Part shown: positions 1-64,000 of the stretch, one piece after another
Layout: each line of letters opens with the position of its first letter
Position numbering within the stretch: the stretch's first letter is position 1
From: Rhodococcus tibetensis
Lineage (GTDB): Bacteria; Actinomycetota; Actinomycetes; Mycobacteriales; Mycobacteriaceae
Direction of reading: 5' to 3'
NCBI RefSeq assembly: GCF_024438035.1
Contig: NZ_JANFQF010000008.1
Coordinates: 186,001-250,000 of the forward strand
DNA: 64,000 bases
Program-made: the position numbers and the translations under genes
The notes under the pieces: generated by a model
What the model saw: the letters and a program-made list of their open reading frames with translations, nothing else
Database searches by the model: none
Told to the model about the DNA's origin: nothing

Positions 1-1050
1 ATCGTCAGCGGCTGGCTGCCCGGGGTCCCACAGTGGGTGGTCGCCCTGGTGTTCGTGATCTTCTTCGCGGCCGTCAACCTTGCCAAAGTCAGCAACTTCG
101 GTGAATTCGAATTCTGGTTCGCCGCCATCAAAGTCACCGTCATCATCGCCTTCCTGGCGATCGGAGTGCTGCTCGTGTTCGGGCTGCTCCCCGACACCGA
201 ACCGGTGGGTACCACCAACCTCTTCGGGCACGGCGGGTTCATGCCCGAAGGGTTTGCCGGTGTCGCCGCCGGACTCCTGGTGGTGGCATTCGCTTTCGGC
301 GGTATCGAGATCGTGACCATTGCCGCGGCCGAGTCCGAGAACCCCGAACGGTCGATCGCCGTCGCGGTGCTCAGCGTCGTGTGGCGTATCAGTGTCTTCT
401 ACATCGGCTCGATCTCGATCATGGTCCTCGTCCTCCCCTGGGATTCTTCCGACCTGAAGAGCGGGCCCTTCGTGGCCGTGTTGAATCAGGCGCACCTTCC
501 CTACGTGGCCGGCTTCATGGAACTGGTCGTGGTGATCGCGTTGCTGTCGGCGTTCAACGCCAACATCTACGGCACCTCACGGATGGCGTATTCGTTGTCC
601 CGCCGCGGAGACGGTCCGGCGTTCATGGCCCGGATCTCCAACTCGGGCGTGCCGCTCAACGCGGTGTTGCTGTCCGTGTTCTTCGGTTTCGTCAGCGTGC
701 TTCTCAACTGGTGGCTGCCGGACGACCTGCTCGGGTTGCTCTTGAATGCCGTGGGCTCGGCGCTCCTGGTCATCTGGATCTTCATCGTCGTCTCGCATCT
801 GCGGCTGCGTCCGCGGCTCGAACGCGAGGGCAAGCTCACCGTCCGGATGTGGCTGTTCCCGTGGCTGAGCTACGCCACCCTCGCCCTGCTCGGCGGGTTC
901 GTCGTGCTGATGCTCTTCGACACCAGCGCTCGCACCCAGCTGTTATCCACGTGTGTGCTGTTCCTGGGAATCACCGCGCTCGCCTTCGCGAACGCGCGGT
1001 TCCGCAGGAAGGCCGCTCCCGCTACCGACCCCGGGCAGCGAGCGCGTTGA
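1..1050 (+). CDS. Amino acid permease (APC superfamily), 5' end cut off by the window
   Basis: The frame is open from base 1, so the start lies outside the window; 349 residues are visible of a family that usually has about 450-480. The product is an inner-membrane importer of amino acids (GabP/AnsP-like group). The visible part has repeated hydrophobic segments, the conserved loop AAAESENPERSI that follows a transmembrane helix in APC permeases, and the GTSRMAYSLSRRGDGP segment typical of the cytoplasmic loop before the last helices. Substrate cannot be told from sequence. Its stop overlaps the convergent VWA gene by 29 bases. Confidence 0.85.
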   Translation: MVSGWLPGVPQWVVALVFVIFFAAVNLAKVSNFGEFEFWFAAIKVTVIIAFLAIGVLLVFGLLPDTEPVGTTNLFGHGGFMPEGFAGVAAGLLVVAFAFGGIEIVTIAAAESENPERSIAVAVLSVVWRISVFYIGSISIMVLVLPWDSSDLKSGPFVAVLNQAHLPYVAGFMELVVVIALLSAFNANIYGTSRMAYSLSRRGDGPAFMARISNSGVPLNAVLLSVFFGFVSVLLNWWLPDDLLGLLLNAVGSALLVIWIFIVVSHLRLRPRLEREGKLTVRMWLFPWLSYATLALLGGFVVLMLFDTSARTQLLSTCVLFLGITALAFANARFRRKAAPATDPGQRAR

Positions 1051-2662
1051 CGAACACATTGGAGATGTCGGCCGGATCCTTCGCGACGTAACTCGACCCG
1101 CCGGTCACCCTCGAGATCTCCGCGAGGGTGGCCGCGTCGGCGTCGTCGGTGATACCGATCGTGACGATGATGACGGGACGCGCCGGATCCATTTCCCGCT
1201 CGAGGATGCTCAGCAGCTGCTCCTTGGTGATGGAGTCCGGATCCTCGTTCGCCCCGTCCGTCAAGATGATCACACTGTTGACGGCGCGCGGATCGTACGT
1301 TTCCTGCACGGTCCGGAACGCGGCCAGCGCCGTGTCGTACAGACCCGTGGCGCCGCCGACGAGACCGTCGACCTTCTCCGCCTGCTGGGCCATGACCTGG
1401 CGTTGTGTGAGGCCGTCGACCACCGTGTCGTAGCGCCGGATCGGCACCATCTCCCGATAGTCCTGCGGTCCCCCGCCGAGCCCCTGCGAGAACGCCCACA
1501 ATCCCGCCGACACGCTGTCCGGGAACATGGCGTTCCCGGCGAGCGCGGCGTCCACCGTGAGGTCCATCCGAGACCGGTTGCCCGCCGGCGTCTCCATCGA
1601 TCCCGACACATCGATCGCGACGAGAGTACGAATGGGCAGCGCCATCAACGCCCACGCACCGAGTGCGTCCTGCAACACCGTCTCCTCCGTCAGGCCCAGG
1701 TCGGGAACCTCACCGACACCGCGCCCGCCCGGCAATGGGCTACCGTCCGGCCCGCGAAAACCGCTGTCCGCAAAAGCCGTACGGGAAGACTCGCTACCGA
1801 GAACCTCGGCGACGGCACGCGCAACCTGGGTGGCCTTGTAGTGGCGGTCCGGCGCCGGCGACGTGACGACCAGAGGGAAGTTCATGAAGTTGCTGCCCGT
1901 CGGGGGCACCGTCGCAACGAGTCCCGGACCGGTGTCCGCGGTGTAGTCGACCACTGCCTGTTCGGTGGCGACGGCGACTCCGCCGTTGTCGGCCACACCT
2001 CGCAGCATCTCTACACCGATGGGTTCGTCGGTGGTGCGCGCACTCTCCTCCTGCGCGAGTGGCACCAGGGCGGCTCGCACCGTGCCCGTTGATACCGGGT
2101 CGGACTCGCCTTCGGCGAGGGCAGCAGTGATCGGCCCCTGCGCGACGCCGGTGACGAGGGGGTTACCGAGCTGGATGTTCTCGAGGTGCAGCGCAGCGAG
2201 CCAGGTCTGAGGTGCCGGAGCCTCGCCCTCGCGGGACACCAGGACGATCGGCGACGACGCGATCGACCCGGTCATCACCTCCACCGGACCCGCGGCGGTG
2301 AGTGCCGCTTTCCCCACCCACGCTCCGGTGTCGGGAATCCACAAGTCGGGGGCGTCGGTGCCCTTACCCAGTCGTCCGGCGATGTCACCCGAGGTGGCGG
2401 CGCTGACAGCGATGGTGGCGCAACCGGTGTCGGTGTCCTTCGCCTCGCCCAGGATGTCACTGAGCGTCGGCGCGATACTCGGATCTGCCGCAAGGGTGTA
2501 TTCGGATAGCTGGTCGCAGCCACCGGTCCAGGACCGCACCTCTTGCACAATCACGACTACGGACGCCGCCAGACCGACCACAACGACAGCACAGATCAGG
2601 TAGAAACCGAGGGAACGGCCACCACGCTCATCCCGCGTACTCGAATGACGACCTCCGACCAT
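1022..2662 (-). CDS. Membrane-anchored substrate-binding-like and von Willebrand factor A domain protein
   Basis: 546 residues. An N-terminal transmembrane anchor (about residues 18-39) is followed by an extracellular region resembling a periplasmic binding protein (about 50-320) and a C-terminal VWA domain (about 344-546). The VWA metal site is visible as IDVSGSM (residues 350-356, DxSxS form) plus a downstream ILTDGANED, so the metal-ion-dependent adhesion site looks intact. Such proteins occur across Actinobacteria, usually with unknown ligand. The ATG start has no competing upstream start. It converges on the permease and ends inside its last codons. A role in surface adhesion or solute sensing is inference. 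Confidence 0.8.
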   Translation of the reverse strand: MVGGRHSSTRDERGGRSLGFYLICAVVVVGLAASVVVIVQEVRSWTGGCDQLSEYTLAADPSIAPTLSDILGEAKDTDTGCATIAVSAATSGDIAGRLGKGTDAPDLWIPDTGAWVGKAALTAAGPVEVMTGSIASSPIVLVSREGEAPAPQTWLAALHLENIQLGNPLVTGVAQGPITAALAEGESDPVSTGTVRAALVPLAQEESARTTDEPIGVEMLRGVADNGGVAVATEQAVVDYTADTGPGLVATVPPTGSNFMNFPLVVTSPAPDRHYKATQVARAVAEVLGSESSRTAFADSGFRGPDGSPLPGGRGVGEVPDLGLTEETVLQDALGAWALMALPIRTLVAIDVSGSMETPAGNRSRMDLTVDAALAGNAMFPDSVSAGLWAFSQGLGGGPQDYREMVPIRRYDTVVDGLTQRQVMAQQAEKVDGLVGGATGLYDTALAAFRTVQETYDPRAVNSVIILTDGANEDPDSITKEQLLSILEREMDPARPVIIVTIGITDDADAATLAEISRVTGGSSYVAKDPADISNVFVNALAARGR

Positions 2663-2768
2663 CGCCTGCCTCCCAGACTTTTTCGGTCACGAGACGACCG
2701 ACGACACACCCGGATCGAATATGATCCGCCACACATCGTAGCGAAGGGTGGTGTCGGCGGACCCTGCG

Positions 2769-4007
2769 CTACTGACGCGGATGGGCCTGCTCGAGGCGCC
2801 GGGCAATGAGTGCCGCTTGGATCTGTCGTAATCCGGACGGCCGGGTGGGATCGAAACCGGTGAGCTGGGCAACCCGCTTGAGTCGGTAGTCGACGGTGTT
2901 CGCGTGGACGTGCATCTTCTTCGCGGTCCGTTGGCGGTTCAGATCGTGACCGATGTGGACCTCGAGTGTCTCGACGAGTTCCGGTGAACCGTCGAGCGGT
3001 TCGAGCAGACTCGCGAGATGCGTTCGCCCCGGCCCGTGCCGGGTGAGCTGAAACTCGAGGGCAAGGTCTTCCATTCGATACAGCCCCTGCGGCCGGGACA
3101 GCTGATGCACGAGGTCGAGCAGTTCGTGCACTTCGTCAGCCGCGCTGGGAATGCGGTCGATGCGTGCGGGGGCGACGGCCGCCGTCACGTCCGCCTCCGA
3201 TGCTTCACCGAGCCGGCGTATGAGGTTCTGCAGTTCCGCCGGTGTCGGTGTGCCCGGGAGGAGGATTGTTCCGCCCTCTTCGCTGAGGAGGGCGAGCGGC
3301 GCACCACCGCAGGCGTCCGAGATGGCGGCTTGCACACGTCGGGTCCGCCGTCGAATCCCGACGGCCTCGGGCAGCTTCGGGTTCGTATCCGCACGATACG
3401 GCGGCACCGACAACCCGATCACGACATAGTTCTCCACCAGTCCGATACCGGACTGTCTGGCCAGCGATACCGGATTACGCCCACTCAGGAGCGCCGTGAC
3501 CATCGCCTGCGCCGCCGAGTTCCGTTCGCTGGTCAATGCCTCGACCTCCGCCATGTAACTGGAGGTGGCAGCGACCGTCACACTCTCTACCAGTGCGAGC
3601 AGGAGGAGGGAACCCGCGACGACGTCATCCAGATCCTCCGCGCGAGCCTTGGAGACGACCAAGTCCCACCCCCGGCGGATTCCCTCGTGGTAGACGTGAA
3701 GAACCGACTTCAGTGGTACACCCTCACGCGCCCATTGGGCCGCGATCGTGCGCAGCGGATCCAGGTCTCCGTCTGCGGGTGCACTCCTGGTGTCGAACAT
3801 CTGTATACCGAGCTGCAGGCAATGAACCGTTACCTCGGTGACGTCGTTCTCGGACTGCTTACCCGGCGCCGTTCCCGGTGACGCGATCTCGGTGGCGAAT
3901 CGGGAGACCAGATGACGCGCCAGCGACCGAAAATTGCGTAGCGGCTCCGACGCCGGTTGGCCGGCCATCATGATCCCCAAGCCGGTCTCCGAATTATTAT
4001 CGGCCAC
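2769..4007 (-). CDS. PucR family transcriptional regulator (first of two paralogues)
   Basis: 412 residues, GTG start preceded by a GAGGGG ribosome site. The C-terminus carries the PucR-type helix-turn-helix with HDLNRQRTAKKMHVH followed by NTVDYRLKR and DPTRPSGLRQIQAAL, the conserved end of the family. The N-terminal 270 residues form the sensory region and contain no recognised ligand domain. It resembles the mycobacterial Rv1186c/Rv1194c group, members of which sit near proline catabolism and fadD36. It is divergent from the desaturase-like gene with 253 bases between them and is a close paralogue of the regulator at 5248-6486. Ligand unknown; regulation of the neighbouring gene is inference. 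Confidence 0.88.
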   Translation of the reverse strand: MADNNSETGLGIMMAGQPASEPLRNFRSLARHLVSRFATEIASPGTAPGKQSENDVTEVTVHCLQLGIQMFDTRSAPADGDLDPLRTIAAQWAREGVPLKSVLHVYHEGIRRGWDLVVSKARAEDLDDVVAGSLLLLALVESVTVAATSSYMAEVEALTSERNSAAQAMVTALLSGRNPVSLARQSGIGLVENYVVIGLSVPPYRADTNPKLPEAVGIRRRTRRVQAAISDACGGAPLALLSEEGGTILLPGTPTPAELQNLIRRLGEASEADVTAAVAPARIDRIPSAADEVHELLDLVHQLSRPQGLYRMEDLALEFQLTRHGPGRTHLASLLEPLDGSPELVETLEVHIGHDLNRQRTAKKMHVHANTVDYRLKRVAQLTGFDPTRPSGLRQIQAALIARRLEQAHPRQ

Positions 4008-4260
4008 AGCGTTTCCCCTCTCGCACTATGGCGGCTGACAACCCCCCGCACCGACATGAGTCGCCGAAGGTTACTGCACACGAGAGGTTCACGCACCCAC
4101 TACTCGCAGATGGCCGCCATTCCCTTGTGATGCCCGACAATCGGACACCGGCGCCGCTGCGATCTCCACCAAGAACGCCAGCGAAGACTGGCAAGCCTTC
4201 GAGTGCGCGACCTACGGTCCTCGAGTCAGCCCGCCCCAGTTGTCGACCCGAGGGATTCCC

Positions 4261-5235
4261 ATGGCCGCTACTTCCACCGTGACGATGTCGAGCCCGCACG
4301 GGCCCCGGCCCACGCTGCTCCCGCAACGCCAGTTGCTCCGTGAACTGCGGCCGACCGCGGAGGAGAACCTGCGACGCCACCGCGAGGCCGTCGACGTGTG
4401 GCACCCGCACGACTACTTTCCCCGAGACTGCGGAACCCCTGCTCCTAGGAGGATATTCACGGAACGGCGCAAACTCGACGACGTCGGGGAGGCGGCGATG
4501 ATCGTCACCCTGCTCACGGGAGACAATCTGCCGTCGGGCCTGCAGCAGCTGACCGACAGCGTCTCGAGGGACAGCGCCTGGGCAACATGGGTGCGGACCT
4601 GGACTGCCGAGACCCACCGGCACGGCGTCGTCCTGCGCGACTACCTGGTGGAGCGCCGTGGAGTAGATTCCGTGGCCCTCGAACGCGCCCGGATGCAGAA
4701 CATGACCGTCGGGATTGCCTGCGCGCTCGAAGGTGCCAGCCTGCTTCATTCGCTCGCGTCGGTCACGGTGCAGTCGCTCGCCACCGGGGTGTCGCACCGA
4801 AATGCCGGAGCGGTGTGTGGCGACCCACTCGCCGACAGGATCCTCACCAGAATCGGGGACGAGAAGAACCTGCACATGATCTTCTACCGGAATCTGGTTG
4901 CGGCAGCACTCGACTTGGCGCCGGACCAGGCCGTCCGCGCGGTGGCCGACGTGGTGATGAACTTCCAGATGCCCGGGGTGACCCTCCCGGGCTTCCGGCA
5001 CGCCGCGACGCTGATGGCGCGGCACGGAATCTACGACCTCCGGCGGCACCTCGACGAGGTGCTGCGGCCCACACTCGAGGCGTGGAACCTTTTCGACCGC
5101 AACGACTTCGGCAGCGCAGGCGAGCAGGTCCGCGACTGCATCAGCCGCTACCTCACGGACATGGAGGCGCAGGCACGACGATTCGACGAGTCGAGGGACC
5201 GCGCCTTCACCCGGACCACCGAACTCGCGGGCTGA
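4261..5235 (+). CDS. Acyl-ACP desaturase-like protein lacking diiron-ligand glutamates (probable pseudoenzyme)
   Basis: 324 residues. I chose the ATG at 4261 because AGGGA lies five bases upstream; an in-frame TTG at 4240 is possible. Family landmarks are clear: ENLRRH near the start, WTAETHRHG (114-122), LATGVSHRN, NLHMIFYRN (203-211) and HLDEVLRPTLEAW. These match soluble type 2 acyl-ACP desaturases (castor stearoyl-ACP desaturase, mycobacterial DesA1). Aligned without gaps to DesA1 from memory, the four carboxylate ligands are replaced: Gly87, Thr118, Ser172 and Lys202. Both ligand histidines, His121 and His205, remain. A normal diiron centre is therefore unlikely. A regulatory or binding role is inference. 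It lies between two PucR regulators. Confidence 0.85.
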   Translation: MAATSTVTMSSPHGPRPTLLPQRQLLRELRPTAEENLRRHREAVDVWHPHDYFPRDCGTPAPRRIFTERRKLDDVGEAAMIVTLLTGDNLPSGLQQLTDSVSRDSAWATWVRTWTAETHRHGVVLRDYLVERRGVDSVALERARMQNMTVGIACALEGASLLHSLASVTVQSLATGVSHRNAGAVCGDPLADRILTRIGDEKNLHMIFYRNLVAAALDLAPDQAVRAVADVVMNFQMPGVTLPGFRHAATLMARHGIYDLRRHLDEVLRPTLEAWNLFDRNDFGSAGEQVRDCISRYLTDMEAQARRFDESRDRAFTRTTELAG

Positions 5236-5247
5236 GGAACCCGGCAG

Positions 5248-6486
5248 TCAGCGTTCGCGTTGGGCCACCTCGAGTTTCCGGGCCACGAGCGCGGCCTGGA
5301 TCTGACGCAATCCGGAAGGTCGCGTCGGGTCGCACCCGGTGAGCTGCGCTATTCGTTTCAACCGATAGTCGACCGTGTTGGTGTGCAGGTGCATCTTCTT
5401 CGCCGTGCGCTGCCGGTTCAGGTCGTGGCCGATGTGCACTTCGAGAGTTTCGATCAGCTCCGGTGAGTTCTGCAACGGATCGAGAAGACGTGCGAGGTGG
5501 GTACGGCCCGGGCCGGGACGGGTGAGCTGATATTCGAGTGCCAGATCATTCATCTCGTAGAGACCTGGAGCCAATGCCAGCTGATGCGCGAGGTCGAGAA
5601 GTTCGTGTACCTGCTCCGCCGCCGTCGGGATGTCTGCCGTGCGCACCCGACTCACCGTCGCGGTCAGTGGTACTTCCGCGGCCGCCCCGACGCGGTCGAG
5701 CAGCGACACGATCCATGCCCGTTCGGGCGAGCCGGGGAGCAGTATCGTGCCGCCGTCGGGACTGAGGGAACACAGGGCCGCCCCGCCGGAGGCCTCGGCC
5801 AGTTCGATCTGCAGACGTCGCAACTTCTGCCGCGCGACCACGGCCTTGCGCCGGTGAGCGACTGCCTCGGCGGGGTGCGGCGGCACCGCAAGGCCCATGA
5901 CAACGTAGTTCTCGGCCGGCTCCACCCCCGCATGTCGGGCAGCCGACGCCGCCTTCCTACCGCTGAGCAGTGCGGTGACAAGGTTGACGGCGGCGCCGTC
6001 GCGTTCACTGTTGACGGCTTCGAGCTCGTTCACGTAGCTGGTAGTGGCCGCGACCGTCACGCACTCGAGAAGCGAGAACATCACCTTCTGGATGACCAGC
6101 AGGCCGGGCAGATCCTCCTCGCGGGCATTGGCCGCCGCGAGGTCGCCGGCCTTGGTGATGCCCTCGTGCAGGATGCGCAGAACCAGCGTCAAGGGAAAGC
6201 CCTCGCGGGCCCACCGAGCCGAGGCGTTCCGCACTTCCGCGAGGTCGTCGTCGGTGGGCGAAGTTCCTCCGTCGAGCATCTGAATGCCCAGTCGCAAGCA
6301 CACGACGGTGAAATCGGTCACGTCGCTCTGGAGCTGCTCACCGGGCAGCGATCCGCAGGGAGTCACGTTGTCGGCGAAATGCCGTACCAGTTTTCGGGCG
6401 ACCGCGAGCGTGTCGCGTAGCGGGGCAGACGCCGGCCTACCATCGACGAGAATCTGCAAACCCGCCCCCGAACTGTGATCTGTCAT
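5248..6486 (-). CDS. PucR family transcriptional regulator (second paralogue)
   Basis: About 412 residues from the ATG at 6486; an upstream GTG at 6498 is also open but sits directly on the GGAG ribosome site, which fits the 6486 start better. It shares the whole layout of the 2769-4007 regulator: a MLDGGT-type N-terminal sensory half, the sequence HDLNRQRTAKKMHLH and the end DPTRPSGLRQIQAALVARKLE. The two are products of a duplication. Its stop is 12 bases from the convergent desaturase-like gene. The adjacent proline-catabolism and fadD36 genes make proline or acyl-CoA metabolism plausible targets, but no binding site was identified. Confidence 0.87.
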   Translation of the reverse strand: MTDHSSGAGLQILVDGRPASAPLRDTLAVARKLVRHFADNVTPCGSLPGEQLQSDVTDFTVVCLRLGIQMLDGGTSPTDDDLAEVRNASARWAREGFPLTLVLRILHEGITKAGDLAAANAREEDLPGLLVIQKVMFSLLECVTVAATTSYVNELEAVNSERDGAAVNLVTALLSGRKAASAARHAGVEPAENYVVMGLAVPPHPAEAVAHRRKAVVARQKLRRLQIELAEASGGAALCSLSPDGGTILLPGSPERAWIVSLLDRVGAAAEVPLTATVSRVRTADIPTAAEQVHELLDLAHQLALAPGLYEMNDLALEYQLTRPGPGRTHLARLLDPLQNSPELIETLEVHIGHDLNRQRTAKKMHLHTNTVDYRLKRIAQLTGCDPTRPSGLRQIQAALVARKLEVAQRER

Positions 6487-6609
6487 AGATCTCATCACTC
6501 CAATATGTGGATGACACCGAACTCTCGCACCATCGACATCACGCGCACATAACGAGGGTTCGCTTCTATAACTGTTTTATCACGACGACGCTCTGTGCAG
6601 GAAGAATAC

Positions 6610-6655
6610 GGCGATTTCCGAATCGCCAGTCTGTCGGGTGCAGACGTTGCACCCG
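6610..6655. terminator. Two consecutive hairpins downstream of the MDR reductase
   Basis: Perfect stems GGCGATT/AATCGCC (6610-6616 and 6621-6627) and CGGGTGCA/TGCACCCG (6635-6642 and 6648-6655) lie in the 259-base gap after the leftward reductase gene and before the PucR start. They could end the leftward transcript. There is no T-tract, so a regulatory palindrome for the PucR gene remains possible. Confidence 0.4.
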
Positions 6656-6745
6656 GCGAAGACGCTCCGGGCGGCAGACAACCGTGCACTGTTCTGCGAC
6701 GCCCGAAAACCCTCGCGGTGTGAACCGGCACAGCCGGGCTGGTCC

Positions 6746-7801
6746 TCAGGTCTCCTCGGCGACCCGGACCACCAGCTTGCCGAAGTTTTTTCCGCCGAGA
6801 AGTCCGATGAACGCTGCCGGGGCGTTCTCGATTCCGTCGACGAAGTCCTCGCGGTATGCGAAACGTCCCTCCCCAATCCAGCCCGCGACATCCCGCTGGA
6901 AGTCGGCGAACATGTCGGGGACGAACTCGCTCTGGATGAATCCGCGAATCGTGAGACTCTTCACCAATACTCGAGTGAAGAAGCCGGGCAACCGATCCGG
7001 ACCCTCGGGAGTCGCCGTGTCGTTGTACTGGGCGATCAAACCGCACACGGGAACGCGAGCATAGAGATTGAGGAGCGGGAGCACCGCCGCGGCGACGGCG
7101 CCGCCGACGTTCTCGAAGTAGACGTCGATCCCGTCCGGCACTGCAGCGCGGAGTTGTCGGGCGAAATCCGGGGACCGATGATCGACGGCGGCGTCGAAAC
7201 CCAGTTCCTCCGACAGATAGGCACATTTCTCGGGACCGCCCGCGATACCGACCGCCCGGGCGCCCTTCAATTTCGCGATCTGGCCGACCGCGGAACCGAC
7301 AGGCCCGCTCGCCGCCGCGACGACGACGGTCTCCCCTGGTTTCGGCTGACCGATCTTCAGCAATCCGGAATAGGCAGTGAATCCGGGCATCCCGAGAACA
7401 CCGACCGCGGTCGAGAGCGGCGCCGCGGCCGGGTCGAGCTTGCGGAGATGACGACCGTCGACCACCGCATGTGACTGCCACCCGGCGTAGGCGAGAACGT
7501 AGTCACCGGTAGCGAGCTTCGGGTGGCGCGATTCGATCACCTGGCCGACGGTGCCGCCCACCATCACCTCGTCGATCTCGACCGGATCCGCATACGATTC
7601 GGCGGTGCTCATCCGTCCCCGCATGTACGGGTCGAGCGACAGGTAGATGACACGGATGAGCACCTGCCCGTCGGCGAGGTCGGGCAGACTCACTACCTCG
7701 AGACGGAAATTGTCCGTCGTGGGCGTGCCGTCCGGGCGGGAGGCCAGGACGATCCGGGTGCTCTGAACAATGCTGTCGACACTCACTGTGCGCCTGCCCA
7801 T
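6746..7801 (-). CDS. NADP-dependent MDR-family oxidoreductase (zinc-independent)
   Basis: About 351 residues from the ATG at 7801; a GTG at 7786 (VSVDSIV) is an alternative start. It is a medium-chain dehydrogenase/reductase of the leukotriene B4 dehydrogenase/curcumin reductase group. Visible features are SLDPYMRGRM near the N-terminus, the cofactor motif AASGPVGSAVGQIAKLKGARAVG, GLIAQYND, and the end GKNFGKLVVRV. The structural and catalytic zinc ligands of alcohol dehydrogenases are absent, as expected for this group. Members reduce alpha,beta-unsaturated ketones or aldehydes with NADPH. It follows fadD36 by 37 bases on the same strand, so both are probably cotranscribed. Confidence 0.85.
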   Translation of the reverse strand: MGRRTVSVDSIVQSTRIVLASRPDGTPTTDNFRLEVVSLPDLADGQVLIRVIYLSLDPYMRGRMSTAESYADPVEIDEVMVGGTVGQVIESRHPKLATGDYVLAYAGWQSHAVVDGRHLRKLDPAAAPLSTAVGVLGMPGFTAYSGLLKIGQPKPGETVVVAAASGPVGSAVGQIAKLKGARAVGIAGGPEKCAYLSEELGFDAAVDHRSPDFARQLRAAVPDGIDVYFENVGGAVAAAVLPLLNLYARVPVCGLIAQYNDTATPEGPDRLPGFFTRVLVKSLTIRGFIQSEFVPDMFADFQRDVAGWIGEGRFAYREDFVDGIENAPAAFIGLLGGKNFGKLVVRVAEET

Positions 7802-7838
7802 CCGTAGTGATCCGGTTCCGGACGCCACCCTACCGACG

Positions 7839-9239
7839 TCAGAAGAGTTGCTTCTTCTGAACCTTTCCCATGGCGTTGCGGGGTAGGGAGCCGACCACCC
7901 TGATCTCGCGAGGTCGCTTGTGCACCGAAAGCTCGGCTGCCACGTGGTCGATCAGCTCGCTCTCCGAGACGTTGTCCCCCACCACGAAGGCCACGAGTCG
8001 CTGGCCGAGGTCGGGGTCGGGAAGGCCGACCACTGCCGCTTCCCGCACACCCGGGTGACTGAGCAGCGACGTCTCGACCTCACCCGCCCCGATCCGGAAA
8101 CCACCCGACTTGATGAGATCCGTGGATTCGCGTCCGACGATGCGATGGAACCCCGCCGAGTCGATGACTGCGACATCGCCGGTCTTGAACCAGCCGTCCT
8201 CGGTCCACGATTCCGCGGTCGCCTTCGGACACCCGAGATATCCGTCGAACAGCATCGGACCCCGCACCTGCAATCCGCCGATCGACACTCCGTCGTGAGG
8301 AACCTCGCCGCCGCGTTCGTCGCGCAGGCGGGTCTCGACGCCGCGGACGGGAACTCCCACCCAGCCGGGCCGCCGCTCTCCATCCGCCCGGGTACTGAGG
8401 GTCAGCATCGTCTCGCTCATGCCATAGCGCTCGATCGGAGCGAGCCCGGTCAGCTCGTGGATCTTGTCGAACACGGGCACCGGGAGGGGCGCACTGCCCG
8501 ACACCAGCAACCGCGCACCCGACAGCGCGCGGGCCGACTCAGGGTCATCGGCAATACGACTCCAGACGGTCGGAACGCCGAAGTACATCGTTCCGCGTGC
8601 GGCGGCATACGCCTTCGGGTTGGGTTTGACAGTGTGCACGAGCGGGCTGCCGAATCGCAGCGGTCCCAGCATCCCGAGAATGAGCCCGTGGACGTGGAAA
8701 AGCGGAAGTCCGTGCACCACGGTGTCGGCGCCGGTCCACTGCCACGCCTCGGCGAGCGCGTCGAGTCCGGCAGCAATCGCTTTCCGGCTGAGGAGTACAC
8801 CCTTCGGCGGTCCCGTCGTCCCGGACGTGTAGAGGATCAGTGCGGTGGCCGCGTCGGGCGGCTCGGGGTAACTGTGCCAGGAGCGGGCATGGACCCGGAC
8901 CGGGATGACGGGCAGCCCTGCGGCGTCCTGCGGGGTCTCGCCGAGCCACGCCTGGGCACCCGAGTCACGCAGGATGTGTTCGAGTTCGGCGGGGCCCGAA
9001 TCGGGCGGAACGGGTACGGCGGTGACGCCCGCGATGAGGCAGCCCACCACGGCAAGCACAGTAGTCACGGTAGGGGTGGCGAGGATCGCGACCCGGTCGG
9101 CACGCGAGACGCGTTCCGCCACGGAGGTCGCGGCTCCCAGCACGTCGCTGCGCGAGAGCGTGGAGTCGCCGATCCGGACGGCGTCGGGGATGTCGTCGCC
9201 GCGGGCGACGGCCACAGGATTCAGGGATCGCAGAAGCAC
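7839..9239 (-). CDS. fadD36: Acyl-CoA synthetase, FadD36/malonyl-CoA synthetase-like
   Basis: 466 residues, GTG start. It is an ANL-superfamily adenylating enzyme that forms an acyl-CoA from a carboxylic acid, ATP and CoA. The AMP-binding motif LYTSGTTGPPKGV, RYGMSETMLTL, the hinge YRTGD-type segment WFKTGDVAVID, and the catalytic lysine region PRNAMGKVQKKQL are visible. The N-terminus (SLNPVAVA, AVRIGDSTLSRSDVLGAA) and the gene context match mycobacterial FadD36 as I remember it; related proteins act on malonate or methylmalonate. The rhomboid-like gene ends 12 bases upstream and the MDR reductase follows 37 bases downstream. Confidence 0.85.
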   Translation of the reverse strand: MLLRSLNPVAVARGDDIPDAVRIGDSTLSRSDVLGAATSVAERVSRADRVAILATPTVTTVLAVVGCLIAGVTAVPVPPDSGPAELEHILRDSGAQAWLGETPQDAAGLPVIPVRVHARSWHSYPEPPDAATALILYTSGTTGPPKGVLLSRKAIAAGLDALAEAWQWTGADTVVHGLPLFHVHGLILGMLGPLRFGSPLVHTVKPNPKAYAAARGTMYFGVPTVWSRIADDPESARALSGARLLVSGSAPLPVPVFDKIHELTGLAPIERYGMSETMLTLSTRADGERRPGWVGVPVRGVETRLRDERGGEVPHDGVSIGGLQVRGPMLFDGYLGCPKATAESWTEDGWFKTGDVAVIDSAGFHRIVGRESTDLIKSGGFRIGAGEVETSLLSHPGVREAAVVGLPDPDLGQRLVAFVVGDNVSESELIDHVAAELSVHKRPREIRVVGSLPRNAMGKVQKKQLF

Positions 9240-9251
9240 ACTGACAGCTTC

Positions 9252-9911
9252 TCACAGGGTCCGGGCCGCACTGGCCGGGTCTCCTACCGGCGGACTGACG
9301 GTCGCCAGGGCGGCGCCCAGCAATGTTCCGGTGAGCACCGCGAGTCCGTGAGCGTCGCCTACCGCGACGAGCAGAACGCCCGCCAGCACCACCCCGGCAC
9401 TTGCCGCGCGGGACCGCCATTCCTTCGACTGCATGACCACCAGCCCGGCGATGGACGCCGCAAGTGTCAGCGTGGCTCCCGAGTTCCCCGCCCCGGACGA
9501 GGGAAAGAGGAATGCGGTGAACAACCCGAAGATGATCTGGCCGGCCACGAACAGCAGAACCGCGCGAGCACTTCCCCACACGTTCACTGCCAACGGCGCC
9601 ACCCACGCGAGAACCGCCAAATTCACCAGCGTTCCTGCGAGCCCGCCGTCCTGTACGGCAACGGAGGTGACAATGCGCCACCACTGATCGTCCCTGATCC
9701 GGTCCGGAGCGCGATCGAGCGCATCGAGAATCGCCGGAAACACGAACTGCAGCAGCGACGGGACTGCAATCACCGACCACAGCACTACCGCGGTCCGGGG
9801 TGGGTGAGCCGGCAGTCGGTGCCCGACGAGCGCCTGGCCGAGCAGCGTCGACAGCACGAGGACCACTGCGAAGAGGACCGCACCGGTCCATCCTTCGACA
9901 GAAGTGGTCAC
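9252..9911 (-). CDS. Rhomboid-like integral membrane protein
   Basis: 219 residues with about six hydrophobic segments. The segment DDQWWRIVTSVAVQDGG resembles the loop before the third helix of rhomboids, GAGNSGATL carries a possible catalytic serine in a GxSG-like setting, and GDAHGLAVLTGTLLG could supply the catalytic histidine. It is therefore a candidate intramembrane serine protease, but the match is weak and it may be an inactive family member. It lies 54 bases after proline dehydrogenase and 12 bases before fadD36 on the same strand, suggesting one leftward transcript. Confidence 0.6.
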   Translation of the reverse strand: MTTSVEGWTGAVLFAVVLVLSTLLGQALVGHRLPAHPPRTAVVLWSVIAVPSLLQFVFPAILDALDRAPDRIRDDQWWRIVTSVAVQDGGLAGTLVNLAVLAWVAPLAVNVWGSARAVLLFVAGQIIFGLFTAFLFPSSGAGNSGATLTLAASIAGLVVMQSKEWRSRAASAGVVLAGVLLVAVGDAHGLAVLTGTLLGAALATVSPPVGDPASAARTL

Positions 9912-9965
9912 CGCGAAACTCTACAACGGCGCAGTCCCGGCCCGGACTCTGTGGCAGAGCGTGTG

Positions 9966-10943
9966 TCAGTCCCTGCTCACCACCGACCGAAGGAAGAATC
10001 GCAGGTTCGAGGGACGCTCGGCGAGCCGGCGCATGAAATAGGCGTACCACTGAGTTCCATACGGTACGTACACCCGGACCTGCTTGCCCTCGTCTGCGAG
10101 CCGGCGTTGCTCGAGGTCCCGGATGCCGAACAACATCTGGTGCTCGTAGTCCCCGAATGTGCGCCTGGTTTTCGCAACCAGAGGCCCCACCGCCGCGATG
10201 ACCGATGGATCGTGCGAGGCCACCATCGGGTATCCCGATCCGTCGATCAGGATCTCGAGGCACCGCAGATACGACGCGTCCACCGCGGCACGGTCTTTGA
10301 ACGCCACCGACTCCGGTTCCTGATATGCGCCCTTGCAGAGACGAACCCGGGAGCCGTGACCCGCCAGTTCGCGACAGTCCTGCTCGGTGCGCCGAAGGTA
10401 CGACTGCAGCACGGTCCCCAGCCAGGGGTAGTCCCGCCGCAGTTCGCGCACGATCGCGAGTGTCGAATCGGTGGTGGTGTGGTCTTCGGCGTCCACAGTC
10501 ACCCAGACACCGGCGACCTCCGCGGCGGCGCAAATGGTGCGGGCGCTGTTCGTGGCCACCGTATTCCCACCGTCCGGGAGTGCCTGCCCGAGCGCCGACA
10601 ACTTCATCGACACCTCGAGCCGGCGCACGCCCGACCCGCCGGGCGCCGCCTCGGGTAGCGCGCCGAGGTCGGCGACGAGTTGCAGATATTCGTCGACCGT
10701 TGCCCGTGCTCCCTCCTCGTCACGGGTGTCCTCGCCGAGGAAATCGATGGAGACGGAGCGGCCCGAGTCGAGGAGGTCGCGGACGGTCCGCAGAACGGAG
10801 TCTCGGTCGTCGCCGGCGATGAATCGATCGACGAGCTTGCGCGTGACCGGCGCGCCCGTGACGGCCCGCTGCACCCGGGATGATCGCGAGGCCGCGAGGA
10901 TCGCCGGCCGAAGCGGATTTGCCAGCGACGCGGGCGCTTTCAT
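9966..10943 (-). CDS. pruB: Proline dehydrogenase (monofunctional)
   Basis: 325 residues. It oxidises L-proline to delta-1-pyrroline-5-carboxylate with FAD and passes electrons to quinones. The beta/alpha barrel motifs SIDFLGED, KLSALGQALPDGG, LQSYLRRT, RVRLCKGAYQEP and the C-terminal RVYVPYGTQWYAYFMRRLAERPSN, with its conserved arginines, are all present. The ATG at 10943 overlaps the stop of the upstream P5C dehydrogenase in an ATGA, so translation is coupled. An open extension upstream to 11018 lies inside that gene and is not used. The length is that of stand-alone actinobacterial enzymes rather than of bifunctional PutA. Confidence 0.92.
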   Translation of the reverse strand: MKAPASLANPLRPAILAASRSSRVQRAVTGAPVTRKLVDRFIAGDDRDSVLRTVRDLLDSGRSVSIDFLGEDTRDEEGARATVDEYLQLVADLGALPEAAPGGSGVRRLEVSMKLSALGQALPDGGNTVATNSARTICAAAEVAGVWVTVDAEDHTTTDSTLAIVRELRRDYPWLGTVLQSYLRRTEQDCRELAGHGSRVRLCKGAYQEPESVAFKDRAAVDASYLRCLEILIDGSGYPMVASHDPSVIAAVGPLVAKTRRTFGDYEHQMLFGIRDLEQRRLADEGKQVRVYVPYGTQWYAYFMRRLAERPSNLRFFLRSVVSRD

Positions 10944-12580
10944 TCCGACCCCATGTGGGGGTAGCGGTAGTCGGTGGCGGGCGAGAACGTCTCTTTGATC
11001 GTGCGCGCCGACACCCACCGCAGAAGGTTCAGCTTGGACCCCGCCTTGTCGTTGGTGCCCGAGGCCCGGGCGCCACCGAAAGGTTGCTGCCCGACCACCG
11101 CTCCGGTCGGTTTGTCGTTGACGTAGAAGTTCCCGGCGGTAAACCGCAGCGCCGAGGTGGCGGCTTCCACCGCCCGGCGGTCGTCGGCGATCACTGCCCC
11201 GGTCAGCGCGTACGGGGCAGCCGAGTCCACGGCGCCGAGGATGTCGGCGAATGCGCCGGGCGCCGAATCGTCATAGACGTGCACTGTGAGGAGCGGGCCG
11301 AAATACTCGGTGGTCATCGCCTCGTCCAGCGGGTCGTCGGCGAGCAGCACTGTGGGGCGGACGAAATAACCGACGCTGTCGTCGTACTTGCCGCCCACCG
11401 CGATCTCGACGCCGCTGGTGCTGCGGGCGCGTTCGATGGCCGCGACGTTTTTGTCGTACGCTCGGCGGTCGATGAGAGCGCCACCGAAGTTCGCGAGATC
11501 CGTCACGTCACCGTAGGTGAGCGCGTCGACTTCCGCGGTGAACGTGTCGCGCATCCTCCGCCACAACGACTTCGGAACGTAGGCGCGCGACGCCGCCGAG
11601 CACTTCTGTCCCTGATATTCGAACGCGCCCCGGATCAACGCGGTACGCAGCACGTCCTCGTCCGCCGAGGTGTGGGCGACCACGAAGTCCTTGCCCCCGG
11701 TCTCGCCCACCACACGCGGATATCCGGCATAGTTGCCGATGTTCTCCCCGATTTGCCGCCACAGGTGCTGGAACGTCCGGGTCGACCCCGTGAAGTGGAT
11801 CCCGGCGAGACGGGAATCGCTCAGCGCCACCTCCGACACCGCCTGCCCGCTGCCGGTCACCAGATTGATGACGCCCGGTGGCATTCCCGCGGCCTCGAGC
11901 AATCTGATGGTCCAGTACGCCGCGACTGTCTGCGTCGACGACGGTTTCCACACCACCGTGTTGCCCATCAGCGCCGGGGCGGTGGGCAGATTGCCCGCGA
12001 TGGCACTGAAGTTGAACGGGGTGATGGCGTACACGAAGCCCTCGAGCGGCCGGTATTCGAGTCGGTTCCACACGCCGGGTGACGAGATCGGTTGATCGGC
12101 AAGGATCTGCCGGGCGAAATGCACGTTGAAGCGCCAGAAATCGATCAGTTCACACGGTGCGTCGATTTCCGCTTGCTGCACCGACTTGGACTGACCCAGC
12201 ATCGTGGCCGCGGCCAGCCTCTCCCGCCACGGCCCCGACAGCAGGTCGGCGGCGCGCAGGAGGACTGCTGCCCGGTCGTCGAAGGACAGCGCCCGCCATT
12301 CGGGCGCTGCCGCTGTGGCCGCCTCGATGGCCGCTGAGGCGTCGTCGTGGGTGGCGTTGCGCAGAGTACCGAGCACCGCGGAGTGCCGATGTGGTTGCAC
12401 GACGTCGACAGAGTCACCGGCGCCGTGCCGGTGCTCCCCGCCGATCACGTGCGGGATGTCGACGGGATCGGTCGCGATGTCGGCTAGTGCGGCTTTGATC
12501 CTTGTGCGTTCGGGACTGCCCGGCGCGTACGAGTGGACCGGCTCGTTGGCGGGTACCGGAACCTGGGTGATGGCGTCCAT
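10940..12580 (-). CDS. pruA: L-glutamate gamma-semialdehyde (P5C) dehydrogenase
   Basis: 546 residues. It oxidises glutamate semialdehyde to glutamate with NAD+, the second step of proline degradation. The aldehyde dehydrogenase fold is clear: GNTVVWKPSS, GIHFTGSTRTF, ETGGKDFVVAH with the catalytic glutamate region, YQGQKCSAASR with the nucleophilic cysteine, and EYFGPLLTVHVY. The protein is longer than generic aldehyde dehydrogenases, as is usual for this family. It is followed by proline dehydrogenase with a four-base ATGA overlap, giving a proline-catabolic operon; the two PucR regulators about 5 kb away are plausible controllers. Confidence 0.94.
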   Translation of the reverse strand: MDAITQVPVPANEPVHSYAPGSPERTRIKAALADIATDPVDIPHVIGGEHRHGAGDSVDVVQPHRHSAVLGTLRNATHDDASAAIEAATAAAPEWRALSFDDRAAVLLRAADLLSGPWRERLAAATMLGQSKSVQQAEIDAPCELIDFWRFNVHFARQILADQPISSPGVWNRLEYRPLEGFVYAITPFNFSAIAGNLPTAPALMGNTVVWKPSSTQTVAAYWTIRLLEAAGMPPGVINLVTGSGQAVSEVALSDSRLAGIHFTGSTRTFQHLWRQIGENIGNYAGYPRVVGETGGKDFVVAHTSADEDVLRTALIRGAFEYQGQKCSAASRAYVPKSLWRRMRDTFTAEVDALTYGDVTDLANFGGALIDRRAYDKNVAAIERARSTSGVEIAVGGKYDDSVGYFVRPTVLLADDPLDEAMTTEYFGPLLTVHVYDDSAPGAFADILGAVDSAAPYALTGAVIADDRRAVEAATSALRFTAGNFYVNDKPTGAVVGQQPFGGARASGTNDKAGSKLNLLRWVSARTIKETFSPATDYRYPHMGSE

Positions 12581-12729
12581 GCTGCCTGCCTCCTGCCCTC
12601 AGATCGTGAGGAACTGTGACCGGGAACGAACTGCGATCGGGAACTTCGTTCGGATGGGACACCCGACCGCGTGGAACCCTGTGCCCAGGTTAGCGCCGGA
12701 GCGGTGTAGTCACCCGGTTTTGGCGGCGA

Positions 12730-13143
12730 CTACACGTCGCGGGCGTTCGAGACCATCTGATGCACGTCCTGGTCGGTGGCGCCGAGACCGAAGCTGATGA
12801 TGCGACGCGGATGGATACGGATCGTCGGTCCGCCGAGACCCTGCCCTTCCGCAGAATCCGCATCGATGGCCTCCGCCCGCCCCCGGATCTCGACACACCG
12901 CACCCGCCACGGGTCGACGGAAGGGACGTCGTCGACTACGAAGGCGACCCGCCCGTTATCGGCGACGTTGCGGAACTTCCGGCTCGCCGCCATGCGGTAA
13001 CCCTGGATGTCGATCGTCGATGTCGTGGGGTTGTAGGAAAAACCGACGGGGCTGACCTGCAAGGTCCCGTCGGGCTGGACCGTCGCGAGACGTCCGAGGC
13101 GCTGGGTGGACAGGTAAGCGAGTTCGTCGTCTGTGAACGGCAT
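12730..13143 (-). CDS. PPOX-class F420/FMN-dependent split-barrel oxidoreductase
   Basis: 137 residues of the pyridoxamine-phosphate-oxidase-like split barrel. The start MPFTDDELAYLSTQRLGRLAT, the strand LQVSPVGFSYNP, the KFRNVADNGRVAFVVDD segment and the RCVEIRGRAEA strand are characteristic of actinobacterial PPOX-class proteins that bind F420 or FMN. The substrate is unknown. It is a single short gene with its own promoter (see 13150-13180) of the MerR-controlled type, which suggests induction by a metal, drug or redox signal. fbiC, needed for F420, lies about 3.3 kb away. Confidence 0.82.
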   Translation of the reverse strand: MPFTDDELAYLSTQRLGRLATVQPDGTLQVSPVGFSYNPTTSTIDIQGYRMAASRKFRNVADNGRVAFVVDDVPSVDPWRVRCVEIRGRAEAIDADSAEGQGLGGPTIRIHPRRIISFGLGATDQDVHQMVSNARDV

Positions 13144-13149
13144 GTCCTC

Positions 13150-13180
13150 ACGCTAGAACCTGAACCGTGCTGGAGGTCAA
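13150..13180 (-). promoter_or_regulatory. Long-spacer MerR-type promoter/operator of the PPOX gene
   Basis: Read on the minus strand, TTGACC (13180-13175) is separated by 19 bases from TAGCGT (13155-13150), or by 17 from TCTAGC. The spacer carries an imperfect dyad with ends ACCT and AGGT. Overlong spacers with such a dyad are the hallmark of promoters activated by MerR-family regulators such as SoxR. The TAGCGT box lies only a few bases before the ATG at 13143, so the message would be short-leadered or leaderless. No merR gene is in the window. Confidence 0.5.
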
Positions 13181-13184
13181 GTGC

Positions 13185-14069
13185 TCACCGAAGGTCCTCG
13201 ACAGCCTGCCGTGCTTCGTCCACCCGCTGTTCGGCCCGGTCGAGTTCACGTTCCGACCGGGCCGCGGTGTCCGCCGACGCTTTCTCGGCGTTCCGGGTGA
13301 ATTGCCTTTCCTGTTCCGCATGTTCGAGCTCCGCGCGCAATTCCTCGATCCGGTGGTCGATGGTGGCCAGCGTCGAGCGCGCCTGTTCGAGTTCCGACCG
13401 GGCATCGCCCAGCGCGCTGCGGATTTCCTCCGCCTGCGCGGTGGCCTCCGCGAGTTCCGCCTTCGCGGTCGCTCGCTCGGCGTCGCGTCTGCTCGCCTCC
13501 GACTCGGCGTCCGCCTGAGATGTCGACCTCGCCTTCGAAGTGGTGACCGACTTCTCGGTCGTCTTCGGCGCCTTTCCCGAGACGACACTCAGTCCGGCCG
13601 GGCCGAAACCGCTGTAACTCGCGGCGGTCACCATCCGGCCGCGCCGGACCTGATCTGCCGTGTCGGAATCGGCCAGCGCAGCGGTGAGCGTCTGCCCTAC
13701 CTCGCGTAACGCGTCTTCACCGACCTGCCGCCCCCGCTCGGCCGCGATGTCCCCTGCCCGGCGTACCAGGGCGCTCACCGCCTGCTGCCGTTGGGCGGAG
13801 AGCTTCCGAAGGTCCGGCCCCGACAGATGTCGCTGAGCGTCCCGGAGCGCCTCCCCCAACTGGAGGAGCGCCCCCACCTCATCCGGCAACGCGCGGGAGA
13901 GCACATTGACGAGCCACCCCACCGTCGTCGGCTTCCGCAGCTTCCCGATCGCAGTCGCCAGCGCACGATCCTCGGCCTCACGCGCTGCTTCCACCCGGGC
14001 GGTGCGCGCCTCGACGAACTCACCGGGGTCGAGGCCGTACAGCTCGTCGGCGACTTCGTCGAGGTTCAC
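13185..14069 (-). CDS. Coiled-coil protein of unknown function
   Basis: About 294 residues from the GTG at 14069 (AGGA eight bases upstream); an earlier GTG at 14096 is open. The N-terminal half is helical and begins NLDEVADELYGLDPGEFVEARTA; KPTTVGWLVNVLSR is a distinctive conserved-looking motif. After residue 170 comes a Lys/Ser/Thr-rich linker and then a long charged coiled coil rich in Glu, Ala and Arg (about 190-290). No enzyme motif or export signal is visible. I recognise it only as an actinobacterial conserved hypothetical protein. It follows dapC on the same strand. Confidence 0.75.
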   Translation of the reverse strand: MNLDEVADELYGLDPGEFVEARTARVEAAREAEDRALATAIGKLRKPTTVGWLVNVLSRALPDEVGALLQLGEALRDAQRHLSGPDLRKLSAQRQQAVSALVRRAGDIAAERGRQVGEDALREVGQTLTAALADSDTADQVRRGRMVTAASYSGFGPAGLSVVSGKAPKTTEKSVTTSKARSTSQADAESEASRRDAERATAKAELAEATAQAEEIRSALGDARSELEQARSTLATIDHRIEELRAELEHAEQERQFTRNAEKASADTAARSERELDRAEQRVDEARQAVEDLR

Positions 14070-14139
14070 GTACACAATCCTGTCACCGCACACCACCGCC
14101 CGTCCGGCACGACGCGCTCACGCCGCCTCGGCCGCCGCC

Positions 14140-15240
14140 TCAGCGCAACCGGTCGGCCGCCGCCTGGATCCGCTCGTCACTGGCCGTCAGCGCGATCCGG
14201 ACATGCGTGCCACCGCGGGGACCGTAGAACTCCCCAGGGGCGACGAGAACGCCGCGATCGGCGAACCACTCGACGGTGTCGCGGCACGACTCACCACGGG
14301 TGGCCCAGATGTAGAGCCCGGCCTCGGAATCGTCGACGGCGAACCCAGCACCCCGCACCGCCGCGAGGAGGACGTCGCGGCGACGACGGTAGCGTTCGCG
14401 CTGCTCGTTCTCGTGCTCGTCGTCGGACAGCGCCGCAGTCATTGCCGACTGGATCGGCAGTGGCACCATCATCCCTGCGTGCTTGCGCACTTCGAGAAGT
14501 TCGGCTACCAACACGGGATCGCCGGTGACGAATCCGGCCCGGTAACTCGCGAGATTGGATGTCTTCGACAGCGAGTGCACGGCGAGCAAACCGGTGAGAT
14601 CGCCGTCGTTCACCCGCTCGTCGAGGATCGACAGGGCTTCACCCTCCCAGGTCAATCCCAGGTAGCACTCGTCGGAGACGACGACGGCGCCGCGCCGCCG
14701 CGCCCAATCGACCACCTTGCGCAGATGCTCGAGACCCAGCACCTTGCCTGTGGGGTTGGACGGCGAATTGACGAAGATGAGGGATGCAGCCTCCGGCCCC
14801 AGCCTGTTGAGACCATCGGCGCGGATCACCCGGGCACCCGCGAGCAGTGCCCCCACCTCATACGTGGGATACGCAAGTTCCGGGATGACCACCAAGTCTT
14901 CGGATCCGAGCCCGAGGAGGCGCGGCAACCAGGCGATCAGTTCCTTGGTGCCGATGGCGGGGAGCACCGAGACCGGATCGATCCCGGCAATCCCGTACCG
15001 GCGTTCGAGCGACTCCGCGGCCGCGACACGCAACTCCTGCGTGCCGTGCGTCGTCGGATATCCGGGAACGGCTGCGACGGCGGCGAGCGCCTCCTGGATG
15101 ATCTGCGCAACAGGATCGACGGGTGTGCCCACCGACAGGTTGACGATGCCGCCCGGATGCATGAGTGCTTTCGCCTTGGCCGACTCGAGGGAGTCCCAGG
15201 GAAAGTCGGGGAGCGCTTTCGCTACCGAGATACGCGGCAC
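14140..15240 (-). CDS. dapC: Succinyldiaminopimelate transaminase
   Basis: 366 residues from a GTG two bases after the ferredoxin stop, so the pair is coupled. It is a PLP-dependent class I/II aminotransferase that makes N-succinyl-2-amino-6-ketopimelate/N-succinyl-LL-diaminopimelate in the lysine and peptidoglycan pathway. Visible signs are VNLSVGTPVDPV at the substrate site, FVNSPSNPTGKVL, VVSDECYLGL, the PLP lysine in HSLSKTSNLASYRAGF, and HVRIALTASDERI near the end. The ferredoxin-dapC order is the same as in mycobacteria (fdxC-dapC). A longer frame to 15543 runs through the ferredoxin gene and is not real. Confidence 0.92.
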   Translation of the reverse strand: MPRISVAKALPDFPWDSLESAKAKALMHPGGIVNLSVGTPVDPVAQIIQEALAAVAAVPGYPTTHGTQELRVAAAESLERRYGIAGIDPVSVLPAIGTKELIAWLPRLLGLGSEDLVVIPELAYPTYEVGALLAGARVIRADGLNRLGPEAASLIFVNSPSNPTGKVLGLEHLRKVVDWARRRGAVVVSDECYLGLTWEGEALSILDERVNDGDLTGLLAVHSLSKTSNLASYRAGFVTGDPVLVAELLEVRKHAGMMVPLPIQSAMTAALSDDEHENEQRERYRRRRDVLLAAVRGAGFAVDDSEAGLYIWATRGESCRDTVEWFADRGVLVAPGEFYGPRGGTHVRIALTASDERIQAAADRLR

Positions 15241-15242
15241 AT

Positions 15243-15566
15243 CTAGTCCTCGCCCATGGGCGGCAGAGCCTTGATGAACGGCGGGTCGTAGTCGACCTTG
15301 CCCAACTTCGCGGCACCGCCGGGAGATCCGAGTTCGTCGAAGAAATCGACATTGGCGGCGATGTAGCCGTTCCACTGATCCGGGACGTCGTCTTCGTAGA
15401 AGATGGCTTCCACCGGGCAGACGGGTTCGCAGGCGCCGCAGTCGACACACTCGTCGGGATGGATGTAGAGCATCCGCCCACCCTCGTAGATGCAGTCGAC
15501 AGGGCACTCCTCGATGCATGCCTTGTCCAACACATCGACGCACGGTTCAGCAATCGTGTAGGGCAC
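15243..15566 (-). CDS. fdxA: 7Fe ferredoxin ([3Fe-4S][4Fe-4S])
   Basis: 107 residues from the GTG at 15566, preceded by an AGGGAG ribosome site. The cysteine pattern is that of bacterial seven-iron ferredoxins: [18 protein letters not shown] at the N-terminus, then [16 protein letters not shown]. The C-terminal tail ending ALPPMGED is typical of the actinobacterial FdxA/FdxC group. It is a soluble one-electron carrier. Just downstream, dapC begins after two bases; this pairing is conserved in related genera although the enzyme itself needs no ferredoxin, so the linkage may serve co-expression only. Confidence 0.95.
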
Positions 15567-15664
15567 TGCCGCTCTCCCTGCCTTTCTGATGCCACCAACG
15601 AGCTGCGGAAGACCCGCAGGAGACCCTATTATCCCCTGCCCGGGCTCCCACTTTTCGCTGAGGG

Positions 15665-16432
15665 TTACCTGACTCGGCGTAGCCCCGGGGTGAGCGCCGC
15701 ACGCGAGCCTATCCACTGCTCGCCCTGCTGTGCCGCCCTCGCCAGCGCGCCCCGTTCACCGAGATACGCGGCCACCACACCGATCACCGGCACGTTGCCG
15801 AGCAGGGAGGAGGTGCGGCCCGGCCCCGGCCGTTGATCGAGTTCAGTGGTGAGTGCGCGCAGCGTGCGGGCCGTGCGCCACAACACGCCGATCAGTGCGA
15901 ACGGGCGCCACGACGACTCGGTTACGACCGGGCCGGACTCGTCTCCGTCGGCAGACACAGTGCGGGCATCGATCTCGCGCCGGCACAGCACCGACGCCAG
16001 CAGATCCACCTGCTCGGCGCGCTCGGTGACGCCGTGCTCCCGTGCAACGGCGACCAGTACGAGCGCCTGGTTCGCGAACCCGAGCAGATCTCGGATGGGC
16101 AGCCGGTTCAGGAGGACGCCGAACATGCCGGGGAATGCGACGGCGATGGTATTGAGCGCCCCGATGCGCGTCACCCACCACCGTGCGCGTTCCTCGTCGT
16201 TCGCCTTCTCCCACGACGCAGTTCCCGGGAATTGGATCGTGTCCAGCACCCAGGCGATGCCGTCGAGCACGGCTTCCGCGGCGCTCCGCTCCTCCTGTGT
16301 CGGCACGAACGTCCGGCCCTTGATTCCGAACGGGTCCGTCATTGCCAGATCGAGCACGGGGTTGATGCCTCGTGCGGCCCGATCCAGTATTCCGACGACC
16401 TTGTCGTCTCCAAGTCGATCCGTATCGCTCAT
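15665..16432 (-). CDS. Conserved hypothetical protein coupled to fbiC
   Basis: 255 residues. The ATG at 16432 overlaps the fbiC stop in an ATGA, so translation is coupled; a longer open frame upstream to 16861 lies inside fbiC and is rejected. The protein is mainly helical, with [27 protein letters not shown] at the N-terminus, a [28 protein letters not shown] hydrophobic stretch and a [21 protein letters not shown]-terminal part that may be membrane-associated. No family was recognised. Coupling to fbiC makes a link to F420 or redox metabolism a reasonable guess, not more. Confidence 0.75.
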
Positions 16433-19056
16433 GCTGCCGGTGACCTTCCTTCGCGTCGTGCATGTGTGGTGGTGCGTTCGCGTGCCGGGCGGCCGATTCC
16501 CTCGGCGATGGCCCGCAGTTCCTCGACGGTCTTCTCGGAGCCGTGCTCGGACCCGGCCATCCGGGAGATGGTTTCCTCCATCAGGGTGCCGCCGAGGTCG
16601 TTGGCGCCGCCCTGCAACATCACCTGAGTACCCGTGACACCGAGTTTCACCCAACTTGTCTGAATGTTCGGGATACGGCCGTGCAACATGATCCGGGCCA
16701 GGGCGTGGACCGCGCGATTGTCTCGGTTGGTCGGGCCCGGACGCGACGCACCCGCCAGATACAGCGGCGCGCTCTGGTGCACGAACGGCAGCGGCACGAA
16801 CTCGGTGAAACCACCGGTCCGATCCTGGATCCCGCGCAGCACCCGCAGATGCCCCACCCAATGCTTGGGGTTGTCGACGTGGCCGTACATCATCGTCGAA
16901 CTGGACCGCAGCCCCACCTCGTGCGCAGTGGTCACCACCTCGACCCAGGTGGCCGTGGGCAACTTGCCCTTGGTGAGCACCCAGCGGACCTCGTCGTCGA
17001 GGATCTCGGCGGCGGTGCCCGGGATGGTGTCGAGGCCGGCCTCCCGCAAGTCGGTGAGCCAGTCACGGATACTCTGACCACCCTTGGCAGCACCGTTGAC
17101 GATCTCCATAGGACTGAACGCGTGCACGTGCATCGACGGCACCCGCGCCTTCACCGCGCGCACCAGGTCCGCATATCCGGTGACCGGAAGTTCGGGGTCG
17201 ATGCCACCCTGCATGCAGACCTCGGTGGCCCCGGCGACGTGCGCCTCCCAGGCCCGGTCCGCCACCTCCGACGTCGACAGGGTGAACGCGTCCGCGTCCC
17301 CCTTGCGCTGCGCGAACGCACAGAACCGGCAGCCGGTGTAGCAGATGTTGGTGAAATTGATGTTCCGGTTGACCACGTAGGTGACCTCGTCACCGACGGC
17401 CTCCTTGCGGAGCGCGTCGGCCAACGCCACCATCGCCTCGAGTCCCGGACCCTCGGCCGTGGCCAGGGCCAGGTACTCGTCGTCCGTGCACCCGGCCGGA
17501 TCCCGTTCCGCGCTGCGCAGCGCGGCCAGGACGTCGGTGTCCACCCGCACCGGGCCGCTCAACTCCAGCACCTGCTCGCGGACGGTCTCCCAGTCCCCGA
17601 ATGCGCTACCGAGGTCGCTGCGGGTCTGCGTGTTACGCCCGTCCGTATCGATCCCGGTGTTCAGGTCTACCCGGCCGGTCGACTCCCACGACTCGTCCGG
17701 CTCCTGCCAGGGCAGGCCCACGGGCGTCGTATCGCGCCTCGCCAGCCCGGTCTGCGGGTCGGCGAGCGCCTGTACGTGCCCGAGAATCCGCGGATCGATC
17801 CACGGCGAGCCGGCCAGCACGAACTGCGGCTGCGCCGCCGTGCGCTCGGTGAGCTCGAACCCGGCCTCCGCCGTGATCGCGGCCAGGGTGTCCAGGTTCG
17901 GCCACGGACGCTCCGGGTTCACGTGGTCCGGGGTCAGCGGCGACACTCCACCCCAGTCGTCGACACCCGCACCCAGCAGCGCGGCGCATTCGGTGTTCGA
18001 CACCAGGTTGGGCGGCGACTGAATCCGCATCCCCGGGCCCAACAGCAACCGGGACACCGCGATCGACGCCAGGAACTCCTCGAGGCCCGCGTCCGGGGCA
18101 TCGCGCATCGCGGTATCGGGTTTGGCCAGGAAGTTCTGGACGATCACTTCCTGAATATGACCGAACGCCTTGTGCGACTTGCGGATCGCCATGATCGATT
18201 CCGCCCGCTCCCGCACGGTCTCACCGATGCCCACCAGAATGCCCGTCGTGAACGGCACGTTCAGTCGGCCCGCGTCGGTGAGCGTCCGCAGCCGCACCGC
18301 CGGATCCTTGTCCGGGCTGCCGTAGTGGCACTCCCCCTTGTCGGTGAACAATCGGGTGGCCGTGGTCTCGAGCATCATGCCCATCGAGGGCGCCACCGGC
18401 TTGAGGCGGGAAATTTCTTCCCAGTTCATCACCCCCGGGTTTAGGTGTGGCAGCAGCCCGGTCTCCTCGAGCACCCGGATCGACATGGCCCGCAGGTAAT
18501 CGAGCGTCGAGTCGTAACCACGCTCATCGAGCCACTGCTTGGCCTCGGGCCACCGATCCTCCGGACGGTCACCCAACGTGAACAGGGCTTCCTTGCACCC
18601 CAATTCGGCACCCTGCCGGGCAATCTCGAGCACCTCGTCCGGCTCGAGGTACGCACCGCGCCCCTCGGCCCGCAGCTTGCCCGGCACGGTCACGAACGTG
18701 CAGTAGTGGCACTTGTCGCGGCACAACCGCGTCAAGGGAATGAACACCTTGCGTGAATAGGTGACCGCTCCCGGCCTCCCGGCCGCCAGCAGCCCCGCAT
18801 CACGGACCTTCGCCGCCGACGAACACAGATCAACGAGACTTTCGCCCCGGGCCTGCAGCAGGATCGTCGCCTCGTCGACGTTCAACGTCGCGCCGTCGCG
18901 GGCGCGGCGCAACACGCGTCGCATAGCGGATGCGGAAGGTGCCACTTCCTGCACCGATGCGCCAGTCGGGGTCGCCGCTGGAACACCCGGCATGGGGAGC
19001 ATGGTGGGCCGGCCGGTTTCTTCACCTGAATGGGTCACCCAGCGATCATGCGCCAC
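16429..19056 (-). CDS. fbiC: FO synthase (7,8-didemethyl-8-hydroxy-5-deazariboflavin synthase)
   Basis: 875 residues from the GTG at 19056; ATG at 19002 is an alternative start. It is the fused two-domain radical SAM enzyme that builds the deazaflavin chromophore of coenzyme F420 from tyrosine and a pyrimidine. The CofG-like half has CRDKCHYC (Cys112, 116, 119), and the CofH-like half has CYTGCRFC, each a CxxxCxxC cluster site. Conserved segments [38 protein letters not shown] and [24 protein letters not shown] are intact. The C-terminus overlaps the next gene by four bases. The small acidic gene ends 45 bases upstream. Confidence 0.97.
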
Positions 19057-19101
19057 GCACGAGCGCGCGTGCCACCCAGACTCCCCGAGCGGCGGGTACG
19101 G

Positions 19102-19287
19102 CTATTCGCGCGGATAGTCTTCGTCGTCCGGGACGACTCGACTCTGCTCTGCGGCGTCGGCCTCGTTCACTTCCAAAGACGACAACTCCTCGACCTGGTC
19201 GGTGGGCTCGTCGTCGACGGCCAGATCCTGCTCCAGACGGTCGGCTTCGGGTACCTCCGGAGAGTTGGCCGCATCGAATGACGTCAT
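19102..19287 (-). CDS. Small acidic protein of unknown function
   Basis: 61 residues, strongly acidic, with no hydrophobic segment or cysteine. The ATG is preceded by a good AGGAG-type ribosome site about eight bases away, which together with the short gap to fbiC supports a real gene. The motif PEADRLEQD near the N-terminus and DDEDYPRE at the end look like a conserved actinobacterial miniprotein, probably disordered. Function unknown. It is divergent from the PH-domain pair, with 83 bases between start codons. Confidence 0.7.
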   Translation of the reverse strand: MTSFDAANSPEVPEADRLEQDLAVDDEPTDQVEELSSLEVNEADAAEQSRVVPDDEDYPRE

Positions 19288-19370
19288 GTCTGCGCTCCTT
19301 TCACTTCGGGGGGACCTCCCACGATAGGTCGGTTCTCGACAGAATGCCGGTACACGGCCAAAGTAGGGGC

Positions 19371-19874
19371 ATGAGTGCGCCCGCCACCGTCACCATGGCC
19401 GACCCGCTGTGGCGACCCAGTCCCCGAGCCAGGCAGTTGTGGGCAATCAACGCCGCACTCCTGTGGCTACCAGTCTTCGCCCTCCAGGCGGTGGGCGCCT
19501 TCGTCGGCAGCTGGTGGCCGGCGTGGGCCCAGATCGCCGTTTTGGCAATCACTCTCGCCCTTGCACTGCTGCACGTCACCGTCGTTCCGTTCTGGCGTTA
19601 TCGCGTGCATCGCTGGGAGATCAGCGACACCGCCGTGTACACGCGCACCGGATGGTTCACACAGGAACGACGCATCGCACCCATCTCCCGGGTACAGACG
19701 GTCGACACCGAACGCGGTCCCATCGACCGCATGCTCGGACTCGCCACTGTCACCGTCACCACGGCCTCGTCGGCCGGTGCGGTCAAGATCACCGCCCTCG
19801 ATCAGGACATCGCCGATCGCACCGTAGCCCAGCTCACCGAGATCGCCGGCACCAACCTCGGTGACGCCACGTGA
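19371..19874 (+). CDS. Bacterial PH domain membrane protein, YdbS-like
   Basis: 167 residues from the ATG at 19371 (TAGGGG upstream). Two hydrophobic helices (about residues 28-70) precede a bacterial pleckstrin-homology (bPH2) domain that begins WRYRVHRWEISDTAVYTRTGW and continues with RRIAPISRVQTVD and ATVTVTTASSAG. It is the small partner of the YdbS/YdbT pair: the next gene, a larger protein of the same type, starts within its stop codon (GTGA). These pairs are membrane proteins of unknown function. An apparent extension upstream to 18930 runs antisense to fbiC and is not used. Confidence 0.85.
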   Translation: MSAPATVTMADPLWRPSPRARQLWAINAALLWLPVFALQAVGAFVGSWWPAWAQIAVLAITLALALLHVTVVPFWRYRVHRWEISDTAVYTRTGWFTQERRIAPISRVQTVDTERGPIDRMLGLATVTVTTASSAGAVKITALDQDIADRTVAQLTEIAGTNLGDAT

Positions 19875-21412
19875 CCGCAGCCCCGCGGCCCGGAGTCGCG
19901 CCTCCCCTCGCGCACGGTGAGGCCGCGGTCGCTGCCGAGGCGGAACAACCGTGGCTCCGCCTGGATCGACGGATGCTGCTGGTGCACCCGGTGAGCGAGA
20001 TCGTGAAGCTGCTCCCGGTCCTGTTGCTGTCGCTGGTGGTGGGCAGCCAGAGCGGCAATCACGTGTGGGGCCTGATCGCGGTGGTCGCGTTCGTGGCTCT
20101 CGGTCTGTCGCGCTGGTTCACCACGAGCTACCGCATCGGCCCCGTTCACGTGCAACTGAGACAGGGACTTTTCCGCAAACGGCTTCTGTCCATTCCACGA
20201 AACCGCATCCGGTCGGTGGATGTCGAAGCGGGCGTCCTGCATCGCCTCCTCGGGTTGTCGATCGTCCGGATCGGCACAGGACAGCAGGTCGGGTCCAAAC
20301 CGGACGCGGCGACGTTCGAACTCAATGCGCTCTCCGCCGCCCTCGTGCCGGATCTGCGCGCCGCTCTGCTCACCCGCACACCCGAAACAGTGCCAGGACC
20401 CGACGCGAGCGCGACCGAGTCCCCTGTCCGCGAGATCGGCCACTGGAAGCCCACCTGGGTTCGATACGCCCCGTTCTCGATAACCGGGGTGGTGACCATC
20501 GGCGCGATCGTCGGCGTTGCGTTCCAGTACGGACTCGCCCGGGAGATCGCTCGGTCGTCGACGGTGACCGAAGGTATCGAGTCGGCCGAACGGCTCGGTG
20601 TCGCGCTCGTCGTGGTCGTCGGAATCGTCCTACTCCTGATCGCTGCCAGTGCGCTGGCGTGCGTCCGCTATCTCCTCGCGTACGGCAACCTGACCCTCAC
20701 CGACAACGGGCGGACGCTGCACGTCAGCCACGGCCTCCTGAAGACGCGGCAGACGACTCTCGACCGTGCGAGGTTGCGCGGCACGACCTTGAAGGAGCCG
20801 TTGCTTCTCCGGCTGGCCGGCGGCGCCCGGCTCGATGCCGTCATGACCGGCGTGAGCGCCGAGAAGCACGAGTCTTCTCTCCTGCTCCCCCAGGCGCCGC
20901 GCCGAGAAGCCGAACGGGTGATGGCCACGGTGATCGGAGACAGTCGTCAAGCCGCGGTGGCCCTCCAACCGCACGGGGCTGCCGCGCGACGACGGCGCTT
21001 CACGCGGGCGCTGGCGCCGGCGGGTGTCGCGCTCCTCGCCGCGCTTTTGCTCGTGAGCCTGGGCCGGCCGGTGTTCTGGCCCGTCTGGGTGGGGATCGGT
21101 GTGTTCACGATCGGCGCCGCCGCCCTCGCGTGGGACCGGTACCGCGGGCTCGGCCACGCGGTTCTTCCCGGTTGGCTGATCACCCGCAGCGGCTCCCTCG
21201 ACCGGGCCCGCGACAGCCTCGAAGCGAACGGCATCATCGGGTGGACCGTCCGCCAGACGTTCTTCCAACGCCGGTCGGGGGTGGCCACCGTCATCGCCGC
21301 CACGCCGGCGGGCACCGGGAAATACCTCGTGATCGACCTGCCTGCCGATCAGGCCTGGACTCTCATCGAGTCCGTCACTCCCGGTGGAGGTGACGTGTGG
21401 GCGCGCCGCTGA
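19871..21412 (+). CDS. Bacterial PH domain membrane protein, YdbT-like
   Basis: 513 residues; the GTG start overlaps the stop of the preceding YdbS-like gene. It has three copies of the bPH2 fold separated by pairs of transmembrane helices: the first around TSYRIGPVHVQLRQGLFRKR and IPRNRIRSVD, the second around LTDNGRTLHVSHGLLKTRQTTL, the third around LPGWLITRSGSLDRARDSLE and QTFFQRRSGVATV. This layout is that of YdbT. The protein presumably forms a complex with its smaller partner in the cytoplasmic membrane. Its last 16 bases overlap the uracil-DNA glycosylase gene. Confidence 0.85.
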   Translation: MTAAPRPGVAPPLAHGEAAVAAEAEQPWLRLDRRMLLVHPVSEIVKLLPVLLLSLVVGSQSGNHVWGLIAVVAFVALGLSRWFTTSYRIGPVHVQLRQGLFRKRLLSIPRNRIRSVDVEAGVLHRLLGLSIVRIGTGQQVGSKPDAATFELNALSAALVPDLRAALLTRTPETVPGPDASATESPVREIGHWKPTWVRYAPFSITGVVTIGAIVGVAFQYGLAREIARSSTVTEGIESAERLGVALVVVVGIVLLLIAASALACVRYLLAYGNLTLTDNGRTLHVSHGLLKTRQTTLDRARLRGTTLKEPLLLRLAGGARLDAVMTGVSAEKHESSLLLPQAPRREAERVMATVIGDSRQAAVALQPHGAAARRRRFTRALAPAGVALLAALLLVSLGRPVFWPVWVGIGVFTIGAAALAWDRYRGLGHAVLPGWLITRSGSLDRARDSLEANGIIGWTVRQTFFQRRSGVATVIAATPAGTGKYLVIDLPADQAWTLIESVTPGGGDVWARR

Positions 21413-22110
21413 ACGACATCGCGCGTCTCGAGGCCGAACTCGTCGACTGCCGGGCCTGCCCCCGTCTGGTGGAGTGGCGAGAGAAGGTTGCCCTCGAGAA
21501 GCGCGCCGCCTATCGGGGTGAGACATATTGGGGCCGACCGGTTCCCGGATTCGGACCACCCGACGCCGCGATGCTGATCGTCGGACTCGCTCCCGCCGCA
21601 CACGGCGGCAACCGGACGGGACGCATGTTCACCGGCGACCGCAGCGGCGACTTCCTCTACGCCGCGCTGCATGCCGTCGGGCTGGCAAGTCAGCCGACCG
21701 CCACGCACATCGGTGACGGTCTCGAGTTGTTCGGCACCAGAGTTACCGCCCCCGTGCACTGCGCGCCGCCCGACAACAAACCCACTCCCACCGAACGGCA
21801 GACCTGTCGTCGCTGGCTCGATGCCGAACTGAAGATTCTGCAGCCTCGGCTTCGATCGGTGATCGTGCTGGGCGGGTTCGGCTGGCAGGCGCTGCTGCCC
21901 GTGCTGTCAGACGCCGGATGGGTCGTCCCGAAACCCCGCCCCAAGTTCGGGCACGGCGCCCATGTCGAACTCGCCGGCCGAACCGAACCTCTGCACCTGT
22001 TCGGGTGCTACCACGTCAGCCAGCAGAACACCTTCACCGGCCGATTGACCCCCAGCATGCTCGAAGCCGTACTGGCCGACGCCGGACGCGCTGCGGGGCT
22101 CCTCGGGTAG
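21397..22110 (+). CDS. udgB: Uracil-DNA glycosylase, family 5 (UdgB)
   Basis: 237 residues. It removes uracil and other deaminated bases from DNA. The iron-sulfur cysteines are visible as CRACPRL near the N-terminus and Cys pairs around HCAPPDNKPTPTERQTC. Catalytic motif 1 reads GLAPAAHGGNRTGR and motif 2 reads HVSQQNTFTGRLT, both diagnostic of family 5. The start overlaps the upstream PH-domain gene by 16 bases in another frame, so expression is likely coupled. A strong inverted repeat follows the stop. Confidence 0.93.
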   Translation: MGAPLNDIARLEAELVDCRACPRLVEWREKVALEKRAAYRGETYWGRPVPGFGPPDAAMLIVGLAPAAHGGNRTGRMFTGDRSGDFLYAALHAVGLASQPTATHIGDGLELFGTRVTAPVHCAPPDNKPTPTERQTCRRWLDAELKILQPRLRSVIVLGGFGWQALLPVLSDAGWVVPKPRPKFGHGAHVELAGRTEPLHLFGCYHVSQQNTFTGRLTPSMLEAVLADAGRAAGLLG

Positions 22111-22150
22111 CCGCGCGCTCCCGACCGCCCCGCCCGCCCCCGGCCACCGC

Positions 22151-22197
22151 ACGAACGGGACGCCCGTTCGATCTGACGCAACGGGCGTCCCGTTCGT
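22151..22197. terminator. Bidirectional terminator between udgB and the HemD-like gene
   Basis: A perfect 18-base inverted repeat (ACGAACGGGACGCCCGTT, 22151-22168, and its complement at 22180-22197) with an 11-base loop lies between two convergent genes. There is no T-tract, as is common in high-GC Actinobacteria. Confidence 0.75.
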
Positions 22198-22214
22198 CCG
22201 ACACGCGAAGAACG

Positions 22215-23048
22215 TCACCGCCGGTTCGGCAGTTCCTCGATGATGAACTTGGCCATGCTGCCCAGTCGCGAGCGGGTAGGTTGCAGGGTGTCGACGCCGA
22301 GCACGGTCAGAGGCGACGCCGTCACCGAGCCGACGCAGATCGCGGCCACCGGCCCGTTGAACGCGCGCACCAGAGCATCGACACGGCCTGCATCCTTCGC
22401 GGTGCTCAGCAGCGAGGACACCGCCGGCGCACTGGTGAAGGTGACCGCGTCGACGTCCCCACGGACGATGCCGTCGAGCAGCGCCCGCAGGGGTCGTTGA
22501 TCGATTGGGCGGATCCACCGGTACACCGACACCGCCGTGGTCTGCGCGCCCGCCTCGGCCAGGGAGACACTCAGATCGGTGATCGGTTCCCATTCCGTGA
22601 TCGTCCCGTGCAGCTGGACTGCAACGTGTAATCCCCGCACGCCCTCGGCGATGAGGTGATTCGACACTTCCTCCGACGACTCCGTCTCCGGGGACCATTC
22701 TTCCCGTAGGCCCGCGCCGCGCACGGCGCCTTTGGCCTTGGGGCCGCGGGTGATGATCCGTGCCGTACGCAATGCGCTGAGGAGACCGTCTTCATCGCCC
22801 CAGGCCCGTGCGGCGTCCATCCACCCCCGGAAGCCGACGGCCGTACTGATCACGACGAGGTCCGGCGGCGACGCGATGATGTCGGATGTGCGTGCTTTCA
22901 GATCGGAGTCGTCCACCAACGGCAGCACATGGATGGCGGGGGTGTGCTTCACGGTGGCACCGTGCCGTTCGAGCAGCGTGACGAACTCCGCGGCTCGGCG
23001 TTCGGCGGTGACGGCGATGGTCAGTCCCGCGAGTTCATCGTTCGACAT
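22215..23048 (-). CDS. Uroporphyrinogen-III synthase (HemD)-like protein
   Basis: 277 residues from the ATG at 23048. HemD-fold signs include LAGLTIAVTAERRAAEFVTLLERHGATV at the start, DLVVISTAVGFRGWMDAARAWG, VQLHGTITEW, AVSVYRWIRP, DAVTFTSAPAVSSLL and AAICVGSVTASPL. The enzyme class closes hydroxymethylbilane to uroporphyrinogen III. This copy resembles the mycobacterial Rv0260c type, which carries an additional C-terminal winged helix; here the protein ends before that domain. It may therefore be a secondary HemD-like protein, since actinobacteria usually also have a main hemD. It is divergent from the VOC gene with 39 bases between starts. Confidence 0.8.
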   Translation of the reverse strand: MSNDELAGLTIAVTAERRAAEFVTLLERHGATVKHTPAIHVLPLVDDSDLKARTSDIIASPPDLVVISTAVGFRGWMDAARAWGDEDGLLSALRTARIITRGPKAKGAVRGAGLREEWSPETESSEEVSNHLIAEGVRGLHVAVQLHGTITEWEPITDLSVSLAEAGAQTTAVSVYRWIRPIDQRPLRALLDGIVRGDVDAVTFTSAPAVSSLLSTAKDAGRVDALVRAFNGPVAAICVGSVTASPLTVLGVDTLQPTRSRLGSMAKFIIEELPNRR

Positions 23049-23087
23049 TGTCCCAGTGTGACGGACTTTCCGGCTTATGCTGACGAT

Positions 23088-23459
23088 ATGATCACCGCTG
23101 TGCACACGCTCGTCTATGCCGACGACGCCGAGGCTGCCCGCGATTTCTTCCGGGACGTGCTGGGCTGGGACCACGTGGACGCCGGGGGTGGCTGGCTGAT
23201 CTTCCGCACCGGACCCTCCGAGATGGGCGTGCACCCCACGTCGGACGACCGCGGCGGGGAGCCGTGGTCGACGCAGCCTCACCACGAGATTTCGCTCGTG
23301 TGCGACGACATCGAGGCGACGGTGGCCGAGCTGGAGGAAAAGGGCGCCGAGTTCACCCGGGACATTCGCGACGAAGGATACGGCCGCACTACCGCTCTGA
23401 AAGTTCCCGGGGCCGGCGAGATGATGGTGTATCAGCCGCAACACCCGGTCGCGTACTGA
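23088..23459 (+). CDS. VOC family (glyoxalase-like) protein
   Basis: 123 residues from the ATG at 23088. One vicinal-oxygen-chelate module pair: HTLVYADDAEAARDFFRDVLGWDHVD at the start, WLIFRTGPSEMGVHP, and HHEISLVCDDIEATVAELEEKGAEF in the second half. The usual metal ligand positions include His and Glu residues, but metal binding cannot be settled. Possible roles are a lyase, dioxygenase-like enzyme or antibiotic-binding protein; substrate unknown. It is monocistronic and ends 13 bases from the convergent membrane gene. Confidence 0.85.
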   Translation: MITAVHTLVYADDAEAARDFFRDVLGWDHVDAGGGWLIFRTGPSEMGVHPTSDDRGGEPWSTQPHHEISLVCDDIEATVAELEEKGAEFTRDIRDEGYGRTTALKVPGAGEMMVYQPQHPVAY

Positions 23460-23472
23460 GAGATATATGCGA

Positions 23473-23883
23473 TCAGGCGGAAACCGGGGAGGTCGGCGGA
23501 ACCGCCGACCCGACCTTCCACAGATACGCAGCAGGTGAAATCAACCCGCCGAGAAAGAGCAGCAATGTCCACGCGGACGCGAGCAGGAGAATGTCGCCGC
23601 CCGGACCGCCCAACATGCAGAGCAGGAAGCCTGCGGTCCACCCGACGAGCGGTAGGGCCGCGGAACCCACCCGGCCGGTCGCGGACCGCGCGGCGATCAC
23701 CAGGGCCACGTTGACCGCTCCGGCGACGAGAATGCTGACCGGGAACGGTGTCGCCCCGAGATACATCGGCAGAAAGAGAACGGCGAGGACGGCGCACAAA
23801 AAGCCGTCGAACACCAGCAGCGCAAGGGTAACCCTTGCGAGAACGTCCGTATGTTCAAGTTTCGCTGCGGTGCCGACGGCCAT
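23473..23883 (-). CDS. Four-helix membrane protein of unknown function, adjacent to mshB
   Basis: 136 residues with four predicted transmembrane helices and no charged motif suggesting an enzyme. Its place after mshB corresponds to mycobacterial Rv1171, a conserved integral membrane protein, as I remember it. The start ATG at 23883 has a fair upstream sequence and the gene lies just after the 52-residue miniprotein on the same strand. Function unknown. Confidence 0.75.
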   Translation of the reverse strand: MAVGTAAKLEHTDVLARVTLALLVFDGFLCAVLAVLFLPMYLGATPFPVSILVAGAVNVALVIAARSATGRVGSAALPLVGWTAGFLLCMLGGPGGDILLLASAWTLLLFLGGLISPAAYLWKVGSAVPPTSPVSA

Positions 23884-23897
23884 GTGTCAATAGTGGA

Positions 23898-24056
23898 TCA
23901 GGCTACCGGCGGGTAGCCCAGCAGGGTCAGCAAGTGACTCTGCATGTCGGCAAATCCGTACAGCACGCTGTAGTACAGCTCGCGCTGGGCGGGCCATGAC
24001 GGTTTCAGCGTGTCGACGAACGCCACAATGGCGTTCTGAACATCCCAGTTGTACAT
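23898..24056 (-). CDS. Miniprotein of 52 residues, no signal peptide
   Basis: The ATG at 24056 follows AGGAG by nine bases. The product begins MYNWDVQNAIVAFVDTLK and ends LLTLLGYPPVA; it is rich in Tyr, Trp and Leu and can form amphipathic helices, but has no cleavable signal. It sits between mshB and the Rv1171-like membrane gene, a position empty in mycobacteria. The 120-base upstream region has a CRP/GlxR-like palindrome, so it appears to have its own control. Its function is unknown; small mycomembrane or secreted peptides of other Mycobacteriales are possible analogues. Confidence 0.6.
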   Translation of the reverse strand: MYNWDVQNAIVAFVDTLKPSWPAQRELYYSVLYGFADMQSHLLTLLGYPPVA

Positions 24057-24104
24057 CGAATGCCTCTCCTGACGGGTGTCACAAGGACTCGGCCGAAGCC
24101 GCTG

Positions 24105-24120
24105 CGTGACGTGCGCCACA
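24105..24120 (-). promoter_or_regulatory. CRP/GlxR-like site upstream of the 52-residue miniprotein
   Basis: On the minus strand the 16-base sequence TGTGGCGCACGTCACG matches the TGTGA-N6-TCACA consensus at eight of ten positions. A possible -10 element TATTAC lies just upstream of it (near 24130). The site would therefore overlap or follow the transcription start, suggesting repression. Low certainty. Confidence 0.35.
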
Positions 24121-24176
24121 GTGTAATACGTCATGCCCGTCACAGTTGAGTGCGGTCGTGGCGCACACACCCGGGT

Positions 24177-25055
24177 TCAGAGTTCGACGCCGCCGAAGAG
24201 GTCGCGCTCGCGACCACGTCCGTCGACCTGCCCTGACAGACCACGGGCCAGCACGAAGTGTTCCTCCGTGAGGATGGGCTGCGCGATGGCGTTGGAGAGC
24301 GCGTACTCGGCACCTCCGGGTGCCACCGTCACCTGCGTGGCATGAGCCGCGAGAGCGGCCCGTTTGGCGTCGTACACCTCCCGCACGTCGATCACCGTGG
24401 TCACGTCGGAGTCCGGCACGCTCGGTAGTTCGCCGGGCTCGGGCAGTCGCCACCCCTCGGGAAGGTCGCCGATCCGGCAGATCCCCGACTCGAGCGCGCT
24501 TGCCTCGGTGACCGTCCAGTACAGCTTGGACACCGACCACGGCTCGCCGGCGTCCGGGAAACTTGTGGTCCCCGCCGCCTCCACGGCAGCCTCGGTGAGG
24601 CCATGCGCCTGGATGTGGTCGGGGTGCCCGTAGCCGCCGTGCTCGTCGTAGGTGACGACGACGTGCGGTCGCAGCTCCCGAATGACCGCCACCAGGGCCG
24701 CGATTGCGGTCTCTCTGTCCGCGTTGACAAAGGCACGAGGATTGGCCGCCGACGGGGTGCCCGCCATTCCGGAATCCCGAAAGTGTCCAGCCCCCAGAAG
24801 GAATCGCGGCCGTCCGGCGCCGAGAATCGAGAGAGCCGACGTCAGTTCACCGATCCGGTATCCGCCGAGTTGATCGGCCGCGCCGGCAACGAGCCCGGCC
24901 CAGTCGTCGCCGATCACCTCGCCTTCCTCACCCAGCGTGCAGGTCAGGACGTGCACCTCGGCACCCTCGGCGGCGTAACGCGCAATGGTGCCACCGGTAG
25001 TGATCGTCTCGTCGTCGGGATGGGCATGGACGAGCAGCAGTCGCCGGTCGGTCAT
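24177..25055 (-). CDS. mshB: N-acetyl-1-D-myo-inositol-2-amino-2-deoxy-alpha-D-glucopyranoside deacetylase
   Basis: 292 residues. It deacetylates GlcNAc-inositol in mycothiol biosynthesis, the main low-molecular-weight thiol of Actinobacteria. The LmbE-fold zinc site is visible as AHPDDE (His12, Asp15) and HPDH (His144-His147). TYDEHGGYGHPDHIQAH and the C-terminal EEHFVLARGLSGQ are typical of MshB rather than of the conjugate amidase Mca. The ATG overlaps the stop of the upstream lpqW-like gene in an ATGA, so translation is coupled. Confidence 0.95.
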   Translation of the reverse strand: MTDRRLLLVHAHPDDETITTGGTIARYAAEGAEVHVLTCTLGEEGEVIGDDWAGLVAGAADQLGGYRIGELTSALSILGAGRPRFLLGAGHFRDSGMAGTPSAANPRAFVNADRETAIAALVAVIRELRPHVVVTYDEHGGYGHPDHIQAHGLTEAAVEAAGTTSFPDAGEPWSVSKLYWTVTEASALESGICRIGDLPEGWRLPEPGELPSVPDSDVTTVIDVREVYDAKRAALAAHATQVTVAPGGAEYALSNAIAQPILTEEHFVLARGLSGQVDGRGRERDLFGGVEL

Positions 25056-26872
25056 TCCTCGATCCTGCTCCAGTCGGCTGCGTCACTGAAGATCCCCACC
25101 GGCACAGCGCCCGACAGCGACACTCCCTCGACGCCAGGCCCTGCCGCGACCAACGTACGGTCCTGCATGATCGGCAGCACGGCGGCAAGATCCCACAGTC
25201 GGCGATCCGCGTCGGCCAGGGCCTGCGATACGTCGCCCGCACCGCGCAGCGCGGCGTCGATCGCGGGCTGCAGCGACGGGTCGCACACGCCGGACAGATT
25301 GGACGGCGCGTCCGCTTCTGCCGTGGAATCACGTTCTGGCGCAGCGCCTTCGGTGTGCGTCTGAACCCCGGTCGCTGCGGCGGTCGGACAACTGTGCCGA
25401 GAGGCCAGCGCGGTTGCGGGATCGGACCCGTCGCGCGACCACCCGACGACGGCACCGATCTCGCCGCTCGTCAGCGCTTCTCCGTACAACTCTTCCGCCG
25501 GAACGGATTGCACGCTCGCGTCCACTCCGGCACCACGCAACTGGTCGGCGGCCGTGTTGGCGACAGCGCCAGCGGTGTCGTCCCCCTCCGGAGTTCCGAT
25601 GACGAGCGTGAGCGGCACGCCACCGCGGACGAGCCTCGCCTGGGGCACAGTTCCGGCGGGATCAGGGGTGGGCGTGGCAGTTTCGGCGATATATCCGTAC
25701 TCCGCGAGCTGTGTCAGGACCTGTTCGCGCGACGGACGCGCGGGCGCGGTGGCGGTGTAACCCGGGTCCGAGGGGGCGTACACCTGCGAGCGCGTGGGAA
25801 CGGCGGCCGCGTCGCTTCCCGCCCCGACGACCGCTAGAAGATCTGTGTCGAGCAAGTCCAGCAGACTTCTGCGTACCCGGACATCCGCGAGTTCTGGCAC
25901 CCGACCGTTGAGTGTCAGCGACAGTCCTCGCGGCTGGAACGACGCACCGGTGCGCACGGTCGGAATCGCCGCGAGCTGAGCGGAAGCCGCTGTCCCACCA
26001 TGAATCTGAACGATCTGCGTGTCGTTGTTGCGCATGGAGTCGGCGAGCTGCGACGGGGTTCCGTCACGCCGCATGAGGATCTGGTCCGGGGTCGCCGGCT
26101 TGCCCCAGAACCGATCGTTACGTTCGAGCAGGATCTCGTCGCGACCGCGGTCGATGGACTTGATGTGGAAGTGTGCGCCCGACACCGGGATGTTCTCGGA
26201 CAGACCGGTGGCGAATCCCCCCGGCGAATCCTTGATCAGGTGCGACGGCAGCAGGTCGGTGAACAGTTCTCGCCACGCCGGGTACGCGGACTTCATCACC
26301 ACGTTCACGGTCTTGCCACCGCCCGACGACCGCACGTCCTCGATGAGTTGATAGCCGGCCGGGTCGACGGCGCCCGGGGCGCTGATCATCTGCTGCCACA
26401 GATAGCGGAAGTCCTCCGCGGCGATGGGCGCGCCGTCGGACCATTGGGCTTCGTTGCGCAACTGATAGGTGATGGTGAACGGTTCCTGCGAAGACACCTC
26501 GGCGGAGATCACGAGCGAGGAGTCGGGGACCCAGTTGCTGCCGCCCGCACGCTGGGGGTCGGGCACGGGGCGGAACGGGCTCGGCAGGACGAGTGCACTG
26601 ACAGCGGAATTCGCCGGCGATTGATCCGACAGAAGATGCGGATTGAATCCACTGCCGACGTCGTCGATAGCCACCACGACGGGCTGTTTCTCCGTGGGTG
26701 AGACGGTGGGTTTGGGGCTGTCGGTGCTCTCCACAGGAGGCGGCGGATCGGCCGTGCACGAGGTGAGGACCGTCGTGGACACTGCGAGAAACACCGCGGT
26801 GGTCACGAGCCCGTTGCCACGCCTTCGACGCCGCACTCCCCACGCCCTGTCGAACGAACCCCCAGCAACCAC
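25052..26872 (-). CDS. lpqW: LpqW-like substrate-binding-fold lipoprotein
   Basis: 606 residues. A lipoprotein signal with the lipobox LTSC lies near residue 40, followed by a Pro/Ser/Thr-rich linker and a type 5 solute-binding (oligopeptide-binding) fold: VDDVGSGFNPHLLSD-type N-terminus, TYQLRNEAQWSDGAPIAAEDF, LTLNGRVPELADVRVRRSLL. In mycobacteria LpqW controls the partition of mannosylated precursors between PIMs and lipoarabinomannan rather than importing peptides. Position between typA and mshB, and pimE nearby, supports the assignment. It is cotranslated with mshB. Confidence 0.85.
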   Translation of the reverse strand: MVAGGSFDRAWGVRRRRRGNGLVTTAVFLAVSTTVLTSCTADPPPPVESTDSPKPTVSPTEKQPVVVAIDDVGSGFNPHLLSDQSPANSAVSALVLPSPFRPVPDPQRAGGSNWVPDSSLVISAEVSSQEPFTITYQLRNEAQWSDGAPIAAEDFRYLWQQMISAPGAVDPAGYQLIEDVRSSGGGKTVNVVMKSAYPAWRELFTDLLPSHLIKDSPGGFATGLSENIPVSGAHFHIKSIDRGRDEILLERNDRFWGKPATPDQILMRRDGTPSQLADSMRNNDTQIVQIHGGTAASAQLAAIPTVRTGASFQPRGLSLTLNGRVPELADVRVRRSLLDLLDTDLLAVVGAGSDAAAVPTRSQVYAPSDPGYTATAPARPSREQVLTQLAEYGYIAETATPTPDPAGTVPQARLVRGGVPLTLVIGTPEGDDTAGAVANTAADQLRGAGVDASVQSVPAEELYGEALTSGEIGAVVGWSRDGSDPATALASRHSCPTAAATGVQTHTEGAAPERDSTAEADAPSNLSGVCDPSLQPAIDAALRGAGDVSQALADADRRLWDLAAVLPIMQDRTLVAAGPGVEGVSLSGAVPVGIFSDAADWSRIEE

Positions 26873-26929
26873 CGCGCCGCCTTTCCTCAGAGATACCGGA
26901 AGGCTCCGGAAACCCTCGAGCGAATGTAC

Positions 26930-26954
26930 CTTCGGTCGGCGATCGACCGAAGGA
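26930..26954 (-). terminator. Terminator of typA
   Basis: Perfect 10-base stem CCTTCGGTCG/CGACCGAAGG with a five-base loop, starting 41 bases after the typA stop and before the lpqW start. Confidence 0.65.
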
Positions 26955-26994
26955 ACATCCGCCCGGTTGTGTCTTACGTGGTCGGACGCGCGAC

Positions 26995-28902
26995 CTACAG
27001 GGCCGCCTTGTCGCGGGCCTTGGAACGCGAACGCTCACGGGCGCGGTCGGTGGCCGACAGGTGCACCTTGCGCACGCGTACGACCTCCGGGGTGACCTCG
27101 ACGCACTCGTCTCCGGCGCAGAACTCCATCGCGCCCTCGAGTTCGAGCTTGATGGGCTTGGCGAGGGTCTCCATCACGTCGGCGGAGGACTGACGCATGT
27201 TGGTCAGCTTCTTCTCGCGGGTGACGTTGATGTCGAGGTCCTCCTGGCGCGGGTTGATGCCCACGACCATGCCCTCGTAGGTATCGGCACCCGGCTCGAC
27301 GAAGAAGGTGCCGCGGTCAGCCAGCTGAATCATCGCGAACGGGGTAACGGTGCCGGTGCGGTCCGAGACGAGCGAACCGGTGTGGCGCGCACGGATCTCG
27401 CCCGCCCACGGTGCGTAACCGTGGAACACGGCGTTGGCGATGCCGGTGCCGCGAGTCTCGGTGAGGAAGTCGGTACGGAAACCGATGAGGCCACGCGAGG
27501 GGACGATGAACTCCATCCGAACCCAGCCTGCACCGTGGTTCGCCATCTGGACCATCTTGCCCTTGCGGTTGGCCAGCAGCTGGGTGATGGCACCGAGGTA
27601 CTCCTCGGGGCTGTCGATCGTGAGCTCCTCGAAGGGCTCGTGCACCTTGCCGTCGACCTGACGGGTGACCACCTGCGGCTTGCCGACGGTCAGCTCGAAG
27701 CCTTCGCGTCGCATCTGCTCGACGAGGATGGCGAGCGCGAGCTCACCACGGCCCTGAACCTCCCAGGCGTCCGGGCGGCCGATGTCGAGGACTTTGAGCG
27801 AAACGTTGCCGACGAGCTCCTGGTCGAGGCGGGACTTCACCATGCGGGCGGTCAGCTTGTGTCCACTGACGCGGCCGACGAGCGGCGAGGTGTTAGTGCC
27901 GATGGTGACCGAGATGGCGGGCTGGTCGACCGTGATTCGCGGCAGCGGAACCGGGTTTTCCAGGTCGGCAAGGGTGTCGCCGATCATGATGTCGGGGAAG
28001 CCCGCGACGGCGACGATGTCGCCGGCGACCGCCTTCTCGGCGGGCTGACGCTCGACGCCCTTGGTCGCGAGCAGTTCGGTGATCTTCGCCTTGGTGACGA
28101 CGGGCTCGCCGTCCACCTCACGGCACCAGGAGACGGTCTGACCCTTGGTCAGCTCGCCGTTGTGGATGCGTACCAGCGCAAGACGCCCCAGGAATGCGGA
28201 CGCGTCGAGGTTGGTGACGTGAGCCTGCAGCGGAGCGTCGACGTTGCCCTTGGGCGCGGGAACGTAGTTCAGCAGCACCTCGAACAGGGCGTCGAGGTTC
28301 TCGGCGTCCGGTGCGTGACCGTTCTCGGGCTGGCTCTTGGACGCCTTGCCCTCACGGCCAGAGGCGTAGAGGACCGGGAGATCGAGCGCGAGTTCGGCGG
28401 CTTCCGCAGCTTCGTCGTCGAGATCCGACGCGAGGTCGAGGAGCAGGTCGTGGCTCTCGGAGACGACCTCTTCGATGCGGGCGTCGGGGCGGTCGGTCTT
28501 GTTGACCACGAGGATCACGGGCAGCGACGCGGCGAGCGCCTTGCGAAGCACGAACCGAGTCTGCGGCAGCGGGCCCTCGGAGGCGTCGACGAGCAGGACG
28601 ACACCGTCGACCATCGACAGACCGCGCTCGACCTCACCACCGAAGTCGGCGTGACCGGGCGTGTCGATGACGTTGATGACCGTGACACTGCCGTCGGCAT
28701 GATGCTTGTGGACGGCGGTGTTCTTCGCGAGGATGGTGATGCCCTTCTCGCGTTCGAGGTCGCCGGAGTCCATGACGCGATCGACCAGTTCGGCGCGCTC
28801 CTCGAAAGCCCCCGATTGGCGCAGCATGGCGTCGACGAGAGTGGTCTTGCCGTGGTCGACGTGTGCGACGATGGCAACGTTACGGAAGCTGGTGATGGTC
28901 AC
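26995..28902 (-). CDS. typA: Translational GTPase TypA/BipA
   Basis: 635 residues from the GTG at 28902 (AGGAG ten bases upstream); the frame remains open to 29025 but lacks family homology there. A ribosome-associated GTPase of the EF-G family needed for growth under stress and cold. G1 is AHVDHGKT (residues 13-20), the switch region ERGITI-like EREKGITILAKNTA, G3 DTPGHADFGGEVERGL, G4 NKTDRPDAR. The C-terminal domain with GYAPWAGEIRARHTGSLVS is specific to TypA. A hairpin follows at 26930-26954. Confidence 0.97.
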   Translation of the reverse strand: MTITSFRNVAIVAHVDHGKTTLVDAMLRQSGAFEERAELVDRVMDSGDLEREKGITILAKNTAVHKHHADGSVTVINVIDTPGHADFGGEVERGLSMVDGVVLLVDASEGPLPQTRFVLRKALAASLPVILVVNKTDRPDARIEEVVSESHDLLLDLASDLDDEAAEAAELALDLPVLYASGREGKASKSQPENGHAPDAENLDALFEVLLNYVPAPKGNVDAPLQAHVTNLDASAFLGRLALVRIHNGELTKGQTVSWCREVDGEPVVTKAKITELLATKGVERQPAEKAVAGDIVAVAGFPDIMIGDTLADLENPVPLPRITVDQPAISVTIGTNTSPLVGRVSGHKLTARMVKSRLDQELVGNVSLKVLDIGRPDAWEVQGRGELALAILVEQMRREGFELTVGKPQVVTRQVDGKVHEPFEELTIDSPEEYLGAITQLLANRKGKMVQMANHGAGWVRMEFIVPSRGLIGFRTDFLTETRGTGIANAVFHGYAPWAGEIRARHTGSLVSDRTGTVTPFAMIQLADRGTFFVEPGADTYEGMVVGINPRQEDLDINVTREKKLTNMRQSSADVMETLAKPIKLELEGAMEFCAGDECVEVTPEVVRVRKVHLSATDRARERSRSKARDKAAL

Positions 28903-29237
28903 GCGATGGCTCTCCTGGCTGAGTTGATTCGGCCACGCGAAAGTTCCCTCGCACGGCATTCTGGCGGCCGCATTGTCATCCTGATTCAGAAAATCCCTCG
29001 TCGAGGCGATGGCAATATCGCCCATACAGGCATCGCGGCCACGTAAATACTACCCGCCCGGAGGCCAGTTCCGCGCATCGCCGACGTCGAGCGCCATGGA
29101 CCATCAGCGTAAAGTGATCTGCGCCACGCAGTGTGCGGGCCGGCTCGCGGGCCGACCGGGGACCAAGGCGAGACCACGCTAGCCTGGGTCGAGCGTCGCA
29201 TCCGGTGCTCCATCCGATCAGGGAGGCCGAGCCGAGC
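28903..29237. other. Divergent control region between typA and the Cys-rich miniprotein
   Basis: 335 bases without a supported gene. It holds the promoters of both flanking genes; a TAGCCT -10 box at 29180-29185 fits the rightward gene. Long open frames on either strand here lack ribosome sites and family features. Confidence 0.5.
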
Positions 29238-29414
29238 ATGGGCAAGATCAAGGCCACCGAGGTGTCGGGCCTCAAGCCGAAGAAGAAATGCTGTCGCAGC
29301 AAGAAGCGCTGTCTCAAGTGCCCCGTGGTCATCATGCGGATGAAGAAGCTCGAGAACGAAGGCGCCTCCAAAAAGGAACTCAAGAAGGGCCTCGCGAAGG
29401 CCCGCAAACCCTGA
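29238..29414 (+). CDS. Basic cysteine-rich miniprotein
   Basis: 58 residues, strongly basic, from the ATG at 29238 with GGGAGG upstream. The core CCRSKKRCLKCPVVIMRMKK has four cysteines in a CC-x5-C-x2-C arrangement suitable for one zinc ion, followed by a Lys-rich helix. Similar CCxSKxRCxxCPVV miniproteins are widespread in Actinobacteria, with unknown function; nucleic-acid or ribosome binding is a reasonable guess from charge and the typA neighbour. It has a TAGCCT -10 box 53 bases upstream. Confidence 0.8.
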   Translation: MGKIKATEVSGLKPKKKCCRSKKRCLKCPVVIMRMKKLENEGASKKELKKGLAKARKP

Positions 29415-29439
29415 GCCTGCCCTCGCGGATCCGCTGCCC

Positions 29440-29862
29440 TCAGATCCCACTGTCGAGGTACGGGCGCAAGTCGGGCACCCAACCTCGATCGTTGGCGACC
29501 AGGTCGACCTCTCCTAATTCCCGGCCGTTCACCCATCGCAGCTGGGCGTGGTCGAGTGCGGACGGCGTTCCCGACACCAGCTCCACCCGGTATGCACGGA
29601 GCACGCGCCCATCGGGAAGAGGCACGTCGTTCCCCACCCGGGTGCCGCCTGCCACCTCGACTCCGAGTTCTTCCCGCAGTTCCCGCCGGAGCGCGTCCTC
29701 GGCCGTCTCCCCTGCTTCGGCCTTGCCGCCCGGCAGTTCCCACAGGCCCGCCAGCTCCGGCGGTCGCATCCGCTGGGCGAGCAGGAGGCGTCCGTCGACG
29801 ATGATCGCCGCCGCCACCACCTCGCCGACGTCAGCGGTGGGTCTTGCAGGTTCCCTCGGCAC
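29440..29862 (-). CDS. mutT2: Nudix hydrolase, MutT2-like nucleotide pyrophosphohydrolase
   Basis: About 140 residues from the GTG at 29862. The Nudix box is complete (GKAEAGET, then RELREELGVEV), preceded by RMRPPELAGLWELPGG and followed by VLRAYRVELVSG and DRGWVPDLRPYL, as in mycobacterial MutT2, which cleans oxidised or 5-methyl dCTP from the pool. Position next to the pterin dehydratase and pimE matches Rv1160-Rv1159A-Rv1159. Only 16 bases separate its start from the divergent pterin dehydratase start, so both messages must be nearly leaderless. Confidence 0.88.
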   Translation of the reverse strand: MPREPARPTADVGEVVAAAIIVDGRLLLAQRMRPPELAGLWELPGGKAEAGETAEDALRRELREELGVEVAGGTRVGNDVPLPDGRVLRAYRVELVSGTPSALDHAQLRWVNGRELGEVDLVANDRGWVPDLRPYLDSGI

Positions 29863-29878
29863 CGCACCATCATGGGGT

Positions 29879-30163
29879 ATGGCCGAGTTGCTGTCAGACG
29901 GAAGTATCGACACCGGGCTCGCCGGGCTGCCCGAGTGGCGGCGTACCGGCGATTCCCTGGTCCGCACCATCGAGTCGCCGAGCTTCATCGAAGCGATAGA
30001 ACTGGTCCGGAAGGTTGCCGCCGCGGCGGAGGCCGCCAATCACCATCCCGACATCGACGTTCGCTGGCGCAAGGTCACCTACACCTTGTCGACCCACTCG
30101 GCCGGGGGAATCACACAGCTCGATCTGGATCTCGCTGCTCAGATCGATGTGCTGGCGGGGTAG
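29879..30163 (+). CDS. 4a-hydroxytetrahydrobiopterin (pterin-4-alpha-carbinolamine) dehydratase
   Basis: 94 residues from the ATG at 29879. The active-site signature EAANHHPDIDVRW with the paired histidines and the strand KVTYTLSTHSAGGITQLDLDLAAQID are those of the DCoH/PCD family, which dehydrates 4a-hydroxypterins. Its 3' end overlaps the convergent pimE gene by 53 bases. The equivalent mycobacterial gene is Rv1159A. No aromatic amino-acid hydroxylase is in the window. Confidence 0.92.
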   Translation: MAELLSDGSIDTGLAGLPEWRRTGDSLVRTIESPSFIEAIELVRKVAAAAEAANHHPDIDVRWRKVTYTLSTHSAGGITQLDLDLAAQIDVLAG

Positions 30164-31430
30164 GCGTCCGCTTCGTCCGCCGACCCGCCCACGCCACCCA
30201 GGCGTACACACCGAAGGCGCCCACGACATCGACGGTGCCGAGCCAGGCGAGCACTGCAGGCCTCGAGATGAGCCAGATCGAGTCCTGGAAGAAGCTCAGG
30301 ACCCACGGCACCCCGATCAGGGTGGTGACGAGCCAGTACCCCGCGACGATCCGGGTGCCTAGCATCGACCCGTACGGGCCGTGAAGCAGCCAGATCAGCA
30401 TCGGGATCACCCACACCCAGTGGTGCGACCACGAGATCGGGGACACGAGCAGTCCCAGCAGCTCCACGATGACGAGCGTGCCCAGCCTGTCGTCGCGGGC
30501 AAGAGCACGCCACGCGAGCACCGCCAGGACGACGGTGACCACGACGGCCACCAACCAGACCGCGCCCGTCCCGACGTCGTACCCCAGCAGCCGGGACAGC
30601 GCCCCACGCAGGGACTGGTTCCAGACCGAACCGACCGGACCGATGCGATCTGCGTCGCCGAGGAGGTGGGTGAAGTACTCGCGGGCCTCGGACCCGATCA
30701 GGAGATAACTGATGCCGACGGTCGCGGCGAAGGCCACCCCCGAGAAGACGGCAGCTTTCCATCTGCGTTGCAGCAGGAAGTACAGCCCCGTGATGGCCGG
30801 AGTGAGTTTGATGCCGGCGGCGAAGCCTACGAGCGCACCCGACAGCCACCACCGCGAACTGCGTACCGCAGTCATCACGAGCAAGGCCAGGAAAACATTG
30901 ATCTGGCCGTAGTCGAGTGTGGTGCGCACCGGCTCCAGCCAGACGCCCACCGTCGTCCACAGAAGTGCCGCCGCCTGCCACCGAGGACGACGCGCCGCGG
31001 CGCCCAGCACGAGACTCAGGCTGAGGCGAGCCAACGCATACAACGCGAGGATGGTGAGCAACTGCCAGCAGACGCCGACCAGCCCGAACGGCAGAAAATG
31101 CAGGGGGAAGAAGACGAGCGCGGCGAAGGGCGGGTACGTGAACGGCAGTGGAAAGTCCGGTGTCACTTCCGAATAGGTGAAGTCGTACAGACTGCCACCG
31201 CCGAGGGCCTCCGAGCCGTCGACGTAGACGTGTAAGTCGACGAGGTTCATGCCGTTGGGACTCAGCAGCGTCCAGGCCATCCGCCCGAGCACCGACAGCG
31301 CGAGAAGCACGGGCGCGCAGCGCAACAGCGCGCGGGCTACGGAAACACCTTGTGACGAGGGAGAAGACGGGTCCTCGGAGCCTGCTCCGCCGTCGGACGC
31401 TCCGTCGTGGGACGCTGCATGGTCGGACAC
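30111..31430 (-). CDS. pimE: Polyprenol-phosphate-mannose-dependent alpha-(1-2) mannosyltransferase PimE
   Basis: 439 residues, about ten transmembrane helices, GT87/DUF2029 family (GT-C fold). It adds mannose to PIM4 on the outer side of the membrane to make PIM5. The first extracellular loop contains NGMNLVDLHVYVDGSEALGGGSLYDF, including the catalytic-type aspartate in VDLHVY, followed by FTYPPFAALVFFPLHFLPFG. ALVGFAAGIKLTPAI and ISWSHHWVWVIPML are other conserved segments. A hydrophilic Ser/Gly-rich N-terminus precedes helix 1. It converges on, and overlaps, the pterin dehydratase gene. Confidence 0.92.
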   Translation of the reverse strand: MSDHAASHDGASDGGAGSEDPSSPSSQGVSVARALLRCAPVLLALSVLGRMAWTLLSPNGMNLVDLHVYVDGSEALGGGSLYDFTYSEVTPDFPLPFTYPPFAALVFFPLHFLPFGLVGVCWQLLTILALYALARLSLSLVLGAAARRPRWQAAALLWTTVGVWLEPVRTTLDYGQINVFLALLVMTAVRSSRWWLSGALVGFAAGIKLTPAITGLYFLLQRRWKAAVFSGVAFAATVGISYLLIGSEAREYFTHLLGDADRIGPVGSVWNQSLRGALSRLLGYDVGTGAVWLVAVVVTVVLAVLAWRALARDDRLGTLVIVELLGLLVSPISWSHHWVWVIPMLIWLLHGPYGSMLGTRIVAGYWLVTTLIGVPWVLSFFQDSIWLISRPAVLAWLGTVDVVGAFGVYAWVAWAGRRTKRTPTPPAHRSEQRDPDRAV

Positions 31431-31769
31431 AGTGTGGCGCTCTCCCGTGAGGTGTGTAGACGTCTCAGCCGATCCTGAAACGGTCTCGCACAGCGTAGAC
31501 GCCCGGGCCCACGCGCCTCGTCGTGTCCGTAGTAGCGCGTAACAGTTGCATCACCATCACCACTGACCCCACTAGTCACACGCTATGGTTCCGGGAAGGA
31601 TCACCGCCGGGGTCGACATGCCATACACTCCCCATCGGGGTGCCGCAGCTTCCACGGGATGCACTCGTCAGCTGTACAACCCGGGGGCGCTGTACATAGA
31701 GTGACCCCCCGAGCCGTAAGACGTGGATTGGATTGTCGTTCACGCTGTTATGACAAGGATGGGGAGACT
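31431..31769. other. Divergent control region between pimE and the secreted Ala/Pro-rich protein
   Basis: 339 bases. The rightward gene appears to use an element around TTGTCG and TGTTATGA near 31735-31755. A direct repeat GCTGTACA lies at 31671-31678 and 31689-31696. A 28-codon frame beginning at about 31616 has no good ribosome site. No further gene is supported. Confidence 0.45.
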
Positions 31770-32531
31770 GTGCTTCGAACCCGAGGTATGCGCAGGGCAT
31801 TGACTGCTTTCGCAATTGCCGCAGCAGCAGCGATGGCAGTGCCGGTACAGGCATCCGCGCAGCCGGCGCCGCCGCCCGTGCCCGAGGGCATACCCGTGGA
31901 GATGCTCGCGTCGTTCGCTCCCGCGATCATCGGCGCAGCCGCCGGTACCGCAGACGTCGCCGCCAGTCCTCAGGCCGACCTGCTCGCGCAGGCACGCAAC
32001 CTTCTCGAGTCCCCCGGGATTCCTCCCGAAATCAAGTCCACGCTCGAGCGCGTCATCACGTTCCTCGACGGCAGCGGTGGTGGTGGCCCCGAGATCCCGC
32101 AGGACAACGCACCGGTCATCGCGCAGTTCCTGTACCCGACGCTCGGTAAGGGCTGCATCGGAGAGGGCGCCGACTCCGTCGGCACCGCACTCGCCGTGCC
32201 CGGCCCCGCGCATCTCCCGCCGCCCGGACCCCAGGCCGGACAAGCAGGCTTCGTGTTCACGGCACTCGGAACCAGCGCGGTCGCTCCCGAGCAGCCCAAT
32301 CCCCTGACCGTCACGTGGATCAACCTGGACAACCAGCGCCGCGCAACCCAGAACCTCACCAACGAGGCGCGGATCAACCCTGACGGCCCCGCCACACTGT
32401 CCGCGATCGCCGACACCGGCCCCGGTCGCGTGATCGCTGTCGTTTCCGGTGGACTGACCACACAGAAGGAAGGGGCGGCACCGATCACGTGCAGCTTCCT
32501 CCCAACCGTGGGCATGTTCCGCGTCGCGTGA
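31770..32531 (+). CDS. Secreted Ala/Pro-rich protein, Rv1157c-like
   Basis: 253 residues from the GTG at 31770 (GGGGAG just upstream); the ATG at 31788 is an alternative. A signal peptide MRRALTAFAIAAAAAMAVPVQASA ends in a signal-peptidase I site before QPAPPPVPEG. The mature part has a hydrophobic segment around LASFAPAIIGAAAGTA and a C-terminal domain with one cysteine pair (KGCIGEG and ITCSFLP). Mycobacterial Rv1157c, a secreted conserved protein next to pimE, is the probable counterpart. Function unknown. A strong terminator follows. Confidence 0.82.
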   Translation: MLRTRGMRRALTAFAIAAAAAMAVPVQASAQPAPPPVPEGIPVEMLASFAPAIIGAAAGTADVAASPQADLLAQARNLLESPGIPPEIKSTLERVITFLDGSGGGGPEIPQDNAPVIAQFLYPTLGKGCIGEGADSVGTALAVPGPAHLPPPGPQAGQAGFVFTALGTSAVAPEQPNPLTVTWINLDNQRRATQNLTNEARINPDGPATLSAIADTGPGRVIAVVSGGLTTQKEGAAPITCSFLPTVGMFRVA

Positions 32532-32545
32532 AGTAGTCGAACTCG

Positions 32546-32579
32546 CGAAAAGACCCCCGGACATCCGGGGGTCTTTTCG
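32546..32579 (+). terminator. Rho-independent terminator after the secreted protein
   Basis: A perfect 15-base stem, CGAAAAGACCCCCGG and its complement, with an ACAT loop, ends in TCTTTTCG. It begins 15 bases after the stop codon. Confidence 0.9.
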
Positions 32580-32618
32580 TCGGTCCGAGGCCGATCACTG
32601 TTTGCCGGCGGCACCACC

Positions 32619-32984
32619 GTGGTAGACCGAGGAATGCCTCCCGCGACGCAACCCTTCCGCCGTTCACATCGATCCCGGCACGGCCACCGCTCGATACTGT
32701 CGATTCGATCGGAAGGATCCATCCTTTCGATCGGGTCGGCCTACTCCGTTCTGTCCATCGGCAGCGTCGGCTCGGTCCTGTCGATCGGGTCGGCCGGCTC
32801 GATCGGGTCGGTGCTGAGCACAGCCTCGTTCGGGAGCTTGGGCTCTGCTCTGTCCGGGCTGTCGGGCTGGTCGCTGATGTCGTGGCGCGGATGGCACGAG
32901 TCGCCCCAGGAACACCCCCACCTCACGGTCATCGCCGAAGAACCCGACCTCGCCCGGGACACGACAGCCCACGTGCAGTCCTGA
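32619..32984 (+). CDS. Ser-Leu-Ser-Ile-Gly-Ser nonapeptide-repeat protein
   Basis: Up to 121 residues from GTG 32619, or 116 from ATG 32634. A basic N-terminus (RRSHRSRHGHRS) leads into tandem units of the form S-[IV]-L-S-I-G-S-x-[GY] for about five copies, then degenerate units SVLSTASFGSLGSALSGLSG, a WSLMSWRGW patch and an acidic tail. Codons differ between units, so the repeat is kept at protein level. The period and Ile/Leu placement fit a narrow beta-solenoid. I recall similar SILSIGSAGS proteins in Actinobacteria, all uncharacterised. No signal peptide is visible. Confidence 0.7.
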   Translation: MVDRGMPPATQPFRRSHRSRHGHRSILSIRSEGSILSIGSAYSVLSIGSVGSVLSIGSAGSIGSVLSTASFGSLGSALSGLSGWSLMSWRGWHESPQEHPHLTVIAEEPDLARDTTAHVQS

Positions 32985-33032
32985 ACCCGCGCGCTCGCGC
33001 CCTTCACGCCCCATCAAAAGATCCGTCGGGAA

Positions 33033-33107
33033 CTACGACCCATTGACGAAGAACGCGGTGTAGAGGAACGACGCGACGGTGTAGCCGAAGTCGATGAGCA
33101 GATCCAT
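33033..33107 (-). CDS. Tiny hydrophobic peptide, 24 residues
   Basis: The ATG at 33107 follows GGAGG by seven bases, an almost ideal ribosome site. The 24-residue product begins MDLLIDFGYTVASFLYT and ends FFVNGS; apart from two aspartates it is wholly hydrophobic or aromatic, one membrane-spanning length, with no signal peptide. It lies alone between the SIGS-repeat gene and a divergent SnoaL-like gene. It resembles in style the 37-residue MDLSFL peptide at 42417-42530. Too short for family assignment. Confidence 0.5.
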   Translation of the reverse strand: MDLLIDFGYTVASFLYTAFFVNGS

Positions 33108-33282
33108 GGTGAAACCTCCGGTGTCGAAGTGAAAGAAGAGACACCTGTTGCATCGGAGTCGACTCGCCCAGTGTTTCAGATCGAATCCCGCTCACCGGGA
33201 ACTTCCCCACGCCCGCAGTGAAACGTGTTCTCATTCTCGTAGGAGCTCATCGACGAGCGTCATCCGAGGGAAGGACACGTGC

Positions 33283-33786
33283 ATGTCGTGGAGCCGGGCC
33301 GAACTGGACGAGGCATTCGCGCACTATCAACGAAGCGTCAACCGTTGCGTCGAACTCGGTGATTGGAACGGTTTCGCCGACCTCTTCACCCAGGACGCCA
33401 CCTACGCGGAGCATGCGTTCGGAAATTTCGAGGGGCGCGAGGCGATCCGCGCATGGGTCACGCGGACCATGTCTGCGTTTCCCGGCAGCCGAATGACACA
33501 GTTTCCCGCGAACTGGTACGTGATCGACGAAGAACGCGGATGGGTGATCTGCGAAATCGATAACCCGATGGAAGATCCGGGAGATGGCTCGGCGCACGCG
33601 GCCGCCAACATCACGATCCTCCACTACGCGGGCGACAACCTGTGGTCGCGGGAAGAAGACGCGTACAACCCGCTGAATTTTCTTGCCACAGCCAAGAACT
33701 GGTGCCGCGCAGCGGAAGCGGCGGGAACGCTTCCCGACGATGCTCGGAAGTGGCTTGTCCGGATGGGCGAGAAGCCCACAGGTTAG
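33283..33786 (+). CDS. SnoaL-like/NTF2-fold protein
   Basis: 167 residues from the ATG at 33283 (GGGAAGGA upstream). The segments WNGFADLFTQDATYAEHAFGNFEGREAIRAWV and INWY-type NWYVIDEERGWVICEIDNPM are typical of SnoaL-like nuclear transport factor 2 proteins, a cone-shaped barrel used by hydratases, isomerases and cyclases. Substrate unknown; related actinobacterial proteins occur in steroid and polyketide degradation. Monocistronic, ending 21 bases from the convergent DUF1906 gene. Confidence 0.82.
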   Translation: MSWSRAELDEAFAHYQRSVNRCVELGDWNGFADLFTQDATYAEHAFGNFEGREAIRAWVTRTMSAFPGSRMTQFPANWYVIDEERGWVICEIDNPMEDPGDGSAHAAANITILHYAGDNLWSREEDAYNPLNFLATAKNWCRAAEAAGTLPDDARKWLVRMGEKPTG

Positions 33787-33807
33787 GCGCTCAGCACAGC
33801 TAGAAGC

Positions 33808-34548
33808 TCACCACTGGCCGTAGTCGGGGGCGAGAATGTCGTTGAGGTCGATGCCGACGCCGTCGACCGTGCTGGCGTCGATTTCGTACTGGTGCAGATG
33901 TGCTTTCGGGTGGACGAACCCCTCCGGTGTACCCCAATCGTGCTGCCAGTACCACGATCCGAGTCCGGCGAGGATGGCTAAGTCGAGCGTCGGGGAGTTC
34001 GCGTAGATTCCCGTATTCGCCTTACCCACCACCGATTCCCAGCCGGCGAGATAGGGCGCGATCATCGTGAGAAAGTCTGCCGGCGTGGGATTGTCGTCGA
34101 TCGACGCATAGATCGGCTTGTTCTCGGGACCCCCGGCCGCGAGGTGGAGCTCGAGTCCGCGCTCCGCGTGACGTTTGCCCGCCTCGAGTCCGCCACGCCA
34201 ATCCGCCGTCGAACCTTTCCCGAACTGGTAGCAGGACACGACAGACAACCCCGCCTCTTGCAATGCGCTCGCCTCGTCGGCGCGGAGCGGTTTACCCACC
34301 ATCCACTCCGCCCCCGGCCGCCGATCCGACACGTACCTGATGGCCCCGGCGTATCCGGCCGCGCTGATCGCCTCTGCAGACGGCACTCCGCCCGAGTAGT
34401 CGATGAGCGTGCCGAGACTGTCGGCATGCGCCACCGCCCCCGATACCAAGTTGGAGGTGAGCGCGGCAACTCCGGCCACGGCCGACCCCGCCGCCGCGTA
34501 CCGGAACAGGTCTCGTCGAGAAATATGCACTGTGCCCCTCATATCCAA
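33808..34548 (-). CDS. Tat-exported DUF1906 (glycoside-hydrolase-like) protein
   Basis: 246 residues. The N-terminus has a twin-arginine signal (SRRDLFRYAA, then a hydrophobic Ala/Val/Gly stretch and AHA cleavage). The mature domain starts GTLIDYSGGVPSAEAISAAGYAGAIRYVS and has the DUF1906 features CYQFGKGSTADWRGG, IYASIDDNPTPADF, GIYANSPTLD and the end YEIDASTVDGVGIDLNDIL. The family is a TIM-barrel related to GH25 lysozymes; Rv2525c of M. tuberculosis is a Tat-exported member linked to cell-wall arabinogalactan. Hydrolase activity is unproven. Confidence 0.9.
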   Translation of the reverse strand: MDMRGTVHISRRDLFRYAAAGSAVAGVAALTSNLVSGAVAHADSLGTLIDYSGGVPSAEAISAAGYAGAIRYVSDRRPGAEWMVGKPLRADEASALQEAGLSVVSCYQFGKGSTADWRGGLEAGKRHAERGLELHLAAGGPENKPIYASIDDNPTPADFLTMIAPYLAGWESVVGKANTGIYANSPTLDLAILAGLGSWYWQHDWGTPEGFVHPKAHLHQYEIDASTVDGVGIDLNDILAPDYGQW

Positions 34549-34859
34549 TCGGTCGCGCCCCGGCGTGTCGTCGACGTGTGGTTCCGCTCAGTAGTTATCT
34601 TGTTCGGTTTGCATTCCACCACACTCACTGGTGTCCCGCCAGCCACTTGCACGACATCAGTCACACTGGACACTCGAGTTCGGCGAAGCACCATCGCGCG
34701 AGTCACTGCCTCCTGTCGATGTGACGCCCAGCCAGGTGCCGGGGCGGCGTGAGGGACCACACGTTGCACGTTACTCCGATTAACACATACCTTGGGGGCC
34801 GTGTGGGGTGGACGCCTCGCACGAACAAGTGTCGTTCCATCGCGAAAGGGCGGTGTGTC
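34549..34859. other. Intergenic region upstream of the DUF1906 gene
   Basis: 311 bases with local AT-rich stretches. It holds the leftward promoter of the Tat-exported gene and probably the promoter of the 40-codon gene at 34860. No repeat, RNA gene or further coding sequence could be supported. Confidence 0.4.
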
Positions 34860-34982
34860 ATGAGCATTGCGGTTGTCTCGATTCTGATCGCCATCGGACT
34901 CACTCCACTCCTCGTGAGCGGCGGCGGAGACCTCGACTTCCAGGCCCGCCAACTCGGGGACCGAATGCGGGCCCGCCACTGA
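34860..34982 (+). CDS. Small single-pass membrane protein
   Basis: 40 residues from the ATG at 34860, with AAGGGCGG about nine bases upstream. One hydrophobic helix (MSIAVVSILIAIGLTPLLV) is followed by a short polar tail DFQARQLGDRMRARH. An earlier in-frame start at 34749 adds a sequence without hydrophobic or conserved character. Function unknown; it ends 9 bases before the convergent EstB-like gene. Confidence 0.5.
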   Translation: MSIAVVSILIAIGLTPLLVSGGGDLDFQARQLGDRMRARH

Positions 34983-34991
34983 CGCAGAGAG

Positions 34992-36200
34992 TTACACCTT
35001 GGACGCGATAGCGAGTGCGGTCGATCCGAGCTTCGGTAGACGTAGGTCGGCGATGGGGGTGAGCATGTTGCCCAGCCGATTGGTGACGAAGGCGATCGAC
35101 AGCCCCGTCTCGGCGTCGGCGAACGCGCCCGAGCCGCCCAAGCCGTAGTGGCCGAACGTCTTCGACGGCTGGGTGCGCCTCGCTACCATGCCGGCGTGGT
35201 AGCCGAGACGCCAATTCATGGGTAGACCCAGAACGTAGTCGCGGCCCGTCGTCTGTACCTCACCGAGTTGCGTCACGACCTCGGGGGCGAGAAATTCGAC
35301 GCCACCCACCGTGCCGCGATTTGCCAACGCCCCGTACATCTTTGCCAGCGCGCGAGCGCTGAACACTCCGTTCCACCCGGGCATCACACTGTCGTGGATA
35401 GCAGGGTTGCGGACGAGCAGATCGAACCCCGCCGGCATTCCTGCATCAGCGACGTTGCGCAGTCCCGGCAACTGCGACATCGCAAAGGACGTCGCGGCCC
35501 ACGGCACACCGAACGGGTTGATGTGCGGGAAGGTTCGGGCGATCCGGCCGCGTTCGTCGAGCGGAACCGCGTACCAGAAGTCCTTGACCCCGAGCGGTTC
35601 GGCGATCTCGGCTCGCACCAGCTCGGTAAAAGGCGTTCCCGCCGCCCGCGACGTCACTTCCGCGATCAGCGAGCCGAATGTGACCGCGTGATAGCCGGGA
35701 GCGCGCAATCGGCGCCGATCCGGGGTCGCGGCGGCAAGCGCGGCACTGACGAGGGAATGGTCCATCAGGCTCAATGGTTCGGGAACCAGCCCTCGCACCC
35801 GGTGGAGCCCGGCACGATGCGAGAGCAGCTCACGTACCGTGATCGCCTCCTTGCCCGCCGCTGCGAACTCCGGCCAGTACTGCGCGATGGGGACGTCGTA
35901 CTCGATGACGCCGCGCCCTGCCAGTCTGTGCAACACCGTAGACGCCACACCCTTGCCGGTGGAGAACGTCAGCGTGACGGTGTCGCCGTTCCACTGCGTG
36001 GCCCGGCTCGCCCATCCCGCCCACACGTCGACGACGGGCTCGCCGTGCAGATACACCGACAGGGCGCCGCCGCCTTGCTTCGTGTCTCTGAACAATTGGA
36101 AGAACTGGTCCACGAGCTTCCCGAAGCGCCGGTCAACCAGCATTCCTGCCGGAGGCCGCGCCGTTCGGCCGATCAACGGCCACGGCGTTGTGGTCGTCAT
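34992..36200 (-). CDS. Serine hydrolase of the beta-lactamase/EstB family
   Basis: 402 residues from the ATG at 36200; an extension to 36314 has no family features. The penicillin-binding-protein-like fold is clear: the nucleophile in STGK (Ser80-Lys83), the tyrosine motif YHAVTFG, LSHRAGL, and the C-terminal GLGGSGAFADAETGLSIAFVTNRLG. No signal peptide is present, so it is a cytoplasmic esterase or lipase of the EstB/LipP group rather than a secreted lactamase. Substrate unknown. Confidence 0.88.
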   Translation of the reverse strand: MTTTTPWPLIGRTARPPAGMLVDRRFGKLVDQFFQLFRDTKQGGGALSVYLHGEPVVDVWAGWASRATQWNGDTVTLTFSTGKGVASTVLHRLAGRGVIEYDVPIAQYWPEFAAAGKEAITVRELLSHRAGLHRVRGLVPEPLSLMDHSLVSAALAAATPDRRRLRAPGYHAVTFGSLIAEVTSRAAGTPFTELVRAEIAEPLGVKDFWYAVPLDERGRIARTFPHINPFGVPWAATSFAMSQLPGLRNVADAGMPAGFDLLVRNPAIHDSVMPGWNGVFSARALAKMYGALANRGTVGGVEFLAPEVVTQLGEVQTTGRDYVLGLPMNWRLGYHAGMVARRTQPSKTFGHYGLGGSGAFADAETGLSIAFVTNRLGNMLTPIADLRLPKLGSTALAIASKV

Positions 36201-36360
36201 GCCAGTTGTCCTCGCACTCGTTTCCCGTGAGCACTGTGCACACCTACTTCCTCTGTACACACCGCGGAGGCTGTGGGTGGCGGTTGGAGGCCGACGTGAC
36301 CGCTTCGTGGCCATACCGCAACGGAAAATGCGCCTGAACAGCGCACGAGCAGGCCTTTCG

Positions 36361-37248
36361 CTATTTCGGTTCGAGTGAGCGGAAATAGTCCGAACAGACC
36401 TCCACGTCCTCTACGAGGCGCGTGGTGGTCTGAACTCCGAGCGCGTGTTCCTTGAGCAGGTCGCACAGCCGGTCTCCGTCGATGAGATCGATGGGAGGTG
36501 CCCCGTCACGCTTGGACTCGGTGCGGGCGTCACCGGTGAAGGTGCCGGTCGTGATGAGGAGCCCTTTCTCGCCACGTCCTGCCATTGCGCCGCGGAAATC
36601 ACGCACGGCCCCGGCGCCGACGCTGCCGCTGTGACGCTTGCATTGGAAGAAAACGGGGAAACTGAGCAACGACAGTTGGTACACGCCGAGACCCTCGATG
36701 TCGCCCTCTCCCCCGCGCCACGTGACGGACGCGCTCGAGAACCCGGCTTCGCGCAGCAACCGCTGAGTGAGGCGTTCGAACGCAGCGGGCGACATCTTCA
36801 GGACAGTCTCGAGGAGCACGTCCTTCCAGCCGGCATCAGTATCGACTTCGGCGATGTTCGCCTCCGGCTCGTCACTCCTGCGTGACGCGGCCTTGGCCGA
36901 TTTGCGCGCGGCGTTCCTTTTTCGGTTCTCGGCCGAGGACTCGGCGTGCAGGGGCCGGATCTCACCTTCGGTGACCTCGCGACCCTTTTCTGTCACGCTC
37001 CACACCCCGCGGCGACTGTTCGTGAGCAGACCCATCCCCTTGAGGTGGGTGCGGGCCCACGCCAATCGATATTCGATCTCGGTACTCGGCCCGTCTCCGT
37101 GCAGCACACCCTGCACGTCGGACGACAGTCCTTCACGCTCGATGACCGCGTTGTCGAGTTCCTCGTTGGACGCCGAACCGCCGAGCGCAATCACAGCCTG
37201 AAGTGCCGGCCACAGGAGATCGACGTACCGAGGAACCTGAACAGTCAT
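36361..37248 (-). CDS. Mrr-type restriction endonuclease-like protein
   Basis: 295 residues from the ATG at 37248. The N-terminal winged-helix domain (VPRYVDLLWPALQAVIALGG to GVWSVTEKGREV) and the C-terminal Mrr catalytic domain (SPAAFERLTQRLLREAGF to GLLITTGTFTGDA) are joined by a basic linker. The PD-(D/E)xK site is visible as GGEGDIEG with the aspartate and FFQCKRH with the QxK lysine. Mrr enzymes cut methylated DNA. There is no methylase nearby, which fits a solitary type IV enzyme that attacks modified foreign DNA. It lies 55 bases after the CLC gene on the same strand. Confidence 0.9.
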   Translation of the reverse strand: MTVQVPRYVDLLWPALQAVIALGGSASNEELDNAVIEREGLSSDVQGVLHGDGPSTEIEYRLAWARTHLKGMGLLTNSRRGVWSVTEKGREVTEGEIRPLHAESSAENRKRNAARKSAKAASRRSDEPEANIAEVDTDAGWKDVLLETVLKMSPAAFERLTQRLLREAGFSSASVTWRGGEGDIEGLGVYQLSLLSFPVFFQCKRHSGSVGAGAVRDFRGAMAGRGEKGLLITTGTFTGDARTESKRDGAPPIDLIDGDRLCDLLKEHALGVQTTTRLVEDVEVCSDYFRSLEPK

Positions 37249-37303
37249 GGCGACAAGCATGCCGGAATCCACCGGGCCGCCCACACACCGGACCCCGATC
37301 CGC

Positions 37304-38716
37304 TCACCCGGGCGAATTCTGCAACTGCCGAGCCTCCTCGCGGTTTTCGAGCTGCGCCCGGTAGATCGTCTTCCCGGATCGCCGCACGATGAGATACGAG
37401 AGGGCGACGGCAACCATTCCCGGGGCCAGCACGCCGATGCTGCCCGTCATCTCTGCCACCATCAGCATCACCGCGAGCGGTGCCCGGGCGATGCTGCCGA
37501 AGCAGGCCATCATGCCGACGATGACGAACGGCGCCGGGTTGTCGGGGACGCCGGGGGCGATGGGTTCGAGCAAACGCCAGACCGCAGCCCCGGTGAATGC
37601 CCCGATCACCATGCCGGGACCGAAAATGCCGCCGGAACCACCGGACCCGATTGACAACGACGTGGCGAGGATCTTCGCGAACGGCAACAACATCACCACC
37701 CACAGCGGAATCGCGGCGAGGTCGACGCGGGCCATCGATTGCTGAATCCAGCCGTAGCCGCTGCCGAGCACCTCAGGAAGAGCAAGTGCCATCAGTCCGA
37801 CGAGGAGTCCCCCGATCGCCGGCTTGAGGATGCGGCTTCCCGGCAGCCGATGGCTCAGATCGACGAACGAGTAGAACGTTCCGCTGTACAGAAGTCCGAT
37901 CAGCCCCGCCAGGATCCCGATGAGCGCGAACCACACCAGCTGTACCGGGGAATTGAACGTGTAATCCGACGCGGCCGCACCGAACAACGGTCCGAAACCG
38001 AGGACGCTGCCGAACACGGAGTAGCTGACGATCGAGGCGACGAGGCCCGGCACGAGGACGTCGTATTCGAAGTCGTCCTTGTAGGGGATCGCGCAACACA
38101 GCACCGCCCCACCGAGTGGGGCACCGAAGATGGCGCCGATGCCGGACCCGATTCCCACCCCGACAGCGATCCTGCCGTCGCGGTCGGACAGGTCGAGCCT
38201 GCGGGCGAGGAGCGAGCCGAAACCTGCCGAAATCTGTGCCGTCGGCCCCTCGCGTCCGCCCGACCCGCCCGACCCGATGGTGATCGCGGAGGCCACAAGT
38301 TTCACCAGGACGACACGGATCCGGATCATCCGGGGATTCCGGTGAAACGCCTCGATCGCCGCATCGGTGCCGTGCCCTTCGGCCTCCGGTGCCAGAGTGA
38401 ACACGATCACTCCTGAAACCAGTCCGCCCAATGCCACCACGAGCGGGACAGCCCAGGGCCGGGTGAATTCGCCGCTCCCCGCAGCCCCGCCGTCCCCCGC
38501 TGCGGACGGCGGCTGATACCCGGCGAGTTCTCCGAGCAGCAGGTGCGTTGTTCCCGCGAGGGCGATCGAGAACACCACTGCCCCGAGCCCGGCGATCACG
38601 CCGATGACAAGTCCCAGCACGAGCCACTTCGGCAGGTAGCTCGCACTGCGGACCCACGCGGCTATCGACGTCGGGATCGACCGCAAGGCCCTTGACACGG
38701 GCGCCACGCGGGTCAC
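37304..38716 (-). CDS. CLC family chloride channel or H+/Cl- antiporter
   Basis: 470 residues, GTG start. Membrane transporter with the CLC signatures GGREGPTAQ (with the gating glutamate) and GSGGIFGPGMVIG. The first selectivity motif, usually GSGIP, reads GHGTD here, as in a divergent bacterial subgroup. There is no C-terminal CBS domain. The start overlaps the stop of the amidohydrolase gene (GTGA), so both are translated together. Halide specificity cannot be told. Confidence 0.9.
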   Translation of the reverse strand: MTRVAPVSRALRSIPTSIAAWVRSASYLPKWLVLGLVIGVIAGLGAVVFSIALAGTTHLLLGELAGYQPPSAAGDGGAAGSGEFTRPWAVPLVVALGGLVSGVIVFTLAPEAEGHGTDAAIEAFHRNPRMIRIRVVLVKLVASAITIGSGGSGGREGPTAQISAGFGSLLARRLDLSDRDGRIAVGVGIGSGIGAIFGAPLGGAVLCCAIPYKDDFEYDVLVPGLVASIVSYSVFGSVLGFGPLFGAAASDYTFNSPVQLVWFALIGILAGLIGLLYSGTFYSFVDLSHRLPGSRILKPAIGGLLVGLMALALPEVLGSGYGWIQQSMARVDLAAIPLWVVMLLPFAKILATSLSIGSGGSGGIFGPGMVIGAFTGAAVWRLLEPIAPGVPDNPAPFVIVGMMACFGSIARAPLAVMLMVAEMTGSIGVLAPGMVAVALSYLIVRRSGKTIYRAQLENREEARQLQNSPG

Positions 38717-40344
38717 TCCAGCTTTCCGAAGACCGTCCGGCCCTCCAGAATCGTGGCGAGCACCTCGAGATCCGCTATGTCTTCAGGGTCGACGCGCAGC
38801 GGATTGGCCGACAACACTACGAGATCGGCATGCTTGCCTGGGGTGATCGATCCGATGGCATCCTCACTGTGCAGGTGCCAAGCCGAGTTGACGGTCTCTG
38901 CTCGCAGTGCTTCGAGGACGGGAATTCGTTCCTCGGGAGCGAGGACGCGTCCCGACCGTGTTCGGCGGGTGACCGCGTCGGCGATGTTGCGCAACGGGTT
39001 CGTGGGTGTGACCGGCCCATCGTTGTGGAAGGAAATACGCTGACCGGCTGCAATCGCGGAAGCTGCCGCAGCCCAATGTGATCCGCGCTCGGCTCCGAAC
39101 AAATCGTCGACGAGAACGTCACCCCAGTAGTAGAGATGGTCGACGAACATGCTGCAGGTGACGCCCAGCTCCGTTGCTCTGCGGAATTGATCCGGACGCA
39201 TGGCCCCGACGTGTTCGAGGCGCAGACGGTGGTCTTCGCGCGGCACCTCGGCGAGCATTCGCTCCCATGCATCGAGGACCATGGTGACCGCGTCGTCGCC
39301 GTTGGCGTGACACGAGATCTGCCAGCCCTTCTCGAAATACGGCCTGCTGATGTCATATACCTCGTCGGCCGTGTAATTCGCCTTGCCACGGGTGCCGGCG
39401 AGACCCAGCGACCGGGTGACCTCCGAATCGATGTACGGAAAACTGGTGGCGGCGTTGCCGACCCAGGGAGAGCCGTCCGACCAGATCTTGATGCCGACCT
39501 GACGCAGGAGGTCGTTGCCGACACCGGGCGACACCGCAGTGGCGCGTTGGGAATTCGACATCTCGTACAGGCGCAGCCGAGTGGTGAGCGCGCCGGACCG
39601 CGCGATTGCCGTCAAAGCCGCACTGAATCGAGGGTCGAATGCCATCTCACTCACGGTCGTGACCCCCACGGCATTCATCCGCGCACATTCGGCCGCGAGA
39701 AGTTCGGGGAGACGGGCGGTTGCGCCGGCAAGTACGTTGGCGGCCACTGCCATGACGGCGGGTGCTTCGAACGCCGACCCGTCGAGTTCGCCCGACGAGT
39801 CCCGGCCGAAGCTACCACCTTCAGGGTCGGGCGTCTTCCGCGTGAGCCCGGCCTCGCGCGCCGCGACATCGTTGAAGTAGGCGACGTGGCCAGTGTTGTG
39901 CAGGATCACCATCGACGTCTCGGGCGCAACGGAATTGAGCCAATTCCGAGTGGGGGCGGGCAAGCCCTTCTGCAGCAGCGGATCCCATCCATTGAAGACG
40001 ACACCCTCCGGGTGCTCGCCGACCGCACGGCGAACGGTGTCGACCACAGTGTCGGCATCGGCGACGGTGACCGGGCGGATGTCCACCACGGGCTCGCCGA
40101 GCAGAACCGCCGAGTTCAGCGGATGCCCGTGGGCCTCGACGAATCCCGGCATGATGCACGCGCGGTGCACGTCCACGGTCGCGGTAGTGGGCCCGATGAG
40201 CGGAAACACCACGGCGTCATTTCCGACAGCGGCTATTCGTCCGTCGCGCACAGCAACGGCCTGCGCTCGTGGCTGCCTGTCGTTCATGGTGACCACGTCA
40301 CCGAACAGCACCAGATCGGCTGCCTTCTCGTCGTTCGTGCCCAT
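38713..40344 (-). CDS. Amidohydrolase family 3 (YtcJ-like) protein
   Basis: 543 residues. A metal-dependent amidohydrolase: the N-terminal beta-sandwich LVLFGDVVTMNDRQPRAQAVAVRDGRI, the first metal motif PGFVEAHGHP (HxH), ISCHANGDDAV, LRLEHVGAMRPDQ, and the C-terminal GSITPGKHADLVVLSANPL are all in place. YtcJ-type enzymes hydrolyse N-acyl or formamide bonds and many have unknown substrates. It overlaps the CLC gene by four bases and is divergent from the old-yellow-enzyme gene with 139 bases between. Confidence 0.9.
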   Translation of the reverse strand: MGTNDEKAADLVLFGDVVTMNDRQPRAQAVAVRDGRIAAVGNDAVVFPLIGPTTATVDVHRACIMPGFVEAHGHPLNSAVLLGEPVVDIRPVTVADADTVVDTVRRAVGEHPEGVVFNGWDPLLQKGLPAPTRNWLNSVAPETSMVILHNTGHVAYFNDVAAREAGLTRKTPDPEGGSFGRDSSGELDGSAFEAPAVMAVAANVLAGATARLPELLAAECARMNAVGVTTVSEMAFDPRFSAALTAIARSGALTTRLRLYEMSNSQRATAVSPGVGNDLLRQVGIKIWSDGSPWVGNAATSFPYIDSEVTRSLGLAGTRGKANYTADEVYDISRPYFEKGWQISCHANGDDAVTMVLDAWERMLAEVPREDHRLRLEHVGAMRPDQFRRATELGVTCSMFVDHLYYWGDVLVDDLFGAERGSHWAAAASAIAAGQRISFHNDGPVTPTNPLRNIADAVTRRTRSGRVLAPEERIPVLEALRAETVNSAWHLHSEDAIGSITPGKHADLVVLSANPLRVDPEDIADLEVLATILEGRTVFGKLE

Positions 40345-40483
40345 CAGTGCACCCTCCCGTCAGACCGGGCGTGGGCGAGTGCCCGCGCGCCGGCAGCGAG
40401 CGTCGACTGGAACTTCAGATTACAACTCGAGATGCAGGTCATATGTAGGAATAGGCAGCAAGAAGTCCCTGTTGCAGACAGTC

Positions 40484-41614
40484 ATGACCGAAACACCGCT
40501 ACCCGTGGACGGACTTTTCGAGCCGTTCGCAGTCAAATCGCTCCAGCTGCGCAACCGCTTCGCGATGGCCCCGATGACACGAGCCTTTTCGCCCGGCGGG
40601 ATTCCCGGCGACGATGTGGCGGCGTACTACCGGCGCCGCGCCGCCGGTGGAGTCGGTCTGATCATCACCGAGGGCACGTACATCCCCGACCCGGCCGCGG
40701 GAGCGCACACCCGAGTTCCGCTCCTTTACGGCAACGACAGCCTTGCCGGCTGGAAGTCCGTAGTGGACGCCGTCCATGCCGAGGGCGGGCAGATCATTCC
40801 GCAGCTGTGGCATCTCGGCGTCGAACGCGGACCACAGCCGCGAATGCATCCGGAGGTGACCACGGTCAGCCCTTCAGGGCTGGCGCTGGACGGAACCGCG
40901 GTCGGCCGGGCGTTCACCGGCCCCGAACTCGACACACTGCGCGAGGCATGGGTAGCCGCGGCCGTCAATGCTCAGGACGTCGGATTCGACGGTATCGAGC
41001 TGCACGGCGCCCACGGCTACCTGCTGGATCAGTTCCTGTGGAACCGGACCAACCTCCGCTCGGACGGCTACGGCGGGTCGCTCGAGGCCAGAACGCGCTT
41101 TCCCGTCGAGGTCGTCTCGGCGATCCGCGAGGCCGTCGGTGAGGACTTCGCGATCGTCTACCGATTCTCCCAGTGGAAGTCGAACCATTACGACTCGCGC
41201 ATCGCCGAAACCCCGGACGAGCTCGCGAAGATCCTTGCCCCCTTGGCCGCTGCAGGCGTCGACGTGCTGCACCCGTCCACCCGCAGGCACTGGGAGCCCG
41301 CATTCGCCGAGCTCGGCGGAGGCGACGGCGAGATGGGCCTTGCGGGGTGGACGAAGAGGCTCACCGGACTTCCGACGATCACGGTCGGTTCCGTCGGACT
41401 CGACAAGGTGTTCACGACCGCATTCTCCGCAGACAGCGCCTCTGCCACGGTCGGCATCGACCGCCTTCTCGCCCAGTACGAGAACGGTGAGTTCGATGTG
41501 GTCGCCGTCGGCCGAGCGTTGTTGTCGGACCCGGAATGGGTACTCAAGTTGCGCGAAGGCAGGAGCGCCGAGCACGTCCCCTACACCGACGAGCACCGCA
41601 CCGTCTTGCACTGA
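40484..41614 (+). CDS. NADH:flavin oxidoreductase (old yellow enzyme family)
   Basis: 376 residues from the ATG at 40484; a longer frame upstream is antisense to the amidohydrolase. FMN beta/alpha barrel reducing activated C=C bonds with NAD(P)H. Diagnostic parts are LRNRFAMAPMTRAFSP, GGVGLIITEGTYI, the substrate-binding ELHGAHGYLLDQFLWNRTN, GYGGSLEARTRFP and VAVGRALLSDPEW. This is a 12-oxophytodienoate-reductase-like member without iron-sulfur domain. A short hairpin overlaps its end. Confidence 0.92.
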   Translation: MTETPLPVDGLFEPFAVKSLQLRNRFAMAPMTRAFSPGGIPGDDVAAYYRRRAAGGVGLIITEGTYIPDPAAGAHTRVPLLYGNDSLAGWKSVVDAVHAEGGQIIPQLWHLGVERGPQPRMHPEVTTVSPSGLALDGTAVGRAFTGPELDTLREAWVAAAVNAQDVGFDGIELHGAHGYLLDQFLWNRTNLRSDGYGGSLEARTRFPVEVVSAIREAVGEDFAIVYRFSQWKSNHYDSRIAETPDELAKILAPLAAAGVDVLHPSTRRHWEPAFAELGGGDGEMGLAGWTKRLTGLPTITVGSVGLDKVFTTAFSADSASATVGIDRLLAQYENGEFDVVAVGRALLSDPEWVLKLREGRSAEHVPYTDEHRTVLH

Positions 41615-41615
41615 G

Positions 41616-41632
41616 GACCGGAAATGCCGGTC
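41616..41632. terminator. Short hairpin between convergent genes
   Basis: GACCGG-AAATG-CCGGTC lies exactly between the stop codons of the oxidoreductase and the OmpA-like lipoprotein and could serve both as a bidirectional terminator. The stem is only six bases. Confidence 0.4.
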
Positions 41633-42158
41633 AGCTACCCTCGACGGTGATGTCCGCCTGATCGACGTTGACTCCGTCGCTCGGGTTCGCCGTGCCGTCG
41701 ACGGAGATCCGGCCCTTGTCGACACCTTGCGCGGCGAGTGCGTCGGCGACCGCATTGGCACGCTGCTCGGCCAATGCCTCCGCCGCCGCCTCGTCGGAGT
41801 TGACGGCGTATGCCGTGATCTCGACCTTGTTGTCGCTGGCTTTCAGGGCAGCGGCCACTGCCTTGATGGTCACGTCGGAGACGGCATTGAGTTCGGCGGA
41901 TCCCGATTCGAATCCGATAGGCACCGCCGCGATCGCCGAGTTGATGGCGTTCTGCGTGGCCTCGCGAGCCGTGTTCACGGCCGAGGACGCAGTAGCTTGC
42001 ACACTGCTCATCGCGCCCTCCATGCGTTCCGACATCGACGCCGAGGTGGTCGTCGTTGCGATCGGGGCCTGGTCCGAGCTGTCGTCGGTACACCCGGCTG
42101 CGCCTGCGACAGCGACGGCCGCCACTGCGATACCGGTGACGATGGTCTTGCGCATCAT
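41631..42158 (-). CDS. OmpA-like domain lipoprotein
   Basis: 175 residues from the ATG at 42158 (GGGGAA upstream). Signal peptide with lipobox AGAAGC, then a Thr/Ser/Ala-rich helical linker and a C-terminal OmpA-like peptidoglycan-binding domain: IGFESGSAELNAVS, VEITAYAVNSDEAAAEALAEQRANAVADALAAQGVD. The domain ends without the usual NRRVEI arginine segment, ending DADITVEGS-like, so it is a short variant. It probably sits in the cell envelope and touches peptidoglycan. The divergent neighbour encodes a PorH-like peptide. Confidence 0.85.
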   Translation of the reverse strand: MMRKTIVTGIAVAAVAVAGAAGCTDDSSDQAPIATTTTSASMSERMEGAMSSVQATASSAVNTAREATQNAINSAIAAVPIGFESGSAELNAVSDVTIKAVAAALKASDNKVEITAYAVNSDEAAAEALAEQRANAVADALAAQGVDKGRISVDGTANPSDGVNVDQADITVEGS

Positions 42159-42416
42159 GGATTCCCCTATACGTCTGTATTGCCGGAAGCCTTCTTGTGA
42201 GGATAGCCGCGACGCGATCCCGCGGCGGTTGTATTGGGATGAGCCGACAGGATCTGCACGCGGTGTGCAGATGCAGTGGGCGTCGCACAAGATATTTACT
42301 TTCCATTTCTCCCAAATCAATCTCCCGAATTGCGATCCCTATTCAGTCACGGTAAGAAGGTGGACGGCGCCCGCTCAGCGCCACAAATTCCCACAACCGA
42401 GCAAGGAGTTATCAGC

Positions 42417-42530
42417 ATGGATCTGTCCTTCCTTTCCGAGTTCTTCACCGCGGTCTCCGACCTCTTCGGTGCCCTCGATTTCTTCTCGGGCTCCGCTGAG
42501 GCACTGGGCGGCGCCGAAGAAGCCGCATAG
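42417..42530 (+). CDS. PorH-like acidic amphipathic peptide, 37 residues
   Basis: The ATG at 42417 follows AAGGAG by eight bases. The product starts MDLSFLSEFFTAVSDLF and ends EALGGAEEAA. Hydrophobic residues recur every three or four positions (Leu3, Leu6, Phe9/10, Val13, Leu16/Phe17, Leu20, Phe23), giving an amphipathic helix; there are seven acidic and no basic residues and no signal peptide. These are the properties of the tiny PorA/PorH channel subunits of corynebacterial outer membranes, which also begin MDLS in PorH as I recall. A strong terminator follows. Function by analogy only. Confidence 0.65.
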   Translation: MDLSFLSEFFTAVSDLFGALDFFSGSAEALGGAEEAA

Positions 42531-42571
42531 GCATCTTCCACACAGCTGGCCATTAGCGCTGGTAGCTAGCT

Positions 42572-42627
42572 CGACAACACGCGACGGTGCTCGTCCGTTC
42601 CATGGACGAGCACCGTCGCGTTGTCGT
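42572..42627 (+). terminator. Terminator of the PorH-like peptide gene
   Basis: A perfect 16-base stem (GCGACGGTGCTCGTCC, 42581-42596, with 42604-42619) and a seven-base loop, extended by further partly paired bases on both sides. It begins about 40 bases after the stop. Confidence 0.8.
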
Positions 42628-42723
42628 GTGCCGGTTGACACGTGGTGGAACTCTGCGCAAATCACAAGGATGTAACAACACATCACGCACACATCACCGC
42701 GCACACTTGTCGAGAATTGACTC

Positions 42724-42743
42724 AATTGGTCGAACGACCAGTT
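42724..42743. promoter_or_regulatory. FadR/TetR-type operator candidate
   Basis: The 20-base sequence AATTGGTCGAACGACCAGTT is a near-perfect palindrome around TGGTCG-AA-CGACCA. GGTC-N4-GACC dyads of this kind are bound by GntR/FadR or TetR regulators. It lies in an AT-rich region about 130 bases before the alpha/beta hydrolase start. The regulator is not in the immediate neighbourhood. Confidence 0.4.
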
Positions 42744-42874
42744 GCATTATTTACGAAGATCAACTTTGTTCACCGCGGAATAACTCGCCCAACATCTCTT
42801 CCCATTAATGGCGGCAGATGCCGACCGGACGGTTCATCCGACAGTTTGAGTGCACAGCTGTACACTCACCCTCC

Positions 42875-44191
42875 ATGACCGACTCAGAGCTACGGCGTCG
42901 ATCCGAGATAAGGGCTCTCGCCCGGCTGGCCCTCGATGAAATCGCGGGCGCTGCAGACGGCATCGGCTCGATGCACCGCGCCATCGCGGCCCGCATCTTC
43001 GCCGGCATTCGAGCAGGTGTCGGGCCTGCGGCGCTGCCCGCGCAGTCGCTCCACGACGCTCTGTCGCACGCGATCTACACCGCTGTCGCGAGCACCGCCC
43101 GCTTCGGCGGATCTATGGCCTGGCACCTGCTCGACCTTCCGACTTCCGACAACGTCCCGCCCTCGCAGACCAAGGGCGGCGCCCAGGTGATCGCCGCGAT
43201 TCAGGGCTTGATCGGCGACGTACTGGAATCGGAGGGTTCCCCGCTCGCGGAACCGATGGCAATACGAGTCGACGGGGCGGCGGTCCCCCTGGACAGTGCC
43301 GCCCTGGCGGCGGCGTTTCCGGAGGCGAGCACTCGTATCGTCGTCTTCCTCCATGGCCTCGTGGAAACCGAGAGCGCGTGGATGCTCGGCGGAAGACCGA
43401 CGTACGGCGAACGCCTCGAGACCGATCTGGGGTGCACCGCGCTCCAGGTCCGGTACAACTCGGGACGACACATCTCGGACAACGGCAAATCCCTGTCCGA
43501 GCTCCTCGACACGCTCACCGCCCAGTGGCCGGTCGAGGTCGAGTCGATTGCCCTGGTCGGACATTCGATGGGCGGACTGATCTCCCGTAGCGCCTGCTAT
43601 GCCGCCGCCCAGGACGATCGACCGTGGGTATCGCAGGTTCGGCAGGTAGTGAGCCTCGGATCTCCGCACCTCGGGGCTCCGCTCGAGCAGGCGGTGCACT
43701 ATGCGAGCGCCGCGTTGGCTGCACTGCCCGAGACGCGCGCGATCTCTGGATTGCTCCGCCGGAGGAGTGCGGGTATTCGCGACCTGAATCAGGGATCACT
43801 GGTCGACGAGGACTGGCGCGACCGCGACCCGGACGCGCTGCGGGCCGCTGCGTGCAACGAGGTGCCCCTCCTGGACGGCGTGATGTATTTCTTCGTCTCC
43901 GCGACCATCACGCGCAGTCCCAGGCATCCCCTGGGCCGTCTGCTCGGTGACGGCATGGTTCTGGTGCCGAGCGCATCCGGGCACAACAAGACTCGCATGA
44001 TCGGGTTCCGTGAGGAGGACGGGATGCACCTGGCGCCCGCGAACCATTTCACGATGCTCAACCATGAGTCGGTGTACGAGAAACTTCTCGGCTGGCTGAC
44101 CTCCGCGACACCGGAGTCGGCCGGGAAGCCCCCGAACCCCCCCGGCCGACTCGGATCGTCACGCACTCGAGTCGTGATCGCATCAGGCTAG
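42875..44191 (+). CDS. PGAP1-like alpha/beta hydrolase
   Basis: 438 residues from the ATG at 42875, possibly leaderless because a TACACT box lies nine bases upstream; an in-frame start at 42818 is open. The N-terminal 150 residues are helical. The hydrolase domain shows the oxyanion segment RIVVFLHGLVETESAW, the nucleophile elbow LVGHSMGGLISRSACY, and VVSLGSPHLGAPLE; the catalytic histidine is probably that in NHFTML near the end. This arrangement matches PGAP1-like or triacylglycerol-lipase-like esterases. Substrate unknown. No signal peptide is visible. Confidence 0.85.
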   Translation: MTDSELRRRSEIRALARLALDEIAGAADGIGSMHRAIAARIFAGIRAGVGPAALPAQSLHDALSHAIYTAVASTARFGGSMAWHLLDLPTSDNVPPSQTKGGAQVIAAIQGLIGDVLESEGSPLAEPMAIRVDGAAVPLDSAALAAAFPEASTRIVVFLHGLVETESAWMLGGRPTYGERLETDLGCTALQVRYNSGRHISDNGKSLSELLDTLTAQWPVEVESIALVGHSMGGLISRSACYAAAQDDRPWVSQVRQVVSLGSPHLGAPLEQAVHYASAALAALPETRAISGLLRRRSAGIRDLNQGSLVDEDWRDRDPDALRAAACNEVPLLDGVMYFFVSATITRSPRHPLGRLLGDGMVLVPSASGHNKTRMIGFREEDGMHLAPANHFTMLNHESVYEKLLGWLTSATPESAGKPPNPPGRLGSSRTRVVIASG

Positions 44192-44244
44192 CGTGACTCG
44201 GGCCGGCCGTCGGCTGTCGGTTTACCCAGATTTCGTCGACCACG

Positions 44245-44264
44245 GCCTGTGTCGCCTCACAGGC
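44245..44264. terminator. Hairpin between convergent genes
   Basis: GCCTGTG-TCGCCT-CACAGGC, a perfect seven-base stem, lies in the 95-base gap between the hydrolase and the convergent CPBP gene and may terminate one or both transcripts. Confidence 0.4.
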
Positions 44265-44286
44265 TTCGGGAGCCGTCGAATCGAAT

Positions 44287-45057
44287 TCACGCCATGGTCG
44301 TGTGCCACACAATGGCTGCCGCAAGCGCGCCTGCGCCGTTCAAGGACCAGTGCAGCGCGATCGGTGCGATGAGGCTGCCGCTTCGTCGGCGCAACCACGT
44401 GAAGACGACGCCCGCCGCGGCCGTTGCGACCACTGCAGCGAGAACGCCGAGGATCTGACCGAGCAGTCCGCCTCCGAGAAACCCTGACAGGCCCTTGTTC
44501 CCGGAGGTCAAACCGAGCGAAGACGCGATGTGCCACAGCCCGAACAGGAGCGAACCGGCCGCGAAGACTCCGCGCGCTCCATAGACACGCTGCAACGTTC
44601 CGTGGAGGACACCGCGGAACGCGAGTTCCTCCGGAATGACGGTTTGCAGCGGGATCACGATCATCGAGGCGACCAGTGCCCCGGACAGGGTGGCGTATCG
44701 GTCGGCCATGAAGAACGGGCGGGTGATCGGTAGCGCTGCGCCGATCGCCACCACACCGATTACGAGGCCCATCGCGGCCAGGGCGTACATCGAGCCACGC
44801 CGCCAGTAGCGGGGTGACAGTCCCAGCTCGGCCCAGCCGAGCCCGCGGCGGCGCGTGAGAACAAGGAGGACTACGGCGGAGATGGGGACGGTCGCGATGC
44901 TCGCCCACACGGTGGTGAAATGCGCGATGACATTCGTCGCGACAAGAACCGCAACCACAACGGCCACGTCGAGATAGGCGTGCAGGACCGGTCGATTCTC
45001 GCGGCCGCCGAGGCCTCGACCACCTGCGGCGTCGACGTACCCGGTGTCGATACTCAT
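44287..45057 (-). CDS. CPBP family intramembrane metalloprotease
   Basis: About 256 residues from the ATG at 45057; an ATG at 45090 has GGAG closer and is also possible. Multi-pass membrane protein with the three motifs of the ABI/CAAX-processing family: EELAFRG (EExxxR), FGLWHIA (FxxxH) and HWSLNGAG (HxxxN). Bacterial members process peptides or bacteriocin-immunity partners; the substrate here is unknown. It is divergent from fumarase with 177 bases between. Confidence 0.88.
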   Translation of the reverse strand: MSIDTGYVDAAGGRGLGGRENRPVLHAYLDVAVVVAVLVATNVIAHFTTVWASIATVPISAVVLLVLTRRRGLGWAELGLSPRYWRRGSMYALAAMGLVIGVVAIGAALPITRPFFMADRYATLSGALVASMIVIPLQTVIPEELAFRGVLHGTLQRVYGARGVFAAGSLLFGLWHIASSLGLTSGNKGLSGFLGGGLLGQILGVLAAVVATAAAGVVFTWLRRRSGSLIAPIALHWSLNGAGALAAAIVWHTTMA

Positions 45058-45189
45058 CCGGTTTCGCCGATCCAGTCCGTGTGCATCCATCGACTCCAGT
45101 GTACGGATCAGCCCTGGACATCCTGTGAGCCAAGCCACAACACAGGCGCATGGTACGCCCCCTCATCGAGAGACGGTCGGGCTCGCGTC

Positions 45190-45195
45190 TAGCCT
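45190..45195 (+). promoter_or_regulatory. -10 box of the fumarase gene
   Basis: TAGCCT, the common actinobacterial -10 form, lies 40 bases before the fumarase start. No clear -35 is visible at the right distance. Confidence 0.4.
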
Positions 45196-45234
45196 GATTA
45201 CGAACTTCACGCCCCCTGCTGTCCAGGAGATAGA

Positions 45235-46928
<1,694 letters not shown>

Positions 46929-46932
<4 letters not shown>

Positions 46933-47921
46933 GCGCTCCGCGCCATGGCGGTGAGTGTTTCCGCACTGGTGTAGCGGGGCTGCCAGCCGAGATTCTTCTT
47001 CGCCTTCGAGGTGTCCATCACCACGGACGTACGCCCTGTGTGCAGCCATTCCAACATCGCCGGCACGGCCGGGAGCCGTTCGAGGGCAGCCGAGGTGGCC
47101 TGCGCGACGGCCAGGGGGATGCGGACGGGCCTGGCCCCCAGCGCTGTCGCCACCTCGGACAGTGACACAACTCCGTCGCCGGCGACGTTGTAGGCGCCGG
47201 GCGGCGCGTCGGTCGTGACCGCCGCGCCGATCGCCGCGGCCACGTCGTCGTGGTGGACCAGTTGCAGCGAGATGCCGGGGTCGGGGAAGAGCGGGCGCGG
47301 GAGGGGCAGAGCACCGACCACTTTCGTCACGACACCGGGCAGGCGATCAGCGACCTGACGCCACGGCATGGCGTCGGCCAGCGCGGTGGCGTTCGGCCCG
47401 GCGACGATGCACGGCCGGAGCACGAATACCTCGAGTCCGTCGCCGTCGGTGATCTCTGCCAGCACCGTCTCGAGTTCCGCTTTCTGTTCCGAGTAGTAGT
47501 GCTGGCGGGACCCGCGGGTAGGCACGTCCTCTGTCAGGGGGGTCGGATTGTCGGGGTGATACCCGTACGCCGCTACCGAGGAGGTGTACACCAACCGGGT
47601 GGGTCGCGTGGCTGCGACCGTGGCTTCGAAGACGTTCCGCGTTCCGGTGAGATTGATCCGGCTGCTGTCGGCCCGCGACCCCATGATGAGGAACGCGAGG
47701 TGCACCACGACATCGGCTTCGTCGACGAACTTCTCGACCGCGGCGCGATCGAGAATGTCGCCTTGCCGGTACTCCGTCTTCGTCCATCCGCGCTCGCGGG
47801 GGTCGAATGGCCGTCTGGCCATGCCGAGGATCCGATCGACCGCGGGTTCGTTCTCGAGCGCGGCAACCACGGCGAGGCCGATCTCGCCTGTGGGGCCGGT
47901 GACAGCGACGGTGATACCCAT
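46929..47921 (-). CDS. NAD-dependent epimerase/dehydratase (extended SDR)
   Basis: 330 residues from the ATG at 47921. Extended short-chain dehydrogenase: nucleotide motif [32 protein letters not shown] with the catalytic serine, and a [10 protein letters not shown] segment carrying the YxxxK pair (as YSEQK). The C-terminal half, [16 protein letters not shown]-like and [15 protein letters not shown], is the substrate domain. Sugar-nucleotide, steroid or other ketone substrates are possible. Divergent from the acyl-CoA dehydrogenase with 109 bases between. Confidence 0.85.
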
Positions 47922-47987
47922 AAGTTCCGCATTTCCCCGCCGAGGCCGTATCCAAACTTTCGCCCCGGGGCCGCCGAGCGCGCTGTT

Positions 47988-47993
47988 AGCGTG
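47988..47993 (+). promoter_or_regulatory. -10 box of the acyl-CoA dehydrogenase gene
   Basis: TAGCGT lies 38 bases before the start codon at 48031, at a normal distance for a short-leader transcript. Confidence 0.35.
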
Positions 47994-48030
47994 GTCGGCA
48001 GACCTCTGCACGGCAAACCGAGGAACAGCC

Positions 48031-49425
48031 ATGACTTTCAGTCTTGCTCTCACGCCAGCTCAGAAGGATCTCGTCGAGCGGACGCATAGTTTCGCCGAAG
48101 ACGTGATCCGGCCGGTCGCCGCCGAGTACGACCGGAAGCAGGAATTCCCCTGGGACGTCCTCGAGAAGGCGGCCGCGGAAGGTTTCTACAGCCCGCTGTT
48201 CTACCGCGACCTGATCGGTGATCCGACGGGATTGTCGTTGCCGCTGTTCATGGAGGAGTTGTTCTGGGGTTGCGCGGGAATCGGACTCGCGGTCGTGATG
48301 CCGGCGCTCGCATTATCGTCGATCGGCCAGGCCGCGACTCCGGAGCAGATGCTGCGGTGGGCGCCCGAGTGCTTCGGTCAGCCGGGGAACCTGAAACTCG
48401 CGGCCCTGTGCATCTCGGAACCGGAGGGCGGAAGCGACGTGCGCAATTTGCGGACCACCGCGACGCGGGACGGTGACGAGTGGGTTATCGAAGGTCACAA
48501 GATGTGGATCGGGAACGGGGGCATCGCTGATGTGCACGTCGTCAACGCGACGGTCGACCCCGACCTGGGTCATCGTGGACAGGCGTTGTTCGTCGTGCCC
48601 GGCGGCAGCCCGGGCATCGAGTTGGTGCGCAAACTCGACAAGCTGGGTTGCCGCGCGTCCCATACCGCTGAGCTGAAATTCCATCAGGTGCGGGTGCCGG
48701 CAGATCATCTTCTCGGCGGCGACGACAAGCTGCAGAGCCGCATGAAGAAGGCTCGCGAAGTGCAGGAGGAGGTAGCCACGGGTGCGCCGCGCCGGAAGTC
48801 GTCAACGCTCGGCACGTTCGAGCAGACGCGTCCCATGGTCGCCGCGCAGGCGCTGGGAATCGCCCGCGCGGCGCTCGAATACGCAACCGAGTACGCGAAC
48901 CGCCGCGAGGCCTTCGGTGGTCCCATCATCGACAACCAGGGCATTTCGTTTCCCTTGGCCCAGCTCGCCACCGAGATCGATGCGGCGCGCCTGCTGACGT
49001 GGCGGGCGTCGTGGATGGCTGCCGCCGGGGTCGAATTCCGGCACGGCGAAGGCTCGATGGCCAAGCTCGCGGCCTCGGAGGTCGCGGTGAAGACCACGGA
49101 ACGAGCGCTGCAGACGATGGGCGGCTGGGGTTACATCAGCGACCACCCCGTCGAGAAGTGGTACCGGGACGCCAAGTTGTACACCATCTTCGAGGGCACC
49201 AGCGAGATTCAGCGCATGGTGATCGGACGCGCTCTGGGAGCGGCAGACGGGGCTCCTCCCCTACATTTCGATCAGGCGACCGAGGGTACCGCGTTCAATC
49301 GGCGCTTCGGCCGGGGCACGTCGGTGCGCACCAAGGCCGGGGAATTCGCGATGTCCATGAAGGACCGGATGCCCGAGTCGGCGCAGCGACTGGCGATGCG
49401 CGTCCTGGCGCCACCGAAGAAGTGA
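48031..49425 (+). CDS. Acyl-CoA dehydrogenase
   Basis: 464 residues from the ATG at 48031, preceded by GAGGAA. FAD flavoprotein of fatty-acid beta-oxidation or related catabolism. Typical parts: AALCISEPEGGSD for FAD and substrate binding, WVIEGHKMWIGNGG, GCRASHTAELKF, REAFGGPIIDNQGISF, LQTMGGWGYISDHPVEKWYRDAKLYTIFEGTSEIQRMVIGRAL with the catalytic glutamate region. It carries a C-terminal extension of about 60 residues beyond the usual end. Substrate chain not predictable. A long upstream extension of the frame is antisense to the epimerase and rejected. Confidence 0.93.
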   Translation: MTFSLALTPAQKDLVERTHSFAEDVIRPVAAEYDRKQEFPWDVLEKAAAEGFYSPLFYRDLIGDPTGLSLPLFMEELFWGCAGIGLAVVMPALALSSIGQAATPEQMLRWAPECFGQPGNLKLAALCISEPEGGSDVRNLRTTATRDGDEWVIEGHKMWIGNGGIADVHVVNATVDPDLGHRGQALFVVPGGSPGIELVRKLDKLGCRASHTAELKFHQVRVPADHLLGGDDKLQSRMKKAREVQEEVATGAPRRKSSTLGTFEQTRPMVAAQALGIARAALEYATEYANRREAFGGPIIDNQGISFPLAQLATEIDAARLLTWRASWMAAAGVEFRHGEGSMAKLAASEVAVKTTERALQTMGGWGYISDHPVEKWYRDAKLYTIFEGTSEIQRMVIGRALGAADGAPPLHFDQATEGTAFNRRFGRGTSVRTKAGEFAMSMKDRMPESAQRLAMRVLAPPKK

Positions 49426-49776
49426 TCAGGTCCACAGCGCGGCCACCAGAACGGTGACGACAGCCAGCCCTCCTACTACGTGCACCAGTTCCGGCTTCTC
49501 CTGCCCTCGTTTCTGCCTGCCGCGCAGAATCTCGGCGAGCACAACCACCACGAGCGACAGCAGAAGTTTCACACCGATCTTGATGTGGTTGTACTCCTTG
49601 TCGAGGGCTGCTTCGCCGAGTCCGACGAGGATCAGTCCGGTCACGAACTGGAGCCGGGCGCCCCACACGATCACCTCGGAGATCCGCGGAGCGGCAAGCA
49701 CAGCGAAGTAACCACCGACGAGGGCTGCCATGCCGAGCAGGTGGCCGACGAACACGATGTTGTACACGACAGACAT
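49426..49776 (-). CDS. Four-helix membrane protein of unknown function
   Basis: 116 residues, four predicted transmembrane helices, starting MSVVYNIVFVGHLLGMAALVGGYFA. A basic loop RGRQKRGQEKPE separates helices 3 and 4. It resembles a group of small actinobacterial membrane proteins without known function. The stop directly abuts that of the convergent acyl-CoA dehydrogenase. Confidence 0.75.
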   Translation of the reverse strand: MSVVYNIVFVGHLLGMAALVGGYFAVLAAPRISEVIVWGARLQFVTGLILVGLGEAALDKEYNHIKIGVKLLLSLVVVVLAEILRGRQKRGQEKPELVHVVGGLAVVTVLVAALWT

Positions 49777-49801
49777 ATCGGGAGCCTAGCGGCCCGCCGG
49801 A

Positions 49802-50371
49802 TCAGACCTCAACGATGCCCGCCTCGATCGCTGCCTCCCGATACGACGCGGCGAGAGTGGTGACGGTTTCGTGGGCGTTGAGCCCACTGGGATTGGGCAC
49901 CAGCCACAGGGTGGCCCCCTCCAGATCACCCGATTGCCTTCCCTTCTTCGCGGCCCGCTCGCGGAAGGCCGTCCGGTATGCAGTGATACCGGCGACGGCC
50001 ACGACCTTCGGCCGGGCGTCCCGGACCACACCGCGCAGGCGTTCGGCGCCGACCGTCAACTCCTTGTCGGTCAGCTCGTCAGCCTTTGCGGTGGCGCGTA
50101 CCGCCAAATTGGTGATGCCGACTCCACGCTCGATCAGGTGGTCCCGGTCGGCGTCCGACATCCCGGCGGTGGGGTCGATCGATCGATCGATGATTCCGGC
50201 GGCAAGCAGAGCCGGGTAGAACCGGTTACCCGGTCTCGCGAAGTGCGCCCCGGTGGCCGCGGTCCACAGTCCCGGGTTGATGCCGACGAAGAGCAAGTTG
50301 CATCCCGGCCCGATCAGGTCCGGAACCTCCACATCGCGGTACGACTCCAGCTCGGCGCGGGTGAATCTCAC
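49802..50371 (-). CDS. mug: G/U mismatch-specific DNA glycosylase (Mug/TDG family)
   Basis: 189 residues from the GTG at 50371, which overlaps the stop of the upstream epimerase (GTGA). It removes uracil and ethenocytosine opposite guanine. Motif 1 is LLFVGINPGLWTAATGAHFARPGN with the catalytic Asn, and motif 2 is LVPNPSGLNAH. The insert DRDHLIERGVGITNLAVRATAKADEL is also typical. It is the second uracil-DNA glycosylase in the window, beside the family 5 enzyme at 21397. Confidence 0.93.
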   Translation of the reverse strand: MRFTRAELESYRDVEVPDLIGPGCNLLFVGINPGLWTAATGAHFARPGNRFYPALLAAGIIDRSIDPTAGMSDADRDHLIERGVGITNLAVRATAKADELTDKELTVGAERLRGVVRDARPKVVAVAGITAYRTAFRERAAKKGRQSGDLEGATLWLVPNPSGLNAHETVTTLAASYREAAIEAGIVEV

Positions 50372-51357
50372 AGTCGCCCGGCCGCCGCGAGACCCGCAAC
50401 GGTGTCGGCGAGTGTTTCCGCCGAATCGCGGTACTTCACACCGAGTTCCACCTCGCTGGGCCGGTCGTCCGTGTCGGGCATCCGCGTGTAGTACTCCATC
50501 GCCGCCTCGGACACAGGTGTGTCGAAAGGAATGTACCGGTCGACCGCATCGACGAGGCGCCCGATGAGGCGCAGCACGCTGTCCGGAACGGGCAGGACAC
50601 CCATCCGCCTTCCGGTGACCGAGGCGAGCATGTCCGCCACCGCGCTTATCGGAATCCGGGGACCGCCGAGCATGAACCGCCGGGCGCTCCGCCCGGGTTC
50701 GAGCAGGGCGGCGTGGGCTGCGGCCACATCCCGCACGTCGACCATCGTCCACGCGGCGCTCCGCCCCGGCAGAACGCGCAGTCGGACGGCTACCTCGACA
50801 CCCTGCGCCGCCTCACCGAACTGATCGCCCGCGGGCGGGCCGATCACCATCCCCGGGTAGGTGATAGCAATCGGTGCACCGCCCGCCTGCAGGTCACGGG
50901 CGTACGCCTCGACTCGGGCCTTGCTCTGCCCGTAGGCGTCCGCGGGACCGCACACGGGCAGGTCGGGGGTCAGCAGGTCGACGCCGGGCTGGAACAGTGC
51001 AGCGATGCTCGAGACGTAGACCACGGGATCGCAGCCGAATTCGATCGCCGTCCCCAGTACGTTCCGCGCACCGGCGAGGTTGGTCTGCTTCATCTCTTCG
51101 GCTCGGCGCGGGTCGACCGCGACGACGGCGGCGGCGTGGATCACCGCGTCGCAGCCGTCCATCGCGCGCCGCACCGAGTCCGGGTCGGTGATGTCGCCGA
51201 CTACGTGATCCGAAGTGTCCAGACCGATCTGCGCCGCACTGCTCTCGAGTCGAGCAGGGTTCCGGACGAGGAAACGCACGCGGTGACCGGCGTCCACCAC
51301 CGCCTTCGCACTCCACGCTCCGATGAATCCCGTTCCCCCAGTGATCAGGACCAGCAA
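50368..51357 (-). CDS. NAD-dependent epimerase/dehydratase (extended SDR)
   Basis: 329 residues from a TTG six bases after the htpG stop. Nucleotide-binding motif LITGGTGFIGAWSAKAV, CDAVIHAAAVVAVD, VVYVSSIAALF with the catalytic serine, and DAYGQSKARVE with YxxxK. The C-terminal part (RRFMLGGPRIPISAVADML) is typical of the dihydroflavonol-reductase-like group. The TTG start is supported only by position; there is no strong ribosome site, so expression may rely on coupling to htpG. The substrate is unknown. mug follows with a four-base overlap. Confidence 0.83.
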   Translation of the reverse strand: MLVLITGGTGFIGAWSAKAVVDAGHRVRFLVRNPARLESSAAQIGLDTSDHVVGDITDPDSVRRAMDGCDAVIHAAAVVAVDPRRAEEMKQTNLAGARNVLGTAIEFGCDPVVYVSSIAALFQPGVDLLTPDLPVCGPADAYGQSKARVEAYARDLQAGGAPIAITYPGMVIGPPAGDQFGEAAQGVEVAVRLRVLPGRSAAWTMVDVRDVAAAHAALLEPGRSARRFMLGGPRIPISAVADMLASVTGRRMGVLPVPDSVLRLIGRLVDAVDRYIPFDTPVSEAAMEYYTRMPDTDDRPSEVELGVKYRDSAETLADTVAGLAAAGRL

Positions 51358-51363
51358 GGTGCG

Positions 51364-53319
51364 CTACACCGTCCCGGCGAGGCGACGGGCCAGCAGACTC
51401 GTGAAGTGCGCCGGATCGTCGAGTTCGCCGCCCTCCGCCAGCAGCGCCATTCCGTAGAGGATCTCGGCCGTCTCCTTCAGGCCCGGATCTTCGCTGCGTT
51501 CGGCGTGCGCCGTCCGCAGCGCCGTCACGAGGGGATGCTCCGGGTTCAGCTCGAGAATCCGCTTGGTGGTCGGAACCGGTTGGCCGGAGGCGCGATACAT
51601 GCGTTCGAGCGCCGGCGACATGCTGAAGGCGTCACCGACCATGCAGGCAGGGGAGGTGGTCAGTCGCGTCGACAACCGCACCTGCTTGACGTGCTCGTCG
51701 AGGGCTTCGGTCATCCAGGTGAGGAGATCGGCGAAGTCCTTCTCCTTCTCCTCCCGCTCGGACTCGTGAGCCTTCTTGTCGTCCTCGGTATCGAGATCGA
51801 CTTCTCCCTTGGCGATCGACTGGAACGACTTGCCGTCGAACTCCGGAACGGCGCCCACCCACATTTCGTCGACGGGGTCGGTGAGCAGTAGTACCTCGAT
51901 GCCCTTCGCACGGAAGGCTTCCATGTGCGGCGAACTTTCGAGCAGTTGTCGCGACTCGCCGGTCGCGTAGTAGATCTGCTCCTGGCCTTCCTTCATCCGC
52001 GACACGTAGTCCTCCAGCGACGTCAGCTCTTCGTCGCTGTGCGTCGACGCGAAAGACGAGATGGACAGCAACGTCTCACGGTTGTCGGTGTCGGACAGCA
52101 AGCCTTCCTTGATCGCCCGGCCGAATTCACTCCAGAAGGTGCGGTACTCGTCGGGACGCTCGGCCTTGATGTCCTTGATCGTCGACAGCACCTTCTTGGT
52201 GAGCCGCCGGCGGATGGCGCGGATCTGCCGGTCCTGCTGGAGGATCTCCCGAGACACGTTGAGCGACAGATCCTGGGCGTCGACGACGCCCTTGACGAAG
52301 CGCAGATACTCCGGCATGAGCTGGTCGCAGTCGTCCATGATGAAGACGCGCTTGACGTAAAGCTGCACGCCCACCTTGGCGTCCCGCATGAACAAGTCGA
52401 ACGGGGCGTGGGAGGGGATGAACAGCAGCGCCTGGTACTCGAAAGTGCCCTCCGCCTTCATGGGAATGACCTCGAGGGGATCGTCCCAGGCGTGGGCGAC
52501 GTGCTTGTAGAACTCCTTGTACTCGTCCTCGGAGACGTCGTCCTTCGAGCGGGCCCACAGGGCTTTCATCGAGTTGATCGTCTCGTCCGAGATCGTGACC
52601 TGTTCCTCGCCTCCTTCCTCGGCGGGCGGGGTCTTGCGCTCGACCTGCATCCGGATCGGCCACGCGATGAAATCGGAGTAGCGCTTGACCAGTTCCTTGA
52701 TCTTCCATTCCGACGTGTAGTCGTGGAGGTGATCCTCGGTGTCTTCCGGCTTGAGATGCAGCGTGACGGAGGTGCCCTGCGGCGCGTCGTCCAACGTTTC
52801 AATCGTGTAGGTGGCCTCGCCGGCGGACTCCCAGCGCGTGGCCTGACTCTCCCCTGCCTTCCGGGTCACCAGTGTGACCTTGTCGGCGACCATGAACGAC
52901 GAGTAGAAGCCGATGCCGAACTGGCCGATCAACTCCTCGGAGGCGGCGGCGTCCCGCGCCTCACGCAACTTGCTCCGCAGTTCCGCGGTGCCGGATTTGG
53001 CCAGCGTGCCGATGAGGTCGATCACCTCGTCGTGGGACATACCGATGCCGTTGTCGCGGATGGTGAGGGTGCGCTGTTCCTTGTCCGTCTCGATCTCGAT
53101 GTGCAGATCGGACGTATCCACGTCGAGGTCCTTGTTGCGGTATGCCTCGAGACGGAGCTTGTCCAACGCGTCGGACGCGTTGGAGACGAGCTCGCGCAGG
53201 AAGGAGTCCTTGTTGGAGTAGATCGAGTGGACCATGAGGTCCAGCAGCTGACGAGCCTCGGCCTGGAACTCGAGCTGCTCGCGGCGCGATGCGCCGCTCT
53301 CCACCGTTTGTGCGTTCAC
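51364..53319 (-). CDS. htpG: Chaperone HtpG (Hsp90)
   Basis: 651 residues from the GTG at 53319 (AAGGGA upstream). ATP-dependent Hsp90 chaperone. N-terminal ATPase motifs: [43 protein letters not shown]. Middle domain: [28 protein letters not shown] and the arginine region [21 protein letters not shown]. The C-terminal dimerisation domain is complete. The upstream frame open to 53562 belongs to no family and is antisense to an SDR gene. Downstream it runs into the epimerase after six bases. Confidence 0.97.
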
Positions 53320-53417
53320 TTCGATTCCCTTCGACAGCAGAACCCTGGACACAGAGTCGTTTTCCGGAATGATAGCCCGCCGGGAAACGTGGTTTTCACG
53401 GTGTCGGCAGAGCCGGA

Positions 53418-54329
53418 TCAGCGGTATCCGGTGACGTCGGCGGGCTTGCCTGCATCCTGTACCTCGTCCATGTACCGCCAGCAGTCGGGCCTGCTGCCAT
53501 CGAGATCGTCGAAGTCGTACACCTTCGCCAACTGGCCGCTCGACAGCGACTGGCCGTTCCACCTCGACACGGCCGGATCCTGCGCGAGTGCCGCCACCGC
53601 CCGTCCGACGAAGGCCGGACTCTCGGAGATCGCGAAATGCGGGACGCGTTCGGTGGCCTCACGCCAGTTCGCCTCGGTGACACCGAACGCCTCGAGCATC
53701 ATCTCCGACCGCAACCATCCCGGAGTGAGAGACACCGCCGTCGCACCGTGGGGCGGGAGTTCGTGCGCCAGTGCGAAGGCCATTCTGTTCACCGATGCCT
53801 TCGCCAGGTCGTAGAAGAAGGACACCCGATAGTGGGCGGCGTTGTACTGGTCGGTTCCGTCGGTGACCTCGACGACGAGCCCGCCCGGAGTCTCGATCAG
53901 CAGCGGCAGAGCGAAGTGACTGGTGACAGCGTGGGTTTCCACGCCGTGACGCAGATAGTGCAGGCCGATGTCGAGGGACGACTCCCACACCGTCTTGTCC
54001 CACTCCATGGTGGTGGCGCCCCAGATGTCGTTGACGAGAACGTGCAGCGCTCCCCGTTCGTCGCGGATGCGGTCGACCAGGTTGCGCACCTCCTCGGGAA
54101 CCAGGTGATCCACCCGGACGGCGATTCCACGTCCGCCTGCCTCGTCGACGAGTTCTGCGGTCTCCTCGATCGTCTCCGGCCGGTTCATCTCGGACGGCTG
54201 GGTGCGGGTGGTACGCCCGGTGACGTAGACGGTGGCTCCCGCCGCACCCAGTTGCACGGCAATGCCCCGGCCCGCTGCCCTGGTCCCTCCGGCCACCAGG
54301 GCAACTCTGCCCGTCAACGGCTTCTCCAT
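53418..54329 (-). CDS. Short-chain dehydrogenase/reductase
   Basis: 303 residues. Classical SDR fold with VALVAGGTRAAGRGIAVQLG, where GGTRAAGRG replaces the common TGxxxGIG, LHVLVNDIWGATT in place of the NNAG motif, and the active-site FFYDLAKASVNRMA (YxxxK). PHGATAVSLTPGWLRSEMML follows. The sequence VNDIWG marks a recognisable actinobacterial SDR subgroup of unknown substrate. Divergent from the PhoD-like gene. Confidence 0.88.
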   Translation of the reverse strand: MEKPLTGRVALVAGGTRAAGRGIAVQLGAAGATVYVTGRTTRTQPSEMNRPETIEETAELVDEAGGRGIAVRVDHLVPEEVRNLVDRIRDERGALHVLVNDIWGATTMEWDKTVWESSLDIGLHYLRHGVETHAVTSHFALPLLIETPGGLVVEVTDGTDQYNAAHYRVSFFYDLAKASVNRMAFALAHELPPHGATAVSLTPGWLRSEMMLEAFGVTEANWREATERVPHFAISESPAFVGRAVAALAQDPAVSRWNGQSLSSGQLAKVYDFDDLDGSRPDCWRYMDEVQDAGKPADVTGYR

Positions 54330-54532
54330 GTCCCGAACCTAACGCCGCCGAGGCCGTCGGCGGAGACGAATCGGCGAGCGTTCCCTGTGCTTGTGCAGAT
54401 CGGACACCCGGATCAGGTCTGTCCACTCCACCACTCGTACCGACCGAGTGAGGCCGTCGCGGAAACGTAATCTTCTTCTGCACAAGCCCCGTAGGCTTGC
54501 GGGATGGAACGAACTTCGGCGAGGTGACGGAA

Positions 54533-56212
54533 GTGACCGAACTGATCCTGGGGCCACTCCTGCGACACGTGGGACGGTGTGACGCGACGGTGTGGGTAGA
54601 GACTTCGGGGCCGTGCACGGTCGGTGTACTCGGTCACACCGAGCACACGTGGGAGGTCGCCGGTCACCACTACGCACTTGTGGTGGTGGAAGGGCTGGAC
54701 GGAGGGTCGAGCACGCCCTACGAGGTCACTCTCGACGACCGCCTGGTCTGGCCGCTGCCGGACGCGAAGCCGTCGACCATCCGCACGCTTGCCGACGACG
54801 GTTCGCTGGTTCTCGTCTTCGGCTCGTGCCGATTCGCCACCATGTCGACGACCGAAGACAACCACCACCTCGACGCCGACGCCCTCGATGCCTTCTCGCT
54901 GAGGATGTCGGAACAACCCGAGAGCCAGTGGCCCAATGCTCTCCTCCTGCTCGGCGACCAGGTGTACGCCGACGAACTGTCCGCAGAAACCGAGCGCCGC
55001 CTCGCCGAAATCCACGACCTGAGCGAACCGCCGGGACCGCAGGTCCGAAACTACGAGGAATACACCTGGCTGTATGCGGAATCCTGGTCCGACCCGCAGG
55101 TGCGCTGGCTGATGTCGACCGTGCCGACGTCGATGATCTTCGACGACCACGATGTTCGTGACGACTGGAACACCTCGCAGTCGTGGCGGGACGAACTCGA
55201 GGCGACCACGTGGTGGGAGGAGCGGATCGTCGGCGCGTTGTCGTCGTATTGGGTCTACCAGCACCTGGGCAATCTGGGGCCCGCGGAACTCGCCGAAAAC
55301 GAACTGTATCAACGTGTTCGAAACCATGGCGGTGACGTGGAACCGATCCTCCGCGAGTTCGCGTCCGCCGCCGACGAGGAAGCGGACGGCGCCAAGGGCG
55401 CGCAATGGTCCTATCGCCGCGATCTCGGACCCGCCCGGCTCCTCGTCATCGATTCACGCTGTGGACGCGTCCTCACCGACGGCCGGCGCGAGATGGTGTC
55501 CGACCCGGAGTTCACCTGGATCGAGCGTCAAACTCAGGGAAACTATGACCACCTCCTGGTCGGGACGTCGCTGCCGTGGCTGCTGCCGCGCGCGCTGCAC
55601 GATCTCGAATCGTGGGACGAACGTCTGGCCGCGGGCAGCCGGGGGCCACGCCTGGCAGCCGTGGCCGAGAAGATCCGGCGTGGAGCCGATCTCGAACACT
55701 GGGCGGCCTTCCGTAGTTCGTTCGATCGGCTCACCAAATTGTTCGGCGAAGTCGGCCGCGGGCAGTGCACCGGCCCGGGCGGACGAGCACCGTCCACCAT
55801 CTCCGTGCTGTCCGGGGACGTGCACCACGCGTATGTCGCCGAGGCGCACTACCCGGAGCCGATGCAGTCCCTCGTCTATCAACTGACGTGCTCGCCCCTG
55901 CACAACTACGTGCCTGCAGCGATGAAGGTGACCTTTCGTATCTCGTGGCGGCGCGCCACCGAACGGACGATCCGCTTCATTCTCGGCCGGGTCTCGAAGG
56001 TACCGCCGGTGCCGATCGAGTGGAGCAAGGTCACGGGACCGTTCTTCGGCGATCAAGTGGCCACCCTCCGATTGGACGGCCGGGCGGCTCACCTCGTCAT
56101 GGAACAAGCGAAACACGACAGTGAGGGCACCGCACAGTTCACCACGATGGCCGATCTCGTGCTGTCGACGGCGGACGACTCGGTCCCTAGCGCTTCTCCG
56201 CCTCCGCTTTGA
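54533..56212 (+). CDS. PhoD-like alkaline phosphatase/phosphodiesterase
   Basis: 559 residues from the GTG at 54533 with GAGG upstream; a GTG at 54524 is also in frame. Metallophosphoesterase of the PhoD type. Metal-site motifs: LVFGSCRF, LLGDQVYADE, MIFDDHDVRDDWN, LVGTSLPWLLP and SVLSGDVHHAYVAE. There is no Tat or Sec signal, unlike secreted PhoD enzymes, so it is probably cytoplasmic. Substrate unknown. The last 26 bases overlap the antisense polyketide-cyclase remnant. Confidence 0.88.
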   Translation: MTELILGPLLRHVGRCDATVWVETSGPCTVGVLGHTEHTWEVAGHHYALVVVEGLDGGSSTPYEVTLDDRLVWPLPDAKPSTIRTLADDGSLVLVFGSCRFATMSTTEDNHHLDADALDAFSLRMSEQPESQWPNALLLLGDQVYADELSAETERRLAEIHDLSEPPGPQVRNYEEYTWLYAESWSDPQVRWLMSTVPTSMIFDDHDVRDDWNTSQSWRDELEATTWWEERIVGALSSYWVYQHLGNLGPAELAENELYQRVRNHGGDVEPILREFASAADEEADGAKGAQWSYRRDLGPARLLVIDSRCGRVLTDGRREMVSDPEFTWIERQTQGNYDHLLVGTSLPWLLPRALHDLESWDERLAAGSRGPRLAAVAEKIRRGADLEHWAAFRSSFDRLTKLFGEVGRGQCTGPGGRAPSTISVLSGDVHHAYVAEAHYPEPMQSLVYQLTCSPLHNYVPAAMKVTFRISWRRATERTIRFILGRVSKVPPVPIEWSKVTGPFFGDQVATLRLDGRAAHLVMEQAKHDSEGTAQFTTMADLVLSTADDSVPSASPPPL

Positions 56213-56366
56213 GTTGCACCCGGCCCTTGTCGAAGTCCTTGCCCACCAGCTTGTCCATGTTCACGATGAAGCCGAACAGTGTCAGCAACCGGTTCTTCCG
56301 GCCGGTCATCTGCCAGCGGACCGTCGTCCCGGCGCTGTGCGGCTCGAGGAGTTTTGCTTGCTCGAA
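56187..56366 (-). pseudogene. C-terminal remnant of an SRPBCC/polyketide-cyclase-like gene
   Basis: The minus-strand frame encodes about 60 residues running from FEQAKLLEPHSAGTTVRW through NMDKLVGKDFDKG to a stop. This is the conserved end of SRPBCC proteins (VTW-MTG, MDKxxGKDFEKGLxxLK). The first 80 or so residues of the family are missing: upstream, the frame stays open to 56474 but without family sequence and then meets the rightward EF-G2-like gene. It is therefore a truncated relic. Confidence 0.6.
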
Positions 56367-56451
56367 CCGACCCCGGTAACGCCCGAAGCCTGGGCCTCGC
56401 GCGGTATCGTCGAGGACGACCCGTACGACATGCTGTGGTAGGGGGTGCGAC

Positions 56452-58476
56452 ATCGCCAGCGACTCGATCCGCAATATCGCTCTGGTGGGACATCAGGGTA
56501 ACGGCAAGACGAGCCTCGCGGAGGCAATGCTGTTTCGTGCTGGTGTCGTCACCCGTCCGGGGCGCGTCGAGAACGGCAACACCGTGCTCGACACCCAACC
56601 GGAAGAGCATGACCGTACCCAGTCGCTGACTCTCGGACTGGCGTCGTTCGAGTGGGCCGATTGCCGGATCAACCTCCTCGATGCGCCCGGCTACGCCGAT
56701 TTCATCGGTGATGCGATGACGGCGCTGCATGTCGCCGACGTGGCCGTATTCGTCGTCGACGGGGTCAGCGGTCTGCAGGTCAACGACGAATTGCTCTGGC
56801 AGGCGGCGGCGGAACGTTCGATTCCCCGGATCGTGTTCATCAACAAGATGGACAAGGAGAGGGCATCGTTCGATCAGACGCTGGCAGGACTCCGAGACCA
56901 TTTCGGCGCCGGGGTGGAACCGCTCGATCTGCCGGTCGGTGAGGCGTCGGAGTTCACGGGCGTCGCGGATCTTCTCAGCGAGCACGTCATTCTCTACGAC
57001 ACCGGCTCCGCAACCACCAGCGACGAACTCCCCGCGGACATCGCCGACCGCGAGCACGAGCAGCACGAACACCTCGTGGAAGACGTCGTCGAGATCGAGG
57101 ACGATCTGCTGGCCCGATACCTCGACGGTGATGCCATCAGTGTTCCCGAACTCGAGCACGCACTGCGTCGGGGATTCGCCGGCGGATCCCTGTGGCCGGT
57201 GCTGTGCGGTTCGGCGACCGAGGCGATCGCGATCGACCGGCTGCTGGACTTCTTGTGTCACATCGCGCCGGCGCCTTCGGAGGTGCCCGGTGTCGAGGTC
57301 CGGGACGGCAGTAGAGCCCGCTCAGTGGTGTGTGATCCGTCCGGTGATCCCCTGGCGTTCGTCTTCAAGACGCAGACCGACGAATACGTGGGGCAGGTCG
57401 CGTTGATGAAGGTCCTCTCCGGCACCTTGCACGCCGATGATGTGCTCGTCGACCAGAGATCCGGAACCAAGGAGCGCCTTCACAATCTTCTCCGAGTGCT
57501 GGGCAGCAAGCACACCCCGATCGACACCGCAGTCGCCGGCGACATCGTGGGGGCGATCAAGCTCACCGACGTCACTACCGGCGACACCCTCGCGCCGATC
57601 GGGTCTTCGCTCATGGTCGCACCGGTCGAACACAAGCGCCCGGTCTACGGAATCGCTGTCGCTGCCGACAGTGCGGGCGACGAAGACAAGTTGTCGACGG
57701 CCCTGGCCGAGCTGGTGGGCGATGATCCGACTCTGGAAGTGGTCCGCGACAGTGAAACCCATCAGACCGTGCTCCGGGGGGCGGGCGACGTCCATGTCCA
57801 GGTTGCTCTGACCCGCCTGCAGCGGCGATATGGCATCACAGTCCGCACCGAACCCGTGAAGATCGCCTACCGGGAAACCCTGCTGGCCCCGGTCGAGACG
57901 GAAGGCAGGCACAAGAAACAGAGCGGCGGTCACGGGCAGTTCGGTGTCGCGACGGTCCGCTTCGAACCCCTCCCCCGCGACGGTGGCTACGAGTTCGTCG
58001 ATGCCACCCGGGGAGGCGTCATTCCCAAGTCACTCATCCCGGCGGTGGGCAAGGGTGTCGCCGAGTCGATGGAACGCGGAGGCAGCCACGGGTTTCCGCT
58101 CGTCGACCTGAGGGCGACGGTTCTGGACGGCAAGCACCATTCGGTCGACTCGGATGATTTCAGCTTTCGGATGGCCGGGGCGCTCGCCCTTCGCGCCGCC
58201 ATCGACAAGGTGGGTACCCTGATCCTCGAACCTGTCGACCACGTGGAAGTCACCGTGCCGTCCTCCCTCCAGGGTGATGTGATGGCAGACCTCGGGCGAC
58301 GGCGCGGCCAGATCGAGGGCACCGAACCCGCGGGTGACGGAGAAGTCACGGTGCTTGCCTCGGTTCCCACGAGCGAGGTCGTCGACTACCCTGTCGCGTT
58401 GCGGTCGATGACCCACGGACGCGGCCGACTCGCGCTGTCCTTCGAGCGCTATCAGGAGCGCCCCGACCCTCGGTAG
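56452..58476 (+). CDS. EF-G2-like translational GTPase
   Basis: About 674 residues if translation begins at the ATC at 56452, which has AGGGGG six bases upstream; the first canonical start in frame, GTG at 56485, cuts off the first strand of the G domain. G1 reads GHQGNGKTS, G3 LDAPGYADFIGD, G4 NKMD; later domains have HKKQSGGHGQFGVATVRFEPLP and the end RSMTHGRGRLALSFERYQ. It is an elongation-factor-G paralogue of the mycobacterial FusA2 type, whose role in translation is unclear. The main fusA is expected elsewhere. The frame upstream of 56449 holds no ATG, GTG or TTG back to a stop at 56377. Confidence 0.85.
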   Translation: MASDSIRNIALVGHQGNGKTSLAEAMLFRAGVVTRPGRVENGNTVLDTQPEEHDRTQSLTLGLASFEWADCRINLLDAPGYADFIGDAMTALHVADVAVFVVDGVSGLQVNDELLWQAAAERSIPRIVFINKMDKERASFDQTLAGLRDHFGAGVEPLDLPVGEASEFTGVADLLSEHVILYDTGSATTSDELPADIADREHEQHEHLVEDVVEIEDDLLARYLDGDAISVPELEHALRRGFAGGSLWPVLCGSATEAIAIDRLLDFLCHIAPAPSEVPGVEVRDGSRARSVVCDPSGDPLAFVFKTQTDEYVGQVALMKVLSGTLHADDVLVDQRSGTKERLHNLLRVLGSKHTPIDTAVAGDIVGAIKLTDVTTGDTLAPIGSSLMVAPVEHKRPVYGIAVAADSAGDEDKLSTALAELVGDDPTLEVVRDSETHQTVLRGAGDVHVQVALTRLQRRYGITVRTEPVKIAYRETLLAPVETEGRHKKQSGGHGQFGVATVRFEPLPRDGGYEFVDATRGGVIPKSLIPAVGKGVAESMERGGSHGFPLVDLRATVLDGKHHSVDSDDFSFRMAGALALRAAIDKVGTLILEPVDHVEVTVPSSLQGDVMADLGRRRGQIEGTEPAGDGEVTVLASVPTSEVVDYPVALRSMTHGRGRLALSFERYQERPDPR

Positions 58477-58786
58477 CGCCGCCGCCTGAGCGATCGGCAT
58501 CGGCGGTGAGGAAGACTCCGGCCAGGAAGGCACACGTTCCCACGGCGATGACGCCGTCGAGAACGGACGTGGGATTCACACACCGGACCGATGCTGTGGT
58601 CTATCAGAACCCGGTGCCGGCCTCCGCGGCGCGGTCCTTGACCTCGCCGCCGATGAGTAGACCTGCTTTCGATACAGCACCGTTCAAGTGATTTCCGGGC
58701 AGCATTCCGTAGCCCGACCGACGCACCGAACAGTGAGCCGCTGACCCACTCGGCGTCCGGCGAACTGTGAATTCAGCTATCCGCCA
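58477..58786. other. Gap between convergent EF-G2-like and serine-hydrolase genes
   Basis: 310 bases. I see no clear gene, repeat or strong hairpin. A minus-strand frame with a hydrophobic start at 58579 runs antisense into the EF-G2-like gene and is not supported. Confidence 0.4.
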
Positions 58787-59992
58787 TCATCGGACGACCG
58801 GAACTCGAACCGGCTGTTCCGGGAAGAGGACGGGACTGAGGTCGCGGAGGAGGACGTTCACCGGCGGCTCGCCGTCGATGGCCGCGTCGCTGTTGATGAG
58901 GAGGACGATCGTGGCGTCGAGGCCTGGGTGGTAGACGGCGTAGGACATGTATCCGGGGACGGCGCCGTTGTGCCCGATCCAACCGGAGTTCTCCTCGAGG
59001 CCGAAGGTGTAGTGCCAGTTGTCGTCGTTGTCGCCGAGCGGCAGCCACCGGAGTCGTTCGGACTGCAGTTCGGGAGTCAGTAGGGCGCCGCGGCCGACGA
59101 GACGGATCCACTGGGTGAGATCGGCTGCGGTGGAAATCATCTGACCGGCGGAGTACGCCTGGGTGGGACTCCACGACGTGGAATCGGTGACGTCGTGCGC
59201 TGGATCGAGCGAGGTGTAGCCGAATATGTGGTCCTCCGGGAAGCTCCCGTCGACGGGCCACACCGTGTGGTCGAGGCCGTAGGGCCGGAGGATCTTTTCG
59301 GTCAGCACGTCACCGAACGGGGCGCCTGCAACCTTCTCGACAACGAGACCGAGGAGCACGGTGTTCGCGTTCGAGTAGTCCGAGTCCGTGCCTGGCGGAA
59401 ACTGCGCGCCGAGAGAATAGGACGCCTCCAGCAACTCCGCTGGCGTCCACACGCGCATCGGATCCTGGAAGAACGTGTTCCGGAAATCGGGATTGGCGAG
59501 GTATTCGGACAGGCCGGCGGTCATTGTACCGAGCATCCGGAGCGTGATGCGGTCGCCATCGGGCACACCGCCGACGTAATGCGACACCGGGTCGTCGAGC
59601 CCGACCTTGCCCTCCTGGACCAGTTGCAGGATCAGTGTCGTGGTGAAGGTCTTGGTGATGCTGCCGATTCGATGTTGCAGCTGCGCGGACATCGGCGTGT
59701 CCGGTGAGGTCGCCGACCGGCCCGCCGTATGGGTCCAGACGCCGTCCGGGGTGCTCACCTCGACGACGACGCCCGGAGCGTGTCCGTCGGCGACGAAGCG
59801 ATCGAGCATCGTGCTCGCCGAGGAGACAGCTTGCTGCGAGAGTCCGGCGGTGCTGTCGCCATCTTCGCTACCGGCGCTCTGTGCGCAACCGGTCGCCGTG
59901 CTGAGGACCACGGCGAGGACCATTCCGAGAACGCGCAGCAGCGCCGGGCTCGGTCGCCGCGTGCGGAAATCGGGTAGTGCCCTGTCGCCCAT
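58787..59992 (-). CDS. Lipoprotein serine hydrolase (beta-lactamase/DD-peptidase family)
   Basis: 401 residues from the ATG at 59992. A basic stretch RTRRPSP is followed by a hydrophobic segment and the lipobox ATGC, so the protein is a membrane-anchored lipoprotein outside the cell. Catalytic motifs of class C beta-lactamase and DD-peptidase type: SITK (nucleophile serine and lysine), YSNAN (YxN), and HNGAVPG (HxG in place of KTG). Cell-wall peptide or ester hydrolysis is likely; the natural substrate is unknown. The frame extends to 60112 without family sequence. Confidence 0.88.
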   Translation of the reverse strand: MGDRALPDFRTRRPSPALLRVLGMVLAVVLSTATGCAQSAGSEDGDSTAGLSQQAVSSASTMLDRFVADGHAPGVVVEVSTPDGVWTHTAGRSATSPDTPMSAQLQHRIGSITKTFTTTLILQLVQEGKVGLDDPVSHYVGGVPDGDRITLRMLGTMTAGLSEYLANPDFRNTFFQDPMRVWTPAELLEASYSLGAQFPPGTDSDYSNANTVLLGLVVEKVAGAPFGDVLTEKILRPYGLDHTVWPVDGSFPEDHIFGYTSLDPAHDVTDSTSWSPTQAYSAGQMISTAADLTQWIRLVGRGALLTPELQSERLRWLPLGDNDDNWHYTFGLEENSGWIGHNGAVPGYMSYAVYHPGLDATIVLLINSDAAIDGEPPVNVLLRDLSPVLFPEQPVRVPVVR

Positions 59993-60242
59993 ACCTCGCA
60001 ACGGTATTCGAGGTGCGTCCGTCGCGGGCCCGTTCCCGCACTCGACACCGCCGGAGATGGGGCCGTTCACTGTGTCAGGGTCAAGCCTCGCTCTCAGGGC
60101 GCGTCGAACCACTCGCAGATGCGGCTGCGGGACGTGGAGGTGCTGTCATATCTACTGTGATGGGGCGAGTCCCACCGATGAGTTTGTCCGCTTCGCGGAG
60201 TCCAATCATCATCACCATTATCACGAGTGCAGGAGGAACCGA

Positions 60243-60887
60243 GTGGAACAGCTGCTGAGAGTCCAGAACTTCACCGTCTCGCGGGACGGGTTCGGCGCCG
60301 GTGAGAACCAGAGCTTCGAGAGACCGTTCGGCCACGCCGACCCTGGTGAGATGTTCGCCTGGGCCGGCGCCACGGCGAGCTGGCCCATGCGGACCGACCC
60401 CGGTGGGAGCCGCGGACTCGACGACTACTTCACGCGGGATTTCGCCCGAAATATCGGCGCCGAGATCATGGGCCGCAACAAGTTCGGACCCCAACGGGGG
60501 CCGTGGGAGGACCACAGCTGGCGCGGCTGGTGGGGCGACGAACCGCCGTTCCATACCCCGGTATTCGTGATGACTCATCACGAGCGTCCGTCATTCGCCC
60601 TCTCAGACACCACATTCCACTTCGTCGGTGGTGACCCTGCCACGGTTCTCGAGCAGGCGCGTGACGCCGCGGGCGGCAAGGACGTCCGACTCGGCGGCGG
60701 GGCTACCACCATCCGGCAGTTCCTCGACGCCGACCTCGTCGACACCATGCATGTGGTGGTCTCGCCGGTGCAACTCGGGTCCGGAGTGCGACTGTGGGAG
60801 TCCCCCGATGAGCTGCTCGACCGGTTTCATCTCGAGGTTGTGCCGAGCCCCAGCGGTGTAGCCCATCACCTGTTCTGGCGCAGGTGA
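60243..60887 (+). CDS. Dihydrofolate-reductase-like/RibD C-terminal domain protein
   Basis: 214 residues from the GTG at 60243, with AGGAGG upstream. The RibD-C/DHFR-like fold is seen in VQNFTVSRDGFGAGE, GAEIMGRNKFGP, PVFVMTHHERP, VRLGGGATTIRQFLDADLVDTMHVVVSPVQLGSG. Such proteins bind NADPH and reduce unknown substrates. An overlapping out-of-frame start at 60178 encodes 26 codons ending inside this gene. A strong hairpin within the convergent luxR gene probably terminates this transcript. Confidence 0.87.
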   Translation: MEQLLRVQNFTVSRDGFGAGENQSFERPFGHADPGEMFAWAGATASWPMRTDPGGSRGLDDYFTRDFARNIGAEIMGRNKFGPQRGPWEDHSWRGWWGDEPPFHTPVFVMTHHERPSFALSDTTFHFVGGDPATVLEQARDAAGGKDVRLGGGATTIRQFLDADLVDTMHVVVSPVQLGSGVRLWESPDELLDRFHLEVVPSPSGVAHHLFWRR

Positions 60888-61973
60888 TCACTCTGCCCGA
60901 CTCACCTGCGGGGAACCGGCGCCTGCCGGTTCCGTCGCAGGGCCGAATCGGAGCCGCGCAGCGAGTTCGGCGCGACTGCGAACTCCCGTCTTCGCATAGA
61001 CGGATTTCAGGTGATCCTGCACGGTATTGGCAGTGATGGCACGGCGCTGCGCAATGTCGGATGTGGCGTATCCCGCCACGACGTCGCTGCAGATTTCGCG
61101 TTCTCGTGCGGTCAACCCATAGGCGGCGAGCAGCAGACCGGTGAGGTCGCTGCCACCGGCCGATTCGAAAGTGACCACCGTCTGCGGTTCGTCGCCACCG
61201 AGCATGGCGGTTGCTCGCACCAGAATCCAGCCGCCGTGTGCGTCACGGATGCGGGCCCGGAAGATCCCGGATCTGCTGGACCGTGCACCGAATGTCGCGG
61301 CCCGTAGCACCACGGTCATCCGCCCGTGGGCGACTTCCTCGACGCGATCCCGCCAGGTTCGGGCCGCGGAGGTGAAGGAAAGGGGATCGCCCGTGGCGCT
61401 CGTCAACACCACCGCCGGCCCCTGATCGTCCGGTGGGCGGGTAGCCGGAGCGTGCACTGCCGCTGCCCGGGTCGCGGCCGCCAGCCCCGGCGCCACCAGC
61501 GCGAGGAACTCGACATCGCGGTCGGAGAAGTCCGGCCCAGATCGAACGAAGCCGGCTCCACCCCAGCACGTTCCGTCCACTCGGAAGATGACCCGAACCT
61601 CGCGTGGCAGACCGAGGGGCCGCCACACGGAACTGTGCCGGAGACTGCGCGCCACCTCGTCGACGGGAAGATCGGAGGCACGTGCGACTCCACGACCGGT
61701 GCAGGCGAGATCGGCAAATGTCGCGGGATCACTTCCGCCGTATTCCGCTTCGGCAAGCAGCGGCTCGTATTCTTGAGGAATCCGAGTGCGCCCGCTGGTC
61801 ATCGAACTGATCGCGAGCGACTCCGGGTCGATCATCGCCCAACACGTCAGGTCACTGGACACCGTCTGCTCGACGAGCGCGATGGCGCGCTCGTGCACTT
61901 GCGTGACGCCGGCACCCGATGCCGCCAACGCCGCCACTTCCCGGCGGATCCTGTCCGCTCGGATCTCGAGCAT
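60888..61973 (-). CDS. LuxR family transcriptional regulator
   Basis: 361 residues. The N-terminal 280 residues are a sensory region, possibly GAF-like, with CWAMIDPESLAISSMTSGR, VIFRVDGTCWGGAGFVRSG and SDRDVEFLALVAPGLAAATR. The C-terminal LuxR helix-turn-helix reads LTAREREICSDVVAGYATSDIAQRRAITANTVQDHLKSVYAKTGVRSRAELAARL. It is divergent from the cupin-DUF1304 pair, with a clear palindrome between them that is the probable operator. The stop directly abuts the convergent DHFR-like gene. Confidence 0.9.
   Translation of the reverse strand: MLEIRADRIRREVAALAASGAGVTQVHERAIALVEQTVSSDLTCWAMIDPESLAISSMTSGRTRIPQEYEPLLAEAEYGGSDPATFADLACTGRGVARASDLPVDEVARSLRHSSVWRPLGLPREVRVIFRVDGTCWGGAGFVRSGPDFSDRDVEFLALVAPGLAAATRAAAVHAPATRPPDDQGPAVVLTSATGDPLSFTSAARTWRDRVEEVAHGRMTVVLRAATFGARSSRSGIFRARIRDAHGGWILVRATAMLGGDEPQTVVTFESAGGSDLTGLLLAAYGLTAREREICSDVVAGYATSDIAQRRAITANTVQDHLKSVYAKTGVRSRAELAARLRFGPATEPAGAGSPQVSRAE
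60906..60940 (+). terminator. Terminator of the DHFR-like gene, inside the luxR coding end
   Basis: CTGCG plus GGAACCGGC pair with GCCGGTTCC plus CGCAG around a GCCT loop. It starts 18 bases after the DHFR-like stop but lies within the C-terminal codons of the convergent luxR gene. Confidence 0.6.
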
Positions 61974-62008
61974 GCAGCCAAGTATGCGCTGCTCACACCG
62001 TCGCGGCT

Positions 62009-62026
62009 ATCCCAAATTTCTGGGAT
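62009..62026. promoter_or_regulatory. Palindromic operator between luxR and the cupin gene
   Basis: ATCCCA-AATTTC-TGGGAT, a perfect six-base dyad with a six-base spacer, lies 35 bases from each start codon in the 87-base divergent gap. It is the obvious candidate site for the adjacent LuxR regulator, which would control both directions. Confidence 0.55.
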
Positions 62027-62060
62027 GGGCAGCCGATCACCCTGGTCTTACGGTCGCAGT

Positions 62061-62525
62061 ATGTCTACCCACGTTCACATCCTCCACTCCTGTGATGGCC
62101 TACGCCTCACCATTCCCGACGCCGATATCACGGTGCTGGTACCCGGCGAGGTCACCCTCGGGGCATACGAGGTTTTCCTGGTCGAGAGTCGGCAAGGCAG
62201 ACCGGGGCCACTGCATACCGAGCCGTGGCCGAAGTCCTACCACCTTCTGCGCGGCCGGATTCTCGTCCAGGCGGCCGACACCGGCTACGAACTCGCCCCG
62301 GGTGAATCCATCACCTTCCTCCCGGGAACGATGAACACCTTCACCGTTCTCAGTGAGTCGGCCGAGTTCCTCCTCGTCACGGCCGGTGCGGACATGAGCG
62401 GGTTCTTCACCGAACTCGACGCTCTCGGTCGCGCTCAGCACTCGGAGGAGGACGCCGCTCCCCTTCTCCACAAGGTCGCGAACGAGTACGGGATCACGCT
62501 GGCGAGCCAAGCTGGTGCGTCATGA
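62061..62525 (+). CDS. Cupin domain protein
   Basis: 154 residues from the ATG at 62061. The cupin barrel is seen in GPLHTEPWPKSYHLLRGRILVQAADTGYELAPGESITFLPGTMNTF, with His residues of motif 1 in PLHTEPWPKSYH and the motif 2 segment PGTMNTF; the usual second-motif histidine appears to be replaced by Asn. It may bind a metal or a small signal, or be a storage or regulatory domain. It is divergent from luxR and coupled to the DUF1304 gene by an ATGA overlap. Confidence 0.85.
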   Translation: MSTHVHILHSCDGLRLTIPDADITVLVPGEVTLGAYEVFLVESRQGRPGPLHTEPWPKSYHLLRGRILVQAADTGYELAPGESITFLPGTMNTFTVLSESAEFLLVTAGADMSGFFTELDALGRAQHSEEDAAPLLHKVANEYGITLASQAGAS

Positions 62526-62926
62526 TCGTCATTGCTCAGATTGCCGCGCTGATCGCGGCGGCCGTTCATCTACTCGCGTTCGTGTGGGAGTCGGTGGTGT
62601 TCCTTCGGCCGTCGGTGCACGAAAAGCTGTTCCGCATCCCGACCACCGACGTACCGGCCGTCCGCCTGTGGGCATTCAACGTCGGCTTCTACAACTTGTT
62701 CCTCGGTTCCGGCGCAGTGGCCGGCGTGGTTCTCTGGTGGGCGGGTTCGGACACCGCGGGCCGCACCCTCGTGGTCTACACCTGCATCTTCATGTTCCTG
62801 GTAGGAATCGCTCTAGCCGTCTCGGACCGCATGGCCCTAAGCCGCCCACGAGGGTCGGGAATCGCCGGAGCTATGTCCCAGAGCACACCTCCGCTGGTGG
62901 CGTTGATCGCCCTGTCGATCGGATGA
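62522..62926 (+). CDS. DUF1304 membrane protein
   Basis: 134 residues with four transmembrane helices. The DUF1304 features AAVHLLAFVWESVVF, WAFNVGFYNLFLGSGAVAG and STPPLVALIAL are complete. The family is of unknown function. The ATG overlaps the cupin stop, so the two are translated together under the LuxR-controlled promoter. Confidence 0.9.
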   Translation: MIVIAQIAALIAAAVHLLAFVWESVVFLRPSVHEKLFRIPTTDVPAVRLWAFNVGFYNLFLGSGAVAGVVLWWAGSDTAGRTLVVYTCIFMFLVGIALAVSDRMALSRPRGSGIAGAMSQSTPPLVALIALSIG

Positions 62927-63019
62927 GTGCGAGGGACCACGAACCTGCGGCTCGGATTGCCAGTAAGTTCTCAGACTCCGAACCCGCCCGGACGCCTCCC
63001 CGGGCGGCACCATGGAGTG

Positions 63020-63331
63020 ATGTCACAGATGACCGTGCTCGCCCTCGGTGGCACCGGCGAATCCCATCCCGACGACCACCGCACCGAAGTGTCAGGCCTC
63101 CTGCGGGAGGTCACCGACAAGCTCGACGATCGTTTTGTGGCCCGCTGGGTCGGCTACCCGGCGTCGTACGGGCCGGTCGCGGCAGGCGGCCTGAGCTACA
63201 AACAGAGCACCGAGATGGGTGTCCGCGCCTTACTCGACCGCCTGAAGGAGACCCCAGCCCCAATCATCCAAGCAGGTCAAGCAGGGCGGGTGACGCTCCG
63301 AATGTGTTGCGAACGCCCATCCCGCGGCTGA
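63020..63331 (+). pseudogene. LysB/PE-PPE-like alpha/beta hydrolase, truncated after the N-terminal half
   Basis: 103 residues from the ATG at 63020. The start TVLALGGTGESHPDDHRTEVSGLL and the segment ARWVGYPASYGPVAAGGLSYKQSTEMGVRALLDRLKE match the N-terminal half of cutinase-like hydrolases found in actinophages (LysB) and PE-PPE proteins. In those proteins the strand after PAP leads to the nucleophile elbow GYSQG; here it turns into IIQAGQAGRVTLR and stops. The catalytic serine and everything after are gone, so the gene is a broken remnant of phage or mobile-element origin. Confidence 0.65.
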
Positions 63332-63528
63332 CTCCCAGAGAGGTTGACCGTCGACCCCGTCCGACAGGAGAATCAGGGTTCGTTCCCTGACAGTGTGTGA
63401 GTGGCAGGAAGCCCTGACATTCGCAGAGGTGCGAGGGGGTCGAGAAGTGATTCGACATAGTCGACGACTCACGTCGATCCGGCGAATCGGTGGCCCTACA
63501 CCGCCTTGTGCCTGAAGGAGCGGTGAAC

Positions 63529-63957
63529 TTACTTCTCTGGCCTCGTTGTGAAAAGCGCATTCCGCCGGCCGGGTTCGATGACCAAATTCCTGACGAAGAG
63601 CCCAAAGTCGAAGTCCTCCTCGTCGCCCCATGTCGCCTCACTTCGAGGCATCACACCGGCGGGCTCGGGGTTGTACTCCCATGTCCGCTTGAAATCGTGT
63701 GCCGTGACGGATACGGTCGACTGGCCAGTTTTGCTCCTCTCCCAGGTCACGTGCAACGTGTCCACTAGATAGTCGTGGCCTCGAACCCAGAGTCGAAGTT
63801 GCATATTCTCCCGGTAGAGGACGACCAAATCACTACCCCAGTAGGAGAATTCGCCCTTGACCGGACGGTCGTCTCCCGCCGTGAGGACTTGCAACGATCC
63901 CTCGGCGGGGTCGAAATCGGGGGTTACTGCGTAGCGATCGAACTCTCGCACTTTCAT
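63529..63957 (-). CDS. Hypothetical protein at the right edge
   Basis: 142 residues; the ATG at 63957 is preceded by AGGA about eight bases away. It is rich in beta-type sequence with many aromatic and acidic residues: MKVREFDRYAVTPDFDPAEGS, GEFSYWGSDLVVLYRENMQLRLWVRGHDYLVD, then a polar C-terminus. There is no signal peptide, membrane segment or recognised domain. Position beside the truncated hydrolase suggests it belongs to accessory DNA. Confidence 0.6.
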   Translation of the reverse strand: MKVREFDRYAVTPDFDPAEGSLQVLTAGDDRPVKGEFSYWGSDLVVLYRENMQLRLWVRGHDYLVDTLHVTWERSKTGQSTVSVTAHDFKRTWEYNPEPAGVMPRSEATWGDEEDFDFGLFVRNLVIEPGRRNALFTTRPEK

Positions 63958-64000
63958 CTGCCCAGTCCTAAATCTCGGCCGCCAGTGTTCTTGGCACCGT

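Follow-up and report, generated by a model that had tools for sequence, protein, structure and literature searches.

A probable desaturase-fold pseudoenzyme of Rhodococcus tibetensis, encoded beside PucR-type regulators, belongs to a recurrent class of ligand-stripped acyl-ACP desaturase homologues

What does a protein of the acyl-ACP desaturase family do once its iron ligands are gone, and is it kept by selection? In the castor desaturase the terminal ligands are Glu105/His146 and Glu196/His232, and Glu143 and Glu229 bridge the two irons (available part of PMC9825965). The question is raised by a gene in a 64,000-nucleotide stretch of Rhodococcus tibetensis DNA (the window), for which the original prediction, made from the sequence alone, had claimed that the four ligand glutamates are replaced, that both histidines remain and that the protein aligns ungapped around these sites. 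On the basis of sequence comparisons, the gene very probably encodes a desaturase-fold pseudoenzyme under selection, an enzyme homologue whose catalytic residues have been lost. The features of the locus are collected in Table 1.

The open reading frame begins with ATG, has no internal stop and encodes a protein that matches the PF03405 profile over residues 23–312, a whole-fold match far above the cut-off (175.8 against 22.7 bits). By phmmer its best solved relatives are Mycobacterium tuberculosis DesA2 (1za0, E 7.8e-28), followed by plant acyl-ACP desaturases. The phmmer alignments with DesA2 and castor desaturase (1afr) run through all six ligand residues without a gap, and an MAFFT alignment, likewise ungapped there, reads G87, T118, H121, S172, K202 and H205 in the window protein where canonical desaturases read E,E,H,E,E,H in 60 of 60 rows (a set without L053, EEHEEH; L039, KEHEEH; and the canonical fragments L150 and L151, whose ligands were read before they were dropped from later counts). 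These points of the prediction are confirmed by the same alignments. The window protein shares with canonical acyl-ACP desaturases the fold family, the length, both ligand histidines, Trp47 and Trp114, at 47–61% identity to the canonical rows; unlike them, it has all four ligand glutamates replaced and both ExxH motifs broken. Given the ligand roles in castor desaturase, it has neither the bridging nor the terminal carboxylates and, because all four are gone, the usual diiron centre is predicted not to assemble.

Table 1. Features of the pseudoenzyme locus (positions of the window; castor desaturase numbering for ligands)
Feature	Position	Strand	Evidence
Probable desaturase-fold pseudoenzyme, 324 aa	4261..5235	+	PF03405, 175.8 bits
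Gly87, codon GGA, at the castor Glu105 (terminal ligand) position	4519..4521	+	phmmer, MAFFT
Thr118, codon ACC, at the castor Glu143 (bridging ligand) position	4612..4614	+	phmmer, MAFFT
His121, codon CAC, kept ligand (castor His146)	4621..4623	+	phmmer, MAFFT
Ser172, codon TCG, at the castor Glu196 (terminal ligand) position; Glu in the G010 orthologue	4774..4776	+	phmmer, MAFFT
Lys202, codon AAG, at the castor Glu229 (bridging ligand) position; also Lys in G010	4864..4866	+	phmmer, MAFFT
His205, codon CAC, kept ligand (castor His232)	4873..4875	+	phmmer, MAFFT
PucR-type regulator A, divergent from the pseudoenzyme	2769..4007	-	HTH_30 1.8e-19
Divergent intergenic region, with 29 bp identical to G010 at 4051-4079; candidate promoter/operator region	4008..4260	.	
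PucR-type regulator B, 57% identical to A, convergent with the pseudoenzyme	5248..6498	-	
CurA-type NADPH-dependent reductase; syntenic anchor common to G010 and G025	6746..7828	-	

By sequence, neighboring acidic residues do not take the place of the lost ligands: canonical DesA1 has the same residues as Asp88 and Glu117 beside its true ligands, and canonical proteins carry a conserved Asp at the position of Glu201. AlphaFold models of the window protein from 7- and 8-row alignments had a mean pLDDT of 55.8 and 65.0, too weak for site geometry. In helix 4 the window codons GAC GAG AAG AAC face GCC GAC GAG AAC in the canonical copy of genome G025, so that Lys202 may have arisen not by an E-to-K substitution but by insertion of an AAG codon together with loss of a codon for Ala; the helix-4 ExxH is broken either way.

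The host genome (G000) also carries a canonical DesA1 (L001, EEHEEH), to which the window protein is 52–54% identical, and a DesA2-like gene (L003, AEHEDQ), which makes the pseudoenzyme a third copy. DesA2 of M. tuberculosis, in which Lys76 occupies the A-site, belongs to the family but has an altered metal site and so is a partial precedent. Altered metal-binding sites in DesA2, and the essentiality of desA2 in M. smegmatis, are described in the available part of PMC9050676. The DesA2-like protein L039, from a metagenome-assembled genome, nevertheless retains five of the six ligands (KEHEEH), unlike the window protein, and falls in a different clade. The DesA2-like proteins of the window genus (L003, L054, L055, L057) have a partly altered site, reading A,E,H,E,D,Q in 4/4 rows.

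Among 28 genomes of the genus a single close orthologue was found, in G010 (76% identity), followed by the G025 copy (61%) and then by matches of at most 55%; the same three genomes (window genome, G010, G025) head the list in 401 genomes of the family. The G010 protein reads A,N,H,E,K,H, having lost three glutamates and kept Glu196. Chance or sequencing error is rejected as the source of the replacements, since this orthologue comes from a different species, has the same Lys202 and is missing two further glutamates. The orthologue search proposed with the original prediction did find a ligand-poor orthologue, but not one with the same four replacements, as only Lys202 is common to ANHEKH and GTHSKH. 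Residues 87 and 118 differ between the two proteins, which would be compatible with more than one order of the losses other than Lys202. In G025 the corresponding locus, between a permease gene and the genes for CurA, acyl-CoA synthetase, PRODH and P5CDH, is occupied by a canonical copy (E,E,H,E,E,H). It is therefore most likely that this position once held a canonical gene whose ligands were then lost on the line leading to the window and G010. Beyond the G025 content, the locus in these two genomes holds a VWA gene and two PucR-type genes; the VWA-domain gene (1022-2662 in the window) is present at the locus in G000 and G010 and was not found in G025.

The window gene is not a one-off but belongs to a recurrent class of ligand-stripped desaturase homologues. 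A helix-2 pattern requiring a residue other than Glu at the ligand position matched 28 times, in 27 of the 401 family genomes, against 13 times for the reversed control pattern and, as it detects only replacement codons that do not start with G, these figures are no census. Examination by tblastn of 26 of the 28 matches (the window and G010 being already known) placed two more in desaturases, in G169 and G190. The G190 homologue (L095, L123) reads E,Q,H,H,E,H, lies on a very long branch and has a PucR-like gene adjoining on the same strand. In the G169 protein (HKHVQQ) all four glutamates and one histidine are lost; used as a query, it found relatives at 52% identity or more in 30 of the 37 genomes of its genus, 32 genes in all, and in the remaining seven genomes the best match was a canonical copy at 47–49%. 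Across the family sample, 31 genomes matched it at E <= 1e-88, namely these 30 and G053. All 32 genes are open across residues 15–295 of the 310-residue query and, when read individually, form two clades: clade I with 13 HKHVQH and 3 HKHVQQ, and clade II with 14 ERHEQH and 2 ERHVQH. Half of them (16/32) lack all four glutamates and the other half two or three. Counting the window and G010, both bridging glutamates are replaced in 34/34 ligand-poor genes, and in every one of them a basic residue occupies one bridging position, Arg in clade II and Lys in the window, G010 and clade I, while loss of the terminal glutamates is limited to some groups.

Members of this class also occur on mobile DNA. 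The matching locus of G053 (G053:C21, L167), 4.2 kb long, is identical to one in a genome of another genus (G288:C90, L168), through either plasmid transfer or contamination. Four of 12 matching records, plasmids from Rhodococcus pyridinivorans, R. ruber and a further two Rhodococcus strains, encode a protein identical to that of G288. The mobilizable R. pyridinivorans plasmid pGZ01 (L183:9103-10008) encodes a clade II protein (ERHEQH) annotated as acyl-ACP desaturase, flanked on one side by a gene for a universal stress protein and on the other by a divergent PucR-type gene, whose product shares 56–59% identity with the two PucR proteins of the window. Of four viral-contig scans for further relatives, one gave two loci and the other three gave nothing.

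A 74-row tree, built without L053, L039 and 27 near-duplicate canonical names (in an earlier tree the long-branch row L053 fell beside the window pair), groups the window and G010 (100/100) with the canonical G025 copy (96/88) and the 32 genes of the G169 genus (100/100) with the canonical rows L034-L038 and L062 (91/83). As each ligand-poor group has canonical copies as its sister, ligands were lost in at least two separate events, the second placement being moderately supported; a single loss common to both lineages is rejected on the same sisters (96/88, and 91/83, the latter moderate). The window protein also stands, with G010 and G025, outside the four DesA2-like rows of its genus, in a separate clade, and the possibility that it is DesA2 is rejected.

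Judged from residue conservation, the fold seems to have been preserved and the metal site not. The canonical rows share 146 positions at 97% conservation or more; of these the window protein, G010 and at least 80% of each clade all retain 51, including W47, W114, Y128, F235, P238, G239 and G256-D259. Another 24 of the 146 are lost in all four groups, both bridging glutamates among them. Retention in clades I and II is low at 80–119 (0.25–0.50) and equally low at 300–319 (0.25), and the lowest bin of the window protein is 60–79 (0.25). The window protein and G010 retain every conserved position at 20–39, 220–239 and 280–299.

The pseudoenzyme is under purifying selection, which is clearly relaxed in the window lineage. 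Between G000 and G010 its dN/dS is 0.364 (bootstrap 0.257–0.530), the highest of 11 genes compared, the ten others ranging from 0.005 to 0.148; DesA1 of the same genome pair is the lowest (0.005), and the relaxation is read from this difference. In a branch model of 299 codons and 10 sequences, with the frameshifted tail of G010 removed and the stem branch saturated, omega was 0.166 on the window and G010 tips and 0.020 in the background, and omega = 1 on the two tips was rejected (lnL -5132.06 vs -5090.03, 42 log units worse). A 1-nt indel close to the C-terminus gives the G010 copy a different tail. Within the G169 genus, median omega for pairs with dS 0.1–1.2 was 0.123 in clade I (23/120 pairs) and 0.132 in clade II (117/120), compared by the same method with 0.116 for DesA1 (246/253) and 0.076 for canonical PucR-linked copies (15/15); NG86 dN/dS and codon models were run from custom scripts. 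The replacement residues H, K, V and Q are invariant in 16/16 clade I genes, with 103 of 274 columns invariant overall, so that the probability of all four being invariant by chance is modest evidence (P = 0.019). The original prediction that the gene is kept by selection holds on these grounds (dN/dS 0.364, rejection of omega = 1, replacements fixed in 16 relatives), though the intact frame and ribosome site on which it had relied are insufficient alone.

Both PucR-type genes that flank the pseudoenzyme share the C-terminal HTH_30 domain of PucR/CdaR-type regulators and match the named NCBIfam members over the HTH only, far below the cut-offs. In the host genome their subfamily consists of these two genes, the next match being 37% over 76 residues; relatives at E <= 1e-60 occur in 153 of the 401 family genomes. 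Members of the regulator A subfamily are the divergent partners of the pseudoenzyme relatives: a divergent PucR-type gene adjoins 34/34 ligand-poor genes (the window and G010, 26 genes of the G169 genus by tblastn and the other six by position), counts which are not independent as they go back to few events in the tree. The canonical copies of the G169 genus also have a divergent PucR gene (7/7), and no such gene was found at the other desaturase loci for which roughly 1.5 kb of flank or a longer stretch was available (0/57, L001 and L032 being one gene) or adjoining the canonical G025 copy. Two of 30 fetched PucR loci (G007, G015) are without an adjoining desaturase, on which strict co-dependence of the two genes is rejected. 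The PucR genes at these loci (L155, L156) are 76–78% identical to regulator A and lie beside a CurA-like gene, recognized by its start.

No operator sequence common to the window and the G169 genus was found in these intergenic regions. None of the commonest intergenic 8- to 10-mers of the G169 genus is present in the window, and 26 loci of that genus have a conserved intergenic block of their own; a sigma-70 scan of 3900-4400 gave no match. On the promoter side of regulator B (6496-6601) there are 4 mismatches to G010 in the first 106 alignment columns, unlike the roughly 29% synonymous differences of the gene itself. A regulatory link between the pseudoenzyme and its divergent PucR gene is judged likely from this arrangement because the partner is divergent, which is not proof, as divergent genes may only share regulation.

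Taken with its neighbors, the protein may most readily be assigned, still tentatively, a non-catalytic role tied to the PucR regulator, in which it would bind an acyl chain or its carrier. Under this proposal it would keep the outer shell of an acyl-ACP desaturase; the Lys at one bridging position would, by analogy with the Lys of DesA2, fill the metal site and help to hold the four-helix bundle, a cationic side chain (Lys or Arg) substituting for the metal; and the protein would bind its acyl carrier or chain without turnover. It might then report chain status to the adjacent PucR protein, or be made on demand by it, as a sensor or a decoy. The most specific version, a new acyl-chain sensor derived from a desaturase fold stripped at least twice, binding acyl-ACP, signaling to the divergent PucR and using Lys/Arg as a structural cation, is doubtful as a whole. 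Against acyl binding linked to PucR stand the relaxed selection in the window lineage and the C-terminal indel of G010, the PucR subfamily members without an adjoining desaturase, for which the pairing is evidently not obligatory, and the lack of a PucR neighbor in canonical G025. In a limited literature search of titles and abstract starts no paper was found on pseudoenzyme acyl-ACP desaturases, and limited searches likewise gave none linking PucR, desaturase and Rhodococcus and none on acyl-ACP desaturase paralogs in Rhodococcus.

The main rival draws on the fact that acyl-ACP desaturases are homodimers: an inactive partner subunit could form a heterodimer with canonical DesA1 and tune its activity or substrate choice. 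Both G000 and G010 retain DesA1, with protein sequences identical to two decimals, and some conserved outer positions survive in the pseudoenzyme, but the distance from its own DesA1 leaves a matching interface unproven and no paper on acyl-ACP desaturase heterodimers was found by title, so that this role seems unlikely. Decay, with a frame still open by chance, would account for the highest dN/dS of the gene set, the frameshifted C-terminus of G010 and the loss of one more Glu in the window protein than in G010; it is made quite improbable by the rejection of omega = 1 on the two tips and by the 32/32 open genes of the G169 genus, with their fixed replacements and ordinary omega.

Two further alternatives would preserve some chemistry at the site. 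An altered mononuclear metal site, formed by His121 and His205 with acidic neighbors (Glu201 or Glu117, for instance), would agree with the retention of both histidines in the window and G010 and with the third His gained by clade I at the Glu105 position. We regard it as very unlikely, as the second His is lost in three clade I genes (HKHVQQ) and a Lys or Arg at the bridging position would disfavor a metal cation there. Least probable of all is a metal-free enzyme performing redox chemistry in the manner of class Ie ribonucleotide reductase R2, even though the window protein, G010 and clade I each have a Lys among their ligand positions and the window protein retains Trp47, Trp114, His121 and Thr175. 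R2 has a Tyr at position four after the helix-2 ligand His; the window protein and G010 have Leu there, L105 has Ile, and the ligand-bearing stretch 80–119 is poorly retained in clades I and II. Class Ie R2 is nevertheless an active precedent, in which QSK or VPK takes the place of three ligand glutamates and activity persists without metal (available part of PMC11846895).

Public plasmid records label ligand-poor proteins of this kind 'acyl-ACP desaturase', and lipid pathways may be over-assigned on this account. From full ligands through the loss of two or three to the loss of four, these genes form a natural series within one gene lineage, mostly beside one regulator family, which allows one to ask how an iron enzyme becomes something else and which of its parts must stay. 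If the protein does sense acyl chains, it would provide a lipid input for the PucR-type regulators of these bacteria.
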